Origin: Maribacter aquimaris
GTDB lineage: Bacteria; Bacteroidota; Bacteroidia; Flavobacteriales; Flavobacteriaceae
NCBI RefSeq assembly: GCF_014596745.1
Contig: NZ_JABTCF010000001.1
Location: forward strand, 1-64,000
Reading direction: 5' to 3'
DNA length: 64,000 nucleotides
Shown here one piece after another: positions 1-64,000 of this stretch (position 1 is the stretch's first letter; every line of letters starts with the position of its first letter). The position numbers and the translations under genes were made by a program. The notes beneath the pieces were generated by a model, which was not told the origin of the DNA, did not search any database, and was given only the letters and a program-made list of their open reading frames with translations.

Positions 1-178
1 GTTTGTTTTTTGGATAATAGATATCCAGCGTACATCTTTCCTTTATATAGGCGTTGGTGTTGGATATACTATCATCATAATATTTTATATCCTTAACGGT
101 TTGATAAACAATATTTTGGGCGTTGGTTAAAGTTACCCAAAAAATTAAAAAAAGGGTTAATGTCTTTACTTTATCCAT
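1..178 (-). CDS. Secreted alpha/beta hydrolase (esterase-like), N-terminal fragment
   Basis: The reading frame starts at the ATG whose first base is 178 and runs off the window edge, giving 59 codons. It opens with a lysine-bearing N-terminus and a hydrophobic stretch ending in TNAQ, a typical flavobacterial signal peptide (cleavage probably before Gln21). The visible mature part ends with LDIYYPKNK. A 'cxLDxYxP' segment is the usual first strand of secreted BD-FAE or carboxylesterase-type alpha/beta hydrolases, so that is the likely family. No catalytic residue lies inside the window, so the enzyme class is inferred. The next gene on this strand starts beyond 550 bp of non-coding DNA, so this gene has its own promoter region. 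Confidence 0.5.
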   Translation of the reverse strand, partial: MDKVKTLTLFLIFWVTLTNAQNIVYQTVKDIKYYDDSISNTNAYIKERCTLDIYYPKNK

Positions 179-742
179 GGTTGTTTTGTTTACCTCTAAT
201 TTAATTAAAACGATTGAGGACCTTGTATGTTTTTCAGATCAAAATCCTTGATTAGATCACAAAAAAAATCCCGTGTTTTTACTTTTATGTATTTGATTTC
301 AATTATGGTGTTTTTAAGGTTATTATAATCCAAAAGCTATCCTAATTGTTTTCCTTTGTATACCGGATAGGGATTATGGTCGGTATTGAGTAGGTAATTA
401 GGTGTTCTATGAATAGTAAAATCTGTTCCTTGGATGGTGACATGACTAACGTTAATGGATAGTATTGAATACTCGGGTAGGCAATATGGTAATTGTGGGG
501 TAGTAAGTGAGCTTGTCATGGGTAAGTGATTTATCGACTTGAGTGGCCATTAGGGTAGTTTAAAGATGGTAGAATATATTTTTTGGGGAATAAAAGGGTA
601 GTATTAGGTAGTTATTATGGTTTGTTGGGTACCTTAGGGCAGGTAATATACTTACGAAAGGATAGGGGTAATAGGGTAAGTGTCGGGTAGCTAGTTTAGA
701 TTATGCATACTATGTACGCTTTAAGAATTTCAATTTACCCAT
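179..742. other. Intergenic stretch with clustered GGGTA motifs
   Basis: No convincing gene is seen here. A 60-codon open frame at 337-519 (minus) has no recognisable features. The part from 475 to 689 holds nine GGGTA pentamers on the plus strand (first bases 475, 498, 520, 553, 596, 627, 666, 674 and 685) plus several GGTAA/GGTAG variants, far more than base composition would give. The spacing is irregular, so this is not a simple tandem repeat. Confidence 0.6.
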
Positions 743-1342
743 CTAAGGATTCCCCTTTAATTTCCCCACATTATTTCCAAAGACCATGAATAAAATTGTT
801 TCATACTTGTTCCCCAACTTATTCTTCAATATACGGAAAGCCTTGGTGATCTGGGCTTCCACGGTTTTTATGGATATATCAAGGTAATCTGCTATTTCAT
901 TATTGGTAAGACCTTCCTTTTTACTAAGAATAAACACCCGCTGACATTTGGGGGGTAATTTTTGGATTTCTTTGTTCACGATGTCCATTATCTTATTCAG
1001 GATTCCTTCATCAATGTCTTCAACAGTCTCATGGGCATATTCTATATATTTCTTGTTCAGTAGTAAAACAGCCTTGTTTTTTTGATAATTATTCAAGAAC
1101 TCATTATAAACGCATTTGTATAGAAAACTACGTATTGAAAATTGTGGATTTAGTTTTTTCCTGGATTTCCATGTCTTTAGAAATACGTTTTGAACAATGT
1201 CTTGGGCAAGGGCTTGATCATGGGTCAACGTCAGGGCGTAAGCATTAAGCCCTCTATGGTGTTTATCCAATAGATACATATAGGCTTTTTCTTCACCTGA
1301 TTTAAGGCTTGTGATCAATTTCTTATTATCGGAAAAATCCAT
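743..1342 (-). CDS. RNA polymerase sigma-70 factor, ECF subfamily (FecI-like)
   Basis: A 199-residue ECF sigma factor of the Bacteroidetes FecI-like type. Region 2 spans about residues 10-80, with the DIVQNVFLKTWKSR segment characteristic of sigma2 helix contacts with core polymerase. Region 4 lies at about residues 130-185 and contains LPPKCQRVFILSKKEGLTNNEIA followed by the helix-turn-helix DISIKTVEAQITKA (two adjoining segments). It would direct transcription of the neighbouring SusC/SusD genes when released by the FecR protein at 1457. The two regulatory genes are divergent with only 114 AT-rich bases between them; in most such loci the sigma and FecR genes are co-directional. Length and ends fit the family. 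Confidence 0.92.
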   Translation of the reverse strand: MDFSDNKKLITSLKSGEEKAYMYLLDKHHRGLNAYALTLTHDQALAQDIVQNVFLKTWKSRKKLNPQFSIRSFLYKCVYNEFLNNYQKNKAVLLLNKKYIEYAHETVEDIDEGILNKIMDIVNKEIQKLPPKCQRVFILSKKEGLTNNEIADYLDISIKTVEAQITKAFRILKNKLGNKYETILFMVFGNNVGKLKGNP

Positions 1343-1456
1343 AATATATGTATTCTATAAATATTTATTATAAAAAATATGAATATATGAAATAATTTGA
1401 AAAAAAGTTAGGGTATTGATGATTTGACTTGTATTAATAGTAAGAAAAGATTTTAA

Positions 1457-2614
1457 ATGATTCCTAAAGGTGTTGAAAATCAAATTGTGAAATATTTTTC
1501 ACAGTCTGCCGATATCCATGATTTGGACTTTTTGAACGAGTGGATAAAAAATGAAGAAAATCGAAGTATTTTCAAGGAATATGTTAAAACCCATTTTGCG
1601 ATAAATTTAACTATGAACGACCCTAGTTTTGATAAAATCAAAGACGAGCTCCTTAGGGAAATCCATAATGATAAAAAGTCATTGATCAAGGTAAAGCTCT
1701 TATCGGTTTTAAAATATGCAGCTATCGCTATTTTATTTATGGGGATAGGGTTTGCAATCAGCAAAAATGAATCTAGTGCTGAAGGGTTGATAAAACCAAG
1801 GGAAAATAGCATCACATTAAAATCCGCTACTGGGGAAGTAGAAGTAATCAAAGAGAACGGGAGCCAACAACTAATTGATGAAAAAGGTGAGATAATTGGC
1901 GCTCAAAAAGGAAAACAATTGGTCTATAAAGATCAGAAAAATACTTCTGAAATACAGTATAATACTTTGACCATTCCTAAAGGCAAGCAATTTGGACTCG
2001 TGCTTTCCGATGGAACAAAGGTTCAATTGAATGCTGGGAGCTCCATGACGTATCCAATAGCTTTTAGTCCCAACAGTCCTAGAAAAGTGGAGTTGACCGG
2101 AGAGGCTTATTTCGAAGTCAGTCACGACCAAAAACGACAGTTCATTGTCAATACACAGGAACTCGACGTAAAAGTATATGGTACCAGATTTAATGTGGCC
2201 AATTATCCTGAGGATGAGAATACCGAGGTTGTTTTGGTAGAAGGGTCCGTAGCCTTGTCTAAGCAGGGAGAAACACTAAAAAAGAAAGAGGAAGTATTCC
2301 TAAATCCGGGGCATATGGGAGCTTATAATAAAAGGGATAAGAATATTGTGGACCAAAAAGTCAATACATCACTTTACACGTCATGGATGGAAGGTAATCT
2401 TGTTTTTAGAAACGAAACATTTGAAAACATTACCCGTAAGTTAGAACGACATTACAATGTGGTCATAATCAATAACAATAAGGATTTGGCAGATGAAACC
2501 TTTAATGCTACGATAGAAATGAACCAAGAAACCATTGAGCAGGTCTTTAACTATTTCAATAAAATATACAGGATTGAATATCAAATTGTTGAAAATAAAA
2601 TAATCATTAATTAA
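1457..2614 (+). CDS. FecR family anti-sigma factor
   Basis: A 385-residue transmembrane anti-sigma factor. The cytoplasmic N-terminal part (about 1-80) would hold the ECF sigma factor. One membrane helix lies near residues 84-103 (VLKYAAIAILFMGIGFAI). The periplasmic FecR domain begins around residue 175 with TIPKGKQFGLVLSDGTKVQLNAGS (two adjoining pieces of the hallmark) and VELTGEAYFEVSHD, and the C-terminal DUF4974-type region ends the protein (FRNETFENITRKLERHY). It sits just upstream of a SusC that carries an N-terminal STN domain, the partner that contacts FecR in trans-envelope signalling. It presumably senses substrate-loaded SusC and frees the sigma factor at 743-1342. Confidence 0.93.
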   Translation: MIPKGVENQIVKYFSQSADIHDLDFLNEWIKNEENRSIFKEYVKTHFAINLTMNDPSFDKIKDELLREIHNDKKSLIKVKLLSVLKYAAIAILFMGIGFAISKNESSAEGLIKPRENSITLKSATGEVEVIKENGSQQLIDEKGEIIGAQKGKQLVYKDQKNTSEIQYNTLTIPKGKQFGLVLSDGTKVQLNAGSSMTYPIAFSPNSPRKVELTGEAYFEVSHDQKRQFIVNTQELDVKVYGTRFNVANYPEDENTEVVLVEGSVALSKQGETLKKKEEVFLNPGHMGAYNKRDKNIVDQKVNTSLYTSWMEGNLVFRNETFENITRKLERHYNVVIINNNKDLADETFNATIEMNQETIEQVFNYFNKIYRIEYQIVENKIIIN

Positions 2615-2695
2615 TACATAATGCCTATGATATAGAAACAGAGGAATAAACCATGATTATTTTCATCTTTTATCATAAAAATTGGTACAAGAAAA

Positions 2696-2727
2696 AAATC
2701 GGAAAATGTTACAGCATTTCCCGATTT
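2696..2727 (+). promoter_or_regulatory. Hairpin in the susC leader
   Basis: The arms AAATCGG and CCGATTT pair perfectly and continue as AAAT/ATTT after a one-base bulge, closing an eight-base loop. No U-run follows, so it is not an ordinary terminator. It lies about 50 bases before the SusC start and could be a 5' stability or attenuation element; the role is inferred. Confidence 0.35.
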
Positions 2728-2778
2728 CGTAAAGTAATCAAACCAAAAAAGCATGATCACCAATAAACACTCAAAATT

Positions 2779-5700
2779 ATGAAAAAACCAACAAAGTCAG
2801 GGGGGATAACCCCATGGCGCTTAAAATTTGACTTAAAAATGAAGTTATCACTTCTTTTTTTAATTACCGTAAGCTTCGTAATGCATGCAAACTCATCGTA
2901 TTCCCAAAAAACCAAAATATCCTTGGATCTTGGGAATGCTACTGTGGAAGATGTTATTGATGAAATTGAAGCGACTACAGAATTCAAATTCATCTTCAAC
3001 ACCAAGTCCATAGATTTAAAGCGAAAGGTCTCCATCAATGTCAGTAAAGCACCCATTACAAAGGTGTTGGATTTACTTTTTGATAAAGAGAGTATAGGTT
3101 ATGAGATAGATAATCGCAAAATTTTACTATATGGTGGTCCAAATAAGAAAACCTCCGAACAAGACTCGGGTATGGAGTTGCAAAACCTACAACTACAGGT
3201 CAGTGGAGTCATTACCGATGAAAATGGAACCCCTCTTCCTGGTGCGAGTATTATTGAAAAGGGGACAACTAACGGAACCACTTCTGATTTTGACGGCATT
3301 TTCGCAATAGATGTTTCCAATTCCGATGTGATTTTGGTTATTTCCTATATTGGTTTTACCACTAAGGAAGTGGCTGTTCAAGGTCAAACCAGTATTTCCA
3401 TCACCTTAAAGGAAAATGCGTCGGCCTTGGATGAAGTAGTGATTACTGGCTATACAGCAGAACGGAAGAGTGATCTTACCGGGGCAGTGGCTATAGTAGA
3501 GATGGGTGAGGTTGTAAGTCAACCCGTTGCCAGTGTGGATAATATGCTGCAAGGTAGGGTTTCAGGTGTAGAACTCATAAGTTCCGGTTCGCCAGGAGGT
3601 GCTAGTACACTTAGGATTAGGGGGTATAGTACCATCAGGAACAATGATCCACTTTACGTTATTGATGGGGTTCCCACCACTACGGATATAAACCTGATCA
3701 ACCCGAATGATATTGCATCATTACAAGTTTTAAAAGATGCCTCATCCTCTAGTATTTATGGTTCAAGGGCGGCCAACGGGGTTGTTATCATCACAACGAA
3801 AAAGGGTACATCGGATAAGGCCAAGATTTCATTTAATATGCATGCCGGTATTCAAAATACCAGAAATCTACCGAATAACCTAAATGCCCAAGAGTATGGA
3901 GACATCTATTGGGAAGGTTTTAATAATGACGGTATAGCCCCTTCCCATAGTATTTATGGAAATGGAGCCGTTGCTGTAATCCCTGCTTTTTTAGATGCCG
4001 AGAATACCATTCCATCGGCCAATACAGACTGGGTAGAAGAAATTTTTAATCCTGCGCTCATTCAATCGTACAATTTGAGTTTTGCTAAAGGAGGTGAAAA
4101 TTCACATTCCTTTTTTTCCTTAGGTTATTTCGATCAGGAAGGGACTTTAAAAAACACGGATTTCAGTAGGATCACGGCCCGACTTAATTCGGACTATAAA
4201 TTGTTTGATGATAAGGTTATCGTTGGTGAAAATTTGACCGTCGCTTACGCTAGCTCTGTCGGTACGGACACCAACTCCCTGCTCGGAAATGCGGTTTATG
4301 ATGCATACCGTATACCAAGTATTGCCCCGGTATATGATATTAATGGGGATTATACAGGATATCCCTTATCCGATGTACAGAATCCTTTGGGAAATCTAGA
4401 GCGTAACAAAGATAACAACGTGGATAATGTTAGGGTTTTCGGAAATTTATTTACCGAAATAAAACTTTTCGATGATTTAAAATTCAAAACAAATTTCGGG
4501 ATAAATTACACCTCTATCAAGGGGACCACATTTAATCCAACCTTTAAGGAACCCAATGCCCAAAGGGTAATAAATGATTTGGAGGTTAGAGATGAATTAA
4601 AGTTTGATTGGGTATGGTCCAACACCCTTAATTATACAAAAACATTGAATGAAAAACATAAGTTTAATGTATTGTTGGGTATTGAAAGTATTGAGAATCT
4701 TTATCAAGTAACAACTGCTTCCATAGATGATTTACCTACAAATGAAATCAATGTTAGGGTATTAAATGCGGGAGATCAAGGCACACAGACCAATACAGGG
4801 GATAAAATAGAATTTTCATTGTTCTCTTATTTTGGAAAGTTGAATTATGTTTATGATGACAAGTATTTATTTTCCGCAACGTTACGACGGGATGGAACTT
4901 CTAAATTATTGAACAACCGTTGGGGAACTTTCCCTGCACTTTCCGTAGGATGGAAGGTTTCGGAAGAAGATTTCTTTAATAAAGAGGGGGTATTGTCCAA
5001 TTTAAAATTTAGGGCAGGATGGGGAATAACCGGAAACCAGGATATACCAGCATATCAAACTGTTTCAGGATTTAGCAGTAACCCCAATTATTCCAATTAT
5101 GCCATAGATGGATCACAATCCAGCACACAGACCGGGTTCACTTTGTCCAGGATTGCCAATCCGGATTTAAAATGGGAAACAACCACACAAACCAATGTGG
5201 GTCTGGATTTTGGATTTTTGGATAATTCGATAAATTTCACGGTTGATTATTTTGTCAAAAAGACAGATGACCTGTTATTGTTTAAAACACTTCCCGCTGA
5301 CCAGTCCGGTATTACCAATCGTGGACAATGGCAGAATGTAGGGGAAATGGAAAACAAAGGATTCGAATTGGCCGCCGATTTTCAAAGCGATCGAACTAAG
5401 GATTTTAATTATAACGTAGGAGTGAATTTTTCAGTAATCGACAATAAATTATTGTCCCTTGGTGAAGGAATCGATTTTATAGAAACCGATCCAGGCGTTT
5501 TGCATAGCACTAATTTTGATCAATCAACTTCCAGAACGGGTATAGGTCAACCAATAGCTTCTTTTTATGGACATGTGGTCGAAGGAATTTTTCAAACGGA
5601 TACGGAAGCGACATCCAGTTTTCAACCCACTGCCGTGGCCGGGGATTATAAATTCAAGGATTTGAATGAAGATGGGGTTATCAATGATGCTGACCGGACC

Positions 5701-6234
5701 TATATAGGTTCGCCCCATGCCGATTTTACCTACGGTGTTAATTTTTCAGCCGCGTATAAGGCTTTTGATTTTACGATGTTCTTTCAAGGCTCGCAAGGAA
5801 ATGACATTTATGATTTGTCGCGTTATTATAGTGATTTTTTCAATTTGGCGAATTACAACAAAAGTGGACGTATTTTAAATGCATGGACTCCTGAAAATAC
5901 GAATACTGATTTGGCAAGGGTTTCTTTGAATGATCCAAATAACAATATACGTCCATCTTCTTTTTATGTTCAAGATGGTTCCTACTTGCGATTAAAGACA
6001 TTACAGGTTGGGTTTACGTTTCCAGAAAGTATTGCCCAAAAAATAAAGGCCTCTCAGGTCAGGGTTTATTTAGAGGCGTACAACTTACTTACGATTACCG
6101 GCTATGATGGCTTGGATCCTGAAATAGGTCTTCAGAATTACGATTCTGACGGGCGGAATTTGGATATAGGAGTGGATAGGGGTATTTATCCTACTTCCCA
6201 AACATTCACATTTGGTGTTAATCTTAATTTTTAA
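2779..6234 (+). CDS. SusC/RagA family TonB-dependent outer-membrane transporter with STN domain
   Basis: A 1151-residue TonB-linked importer. A signal sequence ends near residue 43 (MHANSSYSQ). The STN (secretin/TonB N-terminal) domain covers about 48-115 (ISLDLGNATVEDVIDEIE). A carboxypeptidase-D-like beta domain follows at about 140-205 (GVITDENGTPLPGASI, DFDGIFAI). The plug contains DEVVITGY and GAVAIV and the family's LYVIDGVP and ASSSSIYGSRAANGVVIITT segments, then the beta-barrel, ending in VNLNF with the terminal aromatic residue recognised by the BAM complex. The STN domain predicts signalling to FecR at 1457. It forms a lid-and-barrel pair with SusD 11 bases downstream. The substrate is unknown: no glycosidase or peptidase is attached to this locus. 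Confidence 0.96.
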   Translation: MKKPTKSGGITPWRLKFDLKMKLSLLFLITVSFVMHANSSYSQKTKISLDLGNATVEDVIDEIEATTEFKFIFNTKSIDLKRKVSINVSKAPITKVLDLLFDKESIGYEIDNRKILLYGGPNKKTSEQDSGMELQNLQLQVSGVITDENGTPLPGASIIEKGTTNGTTSDFDGIFAIDVSNSDVILVISYIGFTTKEVAVQGQTSISITLKENASALDEVVITGYTAERKSDLTGAVAIVEMGEVVSQPVASVDNMLQGRVSGVELISSGSPGGASTLRIRGYSTIRNNDPLYVIDGVPTTTDINLINPNDIASLQVLKDASSSSIYGSRAANGVVIITTKKGTSDKAKISFNMHAGIQNTRNLPNNLNAQEYGDIYWEGFNNDGIAPSHSIYGNGAVAVIPAFLDAENTIPSANTDWVEEIFNPALIQSYNLSFAKGGENSHSFFSLGYFDQEGTLKNTDFSRITARLNSDYKLFDDKVIVGENLTVAYASSVGTDTNSLLGNAVYDAYRIPSIAPVYDINGDYTGYPLSDVQNPLGNLERNKDNNVDNVRVFGNLFTEIKLFDDLKFKTNFGINYTSIKGTTFNPTFKEPNAQRVINDLEVRDELKFDWVWSNTLNYTKTLNEKHKFNVLLGIESIENLYQVTTASIDDLPTNEINVRVLNAGDQGTQTNTGDKIEFSLFSYFGKLNYVYDDKYLFSATLRRDGTSKLLNNRWGTFPALSVGWKVSEEDFFNKEGVLSNLKFRAGWGITGNQDIPAYQTVSGFSSNPNYSNYAIDGSQSSTQTGFTLSRIANPDLKWETTTQTNVGLDFGFLDNSINFTVDYFVKKTDDLLLFKTLPADQSGITNRGQWQNVGEMENKGFELAADFQSDRTKDFNYNVGVNFSVIDNKLLSLGEGIDFIETDPGVLHSTNFDQSTSRTGIGQPIASFYGHVVEGIFQTDTEATSSFQPTAVAGDYKFKDLNEDGVINDADRTYIGSPHADFTYGVNFSAAYKAFDFTMFFQGSQGNDIYDLSRYYSDFFNLANYNKSGRILNAWTPENTNTDLARVSLNDPNNNIRPSSFYVQDGSYLRLKTLQVGFTFPESIAQKIKASQVRVYLEAYNLLTITGYDGLDPEIGLQNYDSDGRNLDIGVDRGIYPTSQTFTFGVNLNF

Positions 6235-6245
6235 AAAAAAACATA

Positions 6246-7901
6246 ATGAAAAAAATATTCTTTACACTAAGCATTATGGGAATCCTTGTCACTTCATGTA
6301 GTGACGAGTTTTTGGAAAAGGATCCTTTCGGGGAAATAACCGACGAACAGGTACTACTGCCTGAAAATATAGAGCCATTGATCATTTCCGCATACAGCAT
6401 ACTAAACGGTCAAGGAAACGAAGCTTCAAACGCCTTTAATTCTCCGGCATCCAATTGGAGTTTTGGGGATGTTCTTTCAGATGATGCGTATAAAGGAGGA
6501 GGTGGAACAGGTGATCAAAATCAAATCCATCGAATGGAAATTTATACAACCGATTCACAGATTATCGATGTTGAACAAAAGTGGAGTGTACTTTATGAAG
6601 GCATAAACCGGGTAAATACGGTTCTTAAGGCACTGAAAAACTCTACTGAATTTGATGAAAGCACAAAAAATCAGCGGGTAGCCGAAATGCGTTTTTTGAG
6701 GGGTCATTTTTATTTTGAACTAAAAAAGATTTACAATCGTATTTCCTATATTGACGAGGAAGGCAATTATTTTTCGAACACCATGATTACTTCTGACGAA
6801 GTATGGACCAAAATAGAGGATGACTTTAATGCTGCCTTTACGGTATTACCGGATACACAAGATGATCCGGGGCGTCCTACAAAATGGGCGGCCAAAGCGT
6901 ATTTGTGCAAAACCTATATCTTCCAACAAAAATGGACCGAGGCCAATTCCGCAGCTGATGAGGTGATCGTTAATGGGGGTTATAGTTTATTGCCAAACTT
7001 TAATGAAGTGTTTTTACCGGATAATGACAACGGACCTGAAGTTGTTTTTGCTATTCAGTATTCGATCAATGACGGTTCGCCAAATAATTACAATGGCTCC
7101 ATTGGTGATCGTTTAATGCCTCCTGGGGGACCAAGATATAATCAGTATGGTTTTTTACGTCCTTCACAAAATTTGGTAAATGCATTTAAAACAGATGTTG
7201 AAGGTGCTCCGCAATTGGATAATGTCGATGTTACGGAAACCGATAATGTAGACCCAAGATTGGATGTCATTGTTGGAAGACCGGGAATACCATATAAGGA
7301 TTTGGGAATCAACTACGAGGAGGATTGGGCCAGGGATTTGGCCACCTATGGCCCTTATGGTCCAAAGAAGAGGGTAATATCGGCAAATGACCCCAATTAT
7401 TTACCTTCTTGGCCCTATGTAACTGCTGCCAATTATCATATCATACGTTATGCCGATGTATTACTCTGGAAAGCCGAAGCATCGATAGAGCTTGATGAAT
7501 TGGAAGATGGTAGAACCTATATCAATATGGTACGGAATCGGGCAAAAACCGGAACCTATATCCAAAATTTGGACGGTACAGCAGATGCCGCTAATTATCT
7601 TATAGCAACATACGATACTGCATTTGATACGAAGGAAGAAGCAATTGTCGCACTGCGTACGGAAAGACGATTGGAGATGGCGCATGAAGGTCACCGTTTC
7701 TTTGATTTGGTACGTTGGGGTATTGCTGCAGAGGTCATAAACACCTATTTGGAAAAGGAAAAAATCCAAAGAGGATTTTTGACCGGTGCAACATTTGTAG
7801 AAGGGAAACATGAATATATGCCCATACCCCAAAGTCAAATAGATTCGGGGGGTACCGATGATAGTGGAAATAGTCTTACCACACAGAATCCAGGTTATTA
7901 G
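6246..7901 (+). CDS. SusD/RagB family nutrient-binding lipoprotein
   Basis: A 551-residue surface lipoprotein that closes over the SusC barrel encoded just upstream. The signal peptide ends in a lipobox (ILVTSC, Cys18), followed by SDEFLEKDPFGEI, the typical SusD opening that is rich in acidic residues and may act as a lipoprotein export signal. The N-terminal helical SusD-like-3 domain contains MRFLRGHFYFELKKIYN, and the C-terminal SusD_RagB domain contains YADVLLWKAEASIEL and LRTERRLEMAHEGHRFFDLVRWG. It ends with EYMPIPQSQIDSGG and TQNPGY, the family's usual finish. The start 11 bases after susC indicates co-transcription. A terminator follows at 7949. Confidence 0.96.
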   Translation: MKKIFFTLSIMGILVTSCSDEFLEKDPFGEITDEQVLLPENIEPLIISAYSILNGQGNEASNAFNSPASNWSFGDVLSDDAYKGGGGTGDQNQIHRMEIYTTDSQIIDVEQKWSVLYEGINRVNTVLKALKNSTEFDESTKNQRVAEMRFLRGHFYFELKKIYNRISYIDEEGNYFSNTMITSDEVWTKIEDDFNAAFTVLPDTQDDPGRPTKWAAKAYLCKTYIFQQKWTEANSAADEVIVNGGYSLLPNFNEVFLPDNDNGPEVVFAIQYSINDGSPNNYNGSIGDRLMPPGGPRYNQYGFLRPSQNLVNAFKTDVEGAPQLDNVDVTETDNVDPRLDVIVGRPGIPYKDLGINYEEDWARDLATYGPYGPKKRVISANDPNYLPSWPYVTAANYHIIRYADVLLWKAEASIELDELEDGRTYINMVRNRAKTGTYIQNLDGTADAANYLIATYDTAFDTKEEAIVALRTERRLEMAHEGHRFFDLVRWGIAAEVINTYLEKEKIQRGFLTGATFVEGKHEYMPIPQSQIDSGGTDDSGNSLTTQNPGY

Positions 7902-7948
7902 ACATATGGTTTTTTAAGGATCTTGTTAGATTGAGTTAGTTTTGTAAA

Positions 7949-7979
7949 AGGGGAGGAAGTAATTTTCTCTCCTTTTTTT
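7949..7979 (+). terminator. Rho-independent terminator after susD
   Basis: AGGGGAG pairs with CTCTCCT (one G-U pair) across an eleven-base loop, and a run of T follows. It ends the susC-susD transcript. Confidence 0.75.
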
Positions 7980-8327
7980 GTGTATATAAGTCGGAATGTA
8001 ATCTTGGAATATATCGCAAAGGTTAATGGGTAACATACCCAGGTAAAGGTTTTGTTCCTTTCGGGTTTAGTGGGGAGTATATTTATTTTAAGGATAAAAT
8101 TATCTTCTATAACCTAATTGTTCTCCAATGTGGTAAAAATGGCGCTTAGACTAGTCTTGACATTGTTACGGGTTCAGGGCGATGTTCGTTCCAATATTGG
8201 ACTACTATTTTTTTATGAATTTTCCTTATACACTTGATATCCTTTTTTACCTGCCATTTTTGAAATTGTTTCACTGGATTTAGGTACCTCGAATAAGAAT
8301 TAGGATTAAGGGATTGCTTTTTTATTT
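7980..8327. other. Intergenic stretch, nothing recognised
   Basis: About 350 bases between the susD terminator and a weak minus-strand reading frame. No open frame of note, tRNA, repeat or clear promoter was seen. Confidence 0.5.
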
Positions 8328-8669
8328 TTAATAAAATAGAATGCTTCTTCGATTATCATGCTTTTTCTTCAGGTATTGAAGGGGTAAGTGGGGTGGTAGG
8401 GCAGGTTTATTGACTTTTGGCTGGGGTTCTTCTTTTTTAAGGACAACTTCAGTACGTTTTTTAGATATGCTCGTAGATGCGCTTATTTTCGATAATAGTT
8501 CGGCCTTATCGGAATTTGAAACCAAACCCAGTTCCAAATATTTAATGAGAGACCTTTTAATGAGGGTCATGAACAACCAGTGTTCACGTTGGGTTTTAAA
8601 GCGATTGTCCCCGGCCTTAATTAGAGTTTGTCGTACTAGGGTAGGGGAAAATAAGGAGATAAAAGACAT
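8328..8669 (-). CDS. Hypothetical protein, doubtful
   Basis: A 113-residue frame if the ATG at 8669 is used. A longer start at 8741 would lie inside the tRNA-Met gene and is rejected. The product has a helical-looking N-terminal half rich in Lys, Arg and Leu (LIKRSLIKYLELGLVSNSDK) and a proline-rich tail (KEEPQPKVNKPALPPHLPL). I do not recognise a family. The ATG directly follows the U-run of the tRNA-Met terminator, so it would need read-through or its own promoter. An opposite-strand frame of 97 codons covers the same DNA, so coding is uncertain. Confidence 0.35.
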   Translation of the reverse strand: MSFISLFSPTLVRQTLIKAGDNRFKTQREHWLFMTLIKRSLIKYLELGLVSNSDKAELLSKISASTSISKKRTEVVLKKEEPQPKVNKPALPPHLPLQYLKKKHDNRRSILFY

Positions 8670-8670
8670 A

Positions 8671-8701
8671 AAAAAAACGGTTTGTGCGTACACAAACCGT
8701 T
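8671..8701 (-). terminator. Rho-independent terminator of the tRNA-Met transcript
   Basis: A perfect 11-bp stem (8676-8686 with 8691-8701, AACGGTTTGTG/CACAAACCGTT) closes a four-base loop. Read on the minus strand it is followed by a run of T. It sits 24 bases past the tRNA 3' end. Confidence 0.85.
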
Positions 8702-8724
8702 GATTTTGCTGGTATTGACCTTTG

Positions 8725-8798
8725 TAGCGAGAGGGGGGCACGATCCCCCGACCTCCGGGTTATGAATCCGACGCTCTAACCAGCTGAGCTACCTCGCC
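8725..8798 (-). tRNA. tRNA-Met (CAT anticodon)
   Basis: A 74-nt cloverleaf on the minus strand. The acceptor strand GGCGAGG pairs with TCTCGCT (G-U at both ends), the D arm is GCTC/GAGC around AGCTGGTTA, the anticodon loop is TTCATAA, and the T stem is GGGGG/CCCCC. The 3' CCA is not encoded. Two departures from the usual pattern: the anticodon stem has A31 opposite C39, and the T loop reads ATCGTGC, so positions 54 and 58 are A and T instead of T and A. The conventional G1 end and TA at 8-9 suggest elongator rather than initiator Met, though a CAT anticodon can also mark a tRNA-Ile modified at C34; I favour Met. Confidence 0.88.
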
Positions 8799-9482
8799 AT
8801 TTAAATTGTTCTGAACATATTTTCATGCTATATGTCAGACTACTAAAGCTACTGCTGACGAAACTTTGTTTGTCAGCATCCTGATAAAGACCACGTCTTT
8901 CATCAGGACTCGCCATTTGAATTATTCTGAACATATTTTCATGCTATATGCCAGACTACTAAAGCTACTGCTGACGAAACTTTGTTTGTCAGCATCCTGA
9001 TAAAGACCACGTCTTTCATCAGGACTCGCCATTTAAATTGTTCTGAACATATTTTCATGCTATATGCCAGACTACTAAAGCTACTGCTGACGAAACTTTG
9101 TTTGTCAGCATCCTGATAAAGACCACGTCTTTCGTCAGGACTCGCCATTTGAATTGTTCTGAACATATTTTCATGCTATATGCCAGACTACTAAAGCTAC
9201 TGCTGACGAAACTTTGTTTGTCAGCATCCTGATAAAGACCATGTCTTTCATCAGGACTCGCCATTTTACAATTATTCCGACAATATTTAAATCTGTCAGA
9301 AAACAAAAGCTACTGCTGACGAAACTTTGTTTGTCAGCATCCTGATAAAGACCATGTCTTTCATCAGGACTCGCCATTTTACAATTATTCCGACAATATT
9401 TAAATCTGTCAGAAAACAAAAGCTACTGCTGACGAAACTTTGTTTATCAGCATCCCGATAAAACTACGTCTTTCATCATCGC
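8793..9482 (-). repeat. Six tandem 113-116 bp hairpin repeats forming the tRNA-Met leader
   Basis: Units start at 8793, 8909, 9025, 9141, 9257 and 9370. The four nearest the tRNA are 116 bp (type A) and the two distal ones 113 bp (type B); the most distal is degenerate at its outer end. Every unit begins with CTCGCCATT, the complement of the first tRNA bases plus upstream flank. Each holds two hairpins of the same design. One has 7-bp arms TGCTGAC/GTCAGCA, a one-base bulge, AAAC/GTTT and a three-base loop. The other has arms TCCTGAT/ATCAGGA, a one-base bulge, AAAGAC/GTCTTT and a three-base loop. A third hairpin differs in sequence between types A and B but keeps TCTGRCA paired with TGT(T)C(A/G)GA. 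A single promoter lies upstream, so the array should be transcribed as the leader of tRNA-Met. Confidence 0.93.
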
Positions 9483-9506
9483 TCAGCATATCGTTTTAAA
9501 CGGCTG

Positions 9507-9537
9507 CAAATATAAAGTTTAATTTTTGGTTCTTCAA
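9507..9537 (-). promoter_or_regulatory. Promoter of the repeat array and tRNA-Met
   Basis: On the minus strand, TTG at 9537-9535 is followed after 20 bases by TATATTTG at 9514-9507, matching the Bacteroidetes -33/-7 pattern (TTG, TAnnTTTG). Transcription should start near 9500, just before the first repeat copy, and run about 830 bases to the terminator at 8671. Confidence 0.75.
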
Positions 9538-9622
9538 CATTCATCTTAAAAAAATATTCTTCCTCTTTTATTTTTTTATCATTTAGATTTATATATATTG
9601 CCCATAATAAATACCAATCTTG

Positions 9623-10006
9623 ATGAGCGATAAGACTAAATTTGAAATTGAATTTGTAATACAGTCTTCACCCCAATTGTTATATCAGTATTTGTCAACA
9701 CCTTCCGGACTTTCGGAATGGTTTGCCGATAATGTCAATTCGAGGGGGGAGTTGTTCCGGTTTATTTGGGATGGCACTGAAGAAGAAGCTAAATTATTAA
9801 AAAGAAAGAGCGAGGAATTCGTAAGATTCGCTTGGGAAGAGAATGATGATGATTCTTACTTTGAAATGAGGATCATCGTTGATGAGATCACCAAGGATGT
9901 TTCACTTTTTATCATAGATTTTGCAGAAGAGGACGAAGTGGATGAAGCAAAAATGCTTTGGGAAAATCAAGTAACCGACCTTAAACAGGTTTTAGGTTCA
10001 AAATAG
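9623..10006 (+). CDS. START-like domain protein (AHSA1/SRPBCC superfamily)
   Basis: A 127-residue single-domain protein of the flavobacterial START-like family. It opens MSDKTKFEIEFVIQSSPQLL, which leads into the first strand and helices of the helix-grip fold, and contains LYQYLSTPSGLSEWFADNV, the typical SRPBCC 'substrate pocket' lead-in. The C-terminal part is strongly acidic. The ATG at 9623 is preferred to the in-frame TTG three bases earlier. The ligand is unknown. It is followed by a strong terminator at 10037. Confidence 0.85.
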   Translation: MSDKTKFEIEFVIQSSPQLLYQYLSTPSGLSEWFADNVNSRGELFRFIWDGTEEEAKLLKRKSEEFVRFAWEENDDDSYFEMRIIVDEITKDVSLFIIDFAEEDEVDEAKMLWENQVTDLKQVLGSK

Positions 10007-10036
10007 GATTCCGCGTAGAATTATGCAGTATATTTG

Positions 10037-10065
10037 GCCCTGAAAATACTATCAGGGCTTTTTTT
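10037..10065 (+). terminator. Rho-independent terminator abutting the next start codon
   Basis: GCCCTGA pairs with TCAGGGC across an eight-base loop, followed by seven T. The base after the last T is the first base of the ATG at 10066, so the terminator of the upstream gene fills the whole leader of the downstream gene. Confidence 0.85.
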
Positions 10066-10911
10066 ATGATCAATTTTAACGGTGAACTACTTCAAGAAAA
10101 CTCTAATTTTCTAAACCATGAAAATAGGGGACTACGCTATGGCGACGCTCTTTTTGAGACGATAAGGGTGGTTAATTCAAAAATATATTTTTGGGAAACG
10201 CATTACCTGCGCTTAATGTCCTCCATGCGAATCCTTAGAATGGAAATCCCCATGGACTTTACGATGGAGTCTTTTGAGGAACAAATAGTAAAGACACTAC
10301 AAAACAACGGGCTAAACCAAAAATCGGCAAGGGTTCGTTTAACCGTGTTTAGAAACAATGGGGGATTCTACACTCCAACCAATAATGATGTTTCTTATAT
10401 CATAGAAGCGAATGAACTGCCATCTACCTTTTATAGTATAGAGGACAAGACCTATGAGGTGGACCTTTTCAAGGATTTTTATCTGAACCCCGATATGTTA
10501 TCGACCTTAAAGACCAACAATAAGATCTTAAATGTCGTGGGCAGTGTTTTTGCTGAAGAAAACGAACTTGACAATTGTTTGTTGTTGAATGCACAGAAGA
10601 GTGTGGTAGAGGCCCTAAATGGAAATCTATTTTGGGTACAAGGCAATGTGATTAAGACCCCTCCACTTTCCGACGGATGTTTAAAGGGTGTTCTTCGAAA
10701 TAAATTGATTGAAATAATCAAAAGTCTGAAGGACTACACTTTGCTTGAAACCTCCATTTCCCCATTTGAACTGCAAAAGGCCGATGAGCTTTTTATAACG
10801 AATGCCATTGTGGGTATACAACCGATTACCAAATACAGGAAAAAACATTTTGGTAATGAAGTAGCGAAAAGTCTGTTGGGTAAATTGAATGCTTCGGCCA
10901 GACTTGGATAA
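10066..10911 (+). CDS. Class IV aminotransferase (4-amino-4-deoxychorismate lyase/BCAT fold)
   Basis: A 281-residue fold-type IV PLP enzyme. It begins MINFNGELL and has the family's GLRYGDALFETIRV signature at about residues 22-36. The expected Schiff-base lysine is Lys149 in STLKTNNK, and a second conserved block reads LLLNAQKSVVEALNGNLFWV (about 174-193) and LSDGCLKGVLRN (about 204-215). By length and sequence it resembles PabC (aminodeoxychorismate lyase, folate pathway) more than branched-chain aminotransferase, but the two cannot be separated by eye. The ATG follows directly on a terminator U-run; later ATGs would remove the conserved N-terminus. The convergent neighbour at 10925 is YqgE. 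Confidence 0.85.
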   Translation: MINFNGELLQENSNFLNHENRGLRYGDALFETIRVVNSKIYFWETHYLRLMSSMRILRMEIPMDFTMESFEEQIVKTLQNNGLNQKSARVRLTVFRNNGGFYTPTNNDVSYIIEANELPSTFYSIEDKTYEVDLFKDFYLNPDMLSTLKTNNKILNVVGSVFAEENELDNCLLLNAQKSVVEALNGNLFWVQGNVIKTPPLSDGCLKGVLRNKLIEIIKSLKDYTLLETSISPFELQKADELFITNAIVGIQPITKYRKKHFGNEVAKSLLGKLNASARLG

Positions 10912-10924
10912 ACCAAAGTGTTCC

Positions 10925-11485
10925 TTAGTTTAGGCTAGGATTTTCCGGTGCGTTCGACCAAATTAAATAATTACCACCCAATTCCAACATTTTTTCCTTC
11001 CAAAAGGCGATAGAGGATTTTTGGATTATGGAACTGGAGTATTCATTGGGAACCACAATCCATGATTTAGAGGATAATTCCTGATCCAGTTGTAGGGAAG
11101 ACCACCCGGAATACCCAAGGAAGAAACGTATATCCTCATCAGTGATCACCCCTTCATTGATCAACTGTACGGTGGTTTCAAAATCACCACCCCAATAAAT
11201 GCCGTCAGCTATTTCTATACTATTATCGATAAGATCGGGAACCTTATGTATAAAATAAAGATTATCCTGTTCCACAGGGCCACCATTATATACTTGAAGC
11301 GGTATTGAGATTTCAGTCACCAAATCATTGATATTGTACTCCAAAGGCTTGTTTAGGATAAAACCAACAGAACCTTCCTCGTTATGCTCTGCCAACAAAA
11401 CCACGGACCTATTGAAAGAAACATCCCCTGTTAACGAGGGTTCCGCGATAAGTAGCTTGCCTTTATTTGGTTTTATACCAATCAT
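10925..11485 (-). CDS. YqgE/AlgH family protein
   Basis: A 186-residue member of the YqgE/AlgH (DUF179) family. The start at 11485 (MIGIKPNKGKLLIAEPSL) matches the usual N-terminus; an upstream ATG at 11518 would add eleven non-conserved residues. Hallmarks visible are GKLLIAEPSL, FNRSVVLLAEH, GSVGFILNKPL and the later FFLGYSGWSSLQLDQEL. The biochemical role of the family is not firmly established. The HU gene lies upstream on the same strand but a terminator separates them. Confidence 0.92.
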   Translation of the reverse strand: MIGIKPNKGKLLIAEPSLTGDVSFNRSVVLLAEHNEEGSVGFILNKPLEYNINDLVTEISIPLQVYNGGPVEQDNLYFIHKVPDLIDNSIEIADGIYWGGDFETTVQLINEGVITDEDIRFFLGYSGWSSLQLDQELSSKSWIVVPNEYSSSIIQKSSIAFWKEKMLELGGNYLIWSNAPENPSLN

Positions 11486-11546
11486 ATTTGCTTTTCTGAT
11501 GTAACTAAAATAAGACAATTCCTATAAAACACAAACTAGTACATAC

Positions 11547-11577
11547 AAAAAAAACCTTGACAGTAATGCCAAGGTTT
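11547..11577 (-). terminator. Rho-independent terminator after the HU gene
   Basis: AAACCTTG and CAAGGTTT form an 8-bp stem around a ten-base loop; on the minus strand a run of T follows. The plus strand also has a short T-run, so weak two-way activity is possible. Confidence 0.8.
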
Positions 11578-11599
11578 TTCAAAAGTATAATAATATAGA

Positions 11600-11872
11600 T
11601 TAGTTTACCGCTTTGCCTAAATCAGCACCTGCTTTAAACTTAACAACATTTTTAGCTGCAATTTTGATAGTTTTTCCAGTTGATGGGTTTCTACCTTCTC
11701 TTGCATTTCTTTTAGATACAGACCAAGATCCGAATCCTACTAATGATACACGATCTCCTTTTTTAAGAGAACCTTCAACATTACCTAGGAAAGACTCCAA
11801 TGACTTTTTAGCCGCAGCTTTTGTGATGCCAGCATCAGCAGCCATTGCATCGATTAATTCTGTTTTGTTCAT
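11600..11872 (-). CDS. HU family DNA-binding protein
   Basis: A 90-residue nucleoid protein. The N-terminal helical part MNKTELIDAMAADAGITKA is followed by the beta-arm region with GFGSWSVSKRNAREGRNPST and KTIKIAAKNVVKFKAGADL, the standard HU/IHF DNA-binding signature with the proline that intercalates at the arm tip. It binds and bends DNA without much sequence preference and compacts the nucleoid. It is a single-gene unit with a good promoter (11919-11948) and its own terminator, as expected for an abundant protein. Confidence 0.96.
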   Translation of the reverse strand: MNKTELIDAMAADAGITKAAAKKSLESFLGNVEGSLKKGDRVSLVGFGSWSVSKRNAREGRNPSTGKTIKIAAKNVVKFKAGADLGKAVN

Positions 11873-11918
11873 AATGTAATTAAATTAATTGTTTTAAAAA
11901 TAATTTTAAACCTTTGAA

Positions 11919-11948
11919 CAAATTTATACGGATTTACCGTGAACACAA
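11919..11948 (-). promoter_or_regulatory. Promoter of the HU gene
   Basis: On the minus strand TTG at 11948-11946 and TAAATTTG at 11926-11919 are separated by 19 bases, matching the Bacteroidetes consensus. The predicted leader is about 40 bases. Confidence 0.65.
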
Positions 11949-12049
11949 GTAAAACAAGGGGAAATCGCCGTTTTTGTTAATAACTCAATAGGTTTGTTGA
12001 TAAAGTAGGGCTTTTTTTACGTCTCTCGCAGCCCAATGGTAGTGGGGCT

Positions 12050-13018
12050 TTACGTCATAGAGGCTGTTTTCATCAATTTTAGTCCGTTTAAGACATCGCG
12101 GATTGCCATTCTTCGTTTTCCCGGTAATTGGATTTCCTCTAGATAAATATATCCTCCTGTTACCGCAACTTTCATTTCTGCCTTGCCACTTATGACCTGC
12201 CCAACTTCAAGGTCGTGCACCCCCTCTTCCATAGAGGCCTTATGTATTTTAAGGAAAGATTCCTCCCCGCCATTGTTCAATGTGGTCCAAGCGACAGGGT
12301 AGGGGCTTAATCCCCTGATAAAATCATAAATCTGTTTTAAAGATCCGTTCCAATCAATTCGACATGTTTCCTTATGTATTTTAGGGGCTTCCTTTAAATG
12401 GCTGTTGAAAGCTTGTGGGGTTCTGGTGACGGACCCTTGGAGTATCCCCTGAACCGTTTCCAAAACAACCTTGGCCCCAAGATGCATCAATTTATCGTGT
12501 AAGGTACCTGCGGTATCGTCATTGGTGATATCGACCTTGGCTTGAAGGATCATTTCGCCAGTATCTATCTTATCATCTAGATAAAAGGTAGTGACCCCGG
12601 TTTCGGTCTCTCCGTTGATAATAGCCCAATTGATGGGTGCAGCACCCCTATAATCGGGAAGTAATGATGCATGTAGATTGAACGTACCGTAATCCGGCAT
12701 TTGCCATACAACCTTAGGTAACATTCTAAAGGCCACTACAATCTGTAGGTTGGCATTCAATGCCTCCAATTCCCCTACGAATGTTTCATCTTTAAGATTT
12801 GTAGGTTGTAGAATAGTCAACCCTTTTTCCTCAGCATACTCCTTTACAGCTGATTTATGTATTTTTCGTCCCCTGCCGGCTTGTTTGTCAGGTGCAGTCA
12901 ACACGCCTACAATATTAAATTCGTTTTGCACCAATGCATCAAGAATGGTAACGGCAAACTCCGGCGTTCCCATAAAAACAATCCTTAAATCTTCCTTCTT
13001 AAGCGAGCTCATATTCAT
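12050..13018 (-). CDS. fmt: Methionyl-tRNA formyltransferase
   Basis: A 322-residue enzyme that formylates Met-tRNA(fMet) with 10-formyl-tetrahydrofolate for translation initiation. The N-terminal catalytic domain shows LRIVFMGTPEFAV and the folate-binding/active-site block FNLHASLLPDYRGAAPINWAIINGE (quoted as FNLHASLLPDYRG and AAPINWAIING). The C-terminal tRNA-binding domain contains IRGLSPYPVAWT. The start at 13018 overlaps the last 20 bases of recQ; an ATG six bases inside (MSSLKKEDL) is equally possible. The overlap indicates translational coupling in a kinase-recQ-fmt operon. Confidence 0.95.
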   Translation of the reverse strand: MNMSSLKKEDLRIVFMGTPEFAVTILDALVQNEFNIVGVLTAPDKQAGRGRKIHKSAVKEYAEEKGLTILQPTNLKDETFVGELEALNANLQIVVAFRMLPKVVWQMPDYGTFNLHASLLPDYRGAAPINWAIINGETETGVTTFYLDDKIDTGEMILQAKVDITNDDTAGTLHDKLMHLGAKVVLETVQGILQGSVTRTPQAFNSHLKEAPKIHKETCRIDWNGSLKQIYDFIRGLSPYPVAWTTLNNGGEESFLKIHKASMEEGVHDLEVGQVISGKAEMKVAVTGGYIYLEEIQLPGKRRMAIRDVLNGLKLMKTASMT

Positions 13019-14897
13019 TTCTGGTATTTATTCTTATTCTTTCATTTTCCAACAATCCCCGCAAAGCGATTAGAACGACATCCTCATTAAAGGGAAGGGT
13101 TTTGATCAAATCCCTGGAAGACTTCGGCCCGATGCTTAATTGCCGTACGATTTCTTCCGACACAAAGGTAGTTAGGTTTACGTTCAACTCCTTTTTAGCC
13201 TTACAAATATCGCATCGCCCACATTCGGTCGCCTGGGTTTCCCCAAAATAGTGCAGCAATTGTATGTTCCTACAGGTTTTCGTGTTCTTGATATAGGAAA
13301 GAATAGCATCAACATTCCTTATTTTTAGGCTATTCAGGGCTTTGACCCTTTTCGCGAATACATTTATGGTACTGTCATCTTCCCGAGGAACCAAAAAGGT
13401 GATTTCCAAATCACTGTTTCGTTCATCATACTCGATAACTTGGTCCGTCTGCAACTTTTTCAGTACAGCCAACACCTTATCCTCCGATACTCCCGCTTTT
13501 TTGGCAACCAATACGGTATTTATCTTGGTATCAAATTCAAACACCCCCCCATAGGTTCGCAATAGCGTTTGTACTATAACTGCCAAGTTCCTGTTTTTGT
13601 CGAGATAATCGAATAATTGATCTTTATCAGCTATAAATCGGAGCGTAGTTTTTTTTGAAAAAGCCTCTGACAGGGCAAGGACCGAATTTTGATCCAAAAT
13701 ACGAAAGGCATTATAAGTGATCAAAGGGTTTAATCGGTATGCCTCACAAAACGCATTGAAATTTAATTGAAAATACTCATCATATCCTTCCCCATAGGGG
13801 ATTTGGAAATAATTATTGAGTTTGTTATACACTAATTTAATAAAGGGGATATCGGGTAAGACACTTAGGAACTGGTTTTTTACCTGCGCAATATCGCTAT
13901 TGTTGGTCAGCAAAATCGCCCGTGCCGGTTTACCGTTTCTACCAGCCCTTCCAGCCTCTTGAAAGTAGTTTTCAATGCAATCGGGAATTTGGTAATGCAC
14001 GACCAAGGTTACATCGGGTTTGTCGATACCCATACCAAAAGCGTTTGTGGCTACCATGGTCTTCACCTTATTACTTAACCATAAGTCGAGACGTTTCTTT
14101 TTCTCCTGTTTGGATAATCCCCCATGATAATACGATGAAGAACACCCATTCGTTTGAAGAAATGTCGCCAAGGTTTGGGCAGCCCGTCGGGTACGTACAT
14201 AAACGATGGCACTGTGGTCCAAGTTGGAACAAAGTTGTTTTAATCGATATCTTTTGTCCTCTTCCCAAGAAACGGAAAAAGCAATGTTGTTGCGGGCAAA
14301 CGAATCCTTTACAACCAAAGGGTCGGTCAAAGTAAGACTTTCGACAATATCCTTTGCGACAGCCTCCGTAGCCGTAGCCGTAAGGGCAATGATAGGTACA
14401 TTGGGGAGGAGTTCCCGCAATGTGGAGCACTCGAGATAAGCGGGTCTAAAATCATGCCCCCATTGCGATATACAGTGGGCCTCGTCTATGGCAATAAGAT
14501 TAACGTTCATTTGCTGAATGCGATCGCGAACCAGTTCTTGCTGTAGCCTTTCGGGGGATAGATAGAGAAACTTGTAATTGCCATATAAACAATTGTCCAA
14601 AAGGTTATTGACTTCCTCAAACGAAATACCGCCGGTCAAGGCAATAGCCTTTATCCCTTTTTCCCTCAATACTTCGACCTGGTTTTGGATCAAGGCAATC
14701 AATGGGGAAATAACGATACAGATGCCCTCCTTACACAAGGCGGGTAATTGGAAGCAGAGCGACTTACCACCCCCGGTTGGGAGCAAGGCAAGCACATCCC
14801 TTTCGGCCAATACCGCATCTATTATTGTTTTCTGGGAACCCTTAAAGGACCCAAAACCCCAGTAATGCTCTAAAATGGTCTGCGGGTCCTTTTGCAT
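12999..14897 (-). CDS. recQ: ATP-dependent DNA helicase RecQ
   Basis: A 632-residue 3'-5' DNA helicase. Motif I is LPTGGGKSLCFQLPA (Walker A 41-46), motif II is IDEAHCISQWGHDFRPAY (DEAH 138-141), with the RecQ aromatic-rich loop, and motif VI carries GRAGRNGKPARAIL. The zinc-binding RQC part shows CRNIQLLHYFGE and CGRCDICK. The usual HRDC domain of E. coli RecQ is not obvious; the C-terminus is short (about 60 residues after the zinc cysteines). The start codon shares one base with the stop of the upstream kinase (TAATG), so translation is probably coupled. Confidence 0.95.
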   Translation of the reverse strand: MQKDPQTILEHYWGFGSFKGSQKTIIDAVLAERDVLALLPTGGGKSLCFQLPALCKEGICIVISPLIALIQNQVEVLREKGIKAIALTGGISFEEVNNLLDNCLYGNYKFLYLSPERLQQELVRDRIQQMNVNLIAIDEAHCISQWGHDFRPAYLECSTLRELLPNVPIIALTATATEAVAKDIVESLTLTDPLVVKDSFARNNIAFSVSWEEDKRYRLKQLCSNLDHSAIVYVRTRRAAQTLATFLQTNGCSSSYYHGGLSKQEKKKRLDLWLSNKVKTMVATNAFGMGIDKPDVTLVVHYQIPDCIENYFQEAGRAGRNGKPARAILLTNNSDIAQVKNQFLSVLPDIPFIKLVYNKLNNYFQIPYGEGYDEYFQLNFNAFCEAYRLNPLITYNAFRILDQNSVLALSEAFSKKTTLRFIADKDQLFDYLDKNRNLAVIVQTLLRTYGGVFEFDTKINTVLVAKKAGVSEDKVLAVLKKLQTDQVIEYDERNSDLEITFLVPREDDSTINVFAKRVKALNSLKIRNVDAILSYIKNTKTCRNIQLLHYFGETQATECGRCDICKAKKELNVNLTTFVSEEIVRQLSIGPKSSRDLIKTLPFNEDVVLIALRGLLENERIRINTRNEYELA

Positions 14898-15460
14898 TAT
14901 AGCGTTTTGGTATGATCAAGTATAAACTGCACCCTTTCATGAACACTTCCTTTGGGCACAAGGGTTACATCATAAGAGAAATTGCCATAGGACTTGGCCA
15001 GGCAATCGTGGATCTTTATCGATTCTTCGAACGATTCGAAACGTTCGCTGTCCGTCACATGGATTTCCTTCCATGGGGGCATAAGAAAAATATGGTCGTA
15101 TCGCAAGGTTTGGCAGGGTTCTGAAAATTCAGAGGTATAGGTTTGCTGAAAACAATCCATATAAGCCAATACGTCGGGTATTCCACGGTCAAAAAAGACA
15201 ACGTCCCTTGTGGATTTCAGCGCAGATCGGTATTGATTGATACGGGCATTCAGAATATTCAGGTTAAAACTTTTAGGGTCGGGGACCGAAACAATGGGGT
15301 TCGAAACTATCTCTATGTCACCACCTTGTGTCTTTTCCTCTGAAGTCATATCGCGTATAACCTCATGCAAACAATGGAAGCCATCCATCTCCAACTGCTC
15401 AATGACCGAAGTCTTACCTGTACTGGGGCCTCCAGTGATTACAATTTTTTTCGCCTTCAA
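14897..15460 (-). CDS. P-loop nucleotide kinase-like ATPase (AAA_28 type)
   Basis: A 187-residue P-loop protein starting MKAKKIVITGGPSTGKTSV, with Walker A at residues 10-17. An aspartate-arginine pair in VVFFDRGIPDVLAY matches the DRG motif of AAA_28/NadR-kinase-like proteins, and YDHIFLMPPW supplies the later core strand. Such proteins are usually annotated only as ATP-binding; the substrate is unknown. It is the first gene of the kinase-recQ-fmt operon and is divergent from the DUF493 gene at 15549. Confidence 0.8.
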   Translation of the reverse strand: MKAKKIVITGGPSTGKTSVIEQLEMDGFHCLHEVIRDMTSEEKTQGGDIEIVSNPIVSVPDPKSFNLNILNARINQYRSALKSTRDVVFFDRGIPDVLAYMDCFQQTYTSEFSEPCQTLRYDHIFLMPPWKEIHVTDSERFESFEESIKIHDCLAKSYGNFSYDVTLVPKGSVHERVQFILDHTKTL

Positions 15461-15525
15461 TAGTTCTGTGTTAAGAGTGTAAAAATACGGAATACAGGAT
15501 TATTATAAAATTGTTATTGAAGCCT

Positions 15526-15533
15526 TATATTTG
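15526..15533 (+). promoter_or_regulatory. -7 box upstream of the DUF493 gene
   Basis: TATATTTG fits TAnnTTTG and ends 15 bases before the ATG at 15549. It rules out the upstream in-frame TTG at 15531, which lies inside the box. No good -33 TTG is seen at the right spacing. Confidence 0.5.
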
Positions 15534-15548
15534 TACAAAATTGTGGCA

Positions 15549-15836
15549 ATGAATACAGAGAACCCTGAAGAGTTTTATACCCGTTTACGAACCCAACTGG
15601 AAGAAAGTACCCAATGGCCCTCCCTATACCTGTACAAGTTTATTGTATTGACCGATGAAGAGAAGATCAATCAGATACATTCCATTTTCAATAATTTGGG
15701 AGCTGTCATCGATTCCAAACTGTCAAAAAACGGCAAATACACCAGCCTTTCGATACAGGTAAATCTAGAGAACCCCGATGCTGTAATTGAAAAATACATA
15801 GAAGTTGGGGTAATTGAAGGGGTTATATCCTTATAA
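15549..15836 (+). CDS. DUF493 family protein (YbeD-like)
   Basis: A 95-residue small alpha/beta (ferredoxin-like fold) protein. The sequence MNTENPEEFYTRLRTQLEES, LYLYKFIVLTDEEKI, and GKYTSLSIQVNLENPDAVIEKY fits the DUF493 (YbeD) family. YbeD in E. coli is structurally ACT-like and probably regulatory, but the role here is unknown. The start at 15549 is chosen because the upstream start lies in the promoter. It is followed by DUF4290 and murA on the same strand. Confidence 0.85.
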   Translation: MNTENPEEFYTRLRTQLEESTQWPSLYLYKFIVLTDEEKINQIHSIFNNLGAVIDSKLSKNGKYTSLSIQVNLENPDAVIEKYIEVGVIEGVISL

Positions 15837-15921
15837 AATAGCAAATACAGCATAATTTTCTTAATTTGCAGCCGTTATAGAAATACTTCCTACCCGCTTT
15901 AATAGCATAAAAACTTAAGAT

Positions 15922-16575
15922 TTGAATTTAGTAGAAAACCTAGAATATAATACGGAACGTGAAAAACTCATAATTCCGGAATACGGTCGTCATTTTCAAA
16001 AAATGGTAGACCATGCCATATCGATTGAAGATCGTGAAGAGCGAAATAAAGTAGCCCAGGCCATAATAAGTGTCATGGGTAATATACAACCCCATTTGAG
16101 GGATGTGCCTGATTTTCAGCATAAATTATGGGATCAATTGTTTATTATGTCCGATTTTAAATTGGATGTTGATTCCCCTTTTCCAATTACTTCCAAGGAA
16201 ATGTTGCAACAAAGGCCTGAACCACTTGGGTATCCACAGAATTTCCCTAAATATCGTTTCTATGGCAATAACATAAAACGAATGATCGATGTTGCCGTTG
16301 AATGGGATAAGGGTGATATGCGTGATGGACTCGAATATGCCATCGCCAACCATATGAAGAAATGTTACCTTAATTGGAACAAGGATACCGTAGATGACAC
16401 CGTCATTTTCAAACATCTCTACGAATTGAGTGATGGGCAAATAGACCTTGCCAAGGAAGGTGAAAACCTTACCGATAGTGGTCAATTCCTTAAAAATAGG
16501 GTAGCCAAGAATCCTCGTAGCACTACAGGAAAGAAAAGTCAAAGAAGCAATAATCGCGGTAAAAAGCGATACTAA
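15922..16575 (+). CDS. DUF4290 domain protein
   Basis: A 217-residue protein of the Bacteroidetes-specific DUF4290 family. The family-like opening is NLVENLEYNTEREKLIIPEY, followed by GRHFQKMVDHAISIEDREER and the middle block PEPLGYPQNFPKYRFYGNNI. A basic, low-complexity tail (KNPRSTTGKKSQRSNNRG) ends it. The start is a TTG; no ATG exists before residue 28, which lies within conserved sequence. Function is unknown. It precedes murA by 15 bases, so the two are probably co-transcribed. Confidence 0.88.
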   Translation: MNLVENLEYNTEREKLIIPEYGRHFQKMVDHAISIEDREERNKVAQAIISVMGNIQPHLRDVPDFQHKLWDQLFIMSDFKLDVDSPFPITSKEMLQQRPEPLGYPQNFPKYRFYGNNIKRMIDVAVEWDKGDMRDGLEYAIANHMKKCYLNWNKDTVDDTVIFKHLYELSDGQIDLAKEGENLTDSGQFLKNRVAKNPRSTTGKKSQRSNNRGKKRY

Positions 16576-16590
16576 TAGTCTCAATCCTAA

Positions 16591-17898
16591 ATGGGAACAT
16601 TTAAAATTGAAGGGGGCCATCAGTTATCTGGTGAAATCACCCCACAAGGCGCCAAAAATGAGGCATTGCAAATTCTATGTGCAGTGCTTTTGACCGGAGA
16701 AAAGGTTGTTATCAATAACATTCCAGACATTGTCGATGTCAACAAACTCATTGCTTTGTTGGAAGATTTGGGTGTAAATATCCAAAAGAAAGGCAAAGGA
16801 TCTTATACGTTCCAGGCCAATGACGTAAATCTCGATTACCTACAGTCCGACCAATTCAAGGAAGACGGTAGGGGACTAAGGGGATCGATCATGCTTGTAG
16901 GACCTTTGTTGGCGCGTTTTGGTAAAGGCTATATTCCCAAACCTGGAGGTGATAAGATTGGTCGTAGACGATTGGATACCCATTTTGAGGGATTCATTAA
17001 CCTCGGTGCCAAATTCCGTTACAATAAAGAGGAACATTTTTACGGGGTGGAAGCTAAAAAGTTGAAGGGTACCTATATGTTGCTCGACGAAGCTTCGGTA
17101 ACTGGAACCGCCAATATTGTAATGGCGGCTGTACTTGCCGAAGGAAAAACAACCATCTACAATGCGGCCTGTGAACCTTATTTACAGCAATTGTGCAAGA
17201 TGTTGAACCGTATGGGGGCCAAAATCTCAGGTATAGGTTCAAACCTGTTGACCATTGAGGGTGTTGATAAGCTGGGAGGAACCGAGCATACCATGTTACC
17301 TGATATGATCGAGATAGGAAGTTGGATCGGACTCGCGGCCATGACTAAAAGTGAACTGACGGTCAAAAATGTAAGTTGGGACGATTTAGGTCAAATACCA
17401 ACCGTTTTTCGAAAAATGGGAGTCACCATAGAACGAAAAGGCGCTGATATTTTTATTCCCGAACATAAGGATGGTTATAAAATACAGAGTTTTATCGATG
17501 GATCCATATTGACGGTTTCCGATGCGCCATGGCCGGGACTAACGCCCGATCTTTTGAGTATTATTCTTGTAATGGCTACCCAAGCGAAAGGGGAGGTATT
17601 GATTCACCAAAAGATGTTCGAAAGCCGCTTGTTCTTTGTTGATAAGTTGATCGATATGGGAGCTAAGATCATTTTATGCGATCCGCATAGAGCGACCGTT
17701 ATTGGCCATAATTTTAAATCCAAATTAAAGGCAACCACCATGGTATCCCCGGATATCAGGGCCGGAGTATCCCTTTTGATCGCTGCATTGTCTGCCAAAG
17801 GAACGTCTACCATTCACAATATTGAACAGATCGATCGTGGTTATGAGGATATCGATACCCGACTTCGGGCTATTGGGGCCAGGATAACCAGGGTGTAA
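16591..17898 (+). CDS. murA: UDP-N-acetylglucosamine 1-carboxyvinyltransferase
   Basis: A 435-residue enzyme catalysing the first committed step of peptidoglycan synthesis (enolpyruvyl transfer from PEP to UDP-GlcNAc). Lys22-Asn23 in PQGAKNEAL are the expected substrate-binding residues. The active-site loop reads PGGDKIGRRRLDTH with Asp121 where most bacteria have the fosfomycin-reactive Cys (Cys115 in E. coli). The C-terminal RGYEDIDTRLRAIGA is also family-typical. The Asp form is known from other bacteria to be catalytically active and insensitive to fosfomycin, so intrinsic resistance of this target is predicted. Confidence 0.96.
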   Translation: MGTFKIEGGHQLSGEITPQGAKNEALQILCAVLLTGEKVVINNIPDIVDVNKLIALLEDLGVNIQKKGKGSYTFQANDVNLDYLQSDQFKEDGRGLRGSIMLVGPLLARFGKGYIPKPGGDKIGRRRLDTHFEGFINLGAKFRYNKEEHFYGVEAKKLKGTYMLLDEASVTGTANIVMAAVLAEGKTTIYNAACEPYLQQLCKMLNRMGAKISGIGSNLLTIEGVDKLGGTEHTMLPDMIEIGSWIGLAAMTKSELTVKNVSWDDLGQIPTVFRKMGVTIERKGADIFIPEHKDGYKIQSFIDGSILTVSDAPWPGLTPDLLSIILVMATQAKGEVLIHQKMFESRLFFVDKLIDMGAKIILCDPHRATVIGHNFKSKLKATTMVSPDIRAGVSLLIAALSAKGTSTIHNIEQIDRGYEDIDTRLRAIGARITRV

Positions 17899-18525
17899 TT
17901 CTAAAAAGATAAAATCTTATTTTTCGTTAGGGATTTGGGCTTGTGGGTGAATTATTTGAGTTGATCCAAAGCCAACTACATCCAAGAAACTTTACTATGT
18001 ATTCCGTGCTTGTTTCTTATGTCACATGAAGTTTTCATGTTTAATTACCCCTGATAGAATTATGGGAGGCTTAATCATTTCTCTTTCCGGTTTTCCTTCA
18101 ATCTAACTAGGCTTGACTCATTTTAGGATGAAATACATCCCCTGCCGTGCAGGCACCCCCTTCAAAGGGGAAATTATATTTAAGCGGGCATTGTCACCTT
18201 GAGGGGACTGGTCCTAATGCTTTGCCTTTTATTTTTTGCCATAAGGGTATTTCTGCTAACGTACTATTATTATGCAGCTCCCTAGTATAATCTTTAGGTT
18301 AGGGTTATAGGGGATTATATTATTGCGTTTTTTATGCATAATTATTGTCTCGTACTAATTGTCCCCTTGAGGGGACGGTAAAGTAGTGGGGACACTACTT
18401 TACAGGGGTGTTTTGAACATGGCACGAGCGTGACGCTAGGCCTAGCGGGGGACTTAATACGCCCTTCAAGACGCCGTAGCGCAGTGTTGCTTTGTAGGGG
18501 GGGTCTAGCGTAAAAACTACCGTTT
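17899..18525. other. Intergenic palindrome-rich island
   Basis: No gene was recognised. Several GC-rich palindromes stand out against AT-rich flanks: CTGC/GCAG near 18142-18152, CCCCTT/AAGGGG near 18157-18170, GTCCCC/GGGGAC at 18361-18376, a perfect 10-bp inverted repeat GTAAAGTAGT/ACTACTTTAC at 18378-18403, and a 14-bp palindrome CGCTAGGCCTAGCG at 18434-18447. The pattern resembles dispersed intergenic repeats of the Bacteroidota, but only one copy is visible here. Confidence 0.55.
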
Positions 18526-18560
18526 AAAAAAAAAGCCCCGAAAACTAAATGTTGCGGGGC
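18526..18560 (-). terminator. Rho-independent terminator after the 39-residue protein gene
   Basis: GCCCCG (18535-18540) pairs with CGGGGC (18555-18560); on the minus strand a run of nine T follows. It lies 17 bases after the stop codon at 18578. Confidence 0.8.
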
Positions 18561-18577
18561 CTTTCATAAACACTAGG

Positions 18578-18697
18578 TTACACTCTTGATTTACGCTTCT
18601 TCATCATTTTTTCTTGCATTCGTTGAAGAATTCTCTCTTGTTTTTTCGCTTTTAATTCGGCTTTAGAACGTTTTTTTTTAGGCGTAGCCATACTCAT
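18578..18697 (-). CDS. Small basic protein, 39 residues
   Basis: A short open frame, ATG at 18697, encoding MSMATPKKKRSKAELKAKKQ followed by ERILQRMQEKMMKKRKSRV. It is extremely lysine- and arginine-rich and predicted to be one long helix. A second ATG six bases downstream (MATPKKK) could be the true start. A strong terminator follows directly, which supports a real transcription unit. I do not recognise a named family; nucleic-acid or ribosome binding would fit the charge but is inference. The codons contain a run of nine A. Confidence 0.65.
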   Translation of the reverse strand: MSMATPKKKRSKAELKAKKQERILQRMQEKMMKKRKSRV

Positions 18698-19130
18698 AGA
18701 TTTAATCATTAAAAAATAGACCAAAAACGAATCCTATATGTGGTACGGTTTGTTACACAACGAGTAATCCGACCCTATAAGAAATGGGACGGAGAAATTT
18801 TCAATAAGTTATATAGGATGTTTACAGGCACACTCGTGGGTGCCCGTTATTTCGGAAAGATGATTTTCAATTTATTGGATTCCATATAAAAAACTTAAAA
18901 TACAGATTACAAATCTATCGTGGACATAAAGATAGCCCGATATTCGCAAATTAACAAGCTTTTTAAATGCCCCCTTATGCGTTTCAAAATATTGACCACC
19001 CATTTGCGGCCTCTGGTAAGTTGTTATTAAACCGCTACGATATATAACAGTAATGATCAATGTTCTTTTGTAAATAAATGTATCTAATTTGTGTTGGATC
19101 CTTAAGGTCACAATCCTTTTAAAAACCTGA
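18698..19130. other. Intergenic stretch, nothing firm
   Basis: About 430 bases between the small basic gene and the lysoplasmalogenase gene. A 79-codon minus-strand frame (18872-19111) has no family features and unusual composition, and I do not call it a gene. Confidence 0.5.
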
Positions 19131-19814
19131 TTATGGGTTTTCCTGAACCAATATACCTCGGGTAATCAAATATTGTGCCGTGGCATAGGTGCCCATAATC
19201 AATAGGTGGGAGTAGGGGACATCGATTAAAAATTTATTGATGGCCAATATGCTATCGGAGGCAATAAAGAACAATGCTCCCCAAAATACGAGATTAAAAC
19301 TGTATTGCGGCACACTGCCTTTTCTTCCAAAGGCCGCTAAGGCCATCAAGAGAATAATGGCTACATAAAAAATCACGGGGATTTTAAGCGCACCAAGTCC
19401 CGCTTGTATCTGAAAGAATAGAAAAGCACCATAAAGGACCAACAAGGTTAAAACAAACCAGAAGGCTCTTGAAAAGGGCATATTCCGCTTTCTAAAAAAA
19501 AGGATGGCATATACCACATGCGCCAAAAGAAAGGAAAGGAGTCCGGCCACAAAGTAATTGGACGAAATACCATCATACATTAGAAAAGCATCACCCAGCC
19601 AAGAAAAAAAGAGGGCCGTTAGCATCAACGGATAGGTAGGCTTCCCAAGACGACGCCCATTAATGGCAAAATAAACAAATAGGGAGAATAGGATCAAGGG
19701 CTTGGTAAAATGACGCATGACATCATCCCCAATACTACCCACATACAAATCGATTAGGACGAGGAGGGTGAATATGGGCAGGAAATAGATAGGCTTGCGG
19801 TTGGCCTTACTCAT
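19131..19814 (-). CDS. Lysoplasmalogenase family membrane protein (YhhN/TMEM86)
   Basis: A 227-residue polytopic membrane protein with about seven to eight helices. Family marks are KPLILFSLFVYFA near residues 37-49, LFFSWLGDAFLMYDG (the conserved GD motif) near 68-82, and FIASDSILAINKF with SHLLIMGTYATAQYLI near the C-terminus. Eukaryotic TMEM86 cleaves lysoplasmalogen vinyl ether bonds; activity of bacterial YhhN proteins is not generally shown. It is the last gene of the photolyase operon; the CDGSH gene ends 6 bases upstream. Confidence 0.88.
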   Translation of the reverse strand: MSKANRKPIYFLPIFTLLVLIDLYVGSIGDDVMRHFTKPLILFSLFVYFAINGRRLGKPTYPLMLTALFFSWLGDAFLMYDGISSNYFVAGLLSFLLAHVVYAILFFRKRNMPFSRAFWFVLTLLVLYGAFLFFQIQAGLGALKIPVIFYVAIILLMALAAFGRKGSVPQYSFNLVFWGALFFIASDSILAINKFLIDVPYSHLLIMGTYATAQYLITRGILVQENP

Positions 19815-19820
19815 TCGTAT

Positions 19821-20003
19821 TTAGCTGTCTTTCCAACCCACCTTATTATGGGTGCCGTCGCAGAATGGTTTGTTGTTAGAGGCGCCACAGCGGCAAAAGG
19901 CAGTTGTTTTTTCCTTGATCTCTTCTTTACCATCCGCATCGACGATGGTTATTTGACCCTCGACCAATAAGGGTCCGTTCGGTTTTATTTTTACTGTTGT
20001 CAT
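19821..20003 (-). CDS. CDGSH iron-sulfur domain protein
   Basis: A 60-residue protein with one CDGSH motif: Cys37-x-Cys39, Ser42, Pro46, Cys48, Asp49-Gly50 and His52 (CRCGASNNKPFCDGTH). These three Cys and one His ligate a [2Fe-2S] cluster. The N-terminal strands KIKPNGPLLVEGQITI are the usual 'beta cap'. In many bacteria this family is encoded next to a Fer4_19 (YjdI-type) protein, as here, suggesting a joint redox or cluster-handling role that is still undefined. Confidence 0.95.
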   Translation of the reverse strand: MTTVKIKPNGPLLVEGQITIVDADGKEEIKEKTTAFCRCGASNNKPFCDGTHNKVGWKDS

Positions 20004-20045
20004 ATCTTTATTGATTTTGATTTCTTCTGTTTTATCTTTGATGCG

Positions 20046-20254
20046 CTAACATAAAGCACCGGTCGGACAGGCCGATATTTGTAGCATCAATTGTTTTTTT
20101 GAGGCATTTTGATGTTTTATCCTAGGCCTTTCCCGAGGTTGGTATTCTTCGGGTAATTGCTGCACACAGACACTGGAATGAATACAGGTTTTGGGCTTCC
20201 AGATAATAGTCATGTCCCCCCCTTGGCATATTCTTTTATGATTTCTTTTTCCAT
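20046..20254 (-). pseudogene. Divergent [4Fe-4S] mono-cluster protein (YjdI/Fer4_19 type), frame broken at a G7 tract
   Basis: Read from the ATG at 20254, the frame gives MEKEIIKEYAKGGT and stops. A second frame gives MTIIWKPKTC, IHSSVCVQQLPEEYQPRERP and a final ISACPTGALC, the complete core of a Fer4_19 protein (CxH(S)xxC and CPTGAL). The two parts join correctly if the run of seven G (20216-20222, C on the plus strand) had five or eight bases. So it is a frameshift, a phase-variable tract or a sequencing error. The internal ATG at 20213 could also yield a 55-residue product lacking only the first strand. It lies between photolyase and CDGSH genes in one operon. Confidence 0.8.
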
Positions 20255-20289
20255 GGATACTTTTATCCCTTAAATATACTAAAAATGTC

Positions 20290-21600
20290 TTATCCGAGTG
20301 CTTCTTTGTAAACCTTTAAACAACGTTCCCTAGCTTCTTTATGGTCGACCATTCTATTCGGATAGGTCAACTCCTGTAGGTCCGTGACCCAATGGTTGAT
20401 ATAGTTTCGCTCCTTATCGAATTTCTCGATTTGTGTAGTGGGATTGAAAATACGGAAATAAGGGGCTGCATCGACACCACTACCGGCTGCCCATTGCCAA
20501 TTACCCACATTGGAACTCAATTCGAAGTCCAATAGCCTTTCGGCAAAATACGCCTCTCCCCAACGCCAGTCGATCAATAAATGCTTACATAGAAAACTGG
20601 CCACCAACATACGTACCCGATTGTGCATATAACCGGTTTCATTAAGTTCACGCATTCCGGCATCAACCAGGGGATATCCGGTTTCCCCGTTTTTCCATTT
20701 TTCGAATTCTTCCTCATTATTCCGCCAAGGAATACGATCATATTTGGGTTTAAAGGCATTATTTACGGTGTTGGGGAAATGCCATAGGATCTGCATAAAG
20801 AATTCCCGCCAAATCAATTCATTCCAGAACACCTCATTGTTGGAGGCAATGGCTTTTTTTAAAATTTTTCTGATGGAGACCGTCCCAAATCGTAAATGGG
20901 GACCGATTCTGGAAGTACCATGGCTTTTGGCAGGAAAGTTTCTTGTAGCCTCATAATTTTCGATCAGGTCTTCCGAAACCAAATAATCGGGCACTTTAAT
21001 GGGCGATTTTTCAAAGCCCAGTTCCGTCAAGGTCAAAAAAGGTAATTCGCGGTTTTGAATGAAGTTGTGGCTCAACGGGCTATCATCAATCTGCTTCAAG
21101 GGATCGGCAGCATTGAATTTTTCCTTCCACTTGTTTTTGTACGGGGTATAGACCACATAAGGATTACCGTCTGCCTTCACAATTTCATCCCGCTCAAAAA
21201 TTACTTGGTCTTTAAAGGTTTTGAAAGGGATGCCCTGATGGGCAAGTAGTTCTTTTACCTGTCTATCACGCTGCAGGGCATAAGGTTCATAATCGTGATT
21301 GGTATAAACGGCCTCTATTTCAAAATCCTTGGTCAAAGTCTCAAATATCTCAAGGGGCTGACCTAGGTAAACACCTATGGAACTGTTCGATTTTCGCCTT
21401 AATTCCGAGTTGATCTGGGAAATTGTTTCGTGGATAAAGGTAACACGGGCATCGTTTTTGGGTAATTGATGCAGGATTTCCTTATCAAAAATAAAAATGG
21501 GGAGTACGTTGGATGCTTGTTTCAGCGCTTGTGAAAGTCCTACATTATCCTCAAGTCGTAAATCCCTTCGAAACCAAAAAACCGATACTTTTTCTTTCAT
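20290..21600 (-). CDS. phr: Deoxyribodipyrimidine photolyase (class I, CPD type)
   Basis: A 436-residue light-dependent DNA repair flavoprotein. The N-terminal Rossmann-like antenna domain begins VSVFWFRRDLRLEDNVGL. The FAD-binding helical domain (about 200-430) has RIGPHLRFGTVSIRK, WREFFMQILWHFP, WKNGETGYPLVDAGMREL, HNRVRMLVASFL and WRWGEAYFAERLLDFE, and the C-terminal GNWQWAAGSGVDAAPYFRIF. These are photolyase features; a cryptochrome-DASH or 6-4 specificity cannot be excluded by eye, but the length and WQWAAG block suit CPD photolyase. Its start lies one base after the SDR stop. Confidence 0.93.
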   Translation of the reverse strand: MKEKVSVFWFRRDLRLEDNVGLSQALKQASNVLPIFIFDKEILHQLPKNDARVTFIHETISQINSELRRKSNSSIGVYLGQPLEIFETLTKDFEIEAVYTNHDYEPYALQRDRQVKELLAHQGIPFKTFKDQVIFERDEIVKADGNPYVVYTPYKNKWKEKFNAADPLKQIDDSPLSHNFIQNRELPFLTLTELGFEKSPIKVPDYLVSEDLIENYEATRNFPAKSHGTSRIGPHLRFGTVSIRKILKKAIASNNEVFWNELIWREFFMQILWHFPNTVNNAFKPKYDRIPWRNNEEEFEKWKNGETGYPLVDAGMRELNETGYMHNRVRMLVASFLCKHLLIDWRWGEAYFAERLLDFELSSNVGNWQWAAGSGVDAAPYFRIFNPTTQIEKFDKERNYINHWVTDLQELTYPNRMVDHKEARERCLKVYKEALG

Positions 21601-21601
21601 A

Positions 21602-22291
21602 TTAATTTACATTCAAGGTTGATAATCCTCCATCTACACCTAAGATCTGACCCGTTATCCAGGAACTTTCCGAACTGAGCAAAAACTGGGCTATGTTTGC
21701 CATATCCCCGGCTTTTCCCACACGTTTAAGCGGATGTCTTTGGGCCATCATTTCCTTCTTCTTATCATTATTCAAAAGTCGGGCAGCCAAGGGGGTGTCG
21801 ACTAGGGAGGGGGCAATGGCATTCACCCGTATTTTTGGGGCATATTCCGCGGCGAGTGATTTGGTGAATCCCTCTATGGCCCCTTTTGCCGCCGCCACAC
21901 TGGTGTGAAAGGGCATACCCGTCTGTACGGCCACCGTACTGAAAAAGACCATACTTGATCCTTCAACCATAAAGGCCATGATTTGTTTTATAGTGTTCAC
22001 CAAACTGAAAAAATTTAGATGCATATCCTCCTGAAAGGTTTCTATCGATAACATCTTAAAAGGTTTTAAGTTAATACTTCCTGGGCAATAGACAAACCCA
22101 TGGAGTTCATTGGGTAGCAGGGAAGTATCCAAAGTATCCTTGGTAACATCAAAAGGGATATGGGTAACCTTTGGAAGATCGGTAATTTCCCATGTGCGGG
22201 AAGCCACGAAAACATGATGGTTTTCCTGTAGGAGTTGGGCCAACGAATGTCCAATGCCCTTTGATCCCCCAATCAATAGTATATTTTTCAT
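21602..22291 (-). CDS. SDR-fold protein lacking the catalytic tyrosine
   Basis: A 229-residue short-chain dehydrogenase/reductase fold. The dinucleotide motif is LLIGGSKGIGHSLAQLL (residues 5-21) and the C-terminus has WITGQILGVDGG. At the active site Ser118 is present (VFFSTVAV) and Lys136 is present (AAAKGAIEG), but the position of the catalytic tyrosine is Val132 (YxxxK reads VAAAK). Ordinary SDR chemistry needs that tyrosine, so the protein may be non-catalytic or use another residue. It sits between SRPBCC and photolyase genes with one-base spacers, an arrangement that suggests a shared function. Confidence 0.88.
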   Translation of the reverse strand: MKNILLIGGSKGIGHSLAQLLQENHHVFVASRTWEITDLPKVTHIPFDVTKDTLDTSLLPNELHGFVYCPGSINLKPFKMLSIETFQEDMHLNFFSLVNTIKQIMAFMVEGSSMVFFSTVAVQTGMPFHTSVAAAKGAIEGFTKSLAAEYAPKIRVNAIAPSLVDTPLAARLLNNDKKKEMMAQRHPLKRVGKAGDMANIAQFLLSSESSWITGQILGVDGGLSTLNVN

Positions 22292-22292
22292 C

Positions 22293-22787
22293 TTAAATGG
22301 ATTTTAGGTTTAATTGCGTCGGTTGGTCTTCGAGACATCCAAAGCGTTCTACTAATTTTTGTTCCCGGTATTTAAATACCTTGGTCAATTGCTTTTTGAT
22401 CAAAGGATACCCCAAACGACCCAAAAAACCAAAAGGAAGTTTTATATCGATAATATCTTCCATGAGTACACCATTGGGTATTGCTTTTATAAAATGTTTA
22501 TGATGCCAAAGGGCATAAGGCCCAAAGCGCTGTTCATCCACAAAGTATTCCCCATCCCTAACATGTGTGATTTCGGTTACCCAACGGGTCGGGAAACCGG
22601 GAAAGGGAATCACCTTATACTGGATAATCTGTCCGGGGAACATGGCCCTATCGGCCCCCGATAATATATCGAATCCCATATGGTCAGGGGTGATGGCCGC
22701 AAGATTCCTTGGGTCCGATAAAAATTTCCACGCCACATCCTTTGTAATGGGGAGGGCTTGGGAAGCATGTAATTGATAGAGTTTCAT
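22293..22787 (-). CDS. SRPBCC (START-like/polyketide cyclase fold) protein
   Basis: A 164-residue SRPBCC protein. The start MKLYQLHASQALPI at 22787 is chosen because a -7 box lies at 22812-22819 and the longer frame from 22850 would add a stretch inside the promoter. The segment DVAWKFLSDPRNLAAITPDH is the common opening of the family, followed by FPGFPTRWVTEITHV and a C-terminal FKYREQKLVERFG. It is the first gene of the photolyase operon. Such proteins next to SDR and photolyase genes are sometimes annotated as cell division inhibitor-like; the ligand is unknown. Confidence 0.85.
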   Translation of the reverse strand: MKLYQLHASQALPITKDVAWKFLSDPRNLAAITPDHMGFDILSGADRAMFPGQIIQYKVIPFPGFPTRWVTEITHVRDGEYFVDEQRFGPYALWHHKHFIKAIPNGVLMEDIIDIKLPFGFLGRLGYPLIKKQLTKVFKYREQKLVERFGCLEDQPTQLNLKSI

Positions 22788-22811
22788 AAAGGTCAAACTA
22801 ATAATGTTTAA

Positions 22812-22819
22812 CAAATATA
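22812..22819 (-). promoter_or_regulatory. -7 box of the SRPBCC-photolyase operon
   Basis: Minus-strand TATATTTG. It predicts a leader of roughly 18 bases to the ATG at 22787. No TTG at ideal -33 spacing was found. Confidence 0.5.
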
Positions 22820-22889
22820 GTAAAAGATTAAACAATATGGAAATATTCATTTCATTTCAATTTTGTACATTGACGTTTTAGAAATTACT

Positions 22890-24053
22890 ATGAGAACGAT
22901 TGTACTACCTATACTAATACTGTTTCTGTTTTATGAAGGCAGCGCCCAAGTGAATGTTGAAGAAGTGGGGCAGATGCCAATGGAATTAATGGAAAACTCG
23001 GGGCATATATTCTACAACGGTAGTTTGGTCTCCCATAATGATTCGGGCAATGCACCGATACTTTATGTTTTAGACACGGTTAACATGCAAGTAACCCGCA
23101 GGGTGACCGTTTTGAATGCAACGAATATTGATTGGGAAGATCTAACCCAGGACGATGCCTTTATCTATGCGGCCGATATCGGTAATTATTCGGGCATACG
23201 AACCGATTTGGCCGTTTATAAGATTTCAAAAGACGATTTTAATCGAAGCGATGAAGTCTCCGCAGAAATCATCAAATTTAAATATGAAGACCAGCTGGAT
23301 TTCGTTGATAATGGGGAAAGTAATTGGGATGCCGAGGCCTTAACTGTGTTCAATGACCAATTGTTGCTGTTTACAAAACAATGGTTGGATGAAGGTACGG
23401 TGGTCTACAGCATTCCCAAGGAAGCGGGGGATTATGTAGTGAAAAGGGTAGCATCCTATGCTGCGGATGGATTGATTACTGGGGCCTCATACGATGCACT
23501 CCAGAATGATTTATTATTGATTGCCTATTCAAGCACCTTATCGCCCTTTGTTATAAGAAGCAGGGATATTGGGATGTCCTCACTTTTTGGGGATGCTGTG
23601 GAACGCATACCTTTGGATATCGGTTTTGCTCAAGCAGAGTCCATTACAACCGTTGGGCTACAGCGCTATTTCATAGGTACCGAACAGTTTGAGCGGGATA
23701 ACTTAGGGATACATCTAGATCCAATGCTCTATGCCATCCAATTCAAGCAAGAGAATGACCCAATTGATGAAATGGAAGAAGAGGAAGGGGAGAATCCCGA
23801 TATAGACCATCAAGAAGATCGTCTATTGCTCTTCGATTCCTATAATCCGGAAAAACTTCAATACGATTTGTTGTCGAACAAATCAATTCTGGCCCAGGCG
23901 GTTTTCGATACTTCGGGTAAAATGATCCAATTTACATTGGGTGCCGATATCGAAAATAACGATTTGGATGTAACAACCTTTAAATCAGGTGTATATTATC
24001 TTACGCTTTATTTGGGGGATAAAGTGTTATCCAAAGCTTTTGTAGCCCATTGA
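22890..24053 (+). CDS. Secreted protein with type IX secretion C-terminal domain
   Basis: A 387-residue protein from the ATG at 22890 (MRTIVLPILILFLFYEGSAQ, signal peptide ending SAQ). The body, residues 20-290, has repeated beta-rich segments such as FIYAADIGNYSGIRTDLAVY and NWDAEALTVFNDQLLLFTKQ, reminiscent of beta-propeller-like esterase/phytase-related proteins, but I do not name a family. A spacer rich in Glu and Pro (about 288-315) precedes a C-terminal domain of roughly 75 residues (ILAQAVFDTSGKMIQF, FKSGVYYLTLYLGDK) typical of T9SS type A sorting. So the product is probably exported and surface-anchored or released. Confidence 0.82.
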   Translation: MRTIVLPILILFLFYEGSAQVNVEEVGQMPMELMENSGHIFYNGSLVSHNDSGNAPILYVLDTVNMQVTRRVTVLNATNIDWEDLTQDDAFIYAADIGNYSGIRTDLAVYKISKDDFNRSDEVSAEIIKFKYEDQLDFVDNGESNWDAEALTVFNDQLLLFTKQWLDEGTVVYSIPKEAGDYVVKRVASYAADGLITGASYDALQNDLLLIAYSSTLSPFVIRSRDIGMSSLFGDAVERIPLDIGFAQAESITTVGLQRYFIGTEQFERDNLGIHLDPMLYAIQFKQENDPIDEMEEEEGENPDIDHQEDRLLLFDSYNPEKLQYDLLSNKSILAQAVFDTSGKMIQFTLGADIENNDLDVTTFKSGVYYLTLYLGDKVLSKAFVAH

Positions 24054-24142
24054 TATTCCTATATCCGTTTATTTAAGAGTTTGTTAACAAATCTGACAAG
24101 GGTTTATATATAGCTTTGGAAAAACTATAATTCAACAACAAA

Positions 24143-24988
24143 ATGAAAAAATTTCTAGTATTAGTATGCGTGGCCTTGGCTTCCTTTTCAATCGAAGCCC
24201 AGATAAAAACGCCACAGCCGAGTCCTTCATCGACATTAAAGCAAACGGTTGGTTTAACCGATGTAACCGTAGCGTATTCAAGACCGGCAATGCGCGGTAG
24301 GACTATTTTTGGTGATTTGGTGCCTTATGACAAACTTTGGAGAACAGGTGCCAACAAGAACACCACTATCGATTTTAGTACCGATGTTACTATTGGTGGT
24401 CAAGAACTTAAGGCGGGTTCTTATGCCATTTTCACTAAACCAGGGGAAACTTCTTGGGAAGTGATCTTTTATTCGGACACCGAAAATTGGGGAACACCAC
24501 AGCAGTGGGATGATAGCAAAGTAGCTGCCAAAACAACCGTAGAGGTTCTGACCATGCCCATGGACGTTGAATCCTTTATGATTGTAATCGATGAAATAAG
24601 CAATGATGCCGCTACCTTGGGTATACTTTGGGAAAAGACCTATGTGGGTGTAAAATTCGAGGTTCCTACCGATGCCACGGTGATGCAAAATATTGAGAAA
24701 GTCATCAACGGCCCCAGTGCCGACGATTACTTTGCGGCCGCTGTCTATTATTCGTCAACGGATAAGGACATCAACAAGGCTAAGGAATTTATGGACAAAG
24801 CCATGGCAATGATCGAAGAACCCGCTTTTTGGCAATTAAGACAACAATCCTTGATACAAGCTAAGGCAGGGGACAAAAAAGGCGCAATTGCGACAGCTAA
24901 AAAATCTTTGGCAGCAGCTGAAAAAGCTGGTAATGCGGATTACGTTAAAATGAACAAGGACTCCTTAAAGGAGTGGGGTGGTATGTAA
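24143..24988 (+). CDS. DUF2911 domain protein, exported
   Basis: A 281-residue protein with a signal peptide ending SIEAQ. The DUF2911 domain covers about residues 30-170, with SRPAMRGRTIFGDLVPYDKL, WRTGANKNTTIDFSTDV, LKAGSYAIFTKPGETSWEVI and FYSDTENWGTPQQWD. The C-terminal 90 residues are helical, alanine-rich and look like tetratricopeptide-type helices (AAVYYSSTDKDINKAKEFMD). Function is unknown; the family is common in flavobacteria. A TAGCTTTG box at 24111-24118 may be its -7 element and a strong terminator follows. Confidence 0.9.
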   Translation: MKKFLVLVCVALASFSIEAQIKTPQPSPSSTLKQTVGLTDVTVAYSRPAMRGRTIFGDLVPYDKLWRTGANKNTTIDFSTDVTIGGQELKAGSYAIFTKPGETSWEVIFYSDTENWGTPQQWDDSKVAAKTTVEVLTMPMDVESFMIVIDEISNDAATLGILWEKTYVGVKFEVPTDATVMQNIEKVINGPSADDYFAAAVYYSSTDKDINKAKEFMDKAMAMIEEPAFWQLRQQSLIQAKAGDKKGAIATAKKSLAAAEKAGNADYVKMNKDSLKEWGGM

Positions 24989-25013
24989 AAATCCATTCCA
25001 TAGTATATTACAG

Positions 25014-25043
25014 AAACCCTGACGCTATTGTCAGGGTTTTTTT
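25014..25043 (+). terminator. Rho-independent terminator after the DUF2911 gene
   Basis: AAACCCTGAC and GTCAGGGTTT pair perfectly (10 bp) around GCTATT, followed by a T-run. Confidence 0.9.
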
Positions 25044-25080
25044 ATGCTATAATGGACAATAATATTCAGGGATGTAGTAA

Positions 25081-28323
<3,243 letters not shown>

Positions 28324-28357
28324 CAATATACCCGAATAAAATGATTTCATGAACATG

Positions 28358-28384
28358 GCCTTAGGTATTCAAATTACCTAAGGC
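28358..28384. terminator. Stem-loop between convergent genes
   Basis: GCCTTAGGTA and TACCTAAGGC pair perfectly (10 bp) around seven bases, between the GH2 and symporter stops. No U-run follows on either strand, so it may act as an mRNA 3' end barrier rather than a classical terminator. Confidence 0.55.
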
Positions 28385-28411
28385 GATGGAATACTATAAG
28401 TTCAGTGGTTA

Positions 28412-30148
28412 CTACGGTTGAATGGGTGGATTTTTCAGCAATCTATCAAAAGCCTCAAAGATTAGGGCGAAGATTATCACCAATGCCGCCCCAATAAAGT
28501 TCAACCATAAATAACCCAATTTTTCCTGACCTGCAGGATATATATGTATCAGGTTGTAATACGTGATACATACCAACACCTGTGTCAGTATGGCAGCGAT
28601 GAAAACCGCATTCCCTTTCACATATTTAAAGAAGAACGCCAAAAGAAAAATACCCAGGACATTTCCATAGAATATGCTCCCAATGATATTCACCAATTGG
28701 ATCAAGTTGTCAAAAAGATGGGCTATACAAGCGATGATAATAGCAATTATACCCCACATGAGCGTAAACCCTTTGGAAACCATTACATAATGCTTATCAG
28801 AGAGGTTTTTTGAGGCTTTACCCCGTTTATACAGATCCAATGCCGTGATAGTACCCAATGCGTTCAGTTCCGAGGCCGTGGAAGACATGGCTGCGGACAA
28901 AATCACCGCCAATAACAGGCCTATAAGTCCCGTGGGAAGGTTATTGAGAATAAAATGTATGAATACATAATCCTTATCATTGGTTTCAATCGAATCATCA
29001 GCGAGGTTGATCAGTGCTTTTGCGGCCACCCTATTGGTGCTATCCTTTCTATTGATTCCTATCATTTGCGCTTTGGCCGCTTCTATGGTCGTATATTCCT
29101 TAAGATCAAGCGCTATGGCAAATTTATTCTGGGCAATCACCTTTTCCGATTCCAATTCAACTTGGCGTTGCTGCAAAACCTTGTAATCAGAGGCATATTC
29201 AGAATTCAGGACCACCTTGGTTGCAGCGGGATTGAAATTCAAGGGCGAAGGATTGTACTGATAGAAAACGAAAACCATGACCCCGACCAAGAGGATGAAA
29301 AATTGCATGGGAATCTTGAATATCCCATTAAAAACTAGGCCTAATTGACTTTCCCTAACCGATTTTCCGGATAGGTATCGTTGAACCTGACTTTGATCGG
29401 TTCCGAAATAGGCTAAAGCCAAAAACAATCCACCGGTGATACCACTCCAAAAAGTATATCTGCTTTTGGTATCGAAACTAAAATCCAAAATATTGAGCTT
29501 ATCACTGGCCCCAGCAATTTTTAAAGCCTTGCCGAGTCCTATATCATTAGGTAAATACCCTAATATAAAGAAAAAGGCCATAAACATTCCGGTAATAATA
29601 ATGAACATTTGATGTTTTTGGGTGACGCTCACCGCTTTGGTACCCCCAGAAACAGTGTAAATAATCACCAAGGTGCCAATAATAATGTTCAAGGTGCGTA
29701 GATCCCATCCAAGAACAGCAGAAAGTATAATAGAAGGTGCAAAAATCGTTATCCCTGCAGCCAAGCCTCGCTGAATCAAAAACAAGATGGCCGCCAGCGA
29801 ACGTGTTTTGATATCAAAGCGTTTCTCTAAAAACTCATAGGCGGTGTAGACCTTTAATTTATGGTATATCGGAACAAAAACAAGGCAAATGATGATCATT
29901 GCCAAAGGCAATCCAAAATAGAACTGTACAAAGCCCATCCCATCATGAAAAGCTTGGCCTGGAGTGGATAAAAAAGTAATGGCACTGGCCTGTGTGGCCA
30001 TGACGGAAAGTCCAATCGTCCACCATTTGGATTGGCCGCCACCTCTTACATAGTCATCGACATCCTTGCTTCCACGGGTTTTCCAGACACCGTAAACCAC
30101 GATGAATAAAAGTGTACCCGAAAGAATTACCCAATCTATAGTCCCCAT
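28412..30148 (-). CDS. Sodium:solute symporter (SSS family)
   Basis: A 578-residue transporter with about 13-14 membrane helices. Family marks include MATQASAITFLSTPGQAFHDG in the first core helices (quoted as MATQASAITFLSTPGQAF), YTVSGGTKAVSVTQKHQMF, GGLFLALAYFGTDQSQVQRYL and AAMSSTASELNALGTITALDLY. An insertion of about 90 mostly hydrophilic residues after helix 8 (LQQRQVELESEKVIAQNKFA) is common in Bacteroidetes paralogues. The substrate is probably a sugar, sialic acid or related organic solute; not resolvable here. The start lies two bases after the stop of a 33-residue membrane peptide, downstream of a PIG-L deacetylase. Confidence 0.93.
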   Translation of the reverse strand: MGTIDWVILSGTLLFIVVYGVWKTRGSKDVDDYVRGGGQSKWWTIGLSVMATQASAITFLSTPGQAFHDGMGFVQFYFGLPLAMIIICLVFVPIYHKLKVYTAYEFLEKRFDIKTRSLAAILFLIQRGLAAGITIFAPSIILSAVLGWDLRTLNIIIGTLVIIYTVSGGTKAVSVTQKHQMFIIITGMFMAFFFILGYLPNDIGLGKALKIAGASDKLNILDFSFDTKSRYTFWSGITGGLFLALAYFGTDQSQVQRYLSGKSVRESQLGLVFNGIFKIPMQFFILLVGVMVFVFYQYNPSPLNFNPAATKVVLNSEYASDYKVLQQRQVELESEKVIAQNKFAIALDLKEYTTIEAAKAQMIGINRKDSTNRVAAKALINLADDSIETNDKDYVFIHFILNNLPTGLIGLLLAVILSAAMSSTASELNALGTITALDLYKRGKASKNLSDKHYVMVSKGFTLMWGIIAIIIACIAHLFDNLIQLVNIIGSIFYGNVLGIFLLAFFFKYVKGNAVFIAAILTQVLVCITYYNLIHIYPAGQEKLGYLWLNFIGAALVIIFALIFEAFDRLLKNPPIQP

Positions 30149-30149
30149 A

Positions 30150-30251
30150 TTACATAAAAGCGGTCATTATATAACTAAAAATCAAAATGTAGATGATATT
30201 CAATATCAACACAAGTGTATATTCTTTTTTCCAAATAAGGCGGTCATGCAT
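30150..30251 (-). CDS. 33-residue single-span membrane peptide
   Basis: A short frame wedged between the PIG-L deacetylase stop (30254) and the symporter start (30148): ATG at 30251, stop at 30150. The product is MHDRLIWKKEYTLVLILNII followed by YILIFSYIMTAFM. A positively charged N-terminus precedes one hydrophobic helix, as in small subunits of transporters. It begins two bases after the previous stop and ends one base before the next ATG, which argues for coupled translation. It may be an accessory subunit of the SSS symporter; that is inference. Confidence 0.65.
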   Translation of the reverse strand: MHDRLIWKKEYTLVLILNIIYILIFSYIMTAFM

Positions 30252-30253
30252 AA

Positions 30254-32785
30254 TCAATCTTTTATTTTGGCCATATGTTCAACATTCTTCTTACCGACAG
30301 ATAACATATTTGCAAATAGCTTATAGGCTCCAGGAACACCTGCCGGTAACTCCCTGAAAAAACTAAGTCCCGTATAAATGTAATTCCCTTTTCCGTAGGG
30401 CGCAATCAAAAGACTACCCTTTTTTGCCGTTTCCCCTTTATCACCCATCGATAGGATAGGGGTAAAATGCCCGTCCCATTCATTAGGGAAATAAAGACCG
30501 CGTTCTTGCACCCAGCCTTCAAAATCCTTATTGGTTATCTTATTGGGATAGTTGACCAATTCATGGTCCTTGGCAATGATTTCAACTTTGGAATCCTCGT
30601 TGGTCACCCTGTCCCTTGATAATTTCAATGGAAAAGGGGCGATATCCTCATATTGTTTATCCCATCTTCCGGCCGTATTGTACTGTAGAATCAAGTTGCC
30701 ACCGTTCGATACGTAATCAAAAAGATATTTTTGTTTAAACTTCATTTCAGGCACTACATTATATGCCCGTATTCCCACAACAATCGCACCATACTTACTT
30801 AAAGTTTCAGCATTTATCGAACTTGGGTCGATGGTATGCACTTGATACCCGATCTGTTCCAAACTTTTCGGTACTTCATCACCTGCACCGGCTATATAAC
30901 CGATATGTTCCCCAACTTTTTCGATATTCAAGCGCACGACTTTGGCTTCTGAGGGCAATAAGACCGATTGTGTCGGAATATGGTCGTAAGCTATGGTCAC
31001 CAATTCTTTGGATATTTCCTTTCCATGGACCTTGATGATGGGGGCAATGAAACTCTCATCCTCATTTTCAGGGGGTGTTAATTCAAAGGACACAATTTGT
31101 TCATCACCCTTTTTGGAAATTTCAAAAGGCCTTGTTTCCCGATCCACCTTCCATCCATTGGAATAACAAAAAACGATTTCCCCTTTGATATTGTCCTGAT
31201 GGGCCGTAATGGTAATAGGAACCTTTTTGGGTTTACCATCGGCAAAAATCAATACCTTGTCCTGAAAACGGGCCGTAACTTCGGGTAAAATATCGAAAGG
31301 ACGGTATAATTCACCATAATCCGGTTTTGAGTAACGATGTACAACAGGCTTACTGATTGTCATCGGATACCCTTCAATCTCTATATTGAATTTTGCTTGA
31401 AAAGCTGGCGGTGTTTCCGGATTCCCGATCAATTCGGGGTTTTCAACCGTATACATTCCCAGGGTACCCTTCTTGTTCAACCAATAAGGACTCGTATAGG
31501 AACTGTTTTCTGGAATCGGCAATGCAAGTTTAAGTTCTTTCTTCTCATTATTGGAAAGAACCAAATCTTTTTCCTTGGCCTTGGTATTCCCAATGGTGAC
31601 AGATCTCAGTTTTATATCAACTTGACTGCGGTTCAACACTTCAATATTGATGTCAGCGGTACTACCGGGGTAGGCAGAGGCATTTGCTGAGGAAGCCTCT
31701 AGGTACAATCCTGTGATTGAAGCGATTATTGTTTGTAGCTCTTTTGATTTCAGGTCCCTCCAATGGGTATCGGGAATTTTCTGGATCAATTGATAGGCCT
31801 CTACTAATTTTTTTATGTGTGTTGTTGGATTTTTAAAATTGAAGTTTTGTTCAATGCCATAAAGGATATCCCCAATGGCCTTGCCACCTTCAACGCGGGA
31901 CCAAGTCGTGTTTATACCATCGAATACATTGTTTTTATCTTCCGGTAAATCACCTTTTAACAATTCAATATATTCCATTTCGCTTCCCCGGGTATTCAAC
32001 CTCCCAAAACCTTGGCATCGGTGTTGGCTACTCGCCAAGGAGGCAATTTCATTGTTCGAAACCCCTAGCATAGGATAGTAAACCCCAATATCAAATCCGA
32101 GCATTTTAGTTTTGTCCGCAGCCTCGAATTTTTCTTGACTCCCATAAAACCACCATGAGGTATTAAAAAACAATCTCGAAGGTTTCCATACGTCCAATCT
32201 ATTCAATTGATCGGGGTAGGAGTTAGGGTTCGCCGCAAGATCAAAGGCTTCGACACTTAACATGGCCGAGGATGTATGGTGGCCATGGGTAGATCCGGGG
32301 GTTCTGTGGTCGAATCTATTGATGATCACATCGGGTTTGAATTTACGGATCATTCGGACAACATCACCAAGGACAGCTTCCTTGTTCCATATCTCTAGGG
32401 TTTCATTCGGATGCTTTGAATAGCCAAAATCGACAGCCCGGCTAAAAAATTGCTGGCTACCATCGATACGACGTGCAGCCAAAAGTTCTTGTGTTCGCAA
32501 TACCCCTAATAGTTCACGTAACTCCGGTCCAATTAGGTTTTGCCCCCCATCCCCACGCGTAAGGGATAAATAGGCGGTATTGGCTTTTACCTCATTGGAT
32601 AGATATGATATCAGCCTTGTGTTTTCATCATCGGGGTGTGCGGCTATATATAATGCAGATCCCAAAAAGTTCAATTTTTGGATGGCATGGTAAATACTAG
32701 AGGAAGAATTTTTTTTTGGCGCTTGGGCAAGGGTTGTATTACATAATAAAAGGATTCCTAAGAAGGATACCAATAACTTTCGCAT
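30254..32785 (-). CDS. PIG-L family deacetylase, secreted multidomain
   Basis: An 843-residue protein with a signal peptide ending TTLAQ. The LmbE/PIG-L metal-binding motif AAHPDDEN lies at residues 49-55, and HGHHTSS supplies the second histidine cluster. The remaining 550 residues are beta-rich (NPCBM/Ig-like, e.g. YLEASSANASAYPGSTADIN), with a C-terminal glutamine-amidotransferase-like part (LSKYGAIVVGIRAYNVVP, GGNLILQYNTAGRWD). It would remove N-acetyl groups from an amino sugar outside the cytoplasm. It heads the unit with the 33-residue peptide and the symporter, consistent with sugar deacetylation coupled to import. Confidence 0.92.
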   Translation of the reverse strand: MRKLLVSFLGILLLCNTTLAQAPKKNSSSSIYHAIQKLNFLGSALYIAAHPDDENTRLISYLSNEVKANTAYLSLTRGDGGQNLIGPELRELLGVLRTQELLAARRIDGSQQFFSRAVDFGYSKHPNETLEIWNKEAVLGDVVRMIRKFKPDVIINRFDHRTPGSTHGHHTSSAMLSVEAFDLAANPNSYPDQLNRLDVWKPSRLFFNTSWWFYGSQEKFEAADKTKMLGFDIGVYYPMLGVSNNEIASLASSQHRCQGFGRLNTRGSEMEYIELLKGDLPEDKNNVFDGINTTWSRVEGGKAIGDILYGIEQNFNFKNPTTHIKKLVEAYQLIQKIPDTHWRDLKSKELQTIIASITGLYLEASSANASAYPGSTADINIEVLNRSQVDIKLRSVTIGNTKAKEKDLVLSNNEKKELKLALPIPENSSYTSPYWLNKKGTLGMYTVENPELIGNPETPPAFQAKFNIEIEGYPMTISKPVVHRYSKPDYGELYRPFDILPEVTARFQDKVLIFADGKPKKVPITITAHQDNIKGEIVFCYSNGWKVDRETRPFEISKKGDEQIVSFELTPPENEDESFIAPIIKVHGKEISKELVTIAYDHIPTQSVLLPSEAKVVRLNIEKVGEHIGYIAGAGDEVPKSLEQIGYQVHTIDPSSINAETLSKYGAIVVGIRAYNVVPEMKFKQKYLFDYVSNGGNLILQYNTAGRWDKQYEDIAPFPLKLSRDRVTNEDSKVEIIAKDHELVNYPNKITNKDFEGWVQERGLYFPNEWDGHFTPILSMGDKGETAKKGSLLIAPYGKGNYIYTGLSFFRELPAGVPGAYKLFANMLSVGKKNVEHMAKIKD

Positions 32786-32868
32786 GTTGTTGTTTTAGAT
32801 GGTTTCCAAAGATATAAAGATATACCACCAACAGGGAACATTTACATTTTCTTTAACAGGATGGTAAA

Positions 32869-33402
32869 TTAGAGTGTATCGTCATCAACAACCGTATTCT
32901 TTGCGATTAAAGCCACCCCTTTTTGTAACAAAAGACTATTGGGGTAGGTCACCAATTCCCCATTGTCCTTTCTTAAATAAACATGAAAGGCCTTTATATC
33001 CAAAATATCGGCTTCCTCAGGAAAGTCACTGTCCAATATTCGAATACGGTCCCCGATTTTAAAAGGGAAAGAGAAAAATAGGATAATTCCAGCGGTAATA
33101 TTGCTCAAAATCGACCAGGAAGCGAAAAGGGCTACCCCAATGACGGCGAATACCGAGGATAGCAATAATCCGATTTCCTTGAAATTCACCCCCCAGATAA
33201 AAGTCAATGCCCCAATACCTATCGCTAATAGTCCAATAGACACATATTTTATGATCAATCGGGTCCGGGCTTGGTTCAGGTCACTGATACGACCTATTTT
33301 CCGAATGGCTTTTGTGCTAATAAAGTTTAAAACCGCCAATACAACAAGCGTTATAACCGTTGCCACGATTTCTTGATGGTTGTCGACAATGAATGCTTCC
33401 AT
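32869..33402 (-). CDS. MscS-type mechanosensitive ion channel, short
   Basis: A 177-residue channel of the MscS family. It has an N-terminal membrane helix (EIVATVITLVVLAVLNFIST), then a second and third helix with the pore-forming TM3 (FAVIGVALFASWSILSNITAG). The beta domain follows (FKIGDRIRILDSDFPEEADI, DIKAFHVYLRKDNGELVTYPNS). The large C-terminal cage of full-length MscS is cut short. It ends in DDDTL and starts just one base after the downstream lipoprotein gene's neighbour; its stop-start spacing to the lipoprotein is small, so they may share a transcript. Confidence 0.9.
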   Translation of the reverse strand: MEAFIVDNHQEIVATVITLVVLAVLNFISTKAIRKIGRISDLNQARTRLIIKYVSIGLLAIGIGALTFIWGVNFKEIGLLLSSVFAVIGVALFASWSILSNITAGIILFFSFPFKIGDRIRILDSDFPEEADILDIKAFHVYLRKDNGELVTYPNSLLLQKGVALIAKNTVVDDDTL

Positions 33403-33403
33403 G

Positions 33404-34351
33404 TTAAAGTCCTAAAGTATCGCGCAAAGATAAATGCTTATTTCCATTTTGCCGCCAGTAGGGTGTCTTTAAAGTTTTAATTTTCGTTGCCTTGGAAACC
33501 ATGGTTTTAGCCTTGTCCCCAAAACCACTTTTAAATGAATCGGACCAACCCTCTATCGTGTATGGAAAGGTCGATGTAAAATGGATTTCAAGAGTTCTTT
33601 TCAATTCGGGGTAATGTATTTTATACGTATTGATGCCATTGTCCAGCGTCAAGGAAGCTTGTGCCTCATAGGGTTTCAAAACCGTGTGCGACATTCGAAT
33701 ATATTCAAGGGAGGGGATCAATTTAAAGTCACCTAGGGGTAGGCTGGATGGATCGATCCTTATTTTATTCCATAACTCATTTTCAAGTACTTCTTTTTCT
33801 AAGGTGATATCCTTATCACCCTCCCTTTCAAAATAGGAAAATGACTTCACATTGTATTTTTCACGATTGTTCAATTGTGCAAAAACCTGTCCACACCATT
33901 CTTGGGCGGAAAAAGTGACCTTAATGGCATGTTGGTTATCATATACGGGATAAAAACTACTGCTCATAATGGAATAAGGGTAAATCCCCGTAAGATACTT
34001 TTTTGTACTGTTCAATTTTAAAACAGGAATATTCGAAGGATCACTTTGTTCTGCTTTCACTTGTTTCTCCTTTAAAAAAGGCTCCGTCACATAAATAAGT
34101 ACGGCTTTACCTTCCCGTAGTTCCCCATATCGGGCCTGCTCCAAGGAATACGATGTTATTTCCGCATTTCCTGAATACCAATACTCCTTGAATTCTTTGG
34201 ATAATGGTTTTTTGGGCACTTCCTTTTCTACGGTATCGGTTACCGATAACGCCGTAGGCTTGGTGAAATTTTTATCCTTGCAAGAACCAAGTAGTATCAT
34301 GGTCATCGCAAAAAGGATAACAGCTGATGCTGGTTTTATCCGTTTTTTCAT
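33404..34351 (-). CDS. Flavobacterial lipoprotein of unknown function near maf
   Basis: A 315-residue lipoprotein. The signal sequence ends in a lipobox, MILLGSCKDK (Cys24). No catalytic motif was recognised; the body is a soluble alpha/beta-rich periplasmic protein (KEFKEYWYSGNAEITSYSLE, PFLKEKQVKAEQSDPS, VTFSAQEWCGQVFAQL). In flavobacterial genomes proteins of this type next to maf are often annotated 'septum formation inhibitor Maf' by association; that label is not supported by the sequence. It is co-directional with maf (34 bases apart) and MscS. Confidence 0.8.
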   Translation of the reverse strand: MKKRIKPASAVILFAMTMILLGSCKDKNFTKPTALSVTDTVEKEVPKKPLSKEFKEYWYSGNAEITSYSLEQARYGELREGKAVLIYVTEPFLKEKQVKAEQSDPSNIPVLKLNSTKKYLTGIYPYSIMSSSFYPVYDNQHAIKVTFSAQEWCGQVFAQLNNREKYNVKSFSYFEREGDKDITLEKEVLENELWNKIRIDPSSLPLGDFKLIPSLEYIRMSHTVLKPYEAQASLTLDNGINTYKIHYPELKRTLEIHFTSTFPYTIEGWSDSFKSGFGDKAKTMVSKATKIKTLKTPYWRQNGNKHLSLRDTLGL

Positions 34352-34384
34352 AGGCTTGTTTTATATAAAACTACTGAAACTCGT

Positions 34385-34972
34385 TTAATCGACCATATTC
34401 ATTAACGTTTCATAGACCAAATGCGTGGGAAGACCAACAACATTGGAGTGGGAACCTTTTATTTCCTCAATCCCGATGAGTCCGATCCATTCCTGAATAC
34501 CATATCCACCGGCTTTGTCGTACGGATGATAATTTTCAATATAGTACAGGATTTCCTCAAGGCTAAGGTCTTTGAATTTGACGTTTGTTGTATGGTTCAC
34601 GGTCTTTTGTACGGTTTGGGTCGTGAAACTTACAGATGTGATTACATCGTGCCATCCGTTGGACAAGGTCCTTAACATAGAAACCGCTTCTTCCTTGTCG
34701 GCAGGTTTTGCCAAGGATACGCCTTTATGCCAAACAACCGTGTCGGAGGTAATCAATATTTCCTTGTCGGTTAAACTGTCCTTTAAAGCCTTGGCTTTTA
34801 ATTCCGCCAAATAATCGGATATTTCACTTCCCTTTAAATTTGGGGGATAGACCTCGTCAACCTCCTTTAAGCGTATTTCAAATTCAAGGTCCATATCCTT
34901 GAAAAATTGCTTTCTTCTGGGAGAGCCTGAAGCAAGGATTATCGTATAATCTTTTAATTTATCTTTCCACAT
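34385..34972 (-). CDS. maf: Maf-like nucleotide pyrophosphatase (house-cleaning NTPase)
   Basis: A 195-residue Maf/Ham1-fold enzyme that hydrolyses non-canonical or excess nucleoside triphosphates (dTTP/UTP type in the YhdE group). Hallmarks are IILASGSPRRKQFFKDM (residues 12-28), EVDEVYPP, LITSDTVVWHKGVSLAKP and the late DKAGGYGIQEW. The start ATG follows the HAD phosphatase stop by three bases; these genes probably form one operon DUF2520-HAD-maf-lipoprotein-mscS. Confidence 0.94.
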   Translation of the reverse strand: MWKDKLKDYTIILASGSPRRKQFFKDMDLEFEIRLKEVDEVYPPNLKGSEISDYLAELKAKALKDSLTDKEILITSDTVVWHKGVSLAKPADKEEAVSMLRTLSNGWHDVITSVSFTTQTVQKTVNHTTNVKFKDLSLEEILYYIENYHPYDKAGGYGIQEWIGLIGIEEIKGSHSNVVGLPTHLVYETLMNMVD

Positions 34973-34975
34973 AGC

Positions 34976-35503
34976 TTAGGCTTGGGCTTCGCTAAAATCA
35001 TCAAACCAATCGCCACGCACTTTTAATACTTGCTCCAGGACATCACGCACGCAGCCTTCACCTCCGTTTATATGGGAAATATATTTACAGACCGACTTAA
35101 CTTCCTGTACTGCGTCCTGGGGACAGGTAGGTAGGGCTATCATTTTCATTGGGGCAATGTCTGGTAGGTCATCTCCCATATAGAGGACATTTTCCGGGGC
35201 AATCCCATATACATCCAAATATTCATCAAGGGGTTCTGCTTTATTGTGTGCCCCCATATAGAAGGTAGTTACACCCAATGCCTTTAATCTTGCTTTTACC
35301 CCTTCATTGGTACCTCCTGTTATAATACATACATTATAACCTTTTTTTATGGCGGTTTTAAGGGCAAAACCATCCTTAACACTCATCTTACGCAATAATT
35401 CACCTTGTGAGGTCACTAAAACAGAACCATCCGTGAAAACCCCATCAACATCAAAAACGAAGGTGGTAATATCCTTTAAGTATTGCTTATAATTTTTTTC
35501 CAT
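34976..35503 (-). CDS. HAD-superfamily phosphatase, KdsC-like
   Basis: A 175-residue C0-type HAD hydrolase with no cap domain, like 3-deoxy-D-manno-octulosonate 8-phosphate phosphatase (KdsC). Nucleophile and acid/base are Asp18 and Asp20 (FVFDVDGVFTDG), followed by a Thr in IITGG and the metal-binding MGDDLPDIAPM. KdsC makes Kdo for lipopolysaccharide; sugar substrate cannot be confirmed here. The first 17 bases overlap the end of the DUF2520 gene. Confidence 0.88.
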   Translation of the reverse strand: MEKNYKQYLKDITTFVFDVDGVFTDGSVLVTSQGELLRKMSVKDGFALKTAIKKGYNVCIITGGTNEGVKARLKALGVTTFYMGAHNKAEPLDEYLDVYGIAPENVLYMGDDLPDIAPMKMIALPTCPQDAVQEVKSVCKYISHINGGEGCVRDVLEQVLKVRGDWFDDFSEAQA

Positions 35504-36251
35504 AGGTCTTTCTTATCGATTTACTCAATAGTCTATATAATTCTTTGTGGTTTTTATTCTTTAATTGGGCTAAATGCTTTTTCAGGGTTCCTTTATCATT
35601 TCTACGCGCAGGTCCTGTTTGGGCATCGTAGGGGGCAAGGTCTTGTATCTTATGGGCCGTTTCCTTGATCAAAGGGTGCAATAAATCAAAAGGAACACCC
35701 TTTTGTTCGCAAAATTCATTCGACAGAAAATACATATGGTTGGTGAAGTTATTTGCCATTACAGCCGCTAAATGCAATGATTTTCTCTGTTTTGAATCCA
35801 TGCCAACAACTTTATTCGAAATGATCGAGGCCAATTGTTTCAAAATATCATAATCCGTATCGTCCTCAGCCTCAATACAAATCGGAATTTCCTTAAAATC
35901 AACGGTTCTACCCACAGTAAAGGTTTGTAAAGGGTAGAAGATTCCACGTCTGTTCTTTTTGGGCAACGATTTCATGGGAATACTTCCGGAGGTATGGACC
36001 AATAATCCTTCCTTCAGATCCAAACGACTTGCAATTTCAACGATGGCATCATCGCTGACGGCCATAATATAAATATCCGCAGGGATTATCTTGGAGATAT
36101 CCGAAGTGATTGGTACGAATTTTCCAAATACGGATAAGGCTTTTTGGTTCCGACCATAAACCTGGACGACTTTTATCCCATCATGGGTCATGAAAACATC
36201 CAATAGATGTTTGGCCACATTACCAGTCCCTAGGATTACTACGTTAATCAT
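35487..36251 (-). CDS. Rossmann-like plus DUF2520 protein (NADP-binding)
   Basis: A 254-residue protein with an N-terminal NADP-binding Rossmann fold (MINVVILGTGNVAKHLLDVF, GxGxxA) and a C-terminal all-helical DUF2520 domain (SLHLAAVMANNFTNHMYFLS, AHKIQDLAPYDAQTGPARR, the latter a conserved motif). The domain order resembles pyrroline-5-carboxylate reductase or ketopantoate reductase, but the substrate is not known. It is the first gene of the operon that includes the HAD phosphatase and maf. Confidence 0.9.
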   Translation of the reverse strand: MINVVILGTGNVAKHLLDVFMTHDGIKVVQVYGRNQKALSVFGKFVPITSDISKIIPADIYIMAVSDDAIVEIASRLDLKEGLLVHTSGSIPMKSLPKKNRRGIFYPLQTFTVGRTVDFKEIPICIEAEDDTDYDILKQLASIISNKVVGMDSKQRKSLHLAAVMANNFTNHMYFLSNEFCEQKGVPFDLLHPLIKETAHKIQDLAPYDAQTGPARRNDKGTLKKHLAQLKNKNHKELYRLLSKSIRKTYGKKL

Positions 36252-36435
36252 ACTGCGAAAATAGTGATATAATTATTCTTGTTGAAGCAATTTAAGAAGT
36301 ATCGAAACCGTGGCTACATTTATAATTTCCATGATCATAATTGGATAGCGCTTCTAGATAAAAAGAGTATTGTTGGCATGATGTAGAAAAAAACAGCGCT
36401 ATGTTAAAAGCACCTTTATTGTATTTAAAATACCT

Positions 36436-36443
36436 TATTTTTG
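36436..36443 (+). promoter_or_regulatory. -7 box upstream of the fused cytochrome c biogenesis gene
   Basis: TATTTTTG fits TAnnTTTG, 31 bases before the ATG at 36475. No clear TTG at ideal spacing. Confidence 0.4.
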
Positions 36444-36474
36444 CCCACTCCGGTTAATTTGGTATGATGCGCTT

Positions 36475-39400
36475 ATGAAAGATTTATTCAAGAAAATATT
36501 CTTCTCTACCCGCTTAATGGCGGTTTTATTTATAGTTTTTGCAACAGCGATGGCCTTTGGTACTTTTATCGAAAGTTGGTATAGTACGGAAACAGCCCGA
36601 ATTTGGATATACAATACGACCTGGTTCGAATTGATCATGGTATTCTTCGTTATCAATTTTATAGGAAACATATCCAAATACAAACTTTTTAGAAAAGAAA
36701 AATGGCCGGTCTTGTTATTACATTTATCGTGGATATTGATCATTCTTGGGGCTTTTGTGACACGATATATCAGTTTTGAGGGAATGATGCCCATTCGGGA
36801 GGGACAATCGGAAAATGTGTTTTATTCCGATAAGACCTTTCTTACCGTCAATATCGATGGAAAGATCAATGGGGAACCCCGAAGGAAAGTATTGGAGGAT
36901 GACCTTATCGTGACACCGGAAGCCTTAAAGTCGAATCTACCCTGGCATAATGATTTTAACGGACAGCCATTGACCATTTCCTATGCCGGTTTCATTAAAG
37001 GGGCCGAAAGAGGTTTGGTTCCGGATGAAAATGGAAAGGAATACCTAAAAATCGTTGAGGCCGGTGATGGGCAGCGTCATGAACACTTCCTGGAGAATGG
37101 ACAAGTAGCCAGTATACACAACATATTGGTTTCCTTGAACAAAGAGACCGATGGGGCCATAAATATCTTTTCCAACGATGGAACTTATCAGATAAAATCA
37201 CCTTTTGAGGGCAGTTATATGCGAATGGCCGATCAATTTCAAGGTGTTTTATTAAAGGATAGTTTACAAACCTTGGAACTACGATCCTTATACAATACCG
37301 CCGGCATGCAATTTGTAATTCCTGAACCGATTATTAAAGGTACCTATGACATAGTGAAGATCCCCGATGCACAAGTGACACCTATGAGCCAAGATGCCTT
37401 GGTGATCGAAGTGAGTACCAATGGGGAAACCGTTCAACAAAAATTATTGGGGGGTAGGGGTACGTCAAATTTTTCAGAAAAAATCAATGTGGGGGGATTG
37501 GAGTTTTCCATGGCCTATGGCTCAAAGGTTTATGAACTACCTTTCAGTATTCGACTAAATGATTTCATTGCTGAAAAATATCCCGGAACAGAAAAGGGGT
37601 ACGCTTCGTTTATGAGTAAAGTAACGATCGAGGATGAACGCCCATTTGACTATGACATTTATATGAACCATATTTTGGACCATAAGAAATACCGTTTCTT
37701 CCAATCCGGTTTTGATCCTGATGAGCGGGGGACCACACTTTCCGTCAATCATGATTTTTGGGGCACGTGGATTACTTATATTGGTTATTTTCTATTATAC
37801 ACCGGACTTATGGGTATTATGTTCTTTGGAAAAACGCGTTTTCAGGATCTAGCGGTATCCTTGGAAAAAATCAAGGCCAAAAAGGCGGCATTGAGCCTGA
37901 TTTTGATTTTGGGACTTTCAATGAATTCCTTGGCCCAAGATCATACCGATAATGATGGCCATGATCATTCCAGAACCCCTACACAACGAGAGATAGACTC
38001 TGTTTTGGCAGCTAACATCGTAGATGCGAAACATGCGGAGCTCTTTGGAAAATTGGTGATACAGGATGAAGGGGGTAGAATGAAACCGATTAATACCTTT
38101 TCCTCCGAATTGGTTCGGAAATTGAGCTTAAGGGACACCTTCAGGAAAATGAATGCCGATCAAATTTTCCTATCCATGATGATGAATCCGGCCTTATGGT
38201 ATAATGTTGAGTTCATCGCCCTGGACAAAAAAGCCCAGAACGATAGCATACGTAAGGTTATAGGTATTCCTAAAGGACAGAAATATGTAAAGGCCATAGA
38301 TTTCTTCGATGAAAAGGGACAGTATAAACTAGAGCCATTCCTTAGGGAAGCAACAGCCACGAACAATCCCAATAAATTTGAGCAGGATTTCAAGGATGCC
38401 AACATTCGACTAAGTCTTTTGGATCAAGCATTGAGTGGTCAGATCCTGAAAATATTCCCACTATTGAACGATGAGAACAACAAATGGGTTTCTGCCATTG
38501 AATATCGAGGGGGGCAATATCAGGTGACCGATAGCCTGTACTCCAATTTTATTAAAAATGCCTTGCCTTATTACCTTATGTCCTTGAACAAAGCCATGGA
38601 CAGTAAGGATTATACCGAGGCCGATAAACTATTGGCGGCCTTCAAACAAAATCAGATTAACCACGGTAGTGAGGTTATTCCCTCGGAAGCCAAGATCAAT
38701 GCTGAAGTGATATTCAATAAACTGAACATCTTTAACCACCTATATAAGCTATACGCCATGGGAGGTATATTAATGTTCTTTATTTTGATCTTCCAGATAT
38801 TCAAAGACCGTGAACTATGGCGTATAGGCACCTATTTCTTTAAAGGTACGATCATGATCCTTTTCCTATGGCATACGGCTGGCCTGGTCATGCGTTGGTA
38901 CATTTCTGGCCATGCACCTTGGAGTGATGCCTATGAAAGTATTCTTTATGTTTCTTGGGCCACAATGGGTATGGGATTACTATTGGGCCGTAAAAGTGAT
39001 ATGACCATAGCGGCCTCGGCCTTTGTAACAGCCATGTTATTATGGATTGCCCACCAGAGCTGGGTCGATCCTGCCATTGCCAATTTAGTACCTGTATTGG
39101 ATAGTTATTGGTTGATGATCCATGTTGCGGTTATTGTCGGTAGTTACGGTCCGTTGACCGTAGGTATGATATTAGGGGTGGTCTCGCTTCTTTTGATAAT
39201 GCTTACCACCAAGAAAAATAAAAAGCGAATGCAGATCAATCTTAAGGAGTTGACCATAATCAATGAATTGGCCTTAATGGTCGGTTTGGTCATGCTTACC
39301 ATTGGTAACTTTTTAGGAGGACAATGGGCCAATGAAAGTTGGGGGCGTTACTGGGGTTGGGACCCTAAAGAGACTTGGGCCTTGATTTCAATAATGGTAT

Positions 39401-39654
39401 ATGCATTTGTTATACATACCCGATTAGTACCGGGAATGCGAGGTAAATGGCTTTTTAACTTTTTGAGTGTGGTCGCCTTTGGCAGTATTATGATGACCTA
39501 CTTTGGGGTTAATTTCTATTTGGTTGGCCTACATAGTTATGCCAGTGGGGCACAGGTAATAACACCTGTTTTTATTTGGTATACCGTTTTTGGGGTAGCA
39601 CTTCTAGGGGTAATCAGTTACTGGCGCTATAAAGTGAATTATGAAAAGAAATAA
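36475..39654 (+). CDS. Fused ResB-CcsA cytochrome c biogenesis protein
   Basis: A 1059-residue System II cytochrome c maturation protein. N-terminal half (about 1-450) is ResB/Ccs1-like: helices at 13-33, 45-67 and 76-96, a long periplasmic part, and a fourth helix at about 425. A short hydrophobic segment with a signal-like end (LILGLSMNSLAQ, near 485) and a His-rich spacer (HTDNDGHDHSR) follow. The C-terminal half is CcsA, with the tryptophan-rich heme-handling motif WGRYWGWDPKETWALI and conserved His residues in loops (WHTAGLVMRWY, HSYASGAQV). It delivers heme to apocytochrome c at the periplasmic face. Such fusions are usual in Bacteroidota. Confidence 0.94.
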   Translation: MKDLFKKIFFSTRLMAVLFIVFATAMAFGTFIESWYSTETARIWIYNTTWFELIMVFFVINFIGNISKYKLFRKEKWPVLLLHLSWILIILGAFVTRYISFEGMMPIREGQSENVFYSDKTFLTVNIDGKINGEPRRKVLEDDLIVTPEALKSNLPWHNDFNGQPLTISYAGFIKGAERGLVPDENGKEYLKIVEAGDGQRHEHFLENGQVASIHNILVSLNKETDGAINIFSNDGTYQIKSPFEGSYMRMADQFQGVLLKDSLQTLELRSLYNTAGMQFVIPEPIIKGTYDIVKIPDAQVTPMSQDALVIEVSTNGETVQQKLLGGRGTSNFSEKINVGGLEFSMAYGSKVYELPFSIRLNDFIAEKYPGTEKGYASFMSKVTIEDERPFDYDIYMNHILDHKKYRFFQSGFDPDERGTTLSVNHDFWGTWITYIGYFLLYTGLMGIMFFGKTRFQDLAVSLEKIKAKKAALSLILILGLSMNSLAQDHTDNDGHDHSRTPTQREIDSVLAANIVDAKHAELFGKLVIQDEGGRMKPINTFSSELVRKLSLRDTFRKMNADQIFLSMMMNPALWYNVEFIALDKKAQNDSIRKVIGIPKGQKYVKAIDFFDEKGQYKLEPFLREATATNNPNKFEQDFKDANIRLSLLDQALSGQILKIFPLLNDENNKWVSAIEYRGGQYQVTDSLYSNFIKNALPYYLMSLNKAMDSKDYTEADKLLAAFKQNQINHGSEVIPSEAKINAEVIFNKLNIFNHLYKLYAMGGILMFFILIFQIFKDRELWRIGTYFFKGTIMILFLWHTAGLVMRWYISGHAPWSDAYESILYVSWATMGMGLLLGRKSDMTIAASAFVTAMLLWIAHQSWVDPAIANLVPVLDSYWLMIHVAVIVGSYGPLTVGMILGVVSLLLIMLTTKKNKKRMQINLKELTIINELALMVGLVMLTIGNFLGGQWANESWGRYWGWDPKETWALISIMVYAFVIHTRLVPGMRGKWLFNFLSVVAFGSIMMTYFGVNFYLVGLHSYASGAQVITPVFIWYTVFGVALLGVISYWRYKVNYEKK

Positions 39655-39709
39655 GATATAAACAATTCCTTGCATAATGATGTGCCTTAGACAAATACGG
39701 TAAATTTTG

Positions 39710-40297
39710 TTATTTGTAATCCTCTACGATTATTCGAATGTCCTCCATGGTGAAATGATATTCACTTCTTAACATTTTCAAAGGTGTTTCCTTGGAAATG
39801 TCTTTTGGTAAGTTCAATTTTTCAATCATATAGGAGATAGGTACTTGGGTTTCTTGTTCTATATCATACAAAGACATGGAGCCACGAATGGATCGGGTAT
39901 TCAACGAGGTAGGATTACCGCTGTTTTCTTTTTTAGTATTCGTTGTGGAACTTTCAGCCGGGGTAATAATCGGTGCTATGGCAAGTGCCGCGATTGCAAA
40001 GAAGCCAACTAATCCCAAAGCGATCCTTTTACCTGAATCCGGGGTTTTCTTTCCTTTGGTTAGGCTTACGATCCATCGCCAATGCAGTACCAGATGCAGG
40101 GCCAAAACCAATAAAAACAATACGGCTATCCAAAAATGGACAGTTCCCCACTCATGCCGATCCAGACCCCATATGGTAATACTATGCCCACTGCCTTTCG
40201 GAAGATTGTAATATAGTATAACACCTGTTGAAACCAAAAAGATGAAACAGACAAAGGCAACAATATCGATAATGTAATTTTTAGTGGGAGTTTTCAT
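39710..40297 (-). CDS. DUF4405 membrane protein (cytochrome b-like)
   Basis: A 195-residue protein with four membrane helices in the first 125 residues: helix at about 9-29 (IVAFVCFIFLVSTGVILYY), HEWGTVHFWIAVLFLLVLAL with His residues positioned for heme (HLVLHWRWIVSL), then FFAIAALAIAPIITPA. The C-terminal 60 residues are soluble (SLYDIEQETQVPISYMIEKL) and resemble a small winged or helical domain of unknown role. The family is often annotated as DUF4405 and is likely a heme-binding cytochrome b561-like protein. It is convergent with the ResB-CcsA gene, which suits a respiratory context. Confidence 0.85.
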   Translation of the reverse strand: MKTPTKNYIIDIVAFVCFIFLVSTGVILYYNLPKGSGHSITIWGLDRHEWGTVHFWIAVLFLLVLALHLVLHWRWIVSLTKGKKTPDSGKRIALGLVGFFAIAALAIAPIITPAESSTTNTKKENSGNPTSLNTRSIRGSMSLYDIEQETQVPISYMIEKLNLPKDISKETPLKMLRSEYHFTMEDIRIIVEDYK

Positions 40298-40615
40298 TTT
40301 AATTCATTTGGATAATCTAAAATTGTAATGCGTTTTTTTAAGGAAGAAAAGCTATCTGCATCCTTAAAAATATCCCCCCAAAATTAGAGTGCTTTATAAC
40401 AAAGGCACATGATCTTAATCATGTACCAAAAAATATGGGCTATCGAAAACATGGAGTAAGTTGCCGATAAAACAATGATATTCCGAAGGGATAAGGAATA
40501 GGTGCTGTGCATTTTTTAACATACTGCTTTGACTGTGATACATTTTCTGATAAATCTTGGATGACCAAAAGAAATTCATAACTTTAACTTTCGTTAAAAA
40601 TTTAATTTTGTGACT
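40298..40615 (+). promoter_or_regulatory. Intergenic region with a -7 box right before the PLP gene
   Basis: About 320 non-coding bases. A short hairpin ACATGAT/ATCATGT near 40407-40424 is the only palindrome noticed. The box TAATTTTG at 40603-40610 fits TAnnTTTG and ends five bases before the ATG at 40616, so the transcript would be nearly leaderless if this box is used. Confidence 0.4.
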
Positions 40616-41782
40616 ATGAAAAAAGGTATCAATACCATTTGTACGCATGAGGGGGATATTAAGGACGAGCAGTTTAAGGGAGCCGTTTCCCCATTGTACA
40701 TGAGTACATCATACGCCTTTGAGGATGTTGAAGTTAAGCGATATCCTAGGTATTTCAATACCCCGAACCAGGTGGCCTTGTCACAAAAAATAGCGGCACT
40801 TGAACATGCTGGGGCTGCCATGATTTTTGGTAGTGGTATGGCAGCCATAAGTACAGCGCTTTTGGCATTTCTGAGGGCGGGTGATCATATAGTGCTCCAA
40901 AAATCACTTTACGGGGGAACGTACAATTTCGTAAATGAGGAATTTTCCAAATATGGAATTGAATACTCTTTTACCGAAGGTTTGGAGCCAGAGGATTTCG
41001 AGACAAAAATAAAAGGAAATACCAAGGTTATTTTTGTGGAGACCCCTTCCAATCCGTTGTTGACGATTACCGATTTGTCGGCCATATCCAAGATCGCCAA
41101 AAAACATGGATTGGTTTCAATGATCGACAATACATTCGCAAGTCCCGTGAATCAAAATCCGATTGATTTTGGTATTGATATAATTATTCATAGTGCCACA
41201 AAATATATGGGTGGACATTCTGATATTTGTGCCGGTGCCGTTGCGTCTACTGAAGAGAATATGGATCGTATCTTCCAATTGGCCAAAAATTTAGGGGGTA
41301 GTTTAAGTGATTACACCGTTTGGCTTTTGGAGCGGAGTATAAAAACCATGGGAATCCGGGTCAAGGCCCAAAATAACAATGCCCAACATATGGCCGAATT
41401 TCTTGAGGGACATTCCGAAATTGATAAAGTTTATTATCCCGGTTTACCCAACCATCCGGGTCATGAACTGGCCAAATCACAAATGCGTGGCTTTGGGGGA
41501 ATGCTTTCTTTTGAATTGAATCCAAAATATGACGCATCCCTGTTCCAAAAAGCCCTACAATTGATAAAACCTTCCATGAGTTTGGCGGGAGTCGAAAGTA
41601 CGGTGTTATCACCCGCACAGACCTCCCATGCCCTTATAGGGGCTGAAGAACGTAAAAACCAAGGTATAACTGACGGATTGATTCGGTTCTCGGTAGGTAT
41701 TGAGGAACCTGAGGATTTGATTGCTGATATTGAACATGCCTTAGCACAGGTGAGGAGTCCTTCCATAGTCAATGTACAATAA
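40616..41782 (+). CDS. Trans-sulfuration PLP enzyme (cystathionine gamma-synthase/lyase family)
   Basis: A 388-residue fold-type I PLP enzyme of the Cys/Met metabolism family. The PLP lysine is Lys196 in HSATKYMGGHSD. Other landmarks: YPRYFNTPNQVALSQKIAAL at the N-terminus, FGSGMAAISTALLAFLRAGD, VFVETPSNPLLTITDLSAI and SLAGVESTVLSPAQTSHA, and IRFSVGIEEPEDLI at the end. It could be cystathionine gamma-synthase, gamma-lyase, beta-lyase or methionine gamma-lyase; motifs do not decide. The ATG at 40616 is used because the GTG at 40610 lies in the -7 box. The bshB1 gene follows on the same strand 67 bases on. Confidence 0.92.
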   Translation: MKKGINTICTHEGDIKDEQFKGAVSPLYMSTSYAFEDVEVKRYPRYFNTPNQVALSQKIAALEHAGAAMIFGSGMAAISTALLAFLRAGDHIVLQKSLYGGTYNFVNEEFSKYGIEYSFTEGLEPEDFETKIKGNTKVIFVETPSNPLLTITDLSAISKIAKKHGLVSMIDNTFASPVNQNPIDFGIDIIIHSATKYMGGHSDICAGAVASTEENMDRIFQLAKNLGGSLSDYTVWLLERSIKTMGIRVKAQNNNAQHMAEFLEGHSEIDKVYYPGLPNHPGHELAKSQMRGFGGMLSFELNPKYDASLFQKALQLIKPSMSLAGVESTVLSPAQTSHALIGAEERKNQGITDGLIRFSVGIEEPEDLIADIEHALAQVRSPSIVNVQ

Positions 41783-41849
41783 GCATTCACACAGATTTTT
41801 AATTATCATTTCCACGAAAGTGGCAATCTATATATAAAGAACAAATAAC

Positions 41850-42572
41850 ATGAAACTGGATATATTGGTTTTCGGGGCACACCCTGATGACGCAGAGCTT
41901 GGTGCAGGAGCGACCATAGCCAAGGAAGTAGCGAGGGGAAAGAAAGTAGGAATAATAGATTTGACACGGGGGGAATTGGGAACCCGTGGTTCCGCTGAAA
42001 TTCGGGATAGGGAGGCTGCTGCTGCAGCCAAAGTATTGGGGGTTTCCGTTCGGGAAAACCTGCAATTCGCAGATGGGTTTTTCGTAAACGACCAAAAGCA
42101 CCAAATGGCCGTAATTCGGATGGTACGAAAATACCGCCCGGAAATCGTTTTATGCAATGCAGTTGATGATCGGCATATTGACCACGGCAAAGGAAGTGAT
42201 TTGGTAAGTAATGCTTGCTTTTTGAGTGGATTGATAAAAATAGATACAAAAATGGATGGGGATGACCAATGGCAGGATCCGTGGCGACCAAAACAAGTAT
42301 ACCATTATATACAATGGAAAAATTTAAATCCTGATTTTGTACTTGACGTGTCAGGGTATATCGATACAAAAATCGAGGCGATTTTGGCATATTCGTCCCA
42401 ATTTCATGATCCAAATAGTGAGGAACCCGAAACACCGATCAGCAGTAAGAATTTTTTGGATAGTGTAGATTATAGGGCAAAGGATTTAGGGCGAATAATA
42501 GGGGTAGACCATGCTGAAGGTTTTACAACCGAGCGTTTTCCAGGAATCAAGAGTTTTGATGATTTATTTTAA
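41850..42572 (+). CDS. bshB1: Bacillithiol biosynthesis deacetylase BshB1
   Basis: A 240-residue LmbE/PIG-L-fold enzyme that removes the acetyl group from GlcNAc-malate in bacillithiol synthesis. The zinc motif is FGAHPDDAELGAGATIAKE (His11, Asp14) and the later DRHIDHGKGSDLV gives another His. It matches the BshB1 group: GELGTRGSAEIRDREAAAAA and KPKQVYHYIQW-like core (RPKQVYHYIQWKNL), with the end FPGIKSFDDLF. Neighbourhood with a sulfur PLP enzyme fits thiol metabolism. The bshA and bshC genes are not in the window. Its stop overlaps the histidine kinase stop by four bases. Confidence 0.95.
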   Translation: MKLDILVFGAHPDDAELGAGATIAKEVARGKKVGIIDLTRGELGTRGSAEIRDREAAAAAKVLGVSVRENLQFADGFFVNDQKHQMAVIRMVRKYRPEIVLCNAVDDRHIDHGKGSDLVSNACFLSGLIKIDTKMDGDDQWQDPWRPKQVYHYIQWKNLNPDFVLDVSGYIDTKIEAILAYSSQFHDPNSEEPETPISSKNFLDSVDYRAKDLGRIIGVDHAEGFTTERFPGIKSFDDLF

Positions 42573-44644
42573 CCGGTTTTTTGTAATTTATTTTTCATTT
42601 TGGGTAATTTAAAATAGAAACAGGAACCATTGGGTATAACACTTTCCACCCAAATTTTTCCTTTGTTTTTTTTCACTAATTCCATGCAGAGTGATAGACC
42701 CAAACCAGTACCTTTTTCATCATTGGTACCATAGGTGGTTATATTGGAATTTTTGTTGAAAAGTTTCTTTTGGGTTTCAGCATCGATACCTACACCGGTA
42801 TCGCGAACCGAAATTTCCCATGATGTACTATGCTCATCGGCATTAATGGTTATCTGTCCTCCTTCAGGAGTGAATTTAATGGCATTGCTCAATAAGTTTC
42901 GAATAACGATATCAATATGATCGCTGTCTGACCAGCATAGGGTATTGACTTTAACCTTATTTTTAATACGAATAGATTTGACCTTGGCAGTTTCCTCAAG
43001 CAGATTAATATTCTCTTGAACCAAATTCTCCAAGGAAACGATACTTGGTTTGGTCGTAGATCCGTTCATTTGTGTCCTTCCCCAAGAAAGTAGGTTGTTT
43101 AGTGTAAATGAAATATTATCGATATCCGATCTTAATTTTGGGATAAACTGTAAAAAGTCCTTGGAATCTATTTCACCGTTTTTATAAAGCTGTAGGAGCC
43201 CTTGGAAAGCACCGATAGGACCTCGAAGGTCATGACCGATGATAGAGAATAATTTATCTTTTGTCTCATTGATTTCCCGTAATTCCTTTTCATTTTCAAC
43301 CAATTTGGCGGTTTTATCATATAATTCAATGTTCAATTTTTTCTGGATCTTTTCGTTTCTTTTTACAATTAATGTTATGATTAAGAAAATGACAAGGACC
43401 AATAAACCGAGATAGATATATATCTTTTGACTGGCTAAGGCCTTCTCATTCTCGGTGATAAGCTGTTCTTTTTGTTTCTCAAAGTCTATCTTGGTAACCA
43501 ACATGGTCAGACTTTTTTTATTCTTGTTCGTCGTAATGGTATCGTGCAAGGTTTGAAAAAGTTCATGATAATCCAAGGCGGTTTTATAATCTCCCTTTTT
43601 CTTGTTGGTTTGATATAAGATTCTTGCACTATTCAGCATTTCTTCATGAAATCTGATCTGTTTTGAAATTTCAAAGGCCTTTAGAGCGTATTCCTCAGCA
43701 AGATCATCTTTATCCCGACCCAAATAAGATTCTGCAATACCATTTAATAGTGAAGTCTCCCCACGATTGTCCTCAATATTCTTGTGAAGCATCTCACTTT
43801 GTTTGTACCAGTACAATGCCCATTTGTAATCTTTTGCCTTTAAGTAGGTTTTTCCTTTTACCTGATAGGCAAAAGCCAACCAATCCATTATTTTGTGCTT
43901 TTCAAAGATGGCTATACTACTGTTTATATTGTACATGGCATATTCCAATTCATCCATATCACTATAAACAGAGGCTAAATTGCTCATTGTTTCAGCCGAA
44001 TTGATATCATCCCCTATTTTTTTATTGATTTTCTTTACAATCTTAAAAAATTGAATTGCTTGTTCAAAGTCGTTCTGATCCGCATATAAGCCGGCAATAT
44101 TTTCATTGATGATCGATAGTACCATGTCATTCCCCAATTCAGAGGCAAGTTCAAGATTTTTCAAGTTTCGACTTAAAGATTCTGCATAATCGCCTTGGTA
44201 GTAATACACATTGGCAATGCTATTCTCAATATTCAGTACATCATTCCTATGATTACTGTTCTTTACGATCTTTAGGGCTTTTTGGTAGTATTTGATAGCC
44301 TCGTCGTAATTGCCTTGATCTTCATAATAGTTACCAATCCCTACCAAAGAACTACTTTGGCCATATTCATAGTCCGCACTTGAGGAGTGGGCGTAGGCCT
44401 CTTTGGAAAGTAGATATAGACTATCAGAGTTGAAATACCGTATTTCACCTCCCAAGTCATTCAATAAAGTAATGTATGTACTGTCTTTAGGATTAAAGTC
44501 ACTCTTCGATTTTAATCGTTGTATTTGAAATTGTAGACTATCCCTACGTGGTACTTGGGACTGAACCTGGCCAAATCCGAAAGTCAGTAGGACTACGAAA
44601 GCAATAACCAGCTTGTTCAATAGGGATATTTGTTTAATTCTCAT
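42569..44644 (-). CDS. Tetratricopeptide-repeat sensor histidine kinase
   Basis: A 691-residue two-component sensor. Signal peptide ending VQSQ, then about 350 residues of helical TPR-like repeats in the periplasm (YEDQGNYDEAIKYYQKALKI, DQNDFEQAIQFFKIVKKINK, AKDYKWALYWYKQSEMLHKN). A membrane helix lies near residues 408-428 (IYIYLGLLVLVIFLIITLIV), then a coiled coil, a HisKA domain (FSIIGHDLRGPIGAFQGLLQ) and HATPase_c (IDIVIRNLLSNAIKFTPEGG, DTGVGIDAETQ, KGTGLGLSLCMELVKKN). No receiver domain is attached and no response regulator gene is next to it. Input is unknown. Confidence 0.94.
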   Translation of the reverse strand: MRIKQISLLNKLVIAFVVLLTFGFGQVQSQVPRRDSLQFQIQRLKSKSDFNPKDSTYITLLNDLGGEIRYFNSDSLYLLSKEAYAHSSSADYEYGQSSSLVGIGNYYEDQGNYDEAIKYYQKALKIVKNSNHRNDVLNIENSIANVYYYQGDYAESLSRNLKNLELASELGNDMVLSIINENIAGLYADQNDFEQAIQFFKIVKKINKKIGDDINSAETMSNLASVYSDMDELEYAMYNINSSIAIFEKHKIMDWLAFAYQVKGKTYLKAKDYKWALYWYKQSEMLHKNIEDNRGETSLLNGIAESYLGRDKDDLAEEYALKAFEISKQIRFHEEMLNSARILYQTNKKKGDYKTALDYHELFQTLHDTITTNKNKKSLTMLVTKIDFEKQKEQLITENEKALASQKIYIYLGLLVLVIFLIITLIVKRNEKIQKKLNIELYDKTAKLVENEKELREINETKDKLFSIIGHDLRGPIGAFQGLLQLYKNGEIDSKDFLQFIPKLRSDIDNISFTLNNLLSWGRTQMNGSTTKPSIVSLENLVQENINLLEETAKVKSIRIKNKVKVNTLCWSDSDHIDIVIRNLLSNAIKFTPEGGQITINADEHSTSWEISVRDTGVGIDAETQKKLFNKNSNITTYGTNDEKGTGLGLSLCMELVKKNKGKIWVESVIPNGSCFYFKLPKMKNKLQKTG

Positions 44645-44870
44645 TTCAAGGATAGGGTACTAAAACAACTTTTTAATTAAGGAATAAATTTAATTCCCTT
44701 TAGGGCAGATAAATAATAAATGTTGTGAAATACTCATTTTTGTGTGTTTTGTCCCAGTAGAAGTGTATTTCATCGATAAAACGGTGTTATTTTAGTTGTA
44801 TAGATAGGCTGAATGATTTTATTGTTCTCTTTTAAAATGATATTTATTTAAAAAATAAATTTTGTTTTTA

Positions 44871-44902
44871 TTGGCACAATCAATGAAAAAAAATTACCTT
44901 TG
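44871..44902 (+). promoter_or_regulatory. Promoter of tRNA-His
   Basis: TTG at 44871-44873 and TACCTTTG at 44895-44902, 21 bases apart, match the Bacteroidetes -33/-7 consensus. The tRNA begins 15 bases beyond. Confidence 0.75.
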
Positions 44903-44916
44903 CGACCGCTTTAAAT

Positions 44917-44991
44917 GGTGGTTGTAGCTCAGTTGGTTAGAGCATCGGTTTGTGGTACCGAGGGTCGCGGGTTCGAATCCCGTCTTCCACC
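44917..44991 (+). tRNA. tRNA-His (GTG anticodon)
   Basis: A 75-nt cloverleaf counting the extra G(-1) that marks tRNA-His, which pairs with C73. The D arm is GCTC/GAGC, the anticodon loop carries GTG, and the T loop is TTCGAAT with stem GCGGG/CCCGT. The acceptor stem has two adjacent T-T mismatches at 5-68 and 6-67. CCA is not encoded. Confidence 0.95.
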
Positions 44992-45000
44992 CAAAATGCA

Positions 45001-45033
45001 AAAGCCCTGACGGAATCGTCAGGGCTTTTTTTG
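45001..45033 (+). terminator. Rho-independent terminator after tRNA-His
   Basis: AGCCCTGACG pairs with CGTCAGGGCT around GAAT and is followed by T-run. The same stem could weakly serve the minus-strand M28 peptidase gene, whose stop is at 45051. Confidence 0.88.
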
Positions 45034-45050
45034 TATTACACGTGAAGCAC

Positions 45051-46613
45051 TTACTTTACAGCTTTGTCCACTATTATTTTTTGGTCGCGATTGGCAATTT
45101 CCCAGGCTGTATGGAATACCAACCGTGTCCTGTTCTCCAATAGGTCATAATTTATTTTATCCGGGGTATCGGAGGGTCGATGGTAATCATCATGGGTACC
45201 ATTGAAATAAAAGATTATAGGAATGTTGTTTTTGGCAAAATTGTAATGATCGCTTCGATAATAAAAACGGTTGGGGTCGTTCTCATCATTATATTTATAA
45301 TCCAATTCAATGTTCATATATTTTTTGTTCACCGCTTCAGAGAGGTTATGCAATTCGGTACTTAATTTATCCGAACCGATTAAATAAATGTAATTGCGGT
45401 TACCTTCACGTTTAGGGTCTATTCTACCTATCATATCGATATTTAAATTGGCCACGGTTTGGCTTAATGGAAATATCGGTTGCACATCGGTATAATACTG
45501 GGATCCCAATAACCCTTTTTCCTCTCCTGTCACATGTAAAAAGACAACGGAGCGCTTTGGTCCATTTCCCGCATCGACGGCCTTTTTAAAAGCTTCTGCT
45601 ATTTCCAATAAGGCCACGGTTCCCGATCCATCATCATCGGCCCCATTATTGATTTCCCCCTTATCCGTTATTCCTATATGGTCTAAATGGGAAGATAATA
45701 CAACATATTCCTCGGGTTTGGTCGATCCCTTGATAACAGCTACAACATTTTCCGACTCAATGATACCACTATCGGAACTTAGGTTAAGATCCAATGCTGT
45801 TTTTATTACCTCCTTAGAGGTGGTATTTAAAATACCAGGGTATAAGGCCGTTGCAACATTTTTATTCAGAACAATATTGATAAAGTCGTTATCATTGGTA
45901 GTTTTTAAAGACAGTCCCCCAGAAGAACGATCTCTTCTTCTATTGAAATAACTTTGATATCTCGTATAATTGGTGTCGTCATAATACAACATACCAAGTC
46001 CACCACGCCCCTGAATCGTTTTCGAGCGCATACCATAGGCATCGGACACCTTGCTCCATTTTGAATTATTACGGGTACCAGTGACCTTAAAAGTGCCATC
46101 GGCATTCACAGGCTCCCCGAACTTCACCAATACTAACTTGCCTTTTATATCAATTCCTTCATAATCACTATAATTCTTATCGTCAATACCATACCCCACA
46201 TAAACAATATCACTAAAATGACCTTGGGCGGCATCAAAGGCAAGTACATCCTCACCTAATTTATAATCCATACCATTTATGCGTAATTCCCCCTTCGGCA
46301 TTACATCCATGACCAAAGGGACTTCTTGGTAGTAGTCACCGTTTTCCTTTGCTGCAGGAATGCCCAATGCAACATATTCGTCCTTAATATATGCTGCAGC
46401 TTTCTTTTCGCCCGGTGTTCCTGTCTCGCGCCCTTCAAATTCATCCGAAGCATATACATAGAGGTGCTTTTTTAATTCGTCGGATGTTATGGTTGCGGCA
46501 TACGTTGTTTCAACGGATGGAGATGTAGTGATTTCCTTTTTTTCAGGAACCGTATTTTGGGAAGAATTACAGGCCATGGTCAAGCCAACAGCAATCAAAA
46601 CCAATTTTTTCAT
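45051..46613 (-). CDS. M28 family metallopeptidase lipoprotein
   Basis: A 520-residue zinc aminopeptidase-type lipoprotein (lipobox VGLTMACNSS, Cys15). A PA domain is probably inserted at about 120-270 (YSDYEGIDIKGKLVLVKFGE). The M28 core shows the zinc ligands: VVLSSHLDHIGI (His), NNGADDDGSGTVALLEIAEA (Asp), HVTGEEKGLLGSQYY (Glu pair), DMIGR and RSDHYNFAKNNIPIIFYFNG with the final THDDYH. It would cleave N-terminal residues from extracellular peptides. Transcribed alone, convergent with tRNA-His. Confidence 0.94.
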   Translation of the reverse strand: MKKLVLIAVGLTMACNSSQNTVPEKKEITTSPSVETTYAATITSDELKKHLYVYASDEFEGRETGTPGEKKAAAYIKDEYVALGIPAAKENGDYYQEVPLVMDVMPKGELRINGMDYKLGEDVLAFDAAQGHFSDIVYVGYGIDDKNYSDYEGIDIKGKLVLVKFGEPVNADGTFKVTGTRNNSKWSKVSDAYGMRSKTIQGRGGLGMLYYDDTNYTRYQSYFNRRRDRSSGGLSLKTTNDNDFINIVLNKNVATALYPGILNTTSKEVIKTALDLNLSSDSGIIESENVVAVIKGSTKPEEYVVLSSHLDHIGITDKGEINNGADDDGSGTVALLEIAEAFKKAVDAGNGPKRSVVFLHVTGEEKGLLGSQYYTDVQPIFPLSQTVANLNIDMIGRIDPKREGNRNYIYLIGSDKLSTELHNLSEAVNKKYMNIELDYKYNDENDPNRFYYRSDHYNFAKNNIPIIFYFNGTHDDYHRPSDTPDKINYDLLENRTRLVFHTAWEIANRDQKIIVDKAVK

Positions 46614-46687
46614 TTGGGTCGTATTTTTAATGACATCAAAAATAATGAAAACCGAAGGATAAGTACTTTTTATTTGAAAGACACATC

Positions 46688-47551
46688 CTACTGCTGCCCC
46701 TTTTTCTTTTTTAAGGATGGATTATCGGCGTACTGGGTGGGGGCCATGCCCTTTTGCGCCTTAAATTGACGATTAAAATTGGAAATTGAATTAAAACCGG
46801 ATTGTTCCGCGATTTCGGCGATACTCAGATTTGAGGTTGCGAGTAAATGGCATGCATGTTCAAGCCGTAGTTCTATCAAAAATTGAAAAAAGGTTTTATT
46901 GGTCTGTTTTTTAAAGAAACGACAAAAAGCATTTGGCGTCATAAAGGCCAATTCAGATATAATGCCCAATCGTATTTCCTGTTGAAAATTATTTACGACA
47001 TAATCGAATATGGATTGTAATCGTTGCCCATCCCTGTCACCAATATGCTTTGGATAAACAAAACCCGTTAACATCTCCTTGCGCGCCGTACACAGTATTT
47101 TCATCAGTTGCAGAAGGCTGATAAAACGGGTGAGTTTTCCTTGGCGTGGCATTTGTTCAATGAGTTTATGAACTTCCTTTCGGTCAGATACCAATCTAAA
47201 TCCGTTTTTTGCACAGTTGAAAAATGGTTGTACCTCTTGAATATCGGCCAGATCAAAAAAATCCTTTCCAAAAGAATCCCGCGTAAAAAACAAGGAAATC
47301 ATTTTAGCGTTTTCGTCCATTAATTCACTTTGAAAAAGATGTGGACAATTCGGACCAATGACAAAAAAGTCGTTATTGCTAAAATGATGAATACTATCCC
47401 CGGTAATTAATTTCCCCTTACCCTTTACGATCCAACTAAGTTGAATTTCCTCATGCTGGTGTAATTGACCATAGAACATCTTGGACTCATCAACCTGAAC
47501 GATCAGGTTTTGGTTCAAGGGCTTTGGAATTTTAAAGGGATATACTTTCAT
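46688..47551 (-). CDS. AraC family transcriptional regulator of the hydroxyproline cluster
   Basis: A 287-residue regulator with an N-terminal cupin-like sensor (HQHEEIQLSWIVKGKGKLIT, NNDFFVIGPNCPHLF) and C-terminal AraC helix-turn-helix pair (ISELAFMTPNAFCRFFKKQT and NLSIAEIAEQSGFNSISNFN followed by RQFKAQKGMAPTQY). It is divergent from the first gene of the catabolic cluster at 47697; the intergenic inverted repeat at 47561-47621 is a candidate operator. It probably activates the cluster in response to hydroxyproline or an intermediate. Confidence 0.93.
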   Translation of the reverse strand: MKVYPFKIPKPLNQNLIVQVDESKMFYGQLHQHEEIQLSWIVKGKGKLITGDSIHHFSNNDFFVIGPNCPHLFQSELMDENAKMISLFFTRDSFGKDFFDLADIQEVQPFFNCAKNGFRLVSDRKEVHKLIEQMPRQGKLTRFISLLQLMKILCTARKEMLTGFVYPKHIGDRDGQRLQSIFDYVVNNFQQEIRLGIISELAFMTPNAFCRFFKKQTNKTFFQFLIELRLEHACHLLATSNLSIAEIAEQSGFNSISNFNRQFKAQKGMAPTQYADNPSLKKKKGQQ

Positions 47552-47560
47552 TGTTTTATA

Positions 47561-47621
47561 ATATGCGAATATTGTACGTCATTTTGTGTTAATGCCTTTT
47601 AATAGGATAATATACGCATAT
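47561..47621. promoter_or_regulatory. Candidate AraC operator and promoter
   Basis: The 13-mers at 47561-47573 (ATATGCGAATATT) and 47609-47621 (AATATACGCATAT) are inverted copies with one mismatch, 48 bases centre to centre. The right arm overlaps TATATTTG at 47619-47626, a -7 box for the plus strand. A second box, TATTTTTG, lies at 47664-47671, nearer the ATG at 47697. Confidence 0.5.
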
Positions 47622-47696
47622 ATTTGGATAATTTAAATGTATTTATAAAGCATACTCCCTGTGTATTTTTGTGTATAATCCATTAAAAAGTAAGGC

Positions 47697-48623
47697 ATGA
47701 AAGTACAATGGCAGGGCGTAATGCCAGCGGTAACGACCAAATTTAGTCCGGATGATACCTTGGATTTGAAAATGTTCCGTATAAACATTGAAGCACAATT
47801 GAATGCAGGGGTACATGGGATAATCCTGGGAGGAACCTTGGGGGAGGCCAGTACCTTGACCGATGGGGAAAAGCGTATCCTTATTCAGGAAACCGTTAAA
47901 ATAGTAGCAGGCAACGTTCCCGTAATCATCAATATCGCTGAGCAAAGTACCCATGATGCCCTTGTTGCCGTGCAAAGGGCCAAGGAATACGGGGCAAACG
48001 GTTTAATGATGTTACCACCAATGCGCTATAAGGCAACAGATAGGGAAACCGTTGTTTATTTTAAGACAATTGCCAATTCCACGGATTTGCCCATAATGAT
48101 CTATAACAATCCGATTGATTATAAAATCGAGGTAACCTTGGATATGCTGCAGGAAATGTTGGAGTGCGATAATATCGAGGCGGTTAAAGAGTCTACCCGT
48201 GATATTTCCAACGTTACGAGAATACGAAATCGATTTGGCAACCGCTTAAAGGTACTCTGTGGTGTTGACACCTTGGCCTTGGAAAGTATGCTGATGGGAG
48301 CCGATGGCTGGGTTGCCGGACTCGTATGTGCCTTTCCTGCCGAGACGGTTGCTATTTATGAGTTGGTCAAAGCAGGTAGGACCAAGGAGGCTATTGCTAT
48401 ATACAGGTGGTTTTTACCATTGTTGGAATTGGATATCAGCCCTCAATTGGTCCAGAATATTAAACTCGCAGAATGCAGTACAGGAATCGGTACCGAAATA
48501 GTCAGGGCCCCAAGATTGCCACTTGAAGGTGCCGAGCGTAAAAGGGTTTTGGGAATTATAGGGGAAAGCCTAAGAACAAGGCCTAGTTTACCACTATATA
48601 AAGACTTAACCCAAGATACCTAA
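47697..48623 (+). CDS. Dihydrodipicolinate synthase family deaminase (1-pyrroline-4-hydroxy-2-carboxylate deaminase-type)
   Basis: A 308-residue class I aldolase-fold enzyme of the DapA/NAL superfamily. The barrel shows GGTLGEASTLTDGEKRILI, IMIYNNPIDYKIEVTLDML (Tyr in the YNNP motif) and IEAVKESTRDISNVTRI (Schiff-base Lys). The neighbouring epimerase, D-amino-acid dehydrogenase and dioxovalerate dehydrogenase point to the hydroxyproline route, in which this enzyme deaminates 1-pyrroline-4-hydroxy-2-carboxylate to 2,5-dioxovalerate. That specificity is an inference from context; the fold alone would allow dapA or other aldolases. First gene of the operon, divergent from AraC. Confidence 0.88.
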   Translation: MKVQWQGVMPAVTTKFSPDDTLDLKMFRINIEAQLNAGVHGIILGGTLGEASTLTDGEKRILIQETVKIVAGNVPVIINIAEQSTHDALVAVQRAKEYGANGLMMLPPMRYKATDRETVVYFKTIANSTDLPIMIYNNPIDYKIEVTLDMLQEMLECDNIEAVKESTRDISNVTRIRNRFGNRLKVLCGVDTLALESMLMGADGWVAGLVCAFPAETVAIYELVKAGRTKEAIAIYRWFLPLLELDISPQLVQNIKLAECSTGIGTEIVRAPRLPLEGAERKRVLGIIGESLRTRPSLPLYKDLTQDT

Positions 48624-48703
48624 ATAGTCTATTTTATTACAGTTACCCACAATTTTAGAATAATATTCTATAATTTGGTAGTAGAATAATCAAGAAAATA
48701 AAA

Positions 48704-50299
48704 ATGAACACCAAAATGATTACGGGTAAGAACTTTATTGGGAATTCACGCTCTGGGAAAGGAGACAAAACCTATAAAACGTTTAATCCACAATTGAACA
48801 CCGAAAACACTTTTTCCTTCGTTGAGGCTACCGAAGATGAAATCGACCAGGCAGTACGTTTGGCAACAGCGGCTTCTATTGAATTTGGGACTTTGTCAGG
48901 GATAAAGAAGGCCGGTTTTTTAAATGCCATAGCCGATGAGATTTTAGCTTTGGATGAACTATTGATCAAAACGTATTGCTCGGAAACAGGTTTGCCAGAA
49001 GGTAGGGCCATGGGTGAAAGAGGTAGGACCATTGGGCAATTGCGGGCCTTTGCTGCATTGGTCGAGGAAGGTTCCTGGGTAGAGGCATCCATAGATACTG
49101 CCATCCCTGATAGAACACCCATACCTAAATCCGATTTACGTAAAATGCTCATTCCTTTAGGACCCGTAGTCGTTTTCGGGGCAAGTAATTTTCCTTTGGC
49201 ATATTCAACTGCCGGTGGTGATACGGCAGCTGCATTTGCTGCGGGATGTCCGGTAATCGTCAAGTCACATCCCATGCATGCCGGAACAGGGGAATTAGTG
49301 GCCTCGGCAATTGTAAAAGCCATTCAAAAGACCAATATGCCCAACGGGGTTTTTTCTAATTTGAATAGTAGTGGCATCGAGGTAGGTTCTGCCTTGGTAA
49401 AACATCCTGGGGTAAAAGCAGTGGGCTTTACAGGAAGTATCGGAGGTGGCAGGGCTTTATTCAACCTTGCTTCCCAACGCGAGGAACCGATTCCTGTTTT
49501 TGCTGAAATGGGAAGTATCAATCCCGTTGTGATTTTGCCTGATGCAATTCATAAAAGAGGAGCGGACTTGGCCAAAACCTATGCAGGGTCCATCACTTTG
49601 GGTACTGGACAATTTTGTACCAATCCCGGATTACTTCTAGGTATCAAGAGTGAGGCACTAACCGACTTTATAAATAAGCTTTCAGAAGAGATCATCAAAA
49701 TAGAGCCCACATGCATGTTGCACCCCAATATTATAGGTGCCTATGAACATAAAAAAGACAAGGCCCTATCACAGAAGGGATTGCAGGTTATGGCCGATAA
49801 GGCGCCTAGCGTACAGGCAAATTATGCCCGGCAGACCGTAACTACGGTAGAGGGTAAGACCTTCTTACAAAACACGACCTTACACCAGGAGGTTTTTGGA
49901 CCCTATTCTATTGTTGTTCAATGTGAGGACGTTGATCAATTGGAAAAAATCATCAGGAATCTTGAAGGTCAATTGACAGGTACCATAATCGCTGAGGAAA
50001 GCGAATTGGCAGGGCACCAAAAAATAGTCGATGCATTACAAAATAGGGTAGGCCGATTAATATACAATGGTGTGCCAACGGGTGTAGAGGTTTGCCCATC
50101 AATGCAACATGGCGGACCTTATCCTGCTTCAACGGATAGTCGCTTTACGGCTGTAGGTATTCATTCCATAAAACGATGGGTACGGCCAATCAGTTACCAG
50201 GATTGGCCCGATAAGCTATTGCCCGATGCCTTGAAAAATTCAAATCCTTTGGGAATTTCCCGGCTTGTCAACAATGAACAGACCAAAAACAACGTATAA
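48704..50299 (+). CDS. Aldehyde dehydrogenase, 2,5-dioxovalerate (alpha-ketoglutarate semialdehyde) type
   Basis: A 531-residue NAD(P)-dependent dehydrogenase. It has LGPVVVFGASNFPLAYSTAG (cofactor binding), VGFTGSIGGGRALFNLAS (Rossmann loop), FAEMGSINPVVI with the general-base Glu, and TLGTGQFCTNPGLL with the catalytic Cys. The C-terminus carries GVEVCPSMQHGGPYPASTDS, typical of the 2,5-dioxovalerate dehydrogenase branch. It would oxidise the semialdehyde to 2-oxoglutarate, finishing hydroxyproline catabolism. The ATG at 48704 is probable; one at 48716 is also possible. Confidence 0.92.
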   Translation: MNTKMITGKNFIGNSRSGKGDKTYKTFNPQLNTENTFSFVEATEDEIDQAVRLATAASIEFGTLSGIKKAGFLNAIADEILALDELLIKTYCSETGLPEGRAMGERGRTIGQLRAFAALVEEGSWVEASIDTAIPDRTPIPKSDLRKMLIPLGPVVVFGASNFPLAYSTAGGDTAAAFAAGCPVIVKSHPMHAGTGELVASAIVKAIQKTNMPNGVFSNLNSSGIEVGSALVKHPGVKAVGFTGSIGGGRALFNLASQREEPIPVFAEMGSINPVVILPDAIHKRGADLAKTYAGSITLGTGQFCTNPGLLLGIKSEALTDFINKLSEEIIKIEPTCMLHPNIIGAYEHKKDKALSQKGLQVMADKAPSVQANYARQTVTTVEGKTFLQNTTLHQEVFGPYSIVVQCEDVDQLEKIIRNLEGQLTGTIIAEESELAGHQKIVDALQNRVGRLIYNGVPTGVEVCPSMQHGGPYPASTDSRFTAVGIHSIKRWVRPISYQDWPDKLLPDALKNSNPLGISRLVNNEQTKNNV

Positions 50300-50310
50300 T
50301 CAATCCTTGA

Positions 50311-51318
50311 ATGGGGCAAAGCTCATTTACTTGTATCGATGCGCACACCTGCGGAAACCCGGTTAGGGTAGTGGCCCATGGTGGGCCGGAGCTCATGGGG
50401 CGGAATATGAGTGAAAAAAGGCAGCATTTTTTAAAGGAGTATGATTGGATTCGCAAAGGACTCATGTTTGAGCCACGTGGACACGATATGATGAGTGGGA
50501 GTATTTTTTATCCCCCTTCGGAGGCGGTCAATGATTTTGGTATTCTTTTTATAGAAACCAGTGGATGCCTGCCCATGTGCGGACATGGTACCATTGGGGC
50601 AATTACCATAGGGATTGAGGAAGGTCTTTTGACCCCTAAGGTTCCCGGTAAAGTACGGATGGAAACTCCCGCCGGATTGGTCCAGGTGGAATACCGACAA
50701 ACCGGTAAAAAAGTCGATTGGGTAAAATTGACCAATGTGAAATCCTATTTGGCGGTAACCGAACTAACTGTGGATTGTTCACAACTGGGCGAATTAGTAT
50801 TTGATGTTTCCTACGGGGGAAATTTCTATGCCATCGTTGATTCTCAGAAGAATTTTAAAGGTATACAGGACTATACCGCAACTAAGCTCATACAATTCAG
50901 TCAGGAAATAAGGGATAAGATCAATGCCAAATACCCAGATAGGTTTGTACACCCCGATGACCCTACCATAAATGGGGTAAGTCATATTTTATGGGCAGGT
51001 AAGACCCTTTCACCAAAAGCTACGGCCCGTAATGCCGTTTTTTATGGAAATAAGGCCATAGACCGTTCACCCTGCGGTACAGGTACATCAGCACGTATGG
51101 CCCAATGGTACGCCAAAGGCAAACTACGATTAGGAACCGAATTTATACATGAAAGCTATATTGGATCCCAATTTATTGGTAGGGTAGAGCAGGAGGTCGT
51201 TTTAAGGGATATACCCGCTATTGTTCCGAGTATTCAAGGGTGGGCCAAAGTTTACGGGCATAATACCATTACCATTGATGATGATGATCCCTATGCCCAT
51301 GGGTTTCAGGTAATTTAG
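50311..51318 (+). CDS. 4-hydroxyproline 2-epimerase (proline racemase superfamily)
   Basis: A 335-residue cofactor-independent enzyme. The two catalytic residues are both Cys: Cys90 in MCGHGTIG and Cys255 in DRSPCGTGTSAR. The Cys/Cys pair fits the racemase/epimerase group rather than the Thr-containing hydroxyproline dehydratases. Other family marks are IDAHTCGNPVRVV and GGNFYAIVD. It converts trans-4-hydroxy-L-proline to cis-4-hydroxy-D-proline, the first step of the pathway encoded here. It starts 11 bases after the aldehyde dehydrogenase stop. Confidence 0.94.
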   Translation: MGQSSFTCIDAHTCGNPVRVVAHGGPELMGRNMSEKRQHFLKEYDWIRKGLMFEPRGHDMMSGSIFYPPSEAVNDFGILFIETSGCLPMCGHGTIGAITIGIEEGLLTPKVPGKVRMETPAGLVQVEYRQTGKKVDWVKLTNVKSYLAVTELTVDCSQLGELVFDVSYGGNFYAIVDSQKNFKGIQDYTATKLIQFSQEIRDKINAKYPDRFVHPDDPTINGVSHILWAGKTLSPKATARNAVFYGNKAIDRSPCGTGTSARMAQWYAKGKLRLGTEFIHESYIGSQFIGRVEQEVVLRDIPAIVPSIQGWAKVYGHNTITIDDDDPYAHGFQVI

Positions 51319-51382
51319 AACCCTTATAGGAAACTAAAACCCATGTTTTCCGCTATTCGAAAATTTAAATTGATATTTGGGA

Positions 51383-52633
51383 ATGAACAAAGAAGTCGTT
51401 GTTATTGGGGGAGGGATCATTGGGCTGTGCTCCGCCTACTATCTACATAAAGAAGGACATCAAGTAACGGTGATTGATAAATCGGATATTAGCGATGGTG
51501 CTTCTTTTGTCAATGCAGGATATATAACCCCAAGCCATATAATTCCGTTGGCAGCTCCTGGCATGACGGCCAAAGGTTTTAAATGGATGTTTAATTCCTC
51601 CAGTCCATTTTATATAAAACCCCAGTTCGATACCGATTTTTTTAAATGGGCTTGGTATTTTCATAAAGCCTCAACCCAAAAAAAGGTAGAAAGGGCAATT
51701 CCTGTCATAAAAAATATAAATCTATTTAGCAGGGAATTGTTTGCTTCCATAAAAGCTTCAGGGGATCTAGGGGATTTTCAATTCGACCGAAAGGGATTAT
51801 TGATGGTGTTTAAAACGGATGCTGCCGGAGAAAAAGAAATGCTAGTCGCAAAAAAGGTAGGGGAATTGGGTCTGGCAGTGGATGTTTTGAATCGTGTACA
51901 ATTGAAAGCATTTGAACCTAATTGTACGATCAATGCCAAAGGAGCGATTCATTATGCTTGTGATGCCCATATGACCCCCACTGAATTTATGCCGAAAATG
52001 GTATCCTATTTAAGAAATTCAGGGGTACTTATAAAAACAAATGAGGAAGTCACGGGTGTTGACCTGGTAAATGCGAAAATACGACAAGTATTGACCAACA
52101 AAGGTACCTATAAAGCGGATGAAGTAGTTTTGGCCGCAGGTTCATGGAGTGGACAATTTTCAAAAAAACTGTACATAAAACTACCTTTACAGGCAGGAAA
52201 AGGCTATCGAATAAATCTCGAAAGACCTACTGGCATTACTATACCCGCCATTTTAATGGAAGCTAAGGTTGCGGTCACCCCCATGAAAGGATTTACCCGT
52301 TTTGCGGGTACCATGGAGTTTTCAGGGATAAATTCCATTGTCCGAAAAGAAAGGGTCGAGGCTATCGCCCATGCGGCTACGGATTATTATCCCGATATTA
52401 AGGTAAACCCTGTGGAAAAAGACAATGCACAAAGTGGGATGCGCCCCGTATCCCCAGACGGATTACCTTATATAGGCAAGAGTAACCACATTGAAAACCT
52501 CATTTTTGCCACAGGCCATGCCATGATGGGATGGAGCCTGGGTCCCGCAACGGGTAAGTTGGTCGCAGAAATTGCCAGCGACCGAAGAACATCATTGCCT
52601 ATAGATCCTTTTACGCCATTTCGTACGTTTTAG
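51383..52633 (+). CDS. FAD-dependent D-amino-acid dehydrogenase (hydroxy-D-proline type)
   Basis: A 416-residue DAO-fold flavoprotein. The FAD motif is VVVIGGGIIGLCSAYYLHKE and the C-terminus has GMRPVSPDGLPYIGKSNHIENL and ATGHAMMGWSLGPATGKLVAEI, which belong to the DadA-like group. It probably oxidises cis-4-hydroxy-D-proline to the pyrroline that the deaminase at 47697 uses, passing electrons to the respiratory chain. The ATG at 51383 is used; a TTG two codons upstream is unlikely. Last gene of the cluster. Confidence 0.92.
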   Translation: MNKEVVVIGGGIIGLCSAYYLHKEGHQVTVIDKSDISDGASFVNAGYITPSHIIPLAAPGMTAKGFKWMFNSSSPFYIKPQFDTDFFKWAWYFHKASTQKKVERAIPVIKNINLFSRELFASIKASGDLGDFQFDRKGLLMVFKTDAAGEKEMLVAKKVGELGLAVDVLNRVQLKAFEPNCTINAKGAIHYACDAHMTPTEFMPKMVSYLRNSGVLIKTNEEVTGVDLVNAKIRQVLTNKGTYKADEVVLAAGSWSGQFSKKLYIKLPLQAGKGYRINLERPTGITIPAILMEAKVAVTPMKGFTRFAGTMEFSGINSIVRKERVEAIAHAATDYYPDIKVNPVEKDNAQSGMRPVSPDGLPYIGKSNHIENLIFATGHAMMGWSLGPATGKLVAEIASDRRTSLPIDPFTPFRTF

Positions 52634-52756
52634 TGCAATTTTATACAGTAAAAAGGCATGACTACAATCGTGATATGCCCCTTGTTGATTTTAATGAAAC
52701 TCAACGGGATAGTTAATACCAAAAAATACCATCATATTTATTTAAAAAATCAGCAA

Positions 52757-53905
52757 CTATTCCATTTCACCGATAAGGTTAAAGGCTCCTTGAACCAAGA
52801 ACTTGTCATTGGCATCAAAATCACTACTATTTTTTATCATTGTGAATCCATTGAAACTATCACCAATCGTTACTTCCTTACGGGTAAAATTATAGGAATC
52901 CCCCCTAGAGACATTCAAAAGAACATAATGGGAATCGTCCATTGAAATGATGGCACTTTCAGGCAAGGCAGACTCTTTGGTTGAATTTGTGATAATTTGC
53001 GCATCGACGAACATGCCCACTGCAAAATTGTGGTTTTCGTCATCCAGTAAATGGCCATGAACCTTCACCGTCCTATTTTTCAAATCTATTGACGTCCCTA
53101 CCAAATGCACTTCAGCTTCATAAAATTCATTATCGGCTTCAGGAATCTTAAAAAGGATTTTTTGTCCTTCTTTTATCTTAAGAACATCCTTTTCAAAAAC
53201 AGAGAGTTCAAGATGTACATGGTCAGTATTAATGATTTCCATAATCTCATCCGAAGGGGAAACATAAGTCCCCTTACTTATGTTCAATTTGGTTACGCTA
53301 CCATGGATAGGGGCGTAAAGGGTAATGGTCGAAGTAATATTTCCGGCCTCCACCGAAGCAATATTGATGTTCAACATTTGAAGCTTTTTCTTTAAGCCGT
53401 TGTAATGTGCCAATGCACTCTTGTATTCACTTTCCGCTTTCAGAAAATTTTTCTGTGAGCTGATCTTTTCCTCGACAAGTGTTTTTTGACGTTCATATTC
53501 CGATTTAAGGAAAGTAAGTTGTTGGGCAGTTTCAAGATAGGTTTGCTGCATTTCAACGAATTCCGGATTTTCCAATGTGACCAAGACTTGTCCCTTTGAG
53601 ATTTTATCCCCGATCAATAAGGGTGTCCTCTTGACATAGCCTCCGATAAAAGAACTAATAATGGCCCGGTTTTGAGGCGGCACATCTATCATTCCTGTTG
53701 TATTGATTACCGTAGGAAAGGGCTGTTCCGATAATTGCCCCAATTGCATTGTATTGCTATCGAACTGGGCCTTAGTCAGTTCAATTTCGTTTTTCTGGAT
53801 GGTGTCCTCGGTAGTTACCGTATTTTCACCATTGCTTTTTGATTCCCCACAGGCTAGAATCATAAAGGCCGATATTAGGAATGCTATATTTTGAAATGAT
53901 TTCAT
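52757..53905 (-). CDS. Efflux RND periplasmic adaptor lipoprotein (CusB/CzcB-like)
   Basis: A 382-residue membrane-fusion protein. The start MKSFQNIAFLISAFMILACG at 53905 gives a lipobox (ILACGES, Cys19). A longer frame from 53971 begins at an ATGA overlap with the pump gene but would bury the signal peptide behind 22 residues, so I reject it, though the overlap is noted. Domains: hairpin with coiled coil (QQTYLETAQQLTFLKSEYER, KNFLKAESEYKSALAHYNGL), barrel-sandwich (APIHGSVTKLNISKGTYVSP) and beta barrel (FAVGMFVDAQIITNS). It links the RND pump with its outer-membrane factor. Confidence 0.92.
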   Translation of the reverse strand: MKSFQNIAFLISAFMILACGESKSNGENTVTTEDTIQKNEIELTKAQFDSNTMQLGQLSEQPFPTVINTTGMIDVPPQNRAIISSFIGGYVKRTPLLIGDKISKGQVLVTLENPEFVEMQQTYLETAQQLTFLKSEYERQKTLVEEKISSQKNFLKAESEYKSALAHYNGLKKKLQMLNINIASVEAGNITSTITLYAPIHGSVTKLNISKGTYVSPSDEIMEIINTDHVHLELSVFEKDVLKIKEGQKILFKIPEADNEFYEAEVHLVGTSIDLKNRTVKVHGHLLDDENHNFAVGMFVDAQIITNSTKESALPESAIISMDDSHYVLLNVSRGDSYNFTRKEVTIGDSFNGFTMIKNSSDFDANDKFLVQGAFNLIGEME

Positions 53906-53967
53906 GACGTTTATTTTGTGTTTCGTACTATTCGTTTTTACGTTTCCCGTTTTAAAATCGTTGCTGA

Positions 53968-56900
53968 TCATAAGGTCAAATGATTTAAGGCAATAACGGT
54001 TTGGTTATAATGGTTGAGATTCTCCAAATAGGATAATGTTATGCGATAGGCATTTTCCAAGCTTTGTATATATTGGAAAAAATCGATTTCCCCATTTTGG
54101 AAGCCAACCGAAGCGGTTTTCAATATTTCTTCGGAAAGGTGTTGTCCGTCGTTCTCATAATAGCGCAAGGTCTCCTCGTATTTACGGAGTTGCCCCATTA
54201 ATTTTTCATGCTTTAGGTACAATTGGTTCTCGTAATTCACCGATTCCTCAATAGCCATATCCTTTGCGATTTTTGCGGCCTTGATTTTCGCAGCCTTGCC
54301 ATTGAAGAGCAAAGGTATTTTCAACCCTACCTGATAACCATAAAGATGTTCTCCCAAACCGGAATTGGTCCCTTGGAAATAATCAAAATTGATATCGGGC
54401 AATAAGGATTGCTTTTCATAACCACTTTTGGCCTTAAACCATTCATTTCTTTGTTCATAAAGGGTTAATCCGATATTTTCGGAAATCCCTGCGGATTGCA
54501 ATTCCAATTTATCAAGTGGCATAAGGGCTACCTTGATGGATTCATCGATTTGTATCGTTTTCTGCAGTTGTACTTGGGCCAATGTCACATCTTCCTTAGC
54601 CTGTATATAAAGGGCATGGAGTTCTTTTTGTTTGGCTTGTGCAGTGATCTTCTCTAAGTAGTTCGTTTCGCCCAATTCGAACCTACGCTGCGAGGCATGT
54701 GCGAATTTCTGATAAATACTGTCTAAATACCGATATACCTGGGTTTTCTCCCGCTCGTACAATAATTGGTAATAGGCAGAGGCAATTTCGCGCTCAAGTA
54801 GTTGTTTTTGCAGTTCAAAGTTGCTTTCCTCCATGCGCAAGTTTGCCTTGTTGATTCGCTTACCTGCAAAATAGACTGTTGGAAATAGGATACTTTGTTG
54901 TACCCCATAAACGTTCAACGGTTTATCGTTAAAGGCCAGATTGTTTTGGTCGTAGGAATAATAGACCTCTGTTTTATCAAAATCAAAAGCACTACCTACC
55001 AAGGCCTTGGAGGATTGGGTTTTAAGTTCAGCCGCCTTAAGACCGGCATTATTTTGCAATGCCAATGCCCTAATTTCATCAAAATGCAATCCTTTGTCCT
55101 GGCCATTGACCTGTACGGCCAACCCAATAAGCAATAGAAAAATTCCTAAGTTTTTATTTTTTTTCTTTTTCAAAATACGGGTTGATTTGTGTTTTGTATC
55201 AAAAATGGCATATAGGACAGGCAATACGACCAAAGTAAGAAGTGTTGCGGTAACAAGACCTCCGATGACAACGGTAGCCAAGGGTCTTTGAACTTCCGCT
55301 CCTGCGTTGGTAGAAACCGCCATGGGTAAAAATCCCAGTGCCGCCGCGGCCGCTGTTAGTAAAACCGCCCTTAAACGATCTTTAGTCCCTTGTTTTATAC
55401 GGGCTTCAATATCTTTCATACCCTGTTTCTTTAATTCCTTAAAATGTTCTATGAGTACAATGCCGTTCAATACCGCAATACCAAAAAGCGCAATAAAGCC
55501 CACTCCTGCAGAAATACTGAAAGGCATATCCCGTAACCATAGCAAAAACACACCACCGACAGCGGCAAGGGGAATTGCGGATAAGATCATCAACGCTTCC
55601 TTAATCGAATTGAAAGCAAAGTAGAGCAGGATGAAAATGAGGACCAATGCCACGGGGACGGCTATTTTCAACCGATTTTTGGCACTTTGTAGGTTTTCAA
55701 ACTGTCCGCCATACGTAATGGTATACCCCACTGGAAGCTTCAATTGCGATTCAAGCTTATTTTGAACATCGGTAACCACGGATTGCAAGTCCCGATTACG
55801 CACATTGATGCCCACCACGATTCTCCTTTTTGTATCATCCCTTGAGATTTTGGCAGCTCCTTTGGTATAGGAGATATCCGCAACTTCATTCAGGGGTATT
55901 TTTCCTCCGGAAGGTAAGTCGATATAAAAGTTTTTGATATCATCTATATTCCTTCTGCTTACATCATCCAACCGGAGGGCAAGATCAAAACGTTTTTCCC
56001 CTTCAAAAATGCTACCCATCGTACTTCCTCCAAAGCCCATGGAAATCACTTTGTTCACATCACTGATATTCAATCCGTAACGGGCAATTTTTTCCCTTTT
56101 GAATTTTATGTTCATTTGTGGAAGCCCCGCTATTTTCTCTACACTGATATCGGCTGCTCCCTTAACATCCTGGATCAACCTTTTGATTTCATTTCCCTTT
56201 TTATTGAGAATATCCAGGTCATCACCAAAAATCTTAATGGCGATATCGGCCCGTACCCCTGTAATAAGTTCATTGAACCGCATTTCTATGGGCTGTGTAA
56301 ACTCCACTTCCATGCCTGGGATAATCCCAAGTGCTTCCTTGAATTTATCGGCAAGTTCATCCTTGGAATCGGCTGACACCCATTCCTTCTTTGGTTTCAA
56401 GGTGATGATAACATCGGTTTCTTCCATAGACATAGGGTCTGTAGGAACTTCCGCAGCACCGATCCTGGTAACCACTTGGTCTACCTCAGGAAATTTTTCC
56501 AATAAGATCCTTTCGATTTGGGTAGTCGTCTCAATGGTCTTACTCAACGATGTCCCCGTCTTGAGTATCGGTTGGATCACAAAATCCCCTTCGTCCAAAG
56601 TGGGCACGAACTCCCCGCCCATGGTAGTGAAAAGATATATGGCCGACACCAATAAAAGCCCGGCGATGGACAAAACCAATTTTCTACTTGCCAAAGCCCA
56701 TTTTATGGTAGGGGTATAGAGTAGATTTAGAAACCGCATTAGGCGCACCGATACATTCTTATCGGTAATCTGTGTTGGCTTCAGTATGATGGATGAGATA
56801 ACCGGAACATAGGTAAAACAAAGGAGCATGGCCCCGATCAACGCAAAACTAAAGGTCAATGCCATAGGCTTGAACATCTTACCTTCAACGCCACTTAATG

Positions 56901-58305
56901 AGAGGATAGGAATAAAGACAATGAAGATAATCAACTGGCCAAAAATTGCGGAATTCATCATTTTTGAGGCACTTTGGAGCGTAATCCTGTCCTTGGCCTC
57001 TTGTACATCTTTTTTGGACATTTGCATTAATTCCAGACGATTGGAGGTAATTTGAAAAGCAATAAACTCCACGATGATCACCGCACCATCGATGATGATT
57101 CCAAAATCAATTGCACCCAAGCTCATTAAATTCGCATCGACCCCAAAAATATACATGAGTGAAAGGGCAAACAAAAGGCATATGGGAATAACCGAGGCCA
57201 CCACTAACCCCGATCTTAAATTACCTAAGAGCAATACCACAACAAATATGACGATAAGACACCCTAGAATAAGGTTTTCGGCCACAGTGAACGTTGTCTT
57301 GCCAATTAAGGCACTACGCTCTAAAAATGGATTGATGTAAACTCCCTCAGGTAGCGTTTTAGAAATGGAAGCGACCCTGTCTTTAACGGCATCGATAACT
57401 TTTTTTGAATTGGCATCCTTGAGCATCATGACTTGGCCCAATACTTTTTCCCCTTCACCATTGCCTGTTATGGCTCCGAATCGGGTAGCACTACCAAAAC
57501 CTACACTTGCGATATCCTTGATTAAAATGGGAACCCCATCTTCATTTCTTACTACGATTTTCTCTATATCCTCCAAGGAAGTTACAAGTCCTTCTCCCCG
57601 TATAAAATAGGCTTGGTTGTTCTTTTCAATATATCCACCACCGGCCACGCTATTGTTATTCTCCAACGCATTGAAAATTTCACTGATAGCGATATTCATG
57701 GCATGTAATTTCTCCGTATTGATGGCTACTTCATATTGTTTTAGATAACCTCCCCAAGTGTTAACTTCAACAACCCCAGGTATACCGGATAACTGTCGTT
57801 TTACGATCCAATCCTGGATTGTGCGGAGATCCATGGCGGAATATTGATCCTTATAGCCCGGTTTTGTATCCAAGACATATTGGTAAATTTCACCCAAGCC
57901 CGTGGTTATGGGGCCCATTTCCGGAGTACCAAATCCGTCTGGTATTTTTTCTGAAGCCGATTTTATTTTTTCGGCAATTAGCTGCCTAGGCAAATAGGTG
58001 CCCATGTTATCCTCAAAAACAATGGTCACCACTGAGAGTCCGAATTTGGATATGGAACGAATTTCCACAACGCCGGGCAAGTTTGCCATTTCCAGTTCAA
58101 CAGGATAGGTGATGAATTGTTCGATATCCTGGGTGGAAAGATTCTGTGATGTCGTAATAACCTGTACTTGGTTATTGGTTACATCGGGTACTGCCCCGAT
58201 AGGGATCTGTGTAATGGAAAACAGCCCGAAACATATGATAAATGAGGTTAGCAGAAGAACAAATAGTTTATTCTTTATGCTGAATCGTATGATATTTGTT
58301 AACAT
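53968..58305 (-). CDS. CzcA-type heavy-metal RND efflux pump fused to a TolC-type outer-membrane factor
   Basis: A 1445-residue fusion. Residues 1 to about 1030 are a complete HME-RND pump: the start MLTNIIRFSIKNKLFVLLL is taken at 58305, with two large periplasmic loops and 12 helices. The TM4 motif GAIDFGIIIDGAVIIVEF has the Asp-Asp-Glu arrangement of divalent-cation (Zn/Co/Ni/Cd) pumps. After about residue 1040 there is a hydrophobic, signal-like stretch, GIFLLLIGLAVQVNGQ, then a TolC/CusC-like helical barrel (LHFDEIRALALQNNAGLKAA, FELGETNYLEKITAQAKQKE). Such fusions are known in Bacteroidota. The operon order is small His-rich protein, pump, adaptor. Confidence 0.94.
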   Translation of the reverse strand: MLTNIIRFSIKNKLFVLLLTSFIICFGLFSITQIPIGAVPDVTNNQVQVITTSQNLSTQDIEQFITYPVELEMANLPGVVEIRSISKFGLSVVTIVFEDNMGTYLPRQLIAEKIKSASEKIPDGFGTPEMGPITTGLGEIYQYVLDTKPGYKDQYSAMDLRTIQDWIVKRQLSGIPGVVEVNTWGGYLKQYEVAINTEKLHAMNIAISEIFNALENNNSVAGGGYIEKNNQAYFIRGEGLVTSLEDIEKIVVRNEDGVPILIKDIASVGFGSATRFGAITGNGEGEKVLGQVMMLKDANSKKVIDAVKDRVASISKTLPEGVYINPFLERSALIGKTTFTVAENLILGCLIVIFVVVLLLGNLRSGLVVASVIPICLLFALSLMYIFGVDANLMSLGAIDFGIIIDGAVIIVEFIAFQITSNRLELMQMSKKDVQEAKDRITLQSASKMMNSAIFGQLIIFIVFIPILSLSGVEGKMFKPMALTFSFALIGAMLLCFTYVPVISSIILKPTQITDKNVSVRLMRFLNLLYTPTIKWALASRKLVLSIAGLLLVSAIYLFTTMGGEFVPTLDEGDFVIQPILKTGTSLSKTIETTTQIERILLEKFPEVDQVVTRIGAAEVPTDPMSMEETDVIITLKPKKEWVSADSKDELADKFKEALGIIPGMEVEFTQPIEMRFNELITGVRADIAIKIFGDDLDILNKKGNEIKRLIQDVKGAADISVEKIAGLPQMNIKFKREKIARYGLNISDVNKVISMGFGGSTMGSIFEGEKRFDLALRLDDVSRRNIDDIKNFYIDLPSGGKIPLNEVADISYTKGAAKISRDDTKRRIVVGINVRNRDLQSVVTDVQNKLESQLKLPVGYTITYGGQFENLQSAKNRLKIAVPVALVLIFILLYFAFNSIKEALMILSAIPLAAVGGVFLLWLRDMPFSISAGVGFIALFGIAVLNGIVLIEHFKELKKQGMKDIEARIKQGTKDRLRAVLLTAAAAALGFLPMAVSTNAGAEVQRPLATVVIGGLVTATLLTLVVLPVLYAIFDTKHKSTRILKKKKNKNLGIFLLLIGLAVQVNGQDKGLHFDEIRALALQNNAGLKAAELKTQSSKALVGSAFDFDKTEVYYSYDQNNLAFNDKPLNVYGVQQSILFPTVYFAGKRINKANLRMEESNFELQKQLLEREIASAYYQLLYEREKTQVYRYLDSIYQKFAHASQRRFELGETNYLEKITAQAKQKELHALYIQAKEDVTLAQVQLQKTIQIDESIKVALMPLDKLELQSAGISENIGLTLYEQRNEWFKAKSGYEKQSLLPDINFDYFQGTNSGLGEHLYGYQVGLKIPLLFNGKAAKIKAAKIAKDMAIEESVNYENQLYLKHEKLMGQLRKYEETLRYYENDGQHLSEEILKTASVGFQNGEIDFFQYIQSLENAYRITLSYLENLNHYNQTVIALNHLTL

Positions 58306-58374
58306 AATCCATAATAAAAAGTGATACAAACCATCCAAGTCATTAATGACAGGGATGAACTAAATCAATGGGGA

Positions 58375-58773
58375 TTATGCTTGCTTGGGAGGTTGGAAAA
58401 TATCTGATTTTTCTAAAAAGGAATAATAGTCCAGATAAAAGAAATTAGTTGTATAATTAAAAACCGGAACCGTATTTATAACCGGAACCTGAAGATTATT
58501 GACCATATAGACCACAATACTATGCGAACAGCAATGATGGTTAAAGGGAAGTTGTTCGTGATCCTGTTTTTCTTCCTGATGGTCTTTTGAATGTTCTGGC
58601 TGTAATTCACCATAATGTTTGGATAGGAACACTAAGAAATTATCCCCATATTTTTCCGAATGCAACTGCGCATGTTCAATTAATTCGTCCATATGTGCCA
58701 AGTCACGAAAATCCATACCAAAACTTTGGATAAGGATCATTATTGATAACGATATGGAAAAATATTTAGACAT
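58375..58773 (-). CDS. His/Cys-rich exported protein of the metal-efflux operon
   Basis: A 132-residue protein with a signal-type N-terminus (MSKYFSISLSIMILIQSFG). The middle is full of potential metal ligands: HMDELIEHAQLHSEKYGD, EHSKDHQEEKQDHEQLPFNH and HCCSHS. The C-terminal 50 residues are hydrophobic-aromatic (FNYTTNFFYLDYYSFLEKSD). No family name is certain. Position directly upstream of the heavy-metal pump suggests periplasmic metal binding or sensing; that is inference from residues and context. Confidence 0.75.
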   Translation of the reverse strand: MSKYFSISLSIMILIQSFGMDFRDLAHMDELIEHAQLHSEKYGDNFLVFLSKHYGELQPEHSKDHQEEKQDHEQLPFNHHCCSHSIVVYMVNNLQVPVINTVPVFNYTTNFFYLDYYSFLEKSDIFQPPKQA

Positions 58774-58882
58774 CTGTTAAACAAAGATATACATTATTTG
58801 AATTTAAAAGGAAACCCTTAATAGTTAAAGCTTATTCCATTATTCTTTTTATCTTGATGTTAAAATGCATAAGATATAACAC

Positions 58883-60466
58883 ATGAAGTTTTTGATTGAT
58901 TATCACCGATTTTTTTGTCTGCTTTTAATTCTTTTTACCATGGGCTGTGGCCCAAAACTGGGCAAAAACCAGAATAACCCCGAACCACCGAACATTCTCT
59001 TTATTCTCTCTGACGACCACACCTCCCAGGCTTGGGGAATATATGGCGGTATTTTGGAGGATTATGTGCAAAATAGCAATATTGACCGTCTAGCGTCTGA
59101 AGGAATGGTCCTGAACAATGCTTTTTGTACCAATAGCATATGTTCCCCGAGTCGTGCAAGTATTTTAACCGGACAGTACAGTCACCTGAACCAGGTGTAT
59201 ACATTAAGTGAACCCTTACCTAGAAACCATCCTAATATCGCCAGGACATTATCCAATAACGGCTACCAATCCGCAGTTATAGGAAAATGGCATTTGGTGG
59301 GGAAACCGGAAGGTTTTGATTATTATAACGTATTGCCGGGACAGGGTAGGTATTGGAATCCTATTTTCAAATCAGAAGGAAATTGGAGTGATGGCTATGA
59401 TAGCAGTACCGGAACGGAACACGAAGGTTTTTCTACGGATGTGGTAACGGATTTAACCATTGAACACCTAAATAAACGCGATAAGAACAAGCCCTTTTTA
59501 ATGTTCTGTAATTTTAAGGCGACGCATGAACCTTTTGATTATCCTGAACGATATAAGGACCTCTATAAGGATATCGATATCCCAGAACCCGAAAACCTTT
59601 TGGATTTCGACCAAAATAATACCGGACGCACCTTTCATGGCCAAACCTTGGAACGATTAGCCATACGATGGGAAAAGGCCACCAAGCATCCCGATGAATT
59701 TTGGACCGATTACCCAGGATTGCCATACCCCTTGGAAGGACTGGACAGTATTCAAAGGCGAAAAAAAATCTACCAAAAACTAGTGAAGGATTTTATGCGT
59801 TGTGGTGCCGCCGTTAATGACAATATCGGGAAACTTCTCGATTATTTGGAAGAACAAGGTATCGCCGAGAATACCATTGTAGTGTATACGGCCGACCAGG
59901 GTTATTTTTTGGGGGAACATGGCTTTTTTGATAAGCGATTGATTTATGAGGAGTCTTTGAGGATGCCTTTTGTAATACGTTACCCCAAAGAAATTAAAGG
60001 GGGGCAACGATTGGATGATATCATCTTGAATATTGATTTCGCCGCCTTATTGGCCGACTATGCCGGAATTGAGAAACCAGCGTATATACAAGGAGTGAGT
60101 TTTAGGGAGAACCTTAAGGGAAACACCCCCCGTAATTGGCGTAAACAAATGTACTATCGGTATTGGTTGCACCATCCCGATCGACCTGCCCATTTTGGTG
60201 TTCGAAATGAAAGATACAAATTGGCATTCTTTTACGGACAGGATTTGGGTATGAAGGGAACCTCAAAGGAAACCACGGCACCTACATGGGAATTTTATGA
60301 TCTTCAAAGGGATCCCAAAGAACAGCATAATGCCTATGGTGAACTGGAGTATGGGGCAATTATCAAGGAAATGAAATTGGCCATGCTGCAAGAGCGCGAT
60401 AAATATGGGGATACCGATGTGGACTATGACGTAATGAAATCGATTCTTGCCCGTGAATTTCAATAG
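58883..60466 (+). CDS. Sulfatase, S1 family, exported
   Basis: A 527-residue arylsulfatase-type lipoprotein (lipobox LLILFTMGC, Cys22). The formylglycine-forming Cys87 is in CSPSRASILTGQYSH, the type I (C-x-P-S-R) motif, and PNILFILSDDHTSQAWGIYGG gives the metal-binding Asp pair. Later blocks are VIGKWHLVGKPEGFDYYNVL and NTIVVYTADQGYFLGEHGFFDKRL. It needs an anaerobic or FGE maturase, not in this window. It probably desulfates a marine polysaccharide, in keeping with the nearby GH20-like and SGNH genes. Confidence 0.94.
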   Translation: MKFLIDYHRFFCLLLILFTMGCGPKLGKNQNNPEPPNILFILSDDHTSQAWGIYGGILEDYVQNSNIDRLASEGMVLNNAFCTNSICSPSRASILTGQYSHLNQVYTLSEPLPRNHPNIARTLSNNGYQSAVIGKWHLVGKPEGFDYYNVLPGQGRYWNPIFKSEGNWSDGYDSSTGTEHEGFSTDVVTDLTIEHLNKRDKNKPFLMFCNFKATHEPFDYPERYKDLYKDIDIPEPENLLDFDQNNTGRTFHGQTLERLAIRWEKATKHPDEFWTDYPGLPYPLEGLDSIQRRKKIYQKLVKDFMRCGAAVNDNIGKLLDYLEEQGIAENTIVVYTADQGYFLGEHGFFDKRLIYEESLRMPFVIRYPKEIKGGQRLDDIILNIDFAALLADYAGIEKPAYIQGVSFRENLKGNTPRNWRKQMYYRYWLHHPDRPAHFGVRNERYKLAFFYGQDLGMKGTSKETTAPTWEFYDLQRDPKEQHNAYGELEYGAIIKEMKLAMLQERDKYGDTDVDYDVMKSILAREFQ

Positions 60467-60610
60467 TATGGATGAATGGGATGCCCGCGATTGAATCGTG
60501 ATAGGCTACATTAACCACTATCGTATTCAGTTTCAATGGTTTTTGTTGCTATTTCTAGTTTTTTGTAGTAGCTTTTGGGAAGGAAATAAAGGCCATTAAA
60601 AAAACCAACT

Positions 60611-61945
60611 ATGCAAGAACCAACCGATACCACAAAAAAAGAAGGGCAAAATCCCAACCCACTTTCCCGAAGAAAATTCTTGACCCATACAGCATTGACC
60701 GTAGGGGCGATCAGTATTGTTCCAAGACATGTATTGGGGCGGGGATTCATTGCGCCTAATGATAAGATAAACATAGGTTTTATTGGATTGGGTAAACAAA
60801 CCAATGGCTTGGCCAATCAATTTGTAACCAATACGGGTGCACAGATTGTAGCGGGTTGTGATGTTTGGACCACCAAGACTGCCGCTTTTGAGAAACACGT
60901 TGGTACATTATATGCGAAAGAAAGGGCATTGAATGCTTATAAAGGAATAACGAGCTACCCTGATTATAAAGAATTGCTATCTAGAAAAGATATTGACGCC
61001 GTGGTAATTGCCACCCCAGACCATTGGCACGCCACCCAGGCTATGGATGCCATGTATGCAGGTAAGGATGTGTATTGTGAAAAGCCCTTGACCCATAGGA
61101 TAACAGAGGGAATGGAATTGGTACAAACTACAAAGAAAACGGGGAAGATACTTCAAACGGGGAGTATGCAACGATCCTGGGAAGATTTTAGGAGGGCCTC
61201 TGAATTGGTGCGAAATGGTTATTTGGGTGAGATTACAAAGATTCTTGTCAATGTCGGTGATCCTGCAGTGCCCTACAATATGGAGGAAGAACCCATTCCC
61301 GAAGAACTCGATTGGAATGGTTGGTGCGGACCTGCACCACTTTTGCCCTACAATCACAGATTGGCGCCTTCACGAAATGATGTGGATTTTTGGCCCGACT
61401 TTAGATTGTTCAGGGAAGTAGGTGGTGGAATTCTGTGTGACTGGGGAGCCCATATGTTCGATATTGCCCAATGGGCATTGGGAATGGACCATTCAGGTCC
61501 CGTCCGTTATATTCCTCCTTCAGATAAGTCTTTGGTTCGTGGTTTACGCATGTTCTATGCCAATGGCGTAGAAATGGTGCATGAGGACTTTGGTAGGGGA
61601 TGGGGCGTTCGTTTTATTGGAAGTGAGGGTACGATGGATATTAGTAGAAGCTATTTCGAAACCAATCCGGAACATATAAAAACAGCAATGCCAAAGGATT
61701 CAGATATTCGTCTTTATAACTCAAACGGCAATCATTACCAAGATTGGTTGGATGCCATCAAAAATAGGACCCAACCTATATGTGATGTGGAGACCGGTCA
61801 TCGATCCGCGAGTATCTGTAATATAGCGAACATCGCCTATCAATTGGGTCGTACATTGGAATGGGACCCTGAAAACGAGCAATTTAAGGGGGATGTTGAG
61901 GCCAATGCCCTACGCAGTCGGGTGAATAGGGAGTATGCCAAATAA
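60611..61945 (+). CDS. Gfo/Idh/MocA family oxidoreductase, Tat-exported
   Basis: A 444-residue NAD(P)-dependent oxidoreductase. The N-terminus has a twin-arginine-type signal (LSRRKFLTHTALTVGAISIV), so it is probably periplasmic. The Rossmann part shows INIGFIGLGKQTNGLANQFV and VVIATPDHWHATQAMDAMYA, and EKPLTHRITEGMEL is the classic EKP motif. The C-terminal alpha/beta domain has GGGILCDWGAHMFDIAQWAL. Periplasmic members often act on sugars or glycosides in Bacteroidota. It follows the sulfatase by 145 bases. Confidence 0.92.
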   Translation: MQEPTDTTKKEGQNPNPLSRRKFLTHTALTVGAISIVPRHVLGRGFIAPNDKINIGFIGLGKQTNGLANQFVTNTGAQIVAGCDVWTTKTAAFEKHVGTLYAKERALNAYKGITSYPDYKELLSRKDIDAVVIATPDHWHATQAMDAMYAGKDVYCEKPLTHRITEGMELVQTTKKTGKILQTGSMQRSWEDFRRASELVRNGYLGEITKILVNVGDPAVPYNMEEEPIPEELDWNGWCGPAPLLPYNHRLAPSRNDVDFWPDFRLFREVGGGILCDWGAHMFDIAQWALGMDHSGPVRYIPPSDKSLVRGLRMFYANGVEMVHEDFGRGWGVRFIGSEGTMDISRSYFETNPEHIKTAMPKDSDIRLYNSNGNHYQDWLDAIKNRTQPICDVETGHRSASICNIANIAYQLGRTLEWDPENEQFKGDVEANALRSRVNREYAK

Positions 61946-61965
61946 AATGGCCCTCTTAAATTTAA

Positions 61966-63060
61966 TTATTCCTGTTTGCTATTTGAGGATTCTATGGTTT
62001 TCATAGTGTTCACCATGGCCTTGAAACATGTCACTGCATTGGCTTCATTCCCTGTTGATGCTTTTTGCTCTTCTATGAATTTTGTGGTGGATGACCAATA
62101 AGTTTGCATCATTCCGAGATAATGCCCAGCCATTTCCGGAGTGGAATTCGTTTTAAAATCATGCATCATACTCACTTGGTCCACTGCCACTTCGGGTTTA
62201 CGCCATGGACAAGTTATGACATCGAATCCCTTTATCGCAAAATAAGCTGCTGTAGGAAAGGCCTTCTCGTAATGCCAATCACAAATAACTACGGATTTCG
62301 GGATCATTTCAATGGCCCTGGCTGTATTATTCATCGAAGCCTCCCACATTCCAATACCCGTTAGGGCACCATCAATCAGACGATCACCCCAAATCCATAA
62401 CCGTGCTCCCCGTTGGGCTAAATGATTATTGATCTTAATCAATTCACCGGCAAATAAAGTAGCGGGATCCATCCCCTTACAACGTGGGCAATTATCATCC
62501 GCTAAATAAAATACCTCGTCCATACCGGCATGAAAGGCGTCGGCTTCGAAAACATCCAAAATTTCATCCATCAAATCAAAAACTACCTCATGTACTTTGG
62601 GATGTAAGGGACAATAACTCTTACAATACAAACCATCATCATTAGGCCAAACATAATTTTCTGGCAATGCAATATGTGGTGTTTCATCAAATTCCGGGTA
62701 TACCTGCAACAATTTGGTATGTTCAGAATGCCAACTTTGATGGCCCAACAAATTTACTTGAGGTATTATATTGATGTTTAGTGTTTTACACTTGTTTACA
62801 ATTTGCTTTACTTGAACCTTACTCAAAGGATTTCCCCCCCGTAATTCGGGTCTTGACTCATAGGAATAATTATAATCCACCCTTAAAACCAAGGTGTTGA
62901 TTCCGTTTGGGGCCAATTCATTTTCCAAAAAATCGATAAACGGTCCAACCTGATCCGATGGTGGGGCGGATATACAAAACCCCTTTACTTCAAAAGTATT
63001 TTGGGCAATGAGGCACATGGACGGGGAAAGCAGTAAAAGGAAGAAAAATAAACGTTTCAT
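61966..63060 (-). CDS. Glycoside hydrolase family 20-like protein, secreted
   Basis: A 364-residue protein with a signal peptide ending CLIAQ. A TIM-barrel with the Asp-Glu pair of GH20 beta-hexosaminidases, D181-E182 in HAGMDEVFYL, follows upstream NVLLGHQSW-type sequence (IIPQVNLLGHQSWHSEHTKL). CPRC just after (191-194) could hold a metal. It lacks the usual N-terminal GH20b domain. Hexosaminidase activity is plausible but the reduced size leaves specificity open. Confidence 0.82.
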   Translation of the reverse strand: MKRLFFFLLLLSPSMCLIAQNTFEVKGFCISAPPSDQVGPFIDFLENELAPNGINTLVLRVDYNYSYESRPELRGGNPLSKVQVKQIVNKCKTLNINIIPQVNLLGHQSWHSEHTKLLQVYPEFDETPHIALPENYVWPNDDGLYCKSYCPLHPKVHEVVFDLMDEILDVFEADAFHAGMDEVFYLADDNCPRCKGMDPATLFAGELIKINNHLAQRGARLWIWGDRLIDGALTGIGMWEASMNNTARAIEMIPKSVVICDWHYEKAFPTAAYFAIKGFDVITCPWRKPEVAVDQVSMMHDFKTNSTPEMAGHYLGMMQTYWSSTTKFIEEQKASTGNEANAVTCFKAMVNTMKTIESSNSKQE

Positions 63061-63248
63061 AAGGCTCGGTTTTTGTACAAAAATTACCCAAAAGAAATCA
63101 GCATTGCTTCAAACCAGTAATTTGTTTCCCTATTTTTTTTGATTTTAAAGGGAATACTTTTTTTGTGATCTACCCCTTAAAAACAATTTTAAACAGTTCT
63201 TTTAATCCCCAAAGAGAGGCTATTCGAATCGTTATGATTATTTCCTTC

Positions 63249-63923
63249 TTAATTTTCCATGGCTTTCGCAATTGCAGCTTCTACCAAAGGAGCCATTACT
63301 TCATACCCCAATTTTGTAGGGTGGACTTCATCACGGGCATATTTCTTGGGCAATCCATTACGTTCATCGGCCATAACTGAAAAGTAATCAAGATAAACAT
63401 GATCTTCTTTTTCGGCATACGCACGCAACATGCTATTTAATTTTATTATTTTTTTTGACGGTTCCAACCCGGGTTTCCATGGATAGTCAAACACGGGAAG
63501 TACCGAGGAAATGACCACTTTTATACCATTGGCCTCAGCCAATTCCGCCATCGATTTTATATTATCGGCAATCATTTCCAGTGTCGACGGACCTGTATTA
63601 CCTGCAATGTCATTGGTACCGGCCAGTATGACCACTACCTTTGGTTGTAAGGCGATAACATCCTGGCGAAACCTTACCAGCATTTGTGGGGTAGTTTGAC
63701 CACCTATTCCCCTGTTGATATATGGTTTGCCTTCAAAAAATTCCGGAACGGTATTGATCCAGCCAATGGTGATGGAATTCCCCATAAATACAACCCTATC
63801 CTCATGGGCACCAGGTAAACCTATTTTGGCATTGTCTGCCCTAAACTGTTCTAGATTTGCCCAGTCCTGGGCTTGAGAAACGTTAATCATTAAAAAAGCT
63901 ACTAAAATAACTATAGACCTCAT
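63249..63923 (-). CDS. SGNH/GDSL hydrolase, secreted
   Basis: A 224-residue esterase-fold protein with a signal peptide ending NVSQAQ. Block I is VVFMGNSITIGW with Ser50, block II has the Gly of NRGIGGQTTPQML, block III is ILAGTNDIAGNTG and block V is DEVHPTKLGYEV with Asp and His. It probably deacetylates or de-esterifies a carbohydrate or similar compound. It is co-directional with the GH20-like gene, 188 bases apart. Confidence 0.93.
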   Translation of the reverse strand: MRSIVILVAFLMINVSQAQDWANLEQFRADNAKIGLPGAHEDRVVFMGNSITIGWINTVPEFFEGKPYINRGIGGQTTPQMLVRFRQDVIALQPKVVVILAGTNDIAGNTGPSTLEMIADNIKSMAELAEANGIKVVISSVLPVFDYPWKPGLEPSKKIIKLNSMLRAYAEKEDHVYLDYFSVMADERNGLPKKYARDEVHPTKLGYEVMAPLVEAAIAKAMEN

Positions 63924-64000
63924 AAAATTTGAATGTAATGGATTAAGCTATCAAAGATACCTATTATCAAGAATAAACATACGCTGCCAGACCCTAAAAA

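Follow-up and report, generated by a model that had tools for sequence, protein, structure and literature searches.

The six-unit tandem array that lies upstream of a tRNA-Met gene in Maribacter aquimaris looks like selfish DNA living in tRNA genes rather than a regulatory leader, and we think it is probably the tandem remnant, devoid of a GIY-YIG gene, of a tRNA-gene-dwelling, GIY-YIG-linked family of selfish palindromic DNA in the Bacteroidota. The array lies in the 64,000-nucleotide stretch of contig NZ_JABTCF010000001.1 that was analyzed (the window), where six direct repeats of 112-116 bp occupy positions 8799-9487 of the minus strand between the native tRNA-Met promoter and tRNA-Met itself (Table 1). 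Each repeat is a truncated 5' copy of the tRNA that it precedes, broken up by a palindromic element of two hairpins (the twin hairpin). This element also occurs within additional copies of many tRNAs, mostly in D-loop copies upstream or T-loop copies downstream of one intact tRNA.

The repeats had been recognized in the original prediction, and both their coordinates and Tandem Repeats Finder, which scored the array at 1049 versus 50 for the sole other array in the window, bear this out. Units U3-U6 are mutually 97-98% identical and U1 and U2 share 92% identity, whereas either of the latter matches U3-U6 at 79-87%. The order in U2-U6 is GGCGAG (tRNA bases 1-6), a 56-bp twin hairpin, GTAGCT, a third hairpin, of which two versions exist, and a linker rich in AT. 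A GGCGAG start had been claimed for every unit; it is found in five of the six, U1 beginning with GCTGAG, and is explained by the unit being a truncated copy of the tRNA, so that the earlier suggestion of a decoy for RNase P becomes superfluous. Similarly, the unit had been correctly described as breaking off from the tRNA into hairpins, but the tRNA sequence resumes behind them, the GTAGCT that follows corresponding approximately to the next tRNA bases, GTAGCTC. Hairpins 1 and 2 have, by eye, the 7-bp arm, one-base bulge, inner stem and three-base loop ascribed to them, and the third keeps its pairing as described, its U1-U2 and U3-U6 sequence versions both folding. The hairpin count for the array is nearer 17 than the predicted 18, because the first hairpin of U1 is degenerate.

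A promoter before the array and a terminator after the tRNA had likewise been predicted, and both sites were found. The promoter scan placed TTGAAG-17-TATATT at 9537-9509, a result that is weak by itself because the region holds 6 promoter-like sites versus 4.5 in shuffles; the promoter stretch is, however, identical by eye in the eight congeners in which the locus was read, array present or not. No GIY-YIG gene was seen at the window array. Rfam, at gathering and permissive thresholds, gave no family for the array, its only reports being the tRNA and, below threshold, a plastid match on the strand opposite a tRNA. A CRISPR was rejected, the units abutting head to tail without unique spacers, as were hammerhead-like and kink-turn-like readings of CTGATGA..GAAA, whose core did not fit on inspection.

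Table 1. Features of the tRNA-Met locus, in window coordinates.
Feature	Position	Strand	Remarks
Native tRNA-Met promoter, TTGAAG-17-TATATTTG (Bacteroidetes-like)	9509..9537	-	now 5' of array; directly abuts tRNA in G249, G258, G032
Unit U1, decayed copy	9376..9487, 112 bp	-	GCTGAG start at native tRNA +1 place; weak twin hairpin; R1 E 1.3e-3
Unit U2	9263..9375, 113 bp	-	GGCGAG (tRNA 5' end), twin hairpin 9314-9369, GTAGCT, third hairpin type A, AT-rich linker
Unit U3	9147..9262, 116 bp	-	GGCGAG, twin hairpin 9201-9256, third hairpin type B
Unit U4	9031..9146, 116 bp	-	GGCGAG, twin hairpin 9085-9140, third hairpin type B
Unit U5	8915..9030, 116 bp	-	GGCGAG, twin hairpin 8969-9024, third hairpin type B
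Unit U6	8799..8914, 116 bp	-	GGCGAG, twin hairpin 8853-8908, third hairpin type B; abuts intact tRNA
Intact tRNA-Met (CAT), unusual T-loop ATCGTGC	8724..8798	-	called by ARAGORN and Rfam
Intrinsic terminator after tRNA-Met	8676..8701	-	terminator stem found

The secondary structure of the units was assessed by folding and by covariation. Excess fold stability was strong in two of four unit-sized stretches and modest in the other two (z -1.8, -2.8, -4.5 and -2.2, with 9, 0, 0 and 4 of 200 shuffles each being equally stable); the tRNA itself gave z -0.3. A covariance model built from 13 sequences, all of other genera (R1), finds U2-U6 at E 1.5e-9 to 2.9e-9 and U1 weakly (Table 1). Over its 13 rows the 18 pairs of R1 are paired in 94.3% of cells, as compared with 23-51% in slid controls, and 7 of the 18 display double-sided changes, which none of 500 shuffles matched; one outer pair is unpaired in 9 of the 13 rows. 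The outer CTGA/TCAG letters prove nothing because they were fixed by the search pattern described below, which left the inner stems of the twin hairpins free. Among the matches listed, a 1-nt 5' bulge followed by at least 3 bp was present in hairpin 1 of 49 of the 81 distinct sequences with a closing first hairpin (shuffle mean 4.5, maximum 11 in 200 runs), and a 1-nt 3' bulge in hairpin 2 of 16 of 85 (shuffle mean 1.5, maximum 7). With 41 candidates scored per genome, R1 matched at E<=1e-4 in 8 of 149 genomes of the class, that of M. aquimaris included.

Comparison of the window locus among Maribacter genomes (12 searched, own included) revealed that the copy number of the array varies within the genus from six to none and that empty sites exist. 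Three congeners (G249, G258 and G032) have empty sites with the promoter placed directly on the tRNA, G252 has two units, G253 retains a decayed remnant, and G250 and G251 carry other short inserts. A single copy is present in G257, with one twin after GGCGAG and a second at D-loop position 19|20. The comparison covers the genomes with a readable locus in the fetched stretches, that is, all except G254, G255 and G256. Occupied and empty alleles at one place are a feature of the window locus. The element of the window units stands after GGCGAG, at position 6 and outside the D-loop, a site that we would explain by the presence of twins at both places in G257. At E<=0.01, with at most 150 candidates scored per genome, R1 matched in 7 of the 12 genomes, and 13 of the 15 loci examined hold a tRNA called by ARAGORN (Leu(gag), Met, Val(tac), Arg(tct) and Asn, with one match between Leu(taa) and Gly), the other two being contig C2 of M. 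aquimaris, where the match is at a contig end, and G257:C168.

Other hairpin-bearing tRNA copies are found in the same genome. A DNA search of its 27 contigs located these hairpins again at two contig termini, the beginning of C8 and the end of C6, which probably belong to one locus split by the assembly. The unit there comprises the first 19 bases of another CAU tRNA, GGTCCCATAGCTCAGTTGG, followed by the twin hairpin, TTAGAGCA, GGGAC and a linker at 116-bp spacing; TTAGAGCA resumes the tRNA exactly at the interruption, and the twin hairpin has the same bulges as that of the window but a sequence unlike it. A further twin, on C2, immediately follows a GIY-YIG ORF and interrupts a tRNA 3' copy in its T-loop; judged by sequence, the intact partner of this copy is the tRNA-Leu(gag) found at the end of contig C22. 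Tandem Repeats Finder and reading of the sequence identified further 3'-type copies of tRNA-Leu(caa) (five), Asp (four), Val(tac) (two), Val(gac) (one) and Phe (one, accompanied by two GIY-YIG ORFs). In all 13 of these, at five tRNAs, CCCCGA....TCGGGG stands in place of the T-loop bases that follow GGTTC; GTTCRANNC is lost in every copy and kept in all five intact partner tRNAs. The tRNA-Met of C12, whose sequence is initiator-like, is accompanied by a 5' copy that carries a different hairpin in the D-loop.

A script requiring at least 13 nt on the same strand recovered own copies beside 6 of the 37 tRNA genes, compared with none on the opposite strand and 12 of 1282 in a swap control. The script misses the window array (a 6-nt match), Val(gac) and Leu(gag), and these three, added by eye, bring the number to 9 of 37. 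Among the best 150 of 1717 candidates, the R1 rows of this genome fall only in tRNA copies (window, C6/C8 and C2), with none dispersed. Tandem arrays of tRNA ends meet contig ends in this assembly at C2, C5, C6, C8 and C22. The related elements next to tRNA genes and the compensatory changes to which the original prediction had looked are thus both present, but the elements prove to be inserted within additional copies of the tRNA, which flank the gene on one side or the other.

The placement of the element in tRNA copies extends well beyond the genus. A scan of GTDB contigs with the pattern CTGAN{10,24}TCAGNATGCTGAN{8,20}TCAGCA returned at least 113 stretches, and among the 113 listed, 62 loci hold 71 twins with closing hairpins; the rest served as a rough chance control, an impure one because the requirement that both hairpins close drops real members such as L157 (the M. 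polysiphoniae form of the window array) and L186. Bacteroidota account for 52 of the 62 closed-twin loci among the matches listed, and the nine or ten outside this phylum are probably chance. Within the same listed matches, 32 of 71 closed hits have an intact tRNA no farther than 300 bp away, versus 3 of 52 not-closed hits, and flanks matching a strict D- or T-loop expression surround 34 of 66 closed versus 2 of 52 not-closed distinct sequences. Exact flanks allow 40 of the 71 listed closed twins to be placed on the neighboring tRNA (L195 making up five and L213 two of these 40 rows, because both strands match), always as direct repeats, 13 upstream and 27 downstream; for the remaining 31 no placement on a tRNA was obtained. 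Among these listed placements, 11 of the 13 upstream copies break in the D-loop at 19|20 or 20|21 and 24 of the 27 downstream copies resume in the T-loop at 53-59 (65 in long Leu tRNAs), so that 35 of the 40 are at 19|20 or in the T-loop. The exceptions are L149 and L217 (position 34), L175 (10|11), the second copy of L160 (20) and L191, whose placement is probably chance. Twin-type hairpins also occur in tRNA 3' copies downstream of terminators, and these could not be leaders because of that position. By eye, the anticodon arm is replaced by a hairpin in some copies (L124, L160, L181 and L184), and the second copy of L160 retains the tRNA stems but has replacements in place of each of the three loops. 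When the strict twin pattern was applied to 249 genomes of the family, three matched, namely that of M. aquimaris and two whose matches look unlike the element (L008 and L009).

A gene for a GIY-YIG catalytic domain often adjoins the twin-hairpin element. Using a small profile made from four proteins of the M. aquimaris genome, we detected a GIY-YIG ORF in 21 of the 113 listed loci, within 82 bp of the twin in 20 and at 2,772 bp in one; the closely placed ORFs belong to 19 of the 62 listed loci with closed twins versus 1 of the 51 without. All ten ORFs tested from related loci (80-104 aa) match PF01541, and two also match PF10544 just over the cut-off. A separate DNA-binding domain was absent from these ten, which amount to little more than the catalytic domain. 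NCBIfam gave no match in four GIY-YIG ORFs, and PHROGs gave one weak homing-endonuclease match among five. A locus in genome G265 is the autonomous form of the window design: it contains the 5' half of tRNA-Thr up to the anticodon loop, a twin (R1 E 1.9e-9), a GIY-YIG ORF and an intact tRNA-Thr(cgt). All four small GIY-YIG genes of this genome are located at tRNA-Arg(cct), tRNA-Thr(cgt), tRNA-Pro(cgg) or tmRNA. R1 matches one of the six GIY-YIG loci of G265 (that of tRNA-Thr). The 40 R1 rows of G265 (41 candidates scored, both strands counted) are spread over many contigs, and of ten twin loci examined there none has a tRNA and eight are in larger palindromes.

The association between GIY-YIG genes and the element is not universal, because in a Flavobacteriaceae sample of 29 score-ranked GIY-YIG loci, two of them UvrC-like, a tRNA lies within 400 bp in four (L276, L288, L297 and L304), and R1 gave no significant twin in any of the 27 loci other than those two (best E 0.054). 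Flanking direct repeats of at least 18 nt are present at 17 of the 29, and tRNA-like repeats were noted by eye at L294. Other enzymes were also considered. A RAYT was rejected as the partner: none of the seven Y1_Tnp loci of G265 has an R1 match, and the M. aquimaris genome contains one sub-threshold Y1 match, beside another palindrome. Around four occupied loci (L160, L179, L201 and L321), none of the 16 ORFs tested, each 120 aa or longer, encodes a site-specific recombinase. An IS110-type transposase lies near the array at L160, one of these four, which makes another mobile enzyme possible at that locus.

Several known systems resemble the family in part. In the E. coli tyrT tandem repeats (rtT), each unit holds a piece of the tRNA end, and the tandem units lie beside the tRNA as they do here; rtT is, however, known from the 3' side only, and we know of no hairpin plug or nuclease link in that case. 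Integrative elements also use tRNA and tmRNA genes as targets and restore the end of the gene. Our elements differ from them in their minute size, in the restoration of 5' ends as well and in the lack of a recombinase in the 16 neighboring ORFs. Short bulged palindromes, two of them mirrored within about 50 bp, are shared with the REP, BIME and REPIN sequences associated with RAYTs, as described in PMC3116915 and PMC3733652, and the nested palindromes of G265 add to the resemblance. Unlike REPs and REPINs, the element has a GIY-YIG gene rather than a RAYT as its neighbor, sits in tRNA copies and has few copies in its own genome. CGTC-REPs, which have been described in several phyla including Bacteroidetes, are reported to have no dedicated transposase; our element, which ends in ..GCGTCAGCA, was not filed under them because these letters are partly paired.

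The closest parallel in activity may be SegB of phage T6, a tRNA-linked GIY-YIG homing endonuclease that, according to PMC13096335, breaks DNA within tRNA genes, with the motif RAWTSGAAC at 23 of 83 sites. The same paper reports that nuclease activity and recombination are required for the formation of tandem repeats of tRNA plus truncated segB, and that these repeats collapse without selection. On the other strand the motif, GTTCSAWTY, reads as a T-loop, an identification made in the present analysis. As described there, SegB and other free-standing T-even GIY-YIG endonucleases thus share with our family a GIY-YIG gene beside tRNA genes, a T-loop-like motif and tandem tRNA repeats, and by this likeness the Bacteroidota GIY-YIG protein may also cut within tRNA genes. 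The differences are that ours are on Bacteroidota contigs, that the protein is nearly catalytic-domain-only and that the tRNA copies are truncated, plugged by conserved twin hairpins and of both 5' and 3' types. In its proposed mode of action the family resembles a homing element and in its appearance a REPIN, but in the loci tested it departs from each in one defining feature, the DNA-binding domain of the former and the RAYT flank of the latter. A literature search made largely among papers open without subscription and outside bioRxiv found no hairpin-plugged tRNA copies or GIY-YIG/tRNA elements of Bacteroidota chromosomes.

In the Bacteroidota copies the interruptions fall at the T-loop sequence, which corresponds to the SegB motif, and at its D-loop look-alike GGTTAGAG, and from this we infer a cycle of breakage, repair with duplication of the tRNA end, and plugging. 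In the proposed scheme, the GIY-YIG nuclease, acting in cis or in trans, would break tRNA genes at the conserved GG|TTNGA of the T-loop or its D-loop look-alike, and recombinational repair would leave tandem copies of the tRNA end, from which only products with one intact tRNA would survive. The copy beside the native flank would carry the target-plugging hairpins and so be spared recutting, and unequal crossing-over may later have expanded the plugged unit. At the window locus the nuclease gene would have been lost, with the array still transcribed from the native promoter and the tRNA presumably cut from a long precursor by RNase P. The plugging logic gives no reason for the sparing of the intact tRNA in the same locus. 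The Bacteroidota enzyme may recognize hairpin structure as well as sequence, as suggested by the absent DNA-binding domain together with the nested palindromes of G265. A still tentative possibility, to which we give somewhat less than even weight, is that this miniature tRNA-gene parasite of the Bacteroidota represents a mobile element of a new kind. In that case a GIY-YIG protein consisting of the catalytic domain only and a twin hairpin would together invade tRNA genes at set positions in their loops; one intact tRNA would be restored, and loop-plugged pseudo-tRNAs would remain as immune scars that then multiply in tandem without the nuclease.

Of the readings offered originally, the capture of a mobile REP-like element by a tRNA gene comes nearest to the evidence. 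In a passive alternative to our scheme, the twin hairpin would be an ordinary REP/REPIN-like palindrome that inserts into hairpin loops and is tolerated by tRNA copies arising from ordinary tandem duplication, with the GIY-YIG gene a passenger and another enzyme responsible for mobilization. The larger palindromes around eight of the ten G265 twin loci examined would fit, as would the plain hairpins in the anticodon loops of some copies, the occupation of the same tRNA loops by different hairpins (CCCCGANNNNTCGGGG and others) and the IS110-type transposase near the L160 array. We nevertheless consider this passive alternative unlikely, given the confinement of the own-genome R1 rows to tRNA copies (best 150 of 1717 candidates), the lack of R1 matches at all seven Y1-transposase loci of G265 and the GIY-YIG ORFs within 82 bp at 20 of the 113 listed loci.

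The remaining explanations are far less probable. The conserved pairing and the position of the array between promoter and tRNA, where it is presumably transcribed, might be expected of a regulatory or structured leader RNA of tRNA-Met, as first proposed. This reading is very doubtful in light of the three congeners in which the same promoter lies directly on the tRNA, the variation from six copies to none, the lack of an Rfam family and the hairpins of the same kind that lie downstream of tRNAs, behind terminators. It seems hardly credible that the array consists of the decayed attachment sites of an integrative element that targets tRNA genes and restores the gene ends: the use of tRNA and tmRNA genes and the restoration of gene ends are typical of such elements, and a GIY-YIG gene also follows the tmRNA gene at L308, but the 16 ORFs around four occupied loci include no site-specific recombinase, the insertions restore 5' ends too and the units measure about 100-380 bp. 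We attach equally little weight to a decoy or sponge role of pseudo-tRNA transcripts toward toxins that cut tRNA or toward phage or defense nucleases. Here tRNA stems can persist with all three loops replaced (the second L160 copy, by eye), and tRNA-targeting defense is a known selective force (PMC13096335); the copies in the M. aquimaris genome, however, are fragments, the T-loop copies lie behind terminators, and the missing parts are the loops, where anticodon nucleases cut.

We therefore favor the reading of the window array as a remnant of selfish, GIY-YIG-linked DNA dwelling in tRNA genes, and there is a fair chance that the family as a whole is a new kind of element. If this interpretation is correct, the family would follow a striking selfish strategy in which essential tRNA genes are broken at their most conserved motifs with one intact copy always left behind. 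It would also provide a candidate partner enzyme for a class of Bacteroidota palindromic repeats that RAYTs do not fit, connect chromosomal DNA to the amplification associated with phage SegB, and explain the tandem arrays of tRNA ends.

The plugged tRNA copies (truncated tRNA copies interrupted by hairpin elements) have a match in style of duplication at a protein gene of the M. aquimaris genome, where GIY-YIG gene fragments lie in tandem and are repeated together with the 3' end of that gene, which by eye looks like tex, and the palindrome GGTCGAGCGCAGTCGAGACC. In another genome, which carries four small GIY-YIG genes (G265, contig C31, locus L308), a tmRNA gene called by ARAGORN is directly followed by a GIY-YIG gene.

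Elsewhere in the M. aquimaris genome, the palindrome CTTCAAGGTTTTGAAAACCTTGTAGGT adjoins an ORF resembling a RAYT (REP-associated Y1-type transposase), and the two form a separate REP system of their own. The palindromes CCCCGAAGCGTCGGGG sit within longer, mutually similar repeats that have arms GCTAAATC..GCTTTAGC, on contigs C3, C9 and C12 (L067, L077-L080); these are not tRNA copies and perhaps represent an integron-like array.

In a Crocinitomicaceae locus, a tRNA-Asn copy, read by eye, keeps its stems while hairpins or inserts replace all three loops, and an IS110-type transposase gene lies about 230 bp past the tRNA-Asn copies; palindromes are known targets of some IS110 relatives. The below-threshold Rfam match at L006 lies antisense to a tRNA-Met, and the Plastid-ycf2 5'UTR family probably contains tRNA-like sequence.

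Features discussed
Locus	Position	Feature
L160	1420-2150	tRNA-Asn copy
L160	2380-3402	IS110-type transposase gene
L084 / L050	G000:C5 6729-8583	GIY-YIG gene fragments
L065	G000:C3 201502	RAYT-like ORF with CTTCAAGGTTTTGAAAACCTTGTAGGT
L006	355-429 (-)	Plastid-ycf2 5'UTR, 46.8 bits (cut-off 65.7)
L201	2727-3101	START-like gene (PF19569)
Window	9620-10006	putative START-like gene (by eye)
Window	8724-8798	tRNA-Met

A START-like gene adjoins the invaded tRNA-Met of a distant Bacteroidetes genome (L201); by eye, one seems to lie next to the window's tRNA-Met as well. The two tRNA-Met loci are perhaps one old locus that was invaded independently.

The window's intact tRNA-Met has the T-loop ATCGTGC on a GGGGG/CCCCC stem, in place of TTCAAGT on GAGGG/CCCTC, and is one of only 2 among the genome's 37 tRNAs to lack the T-loop motif GTTCRANNC. 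Two congeners (G249 and G258) share the ATCGTGC form, and six others have the normal one. The altered T-loop could reflect escape from a putative T-loop-cutting nuclease.
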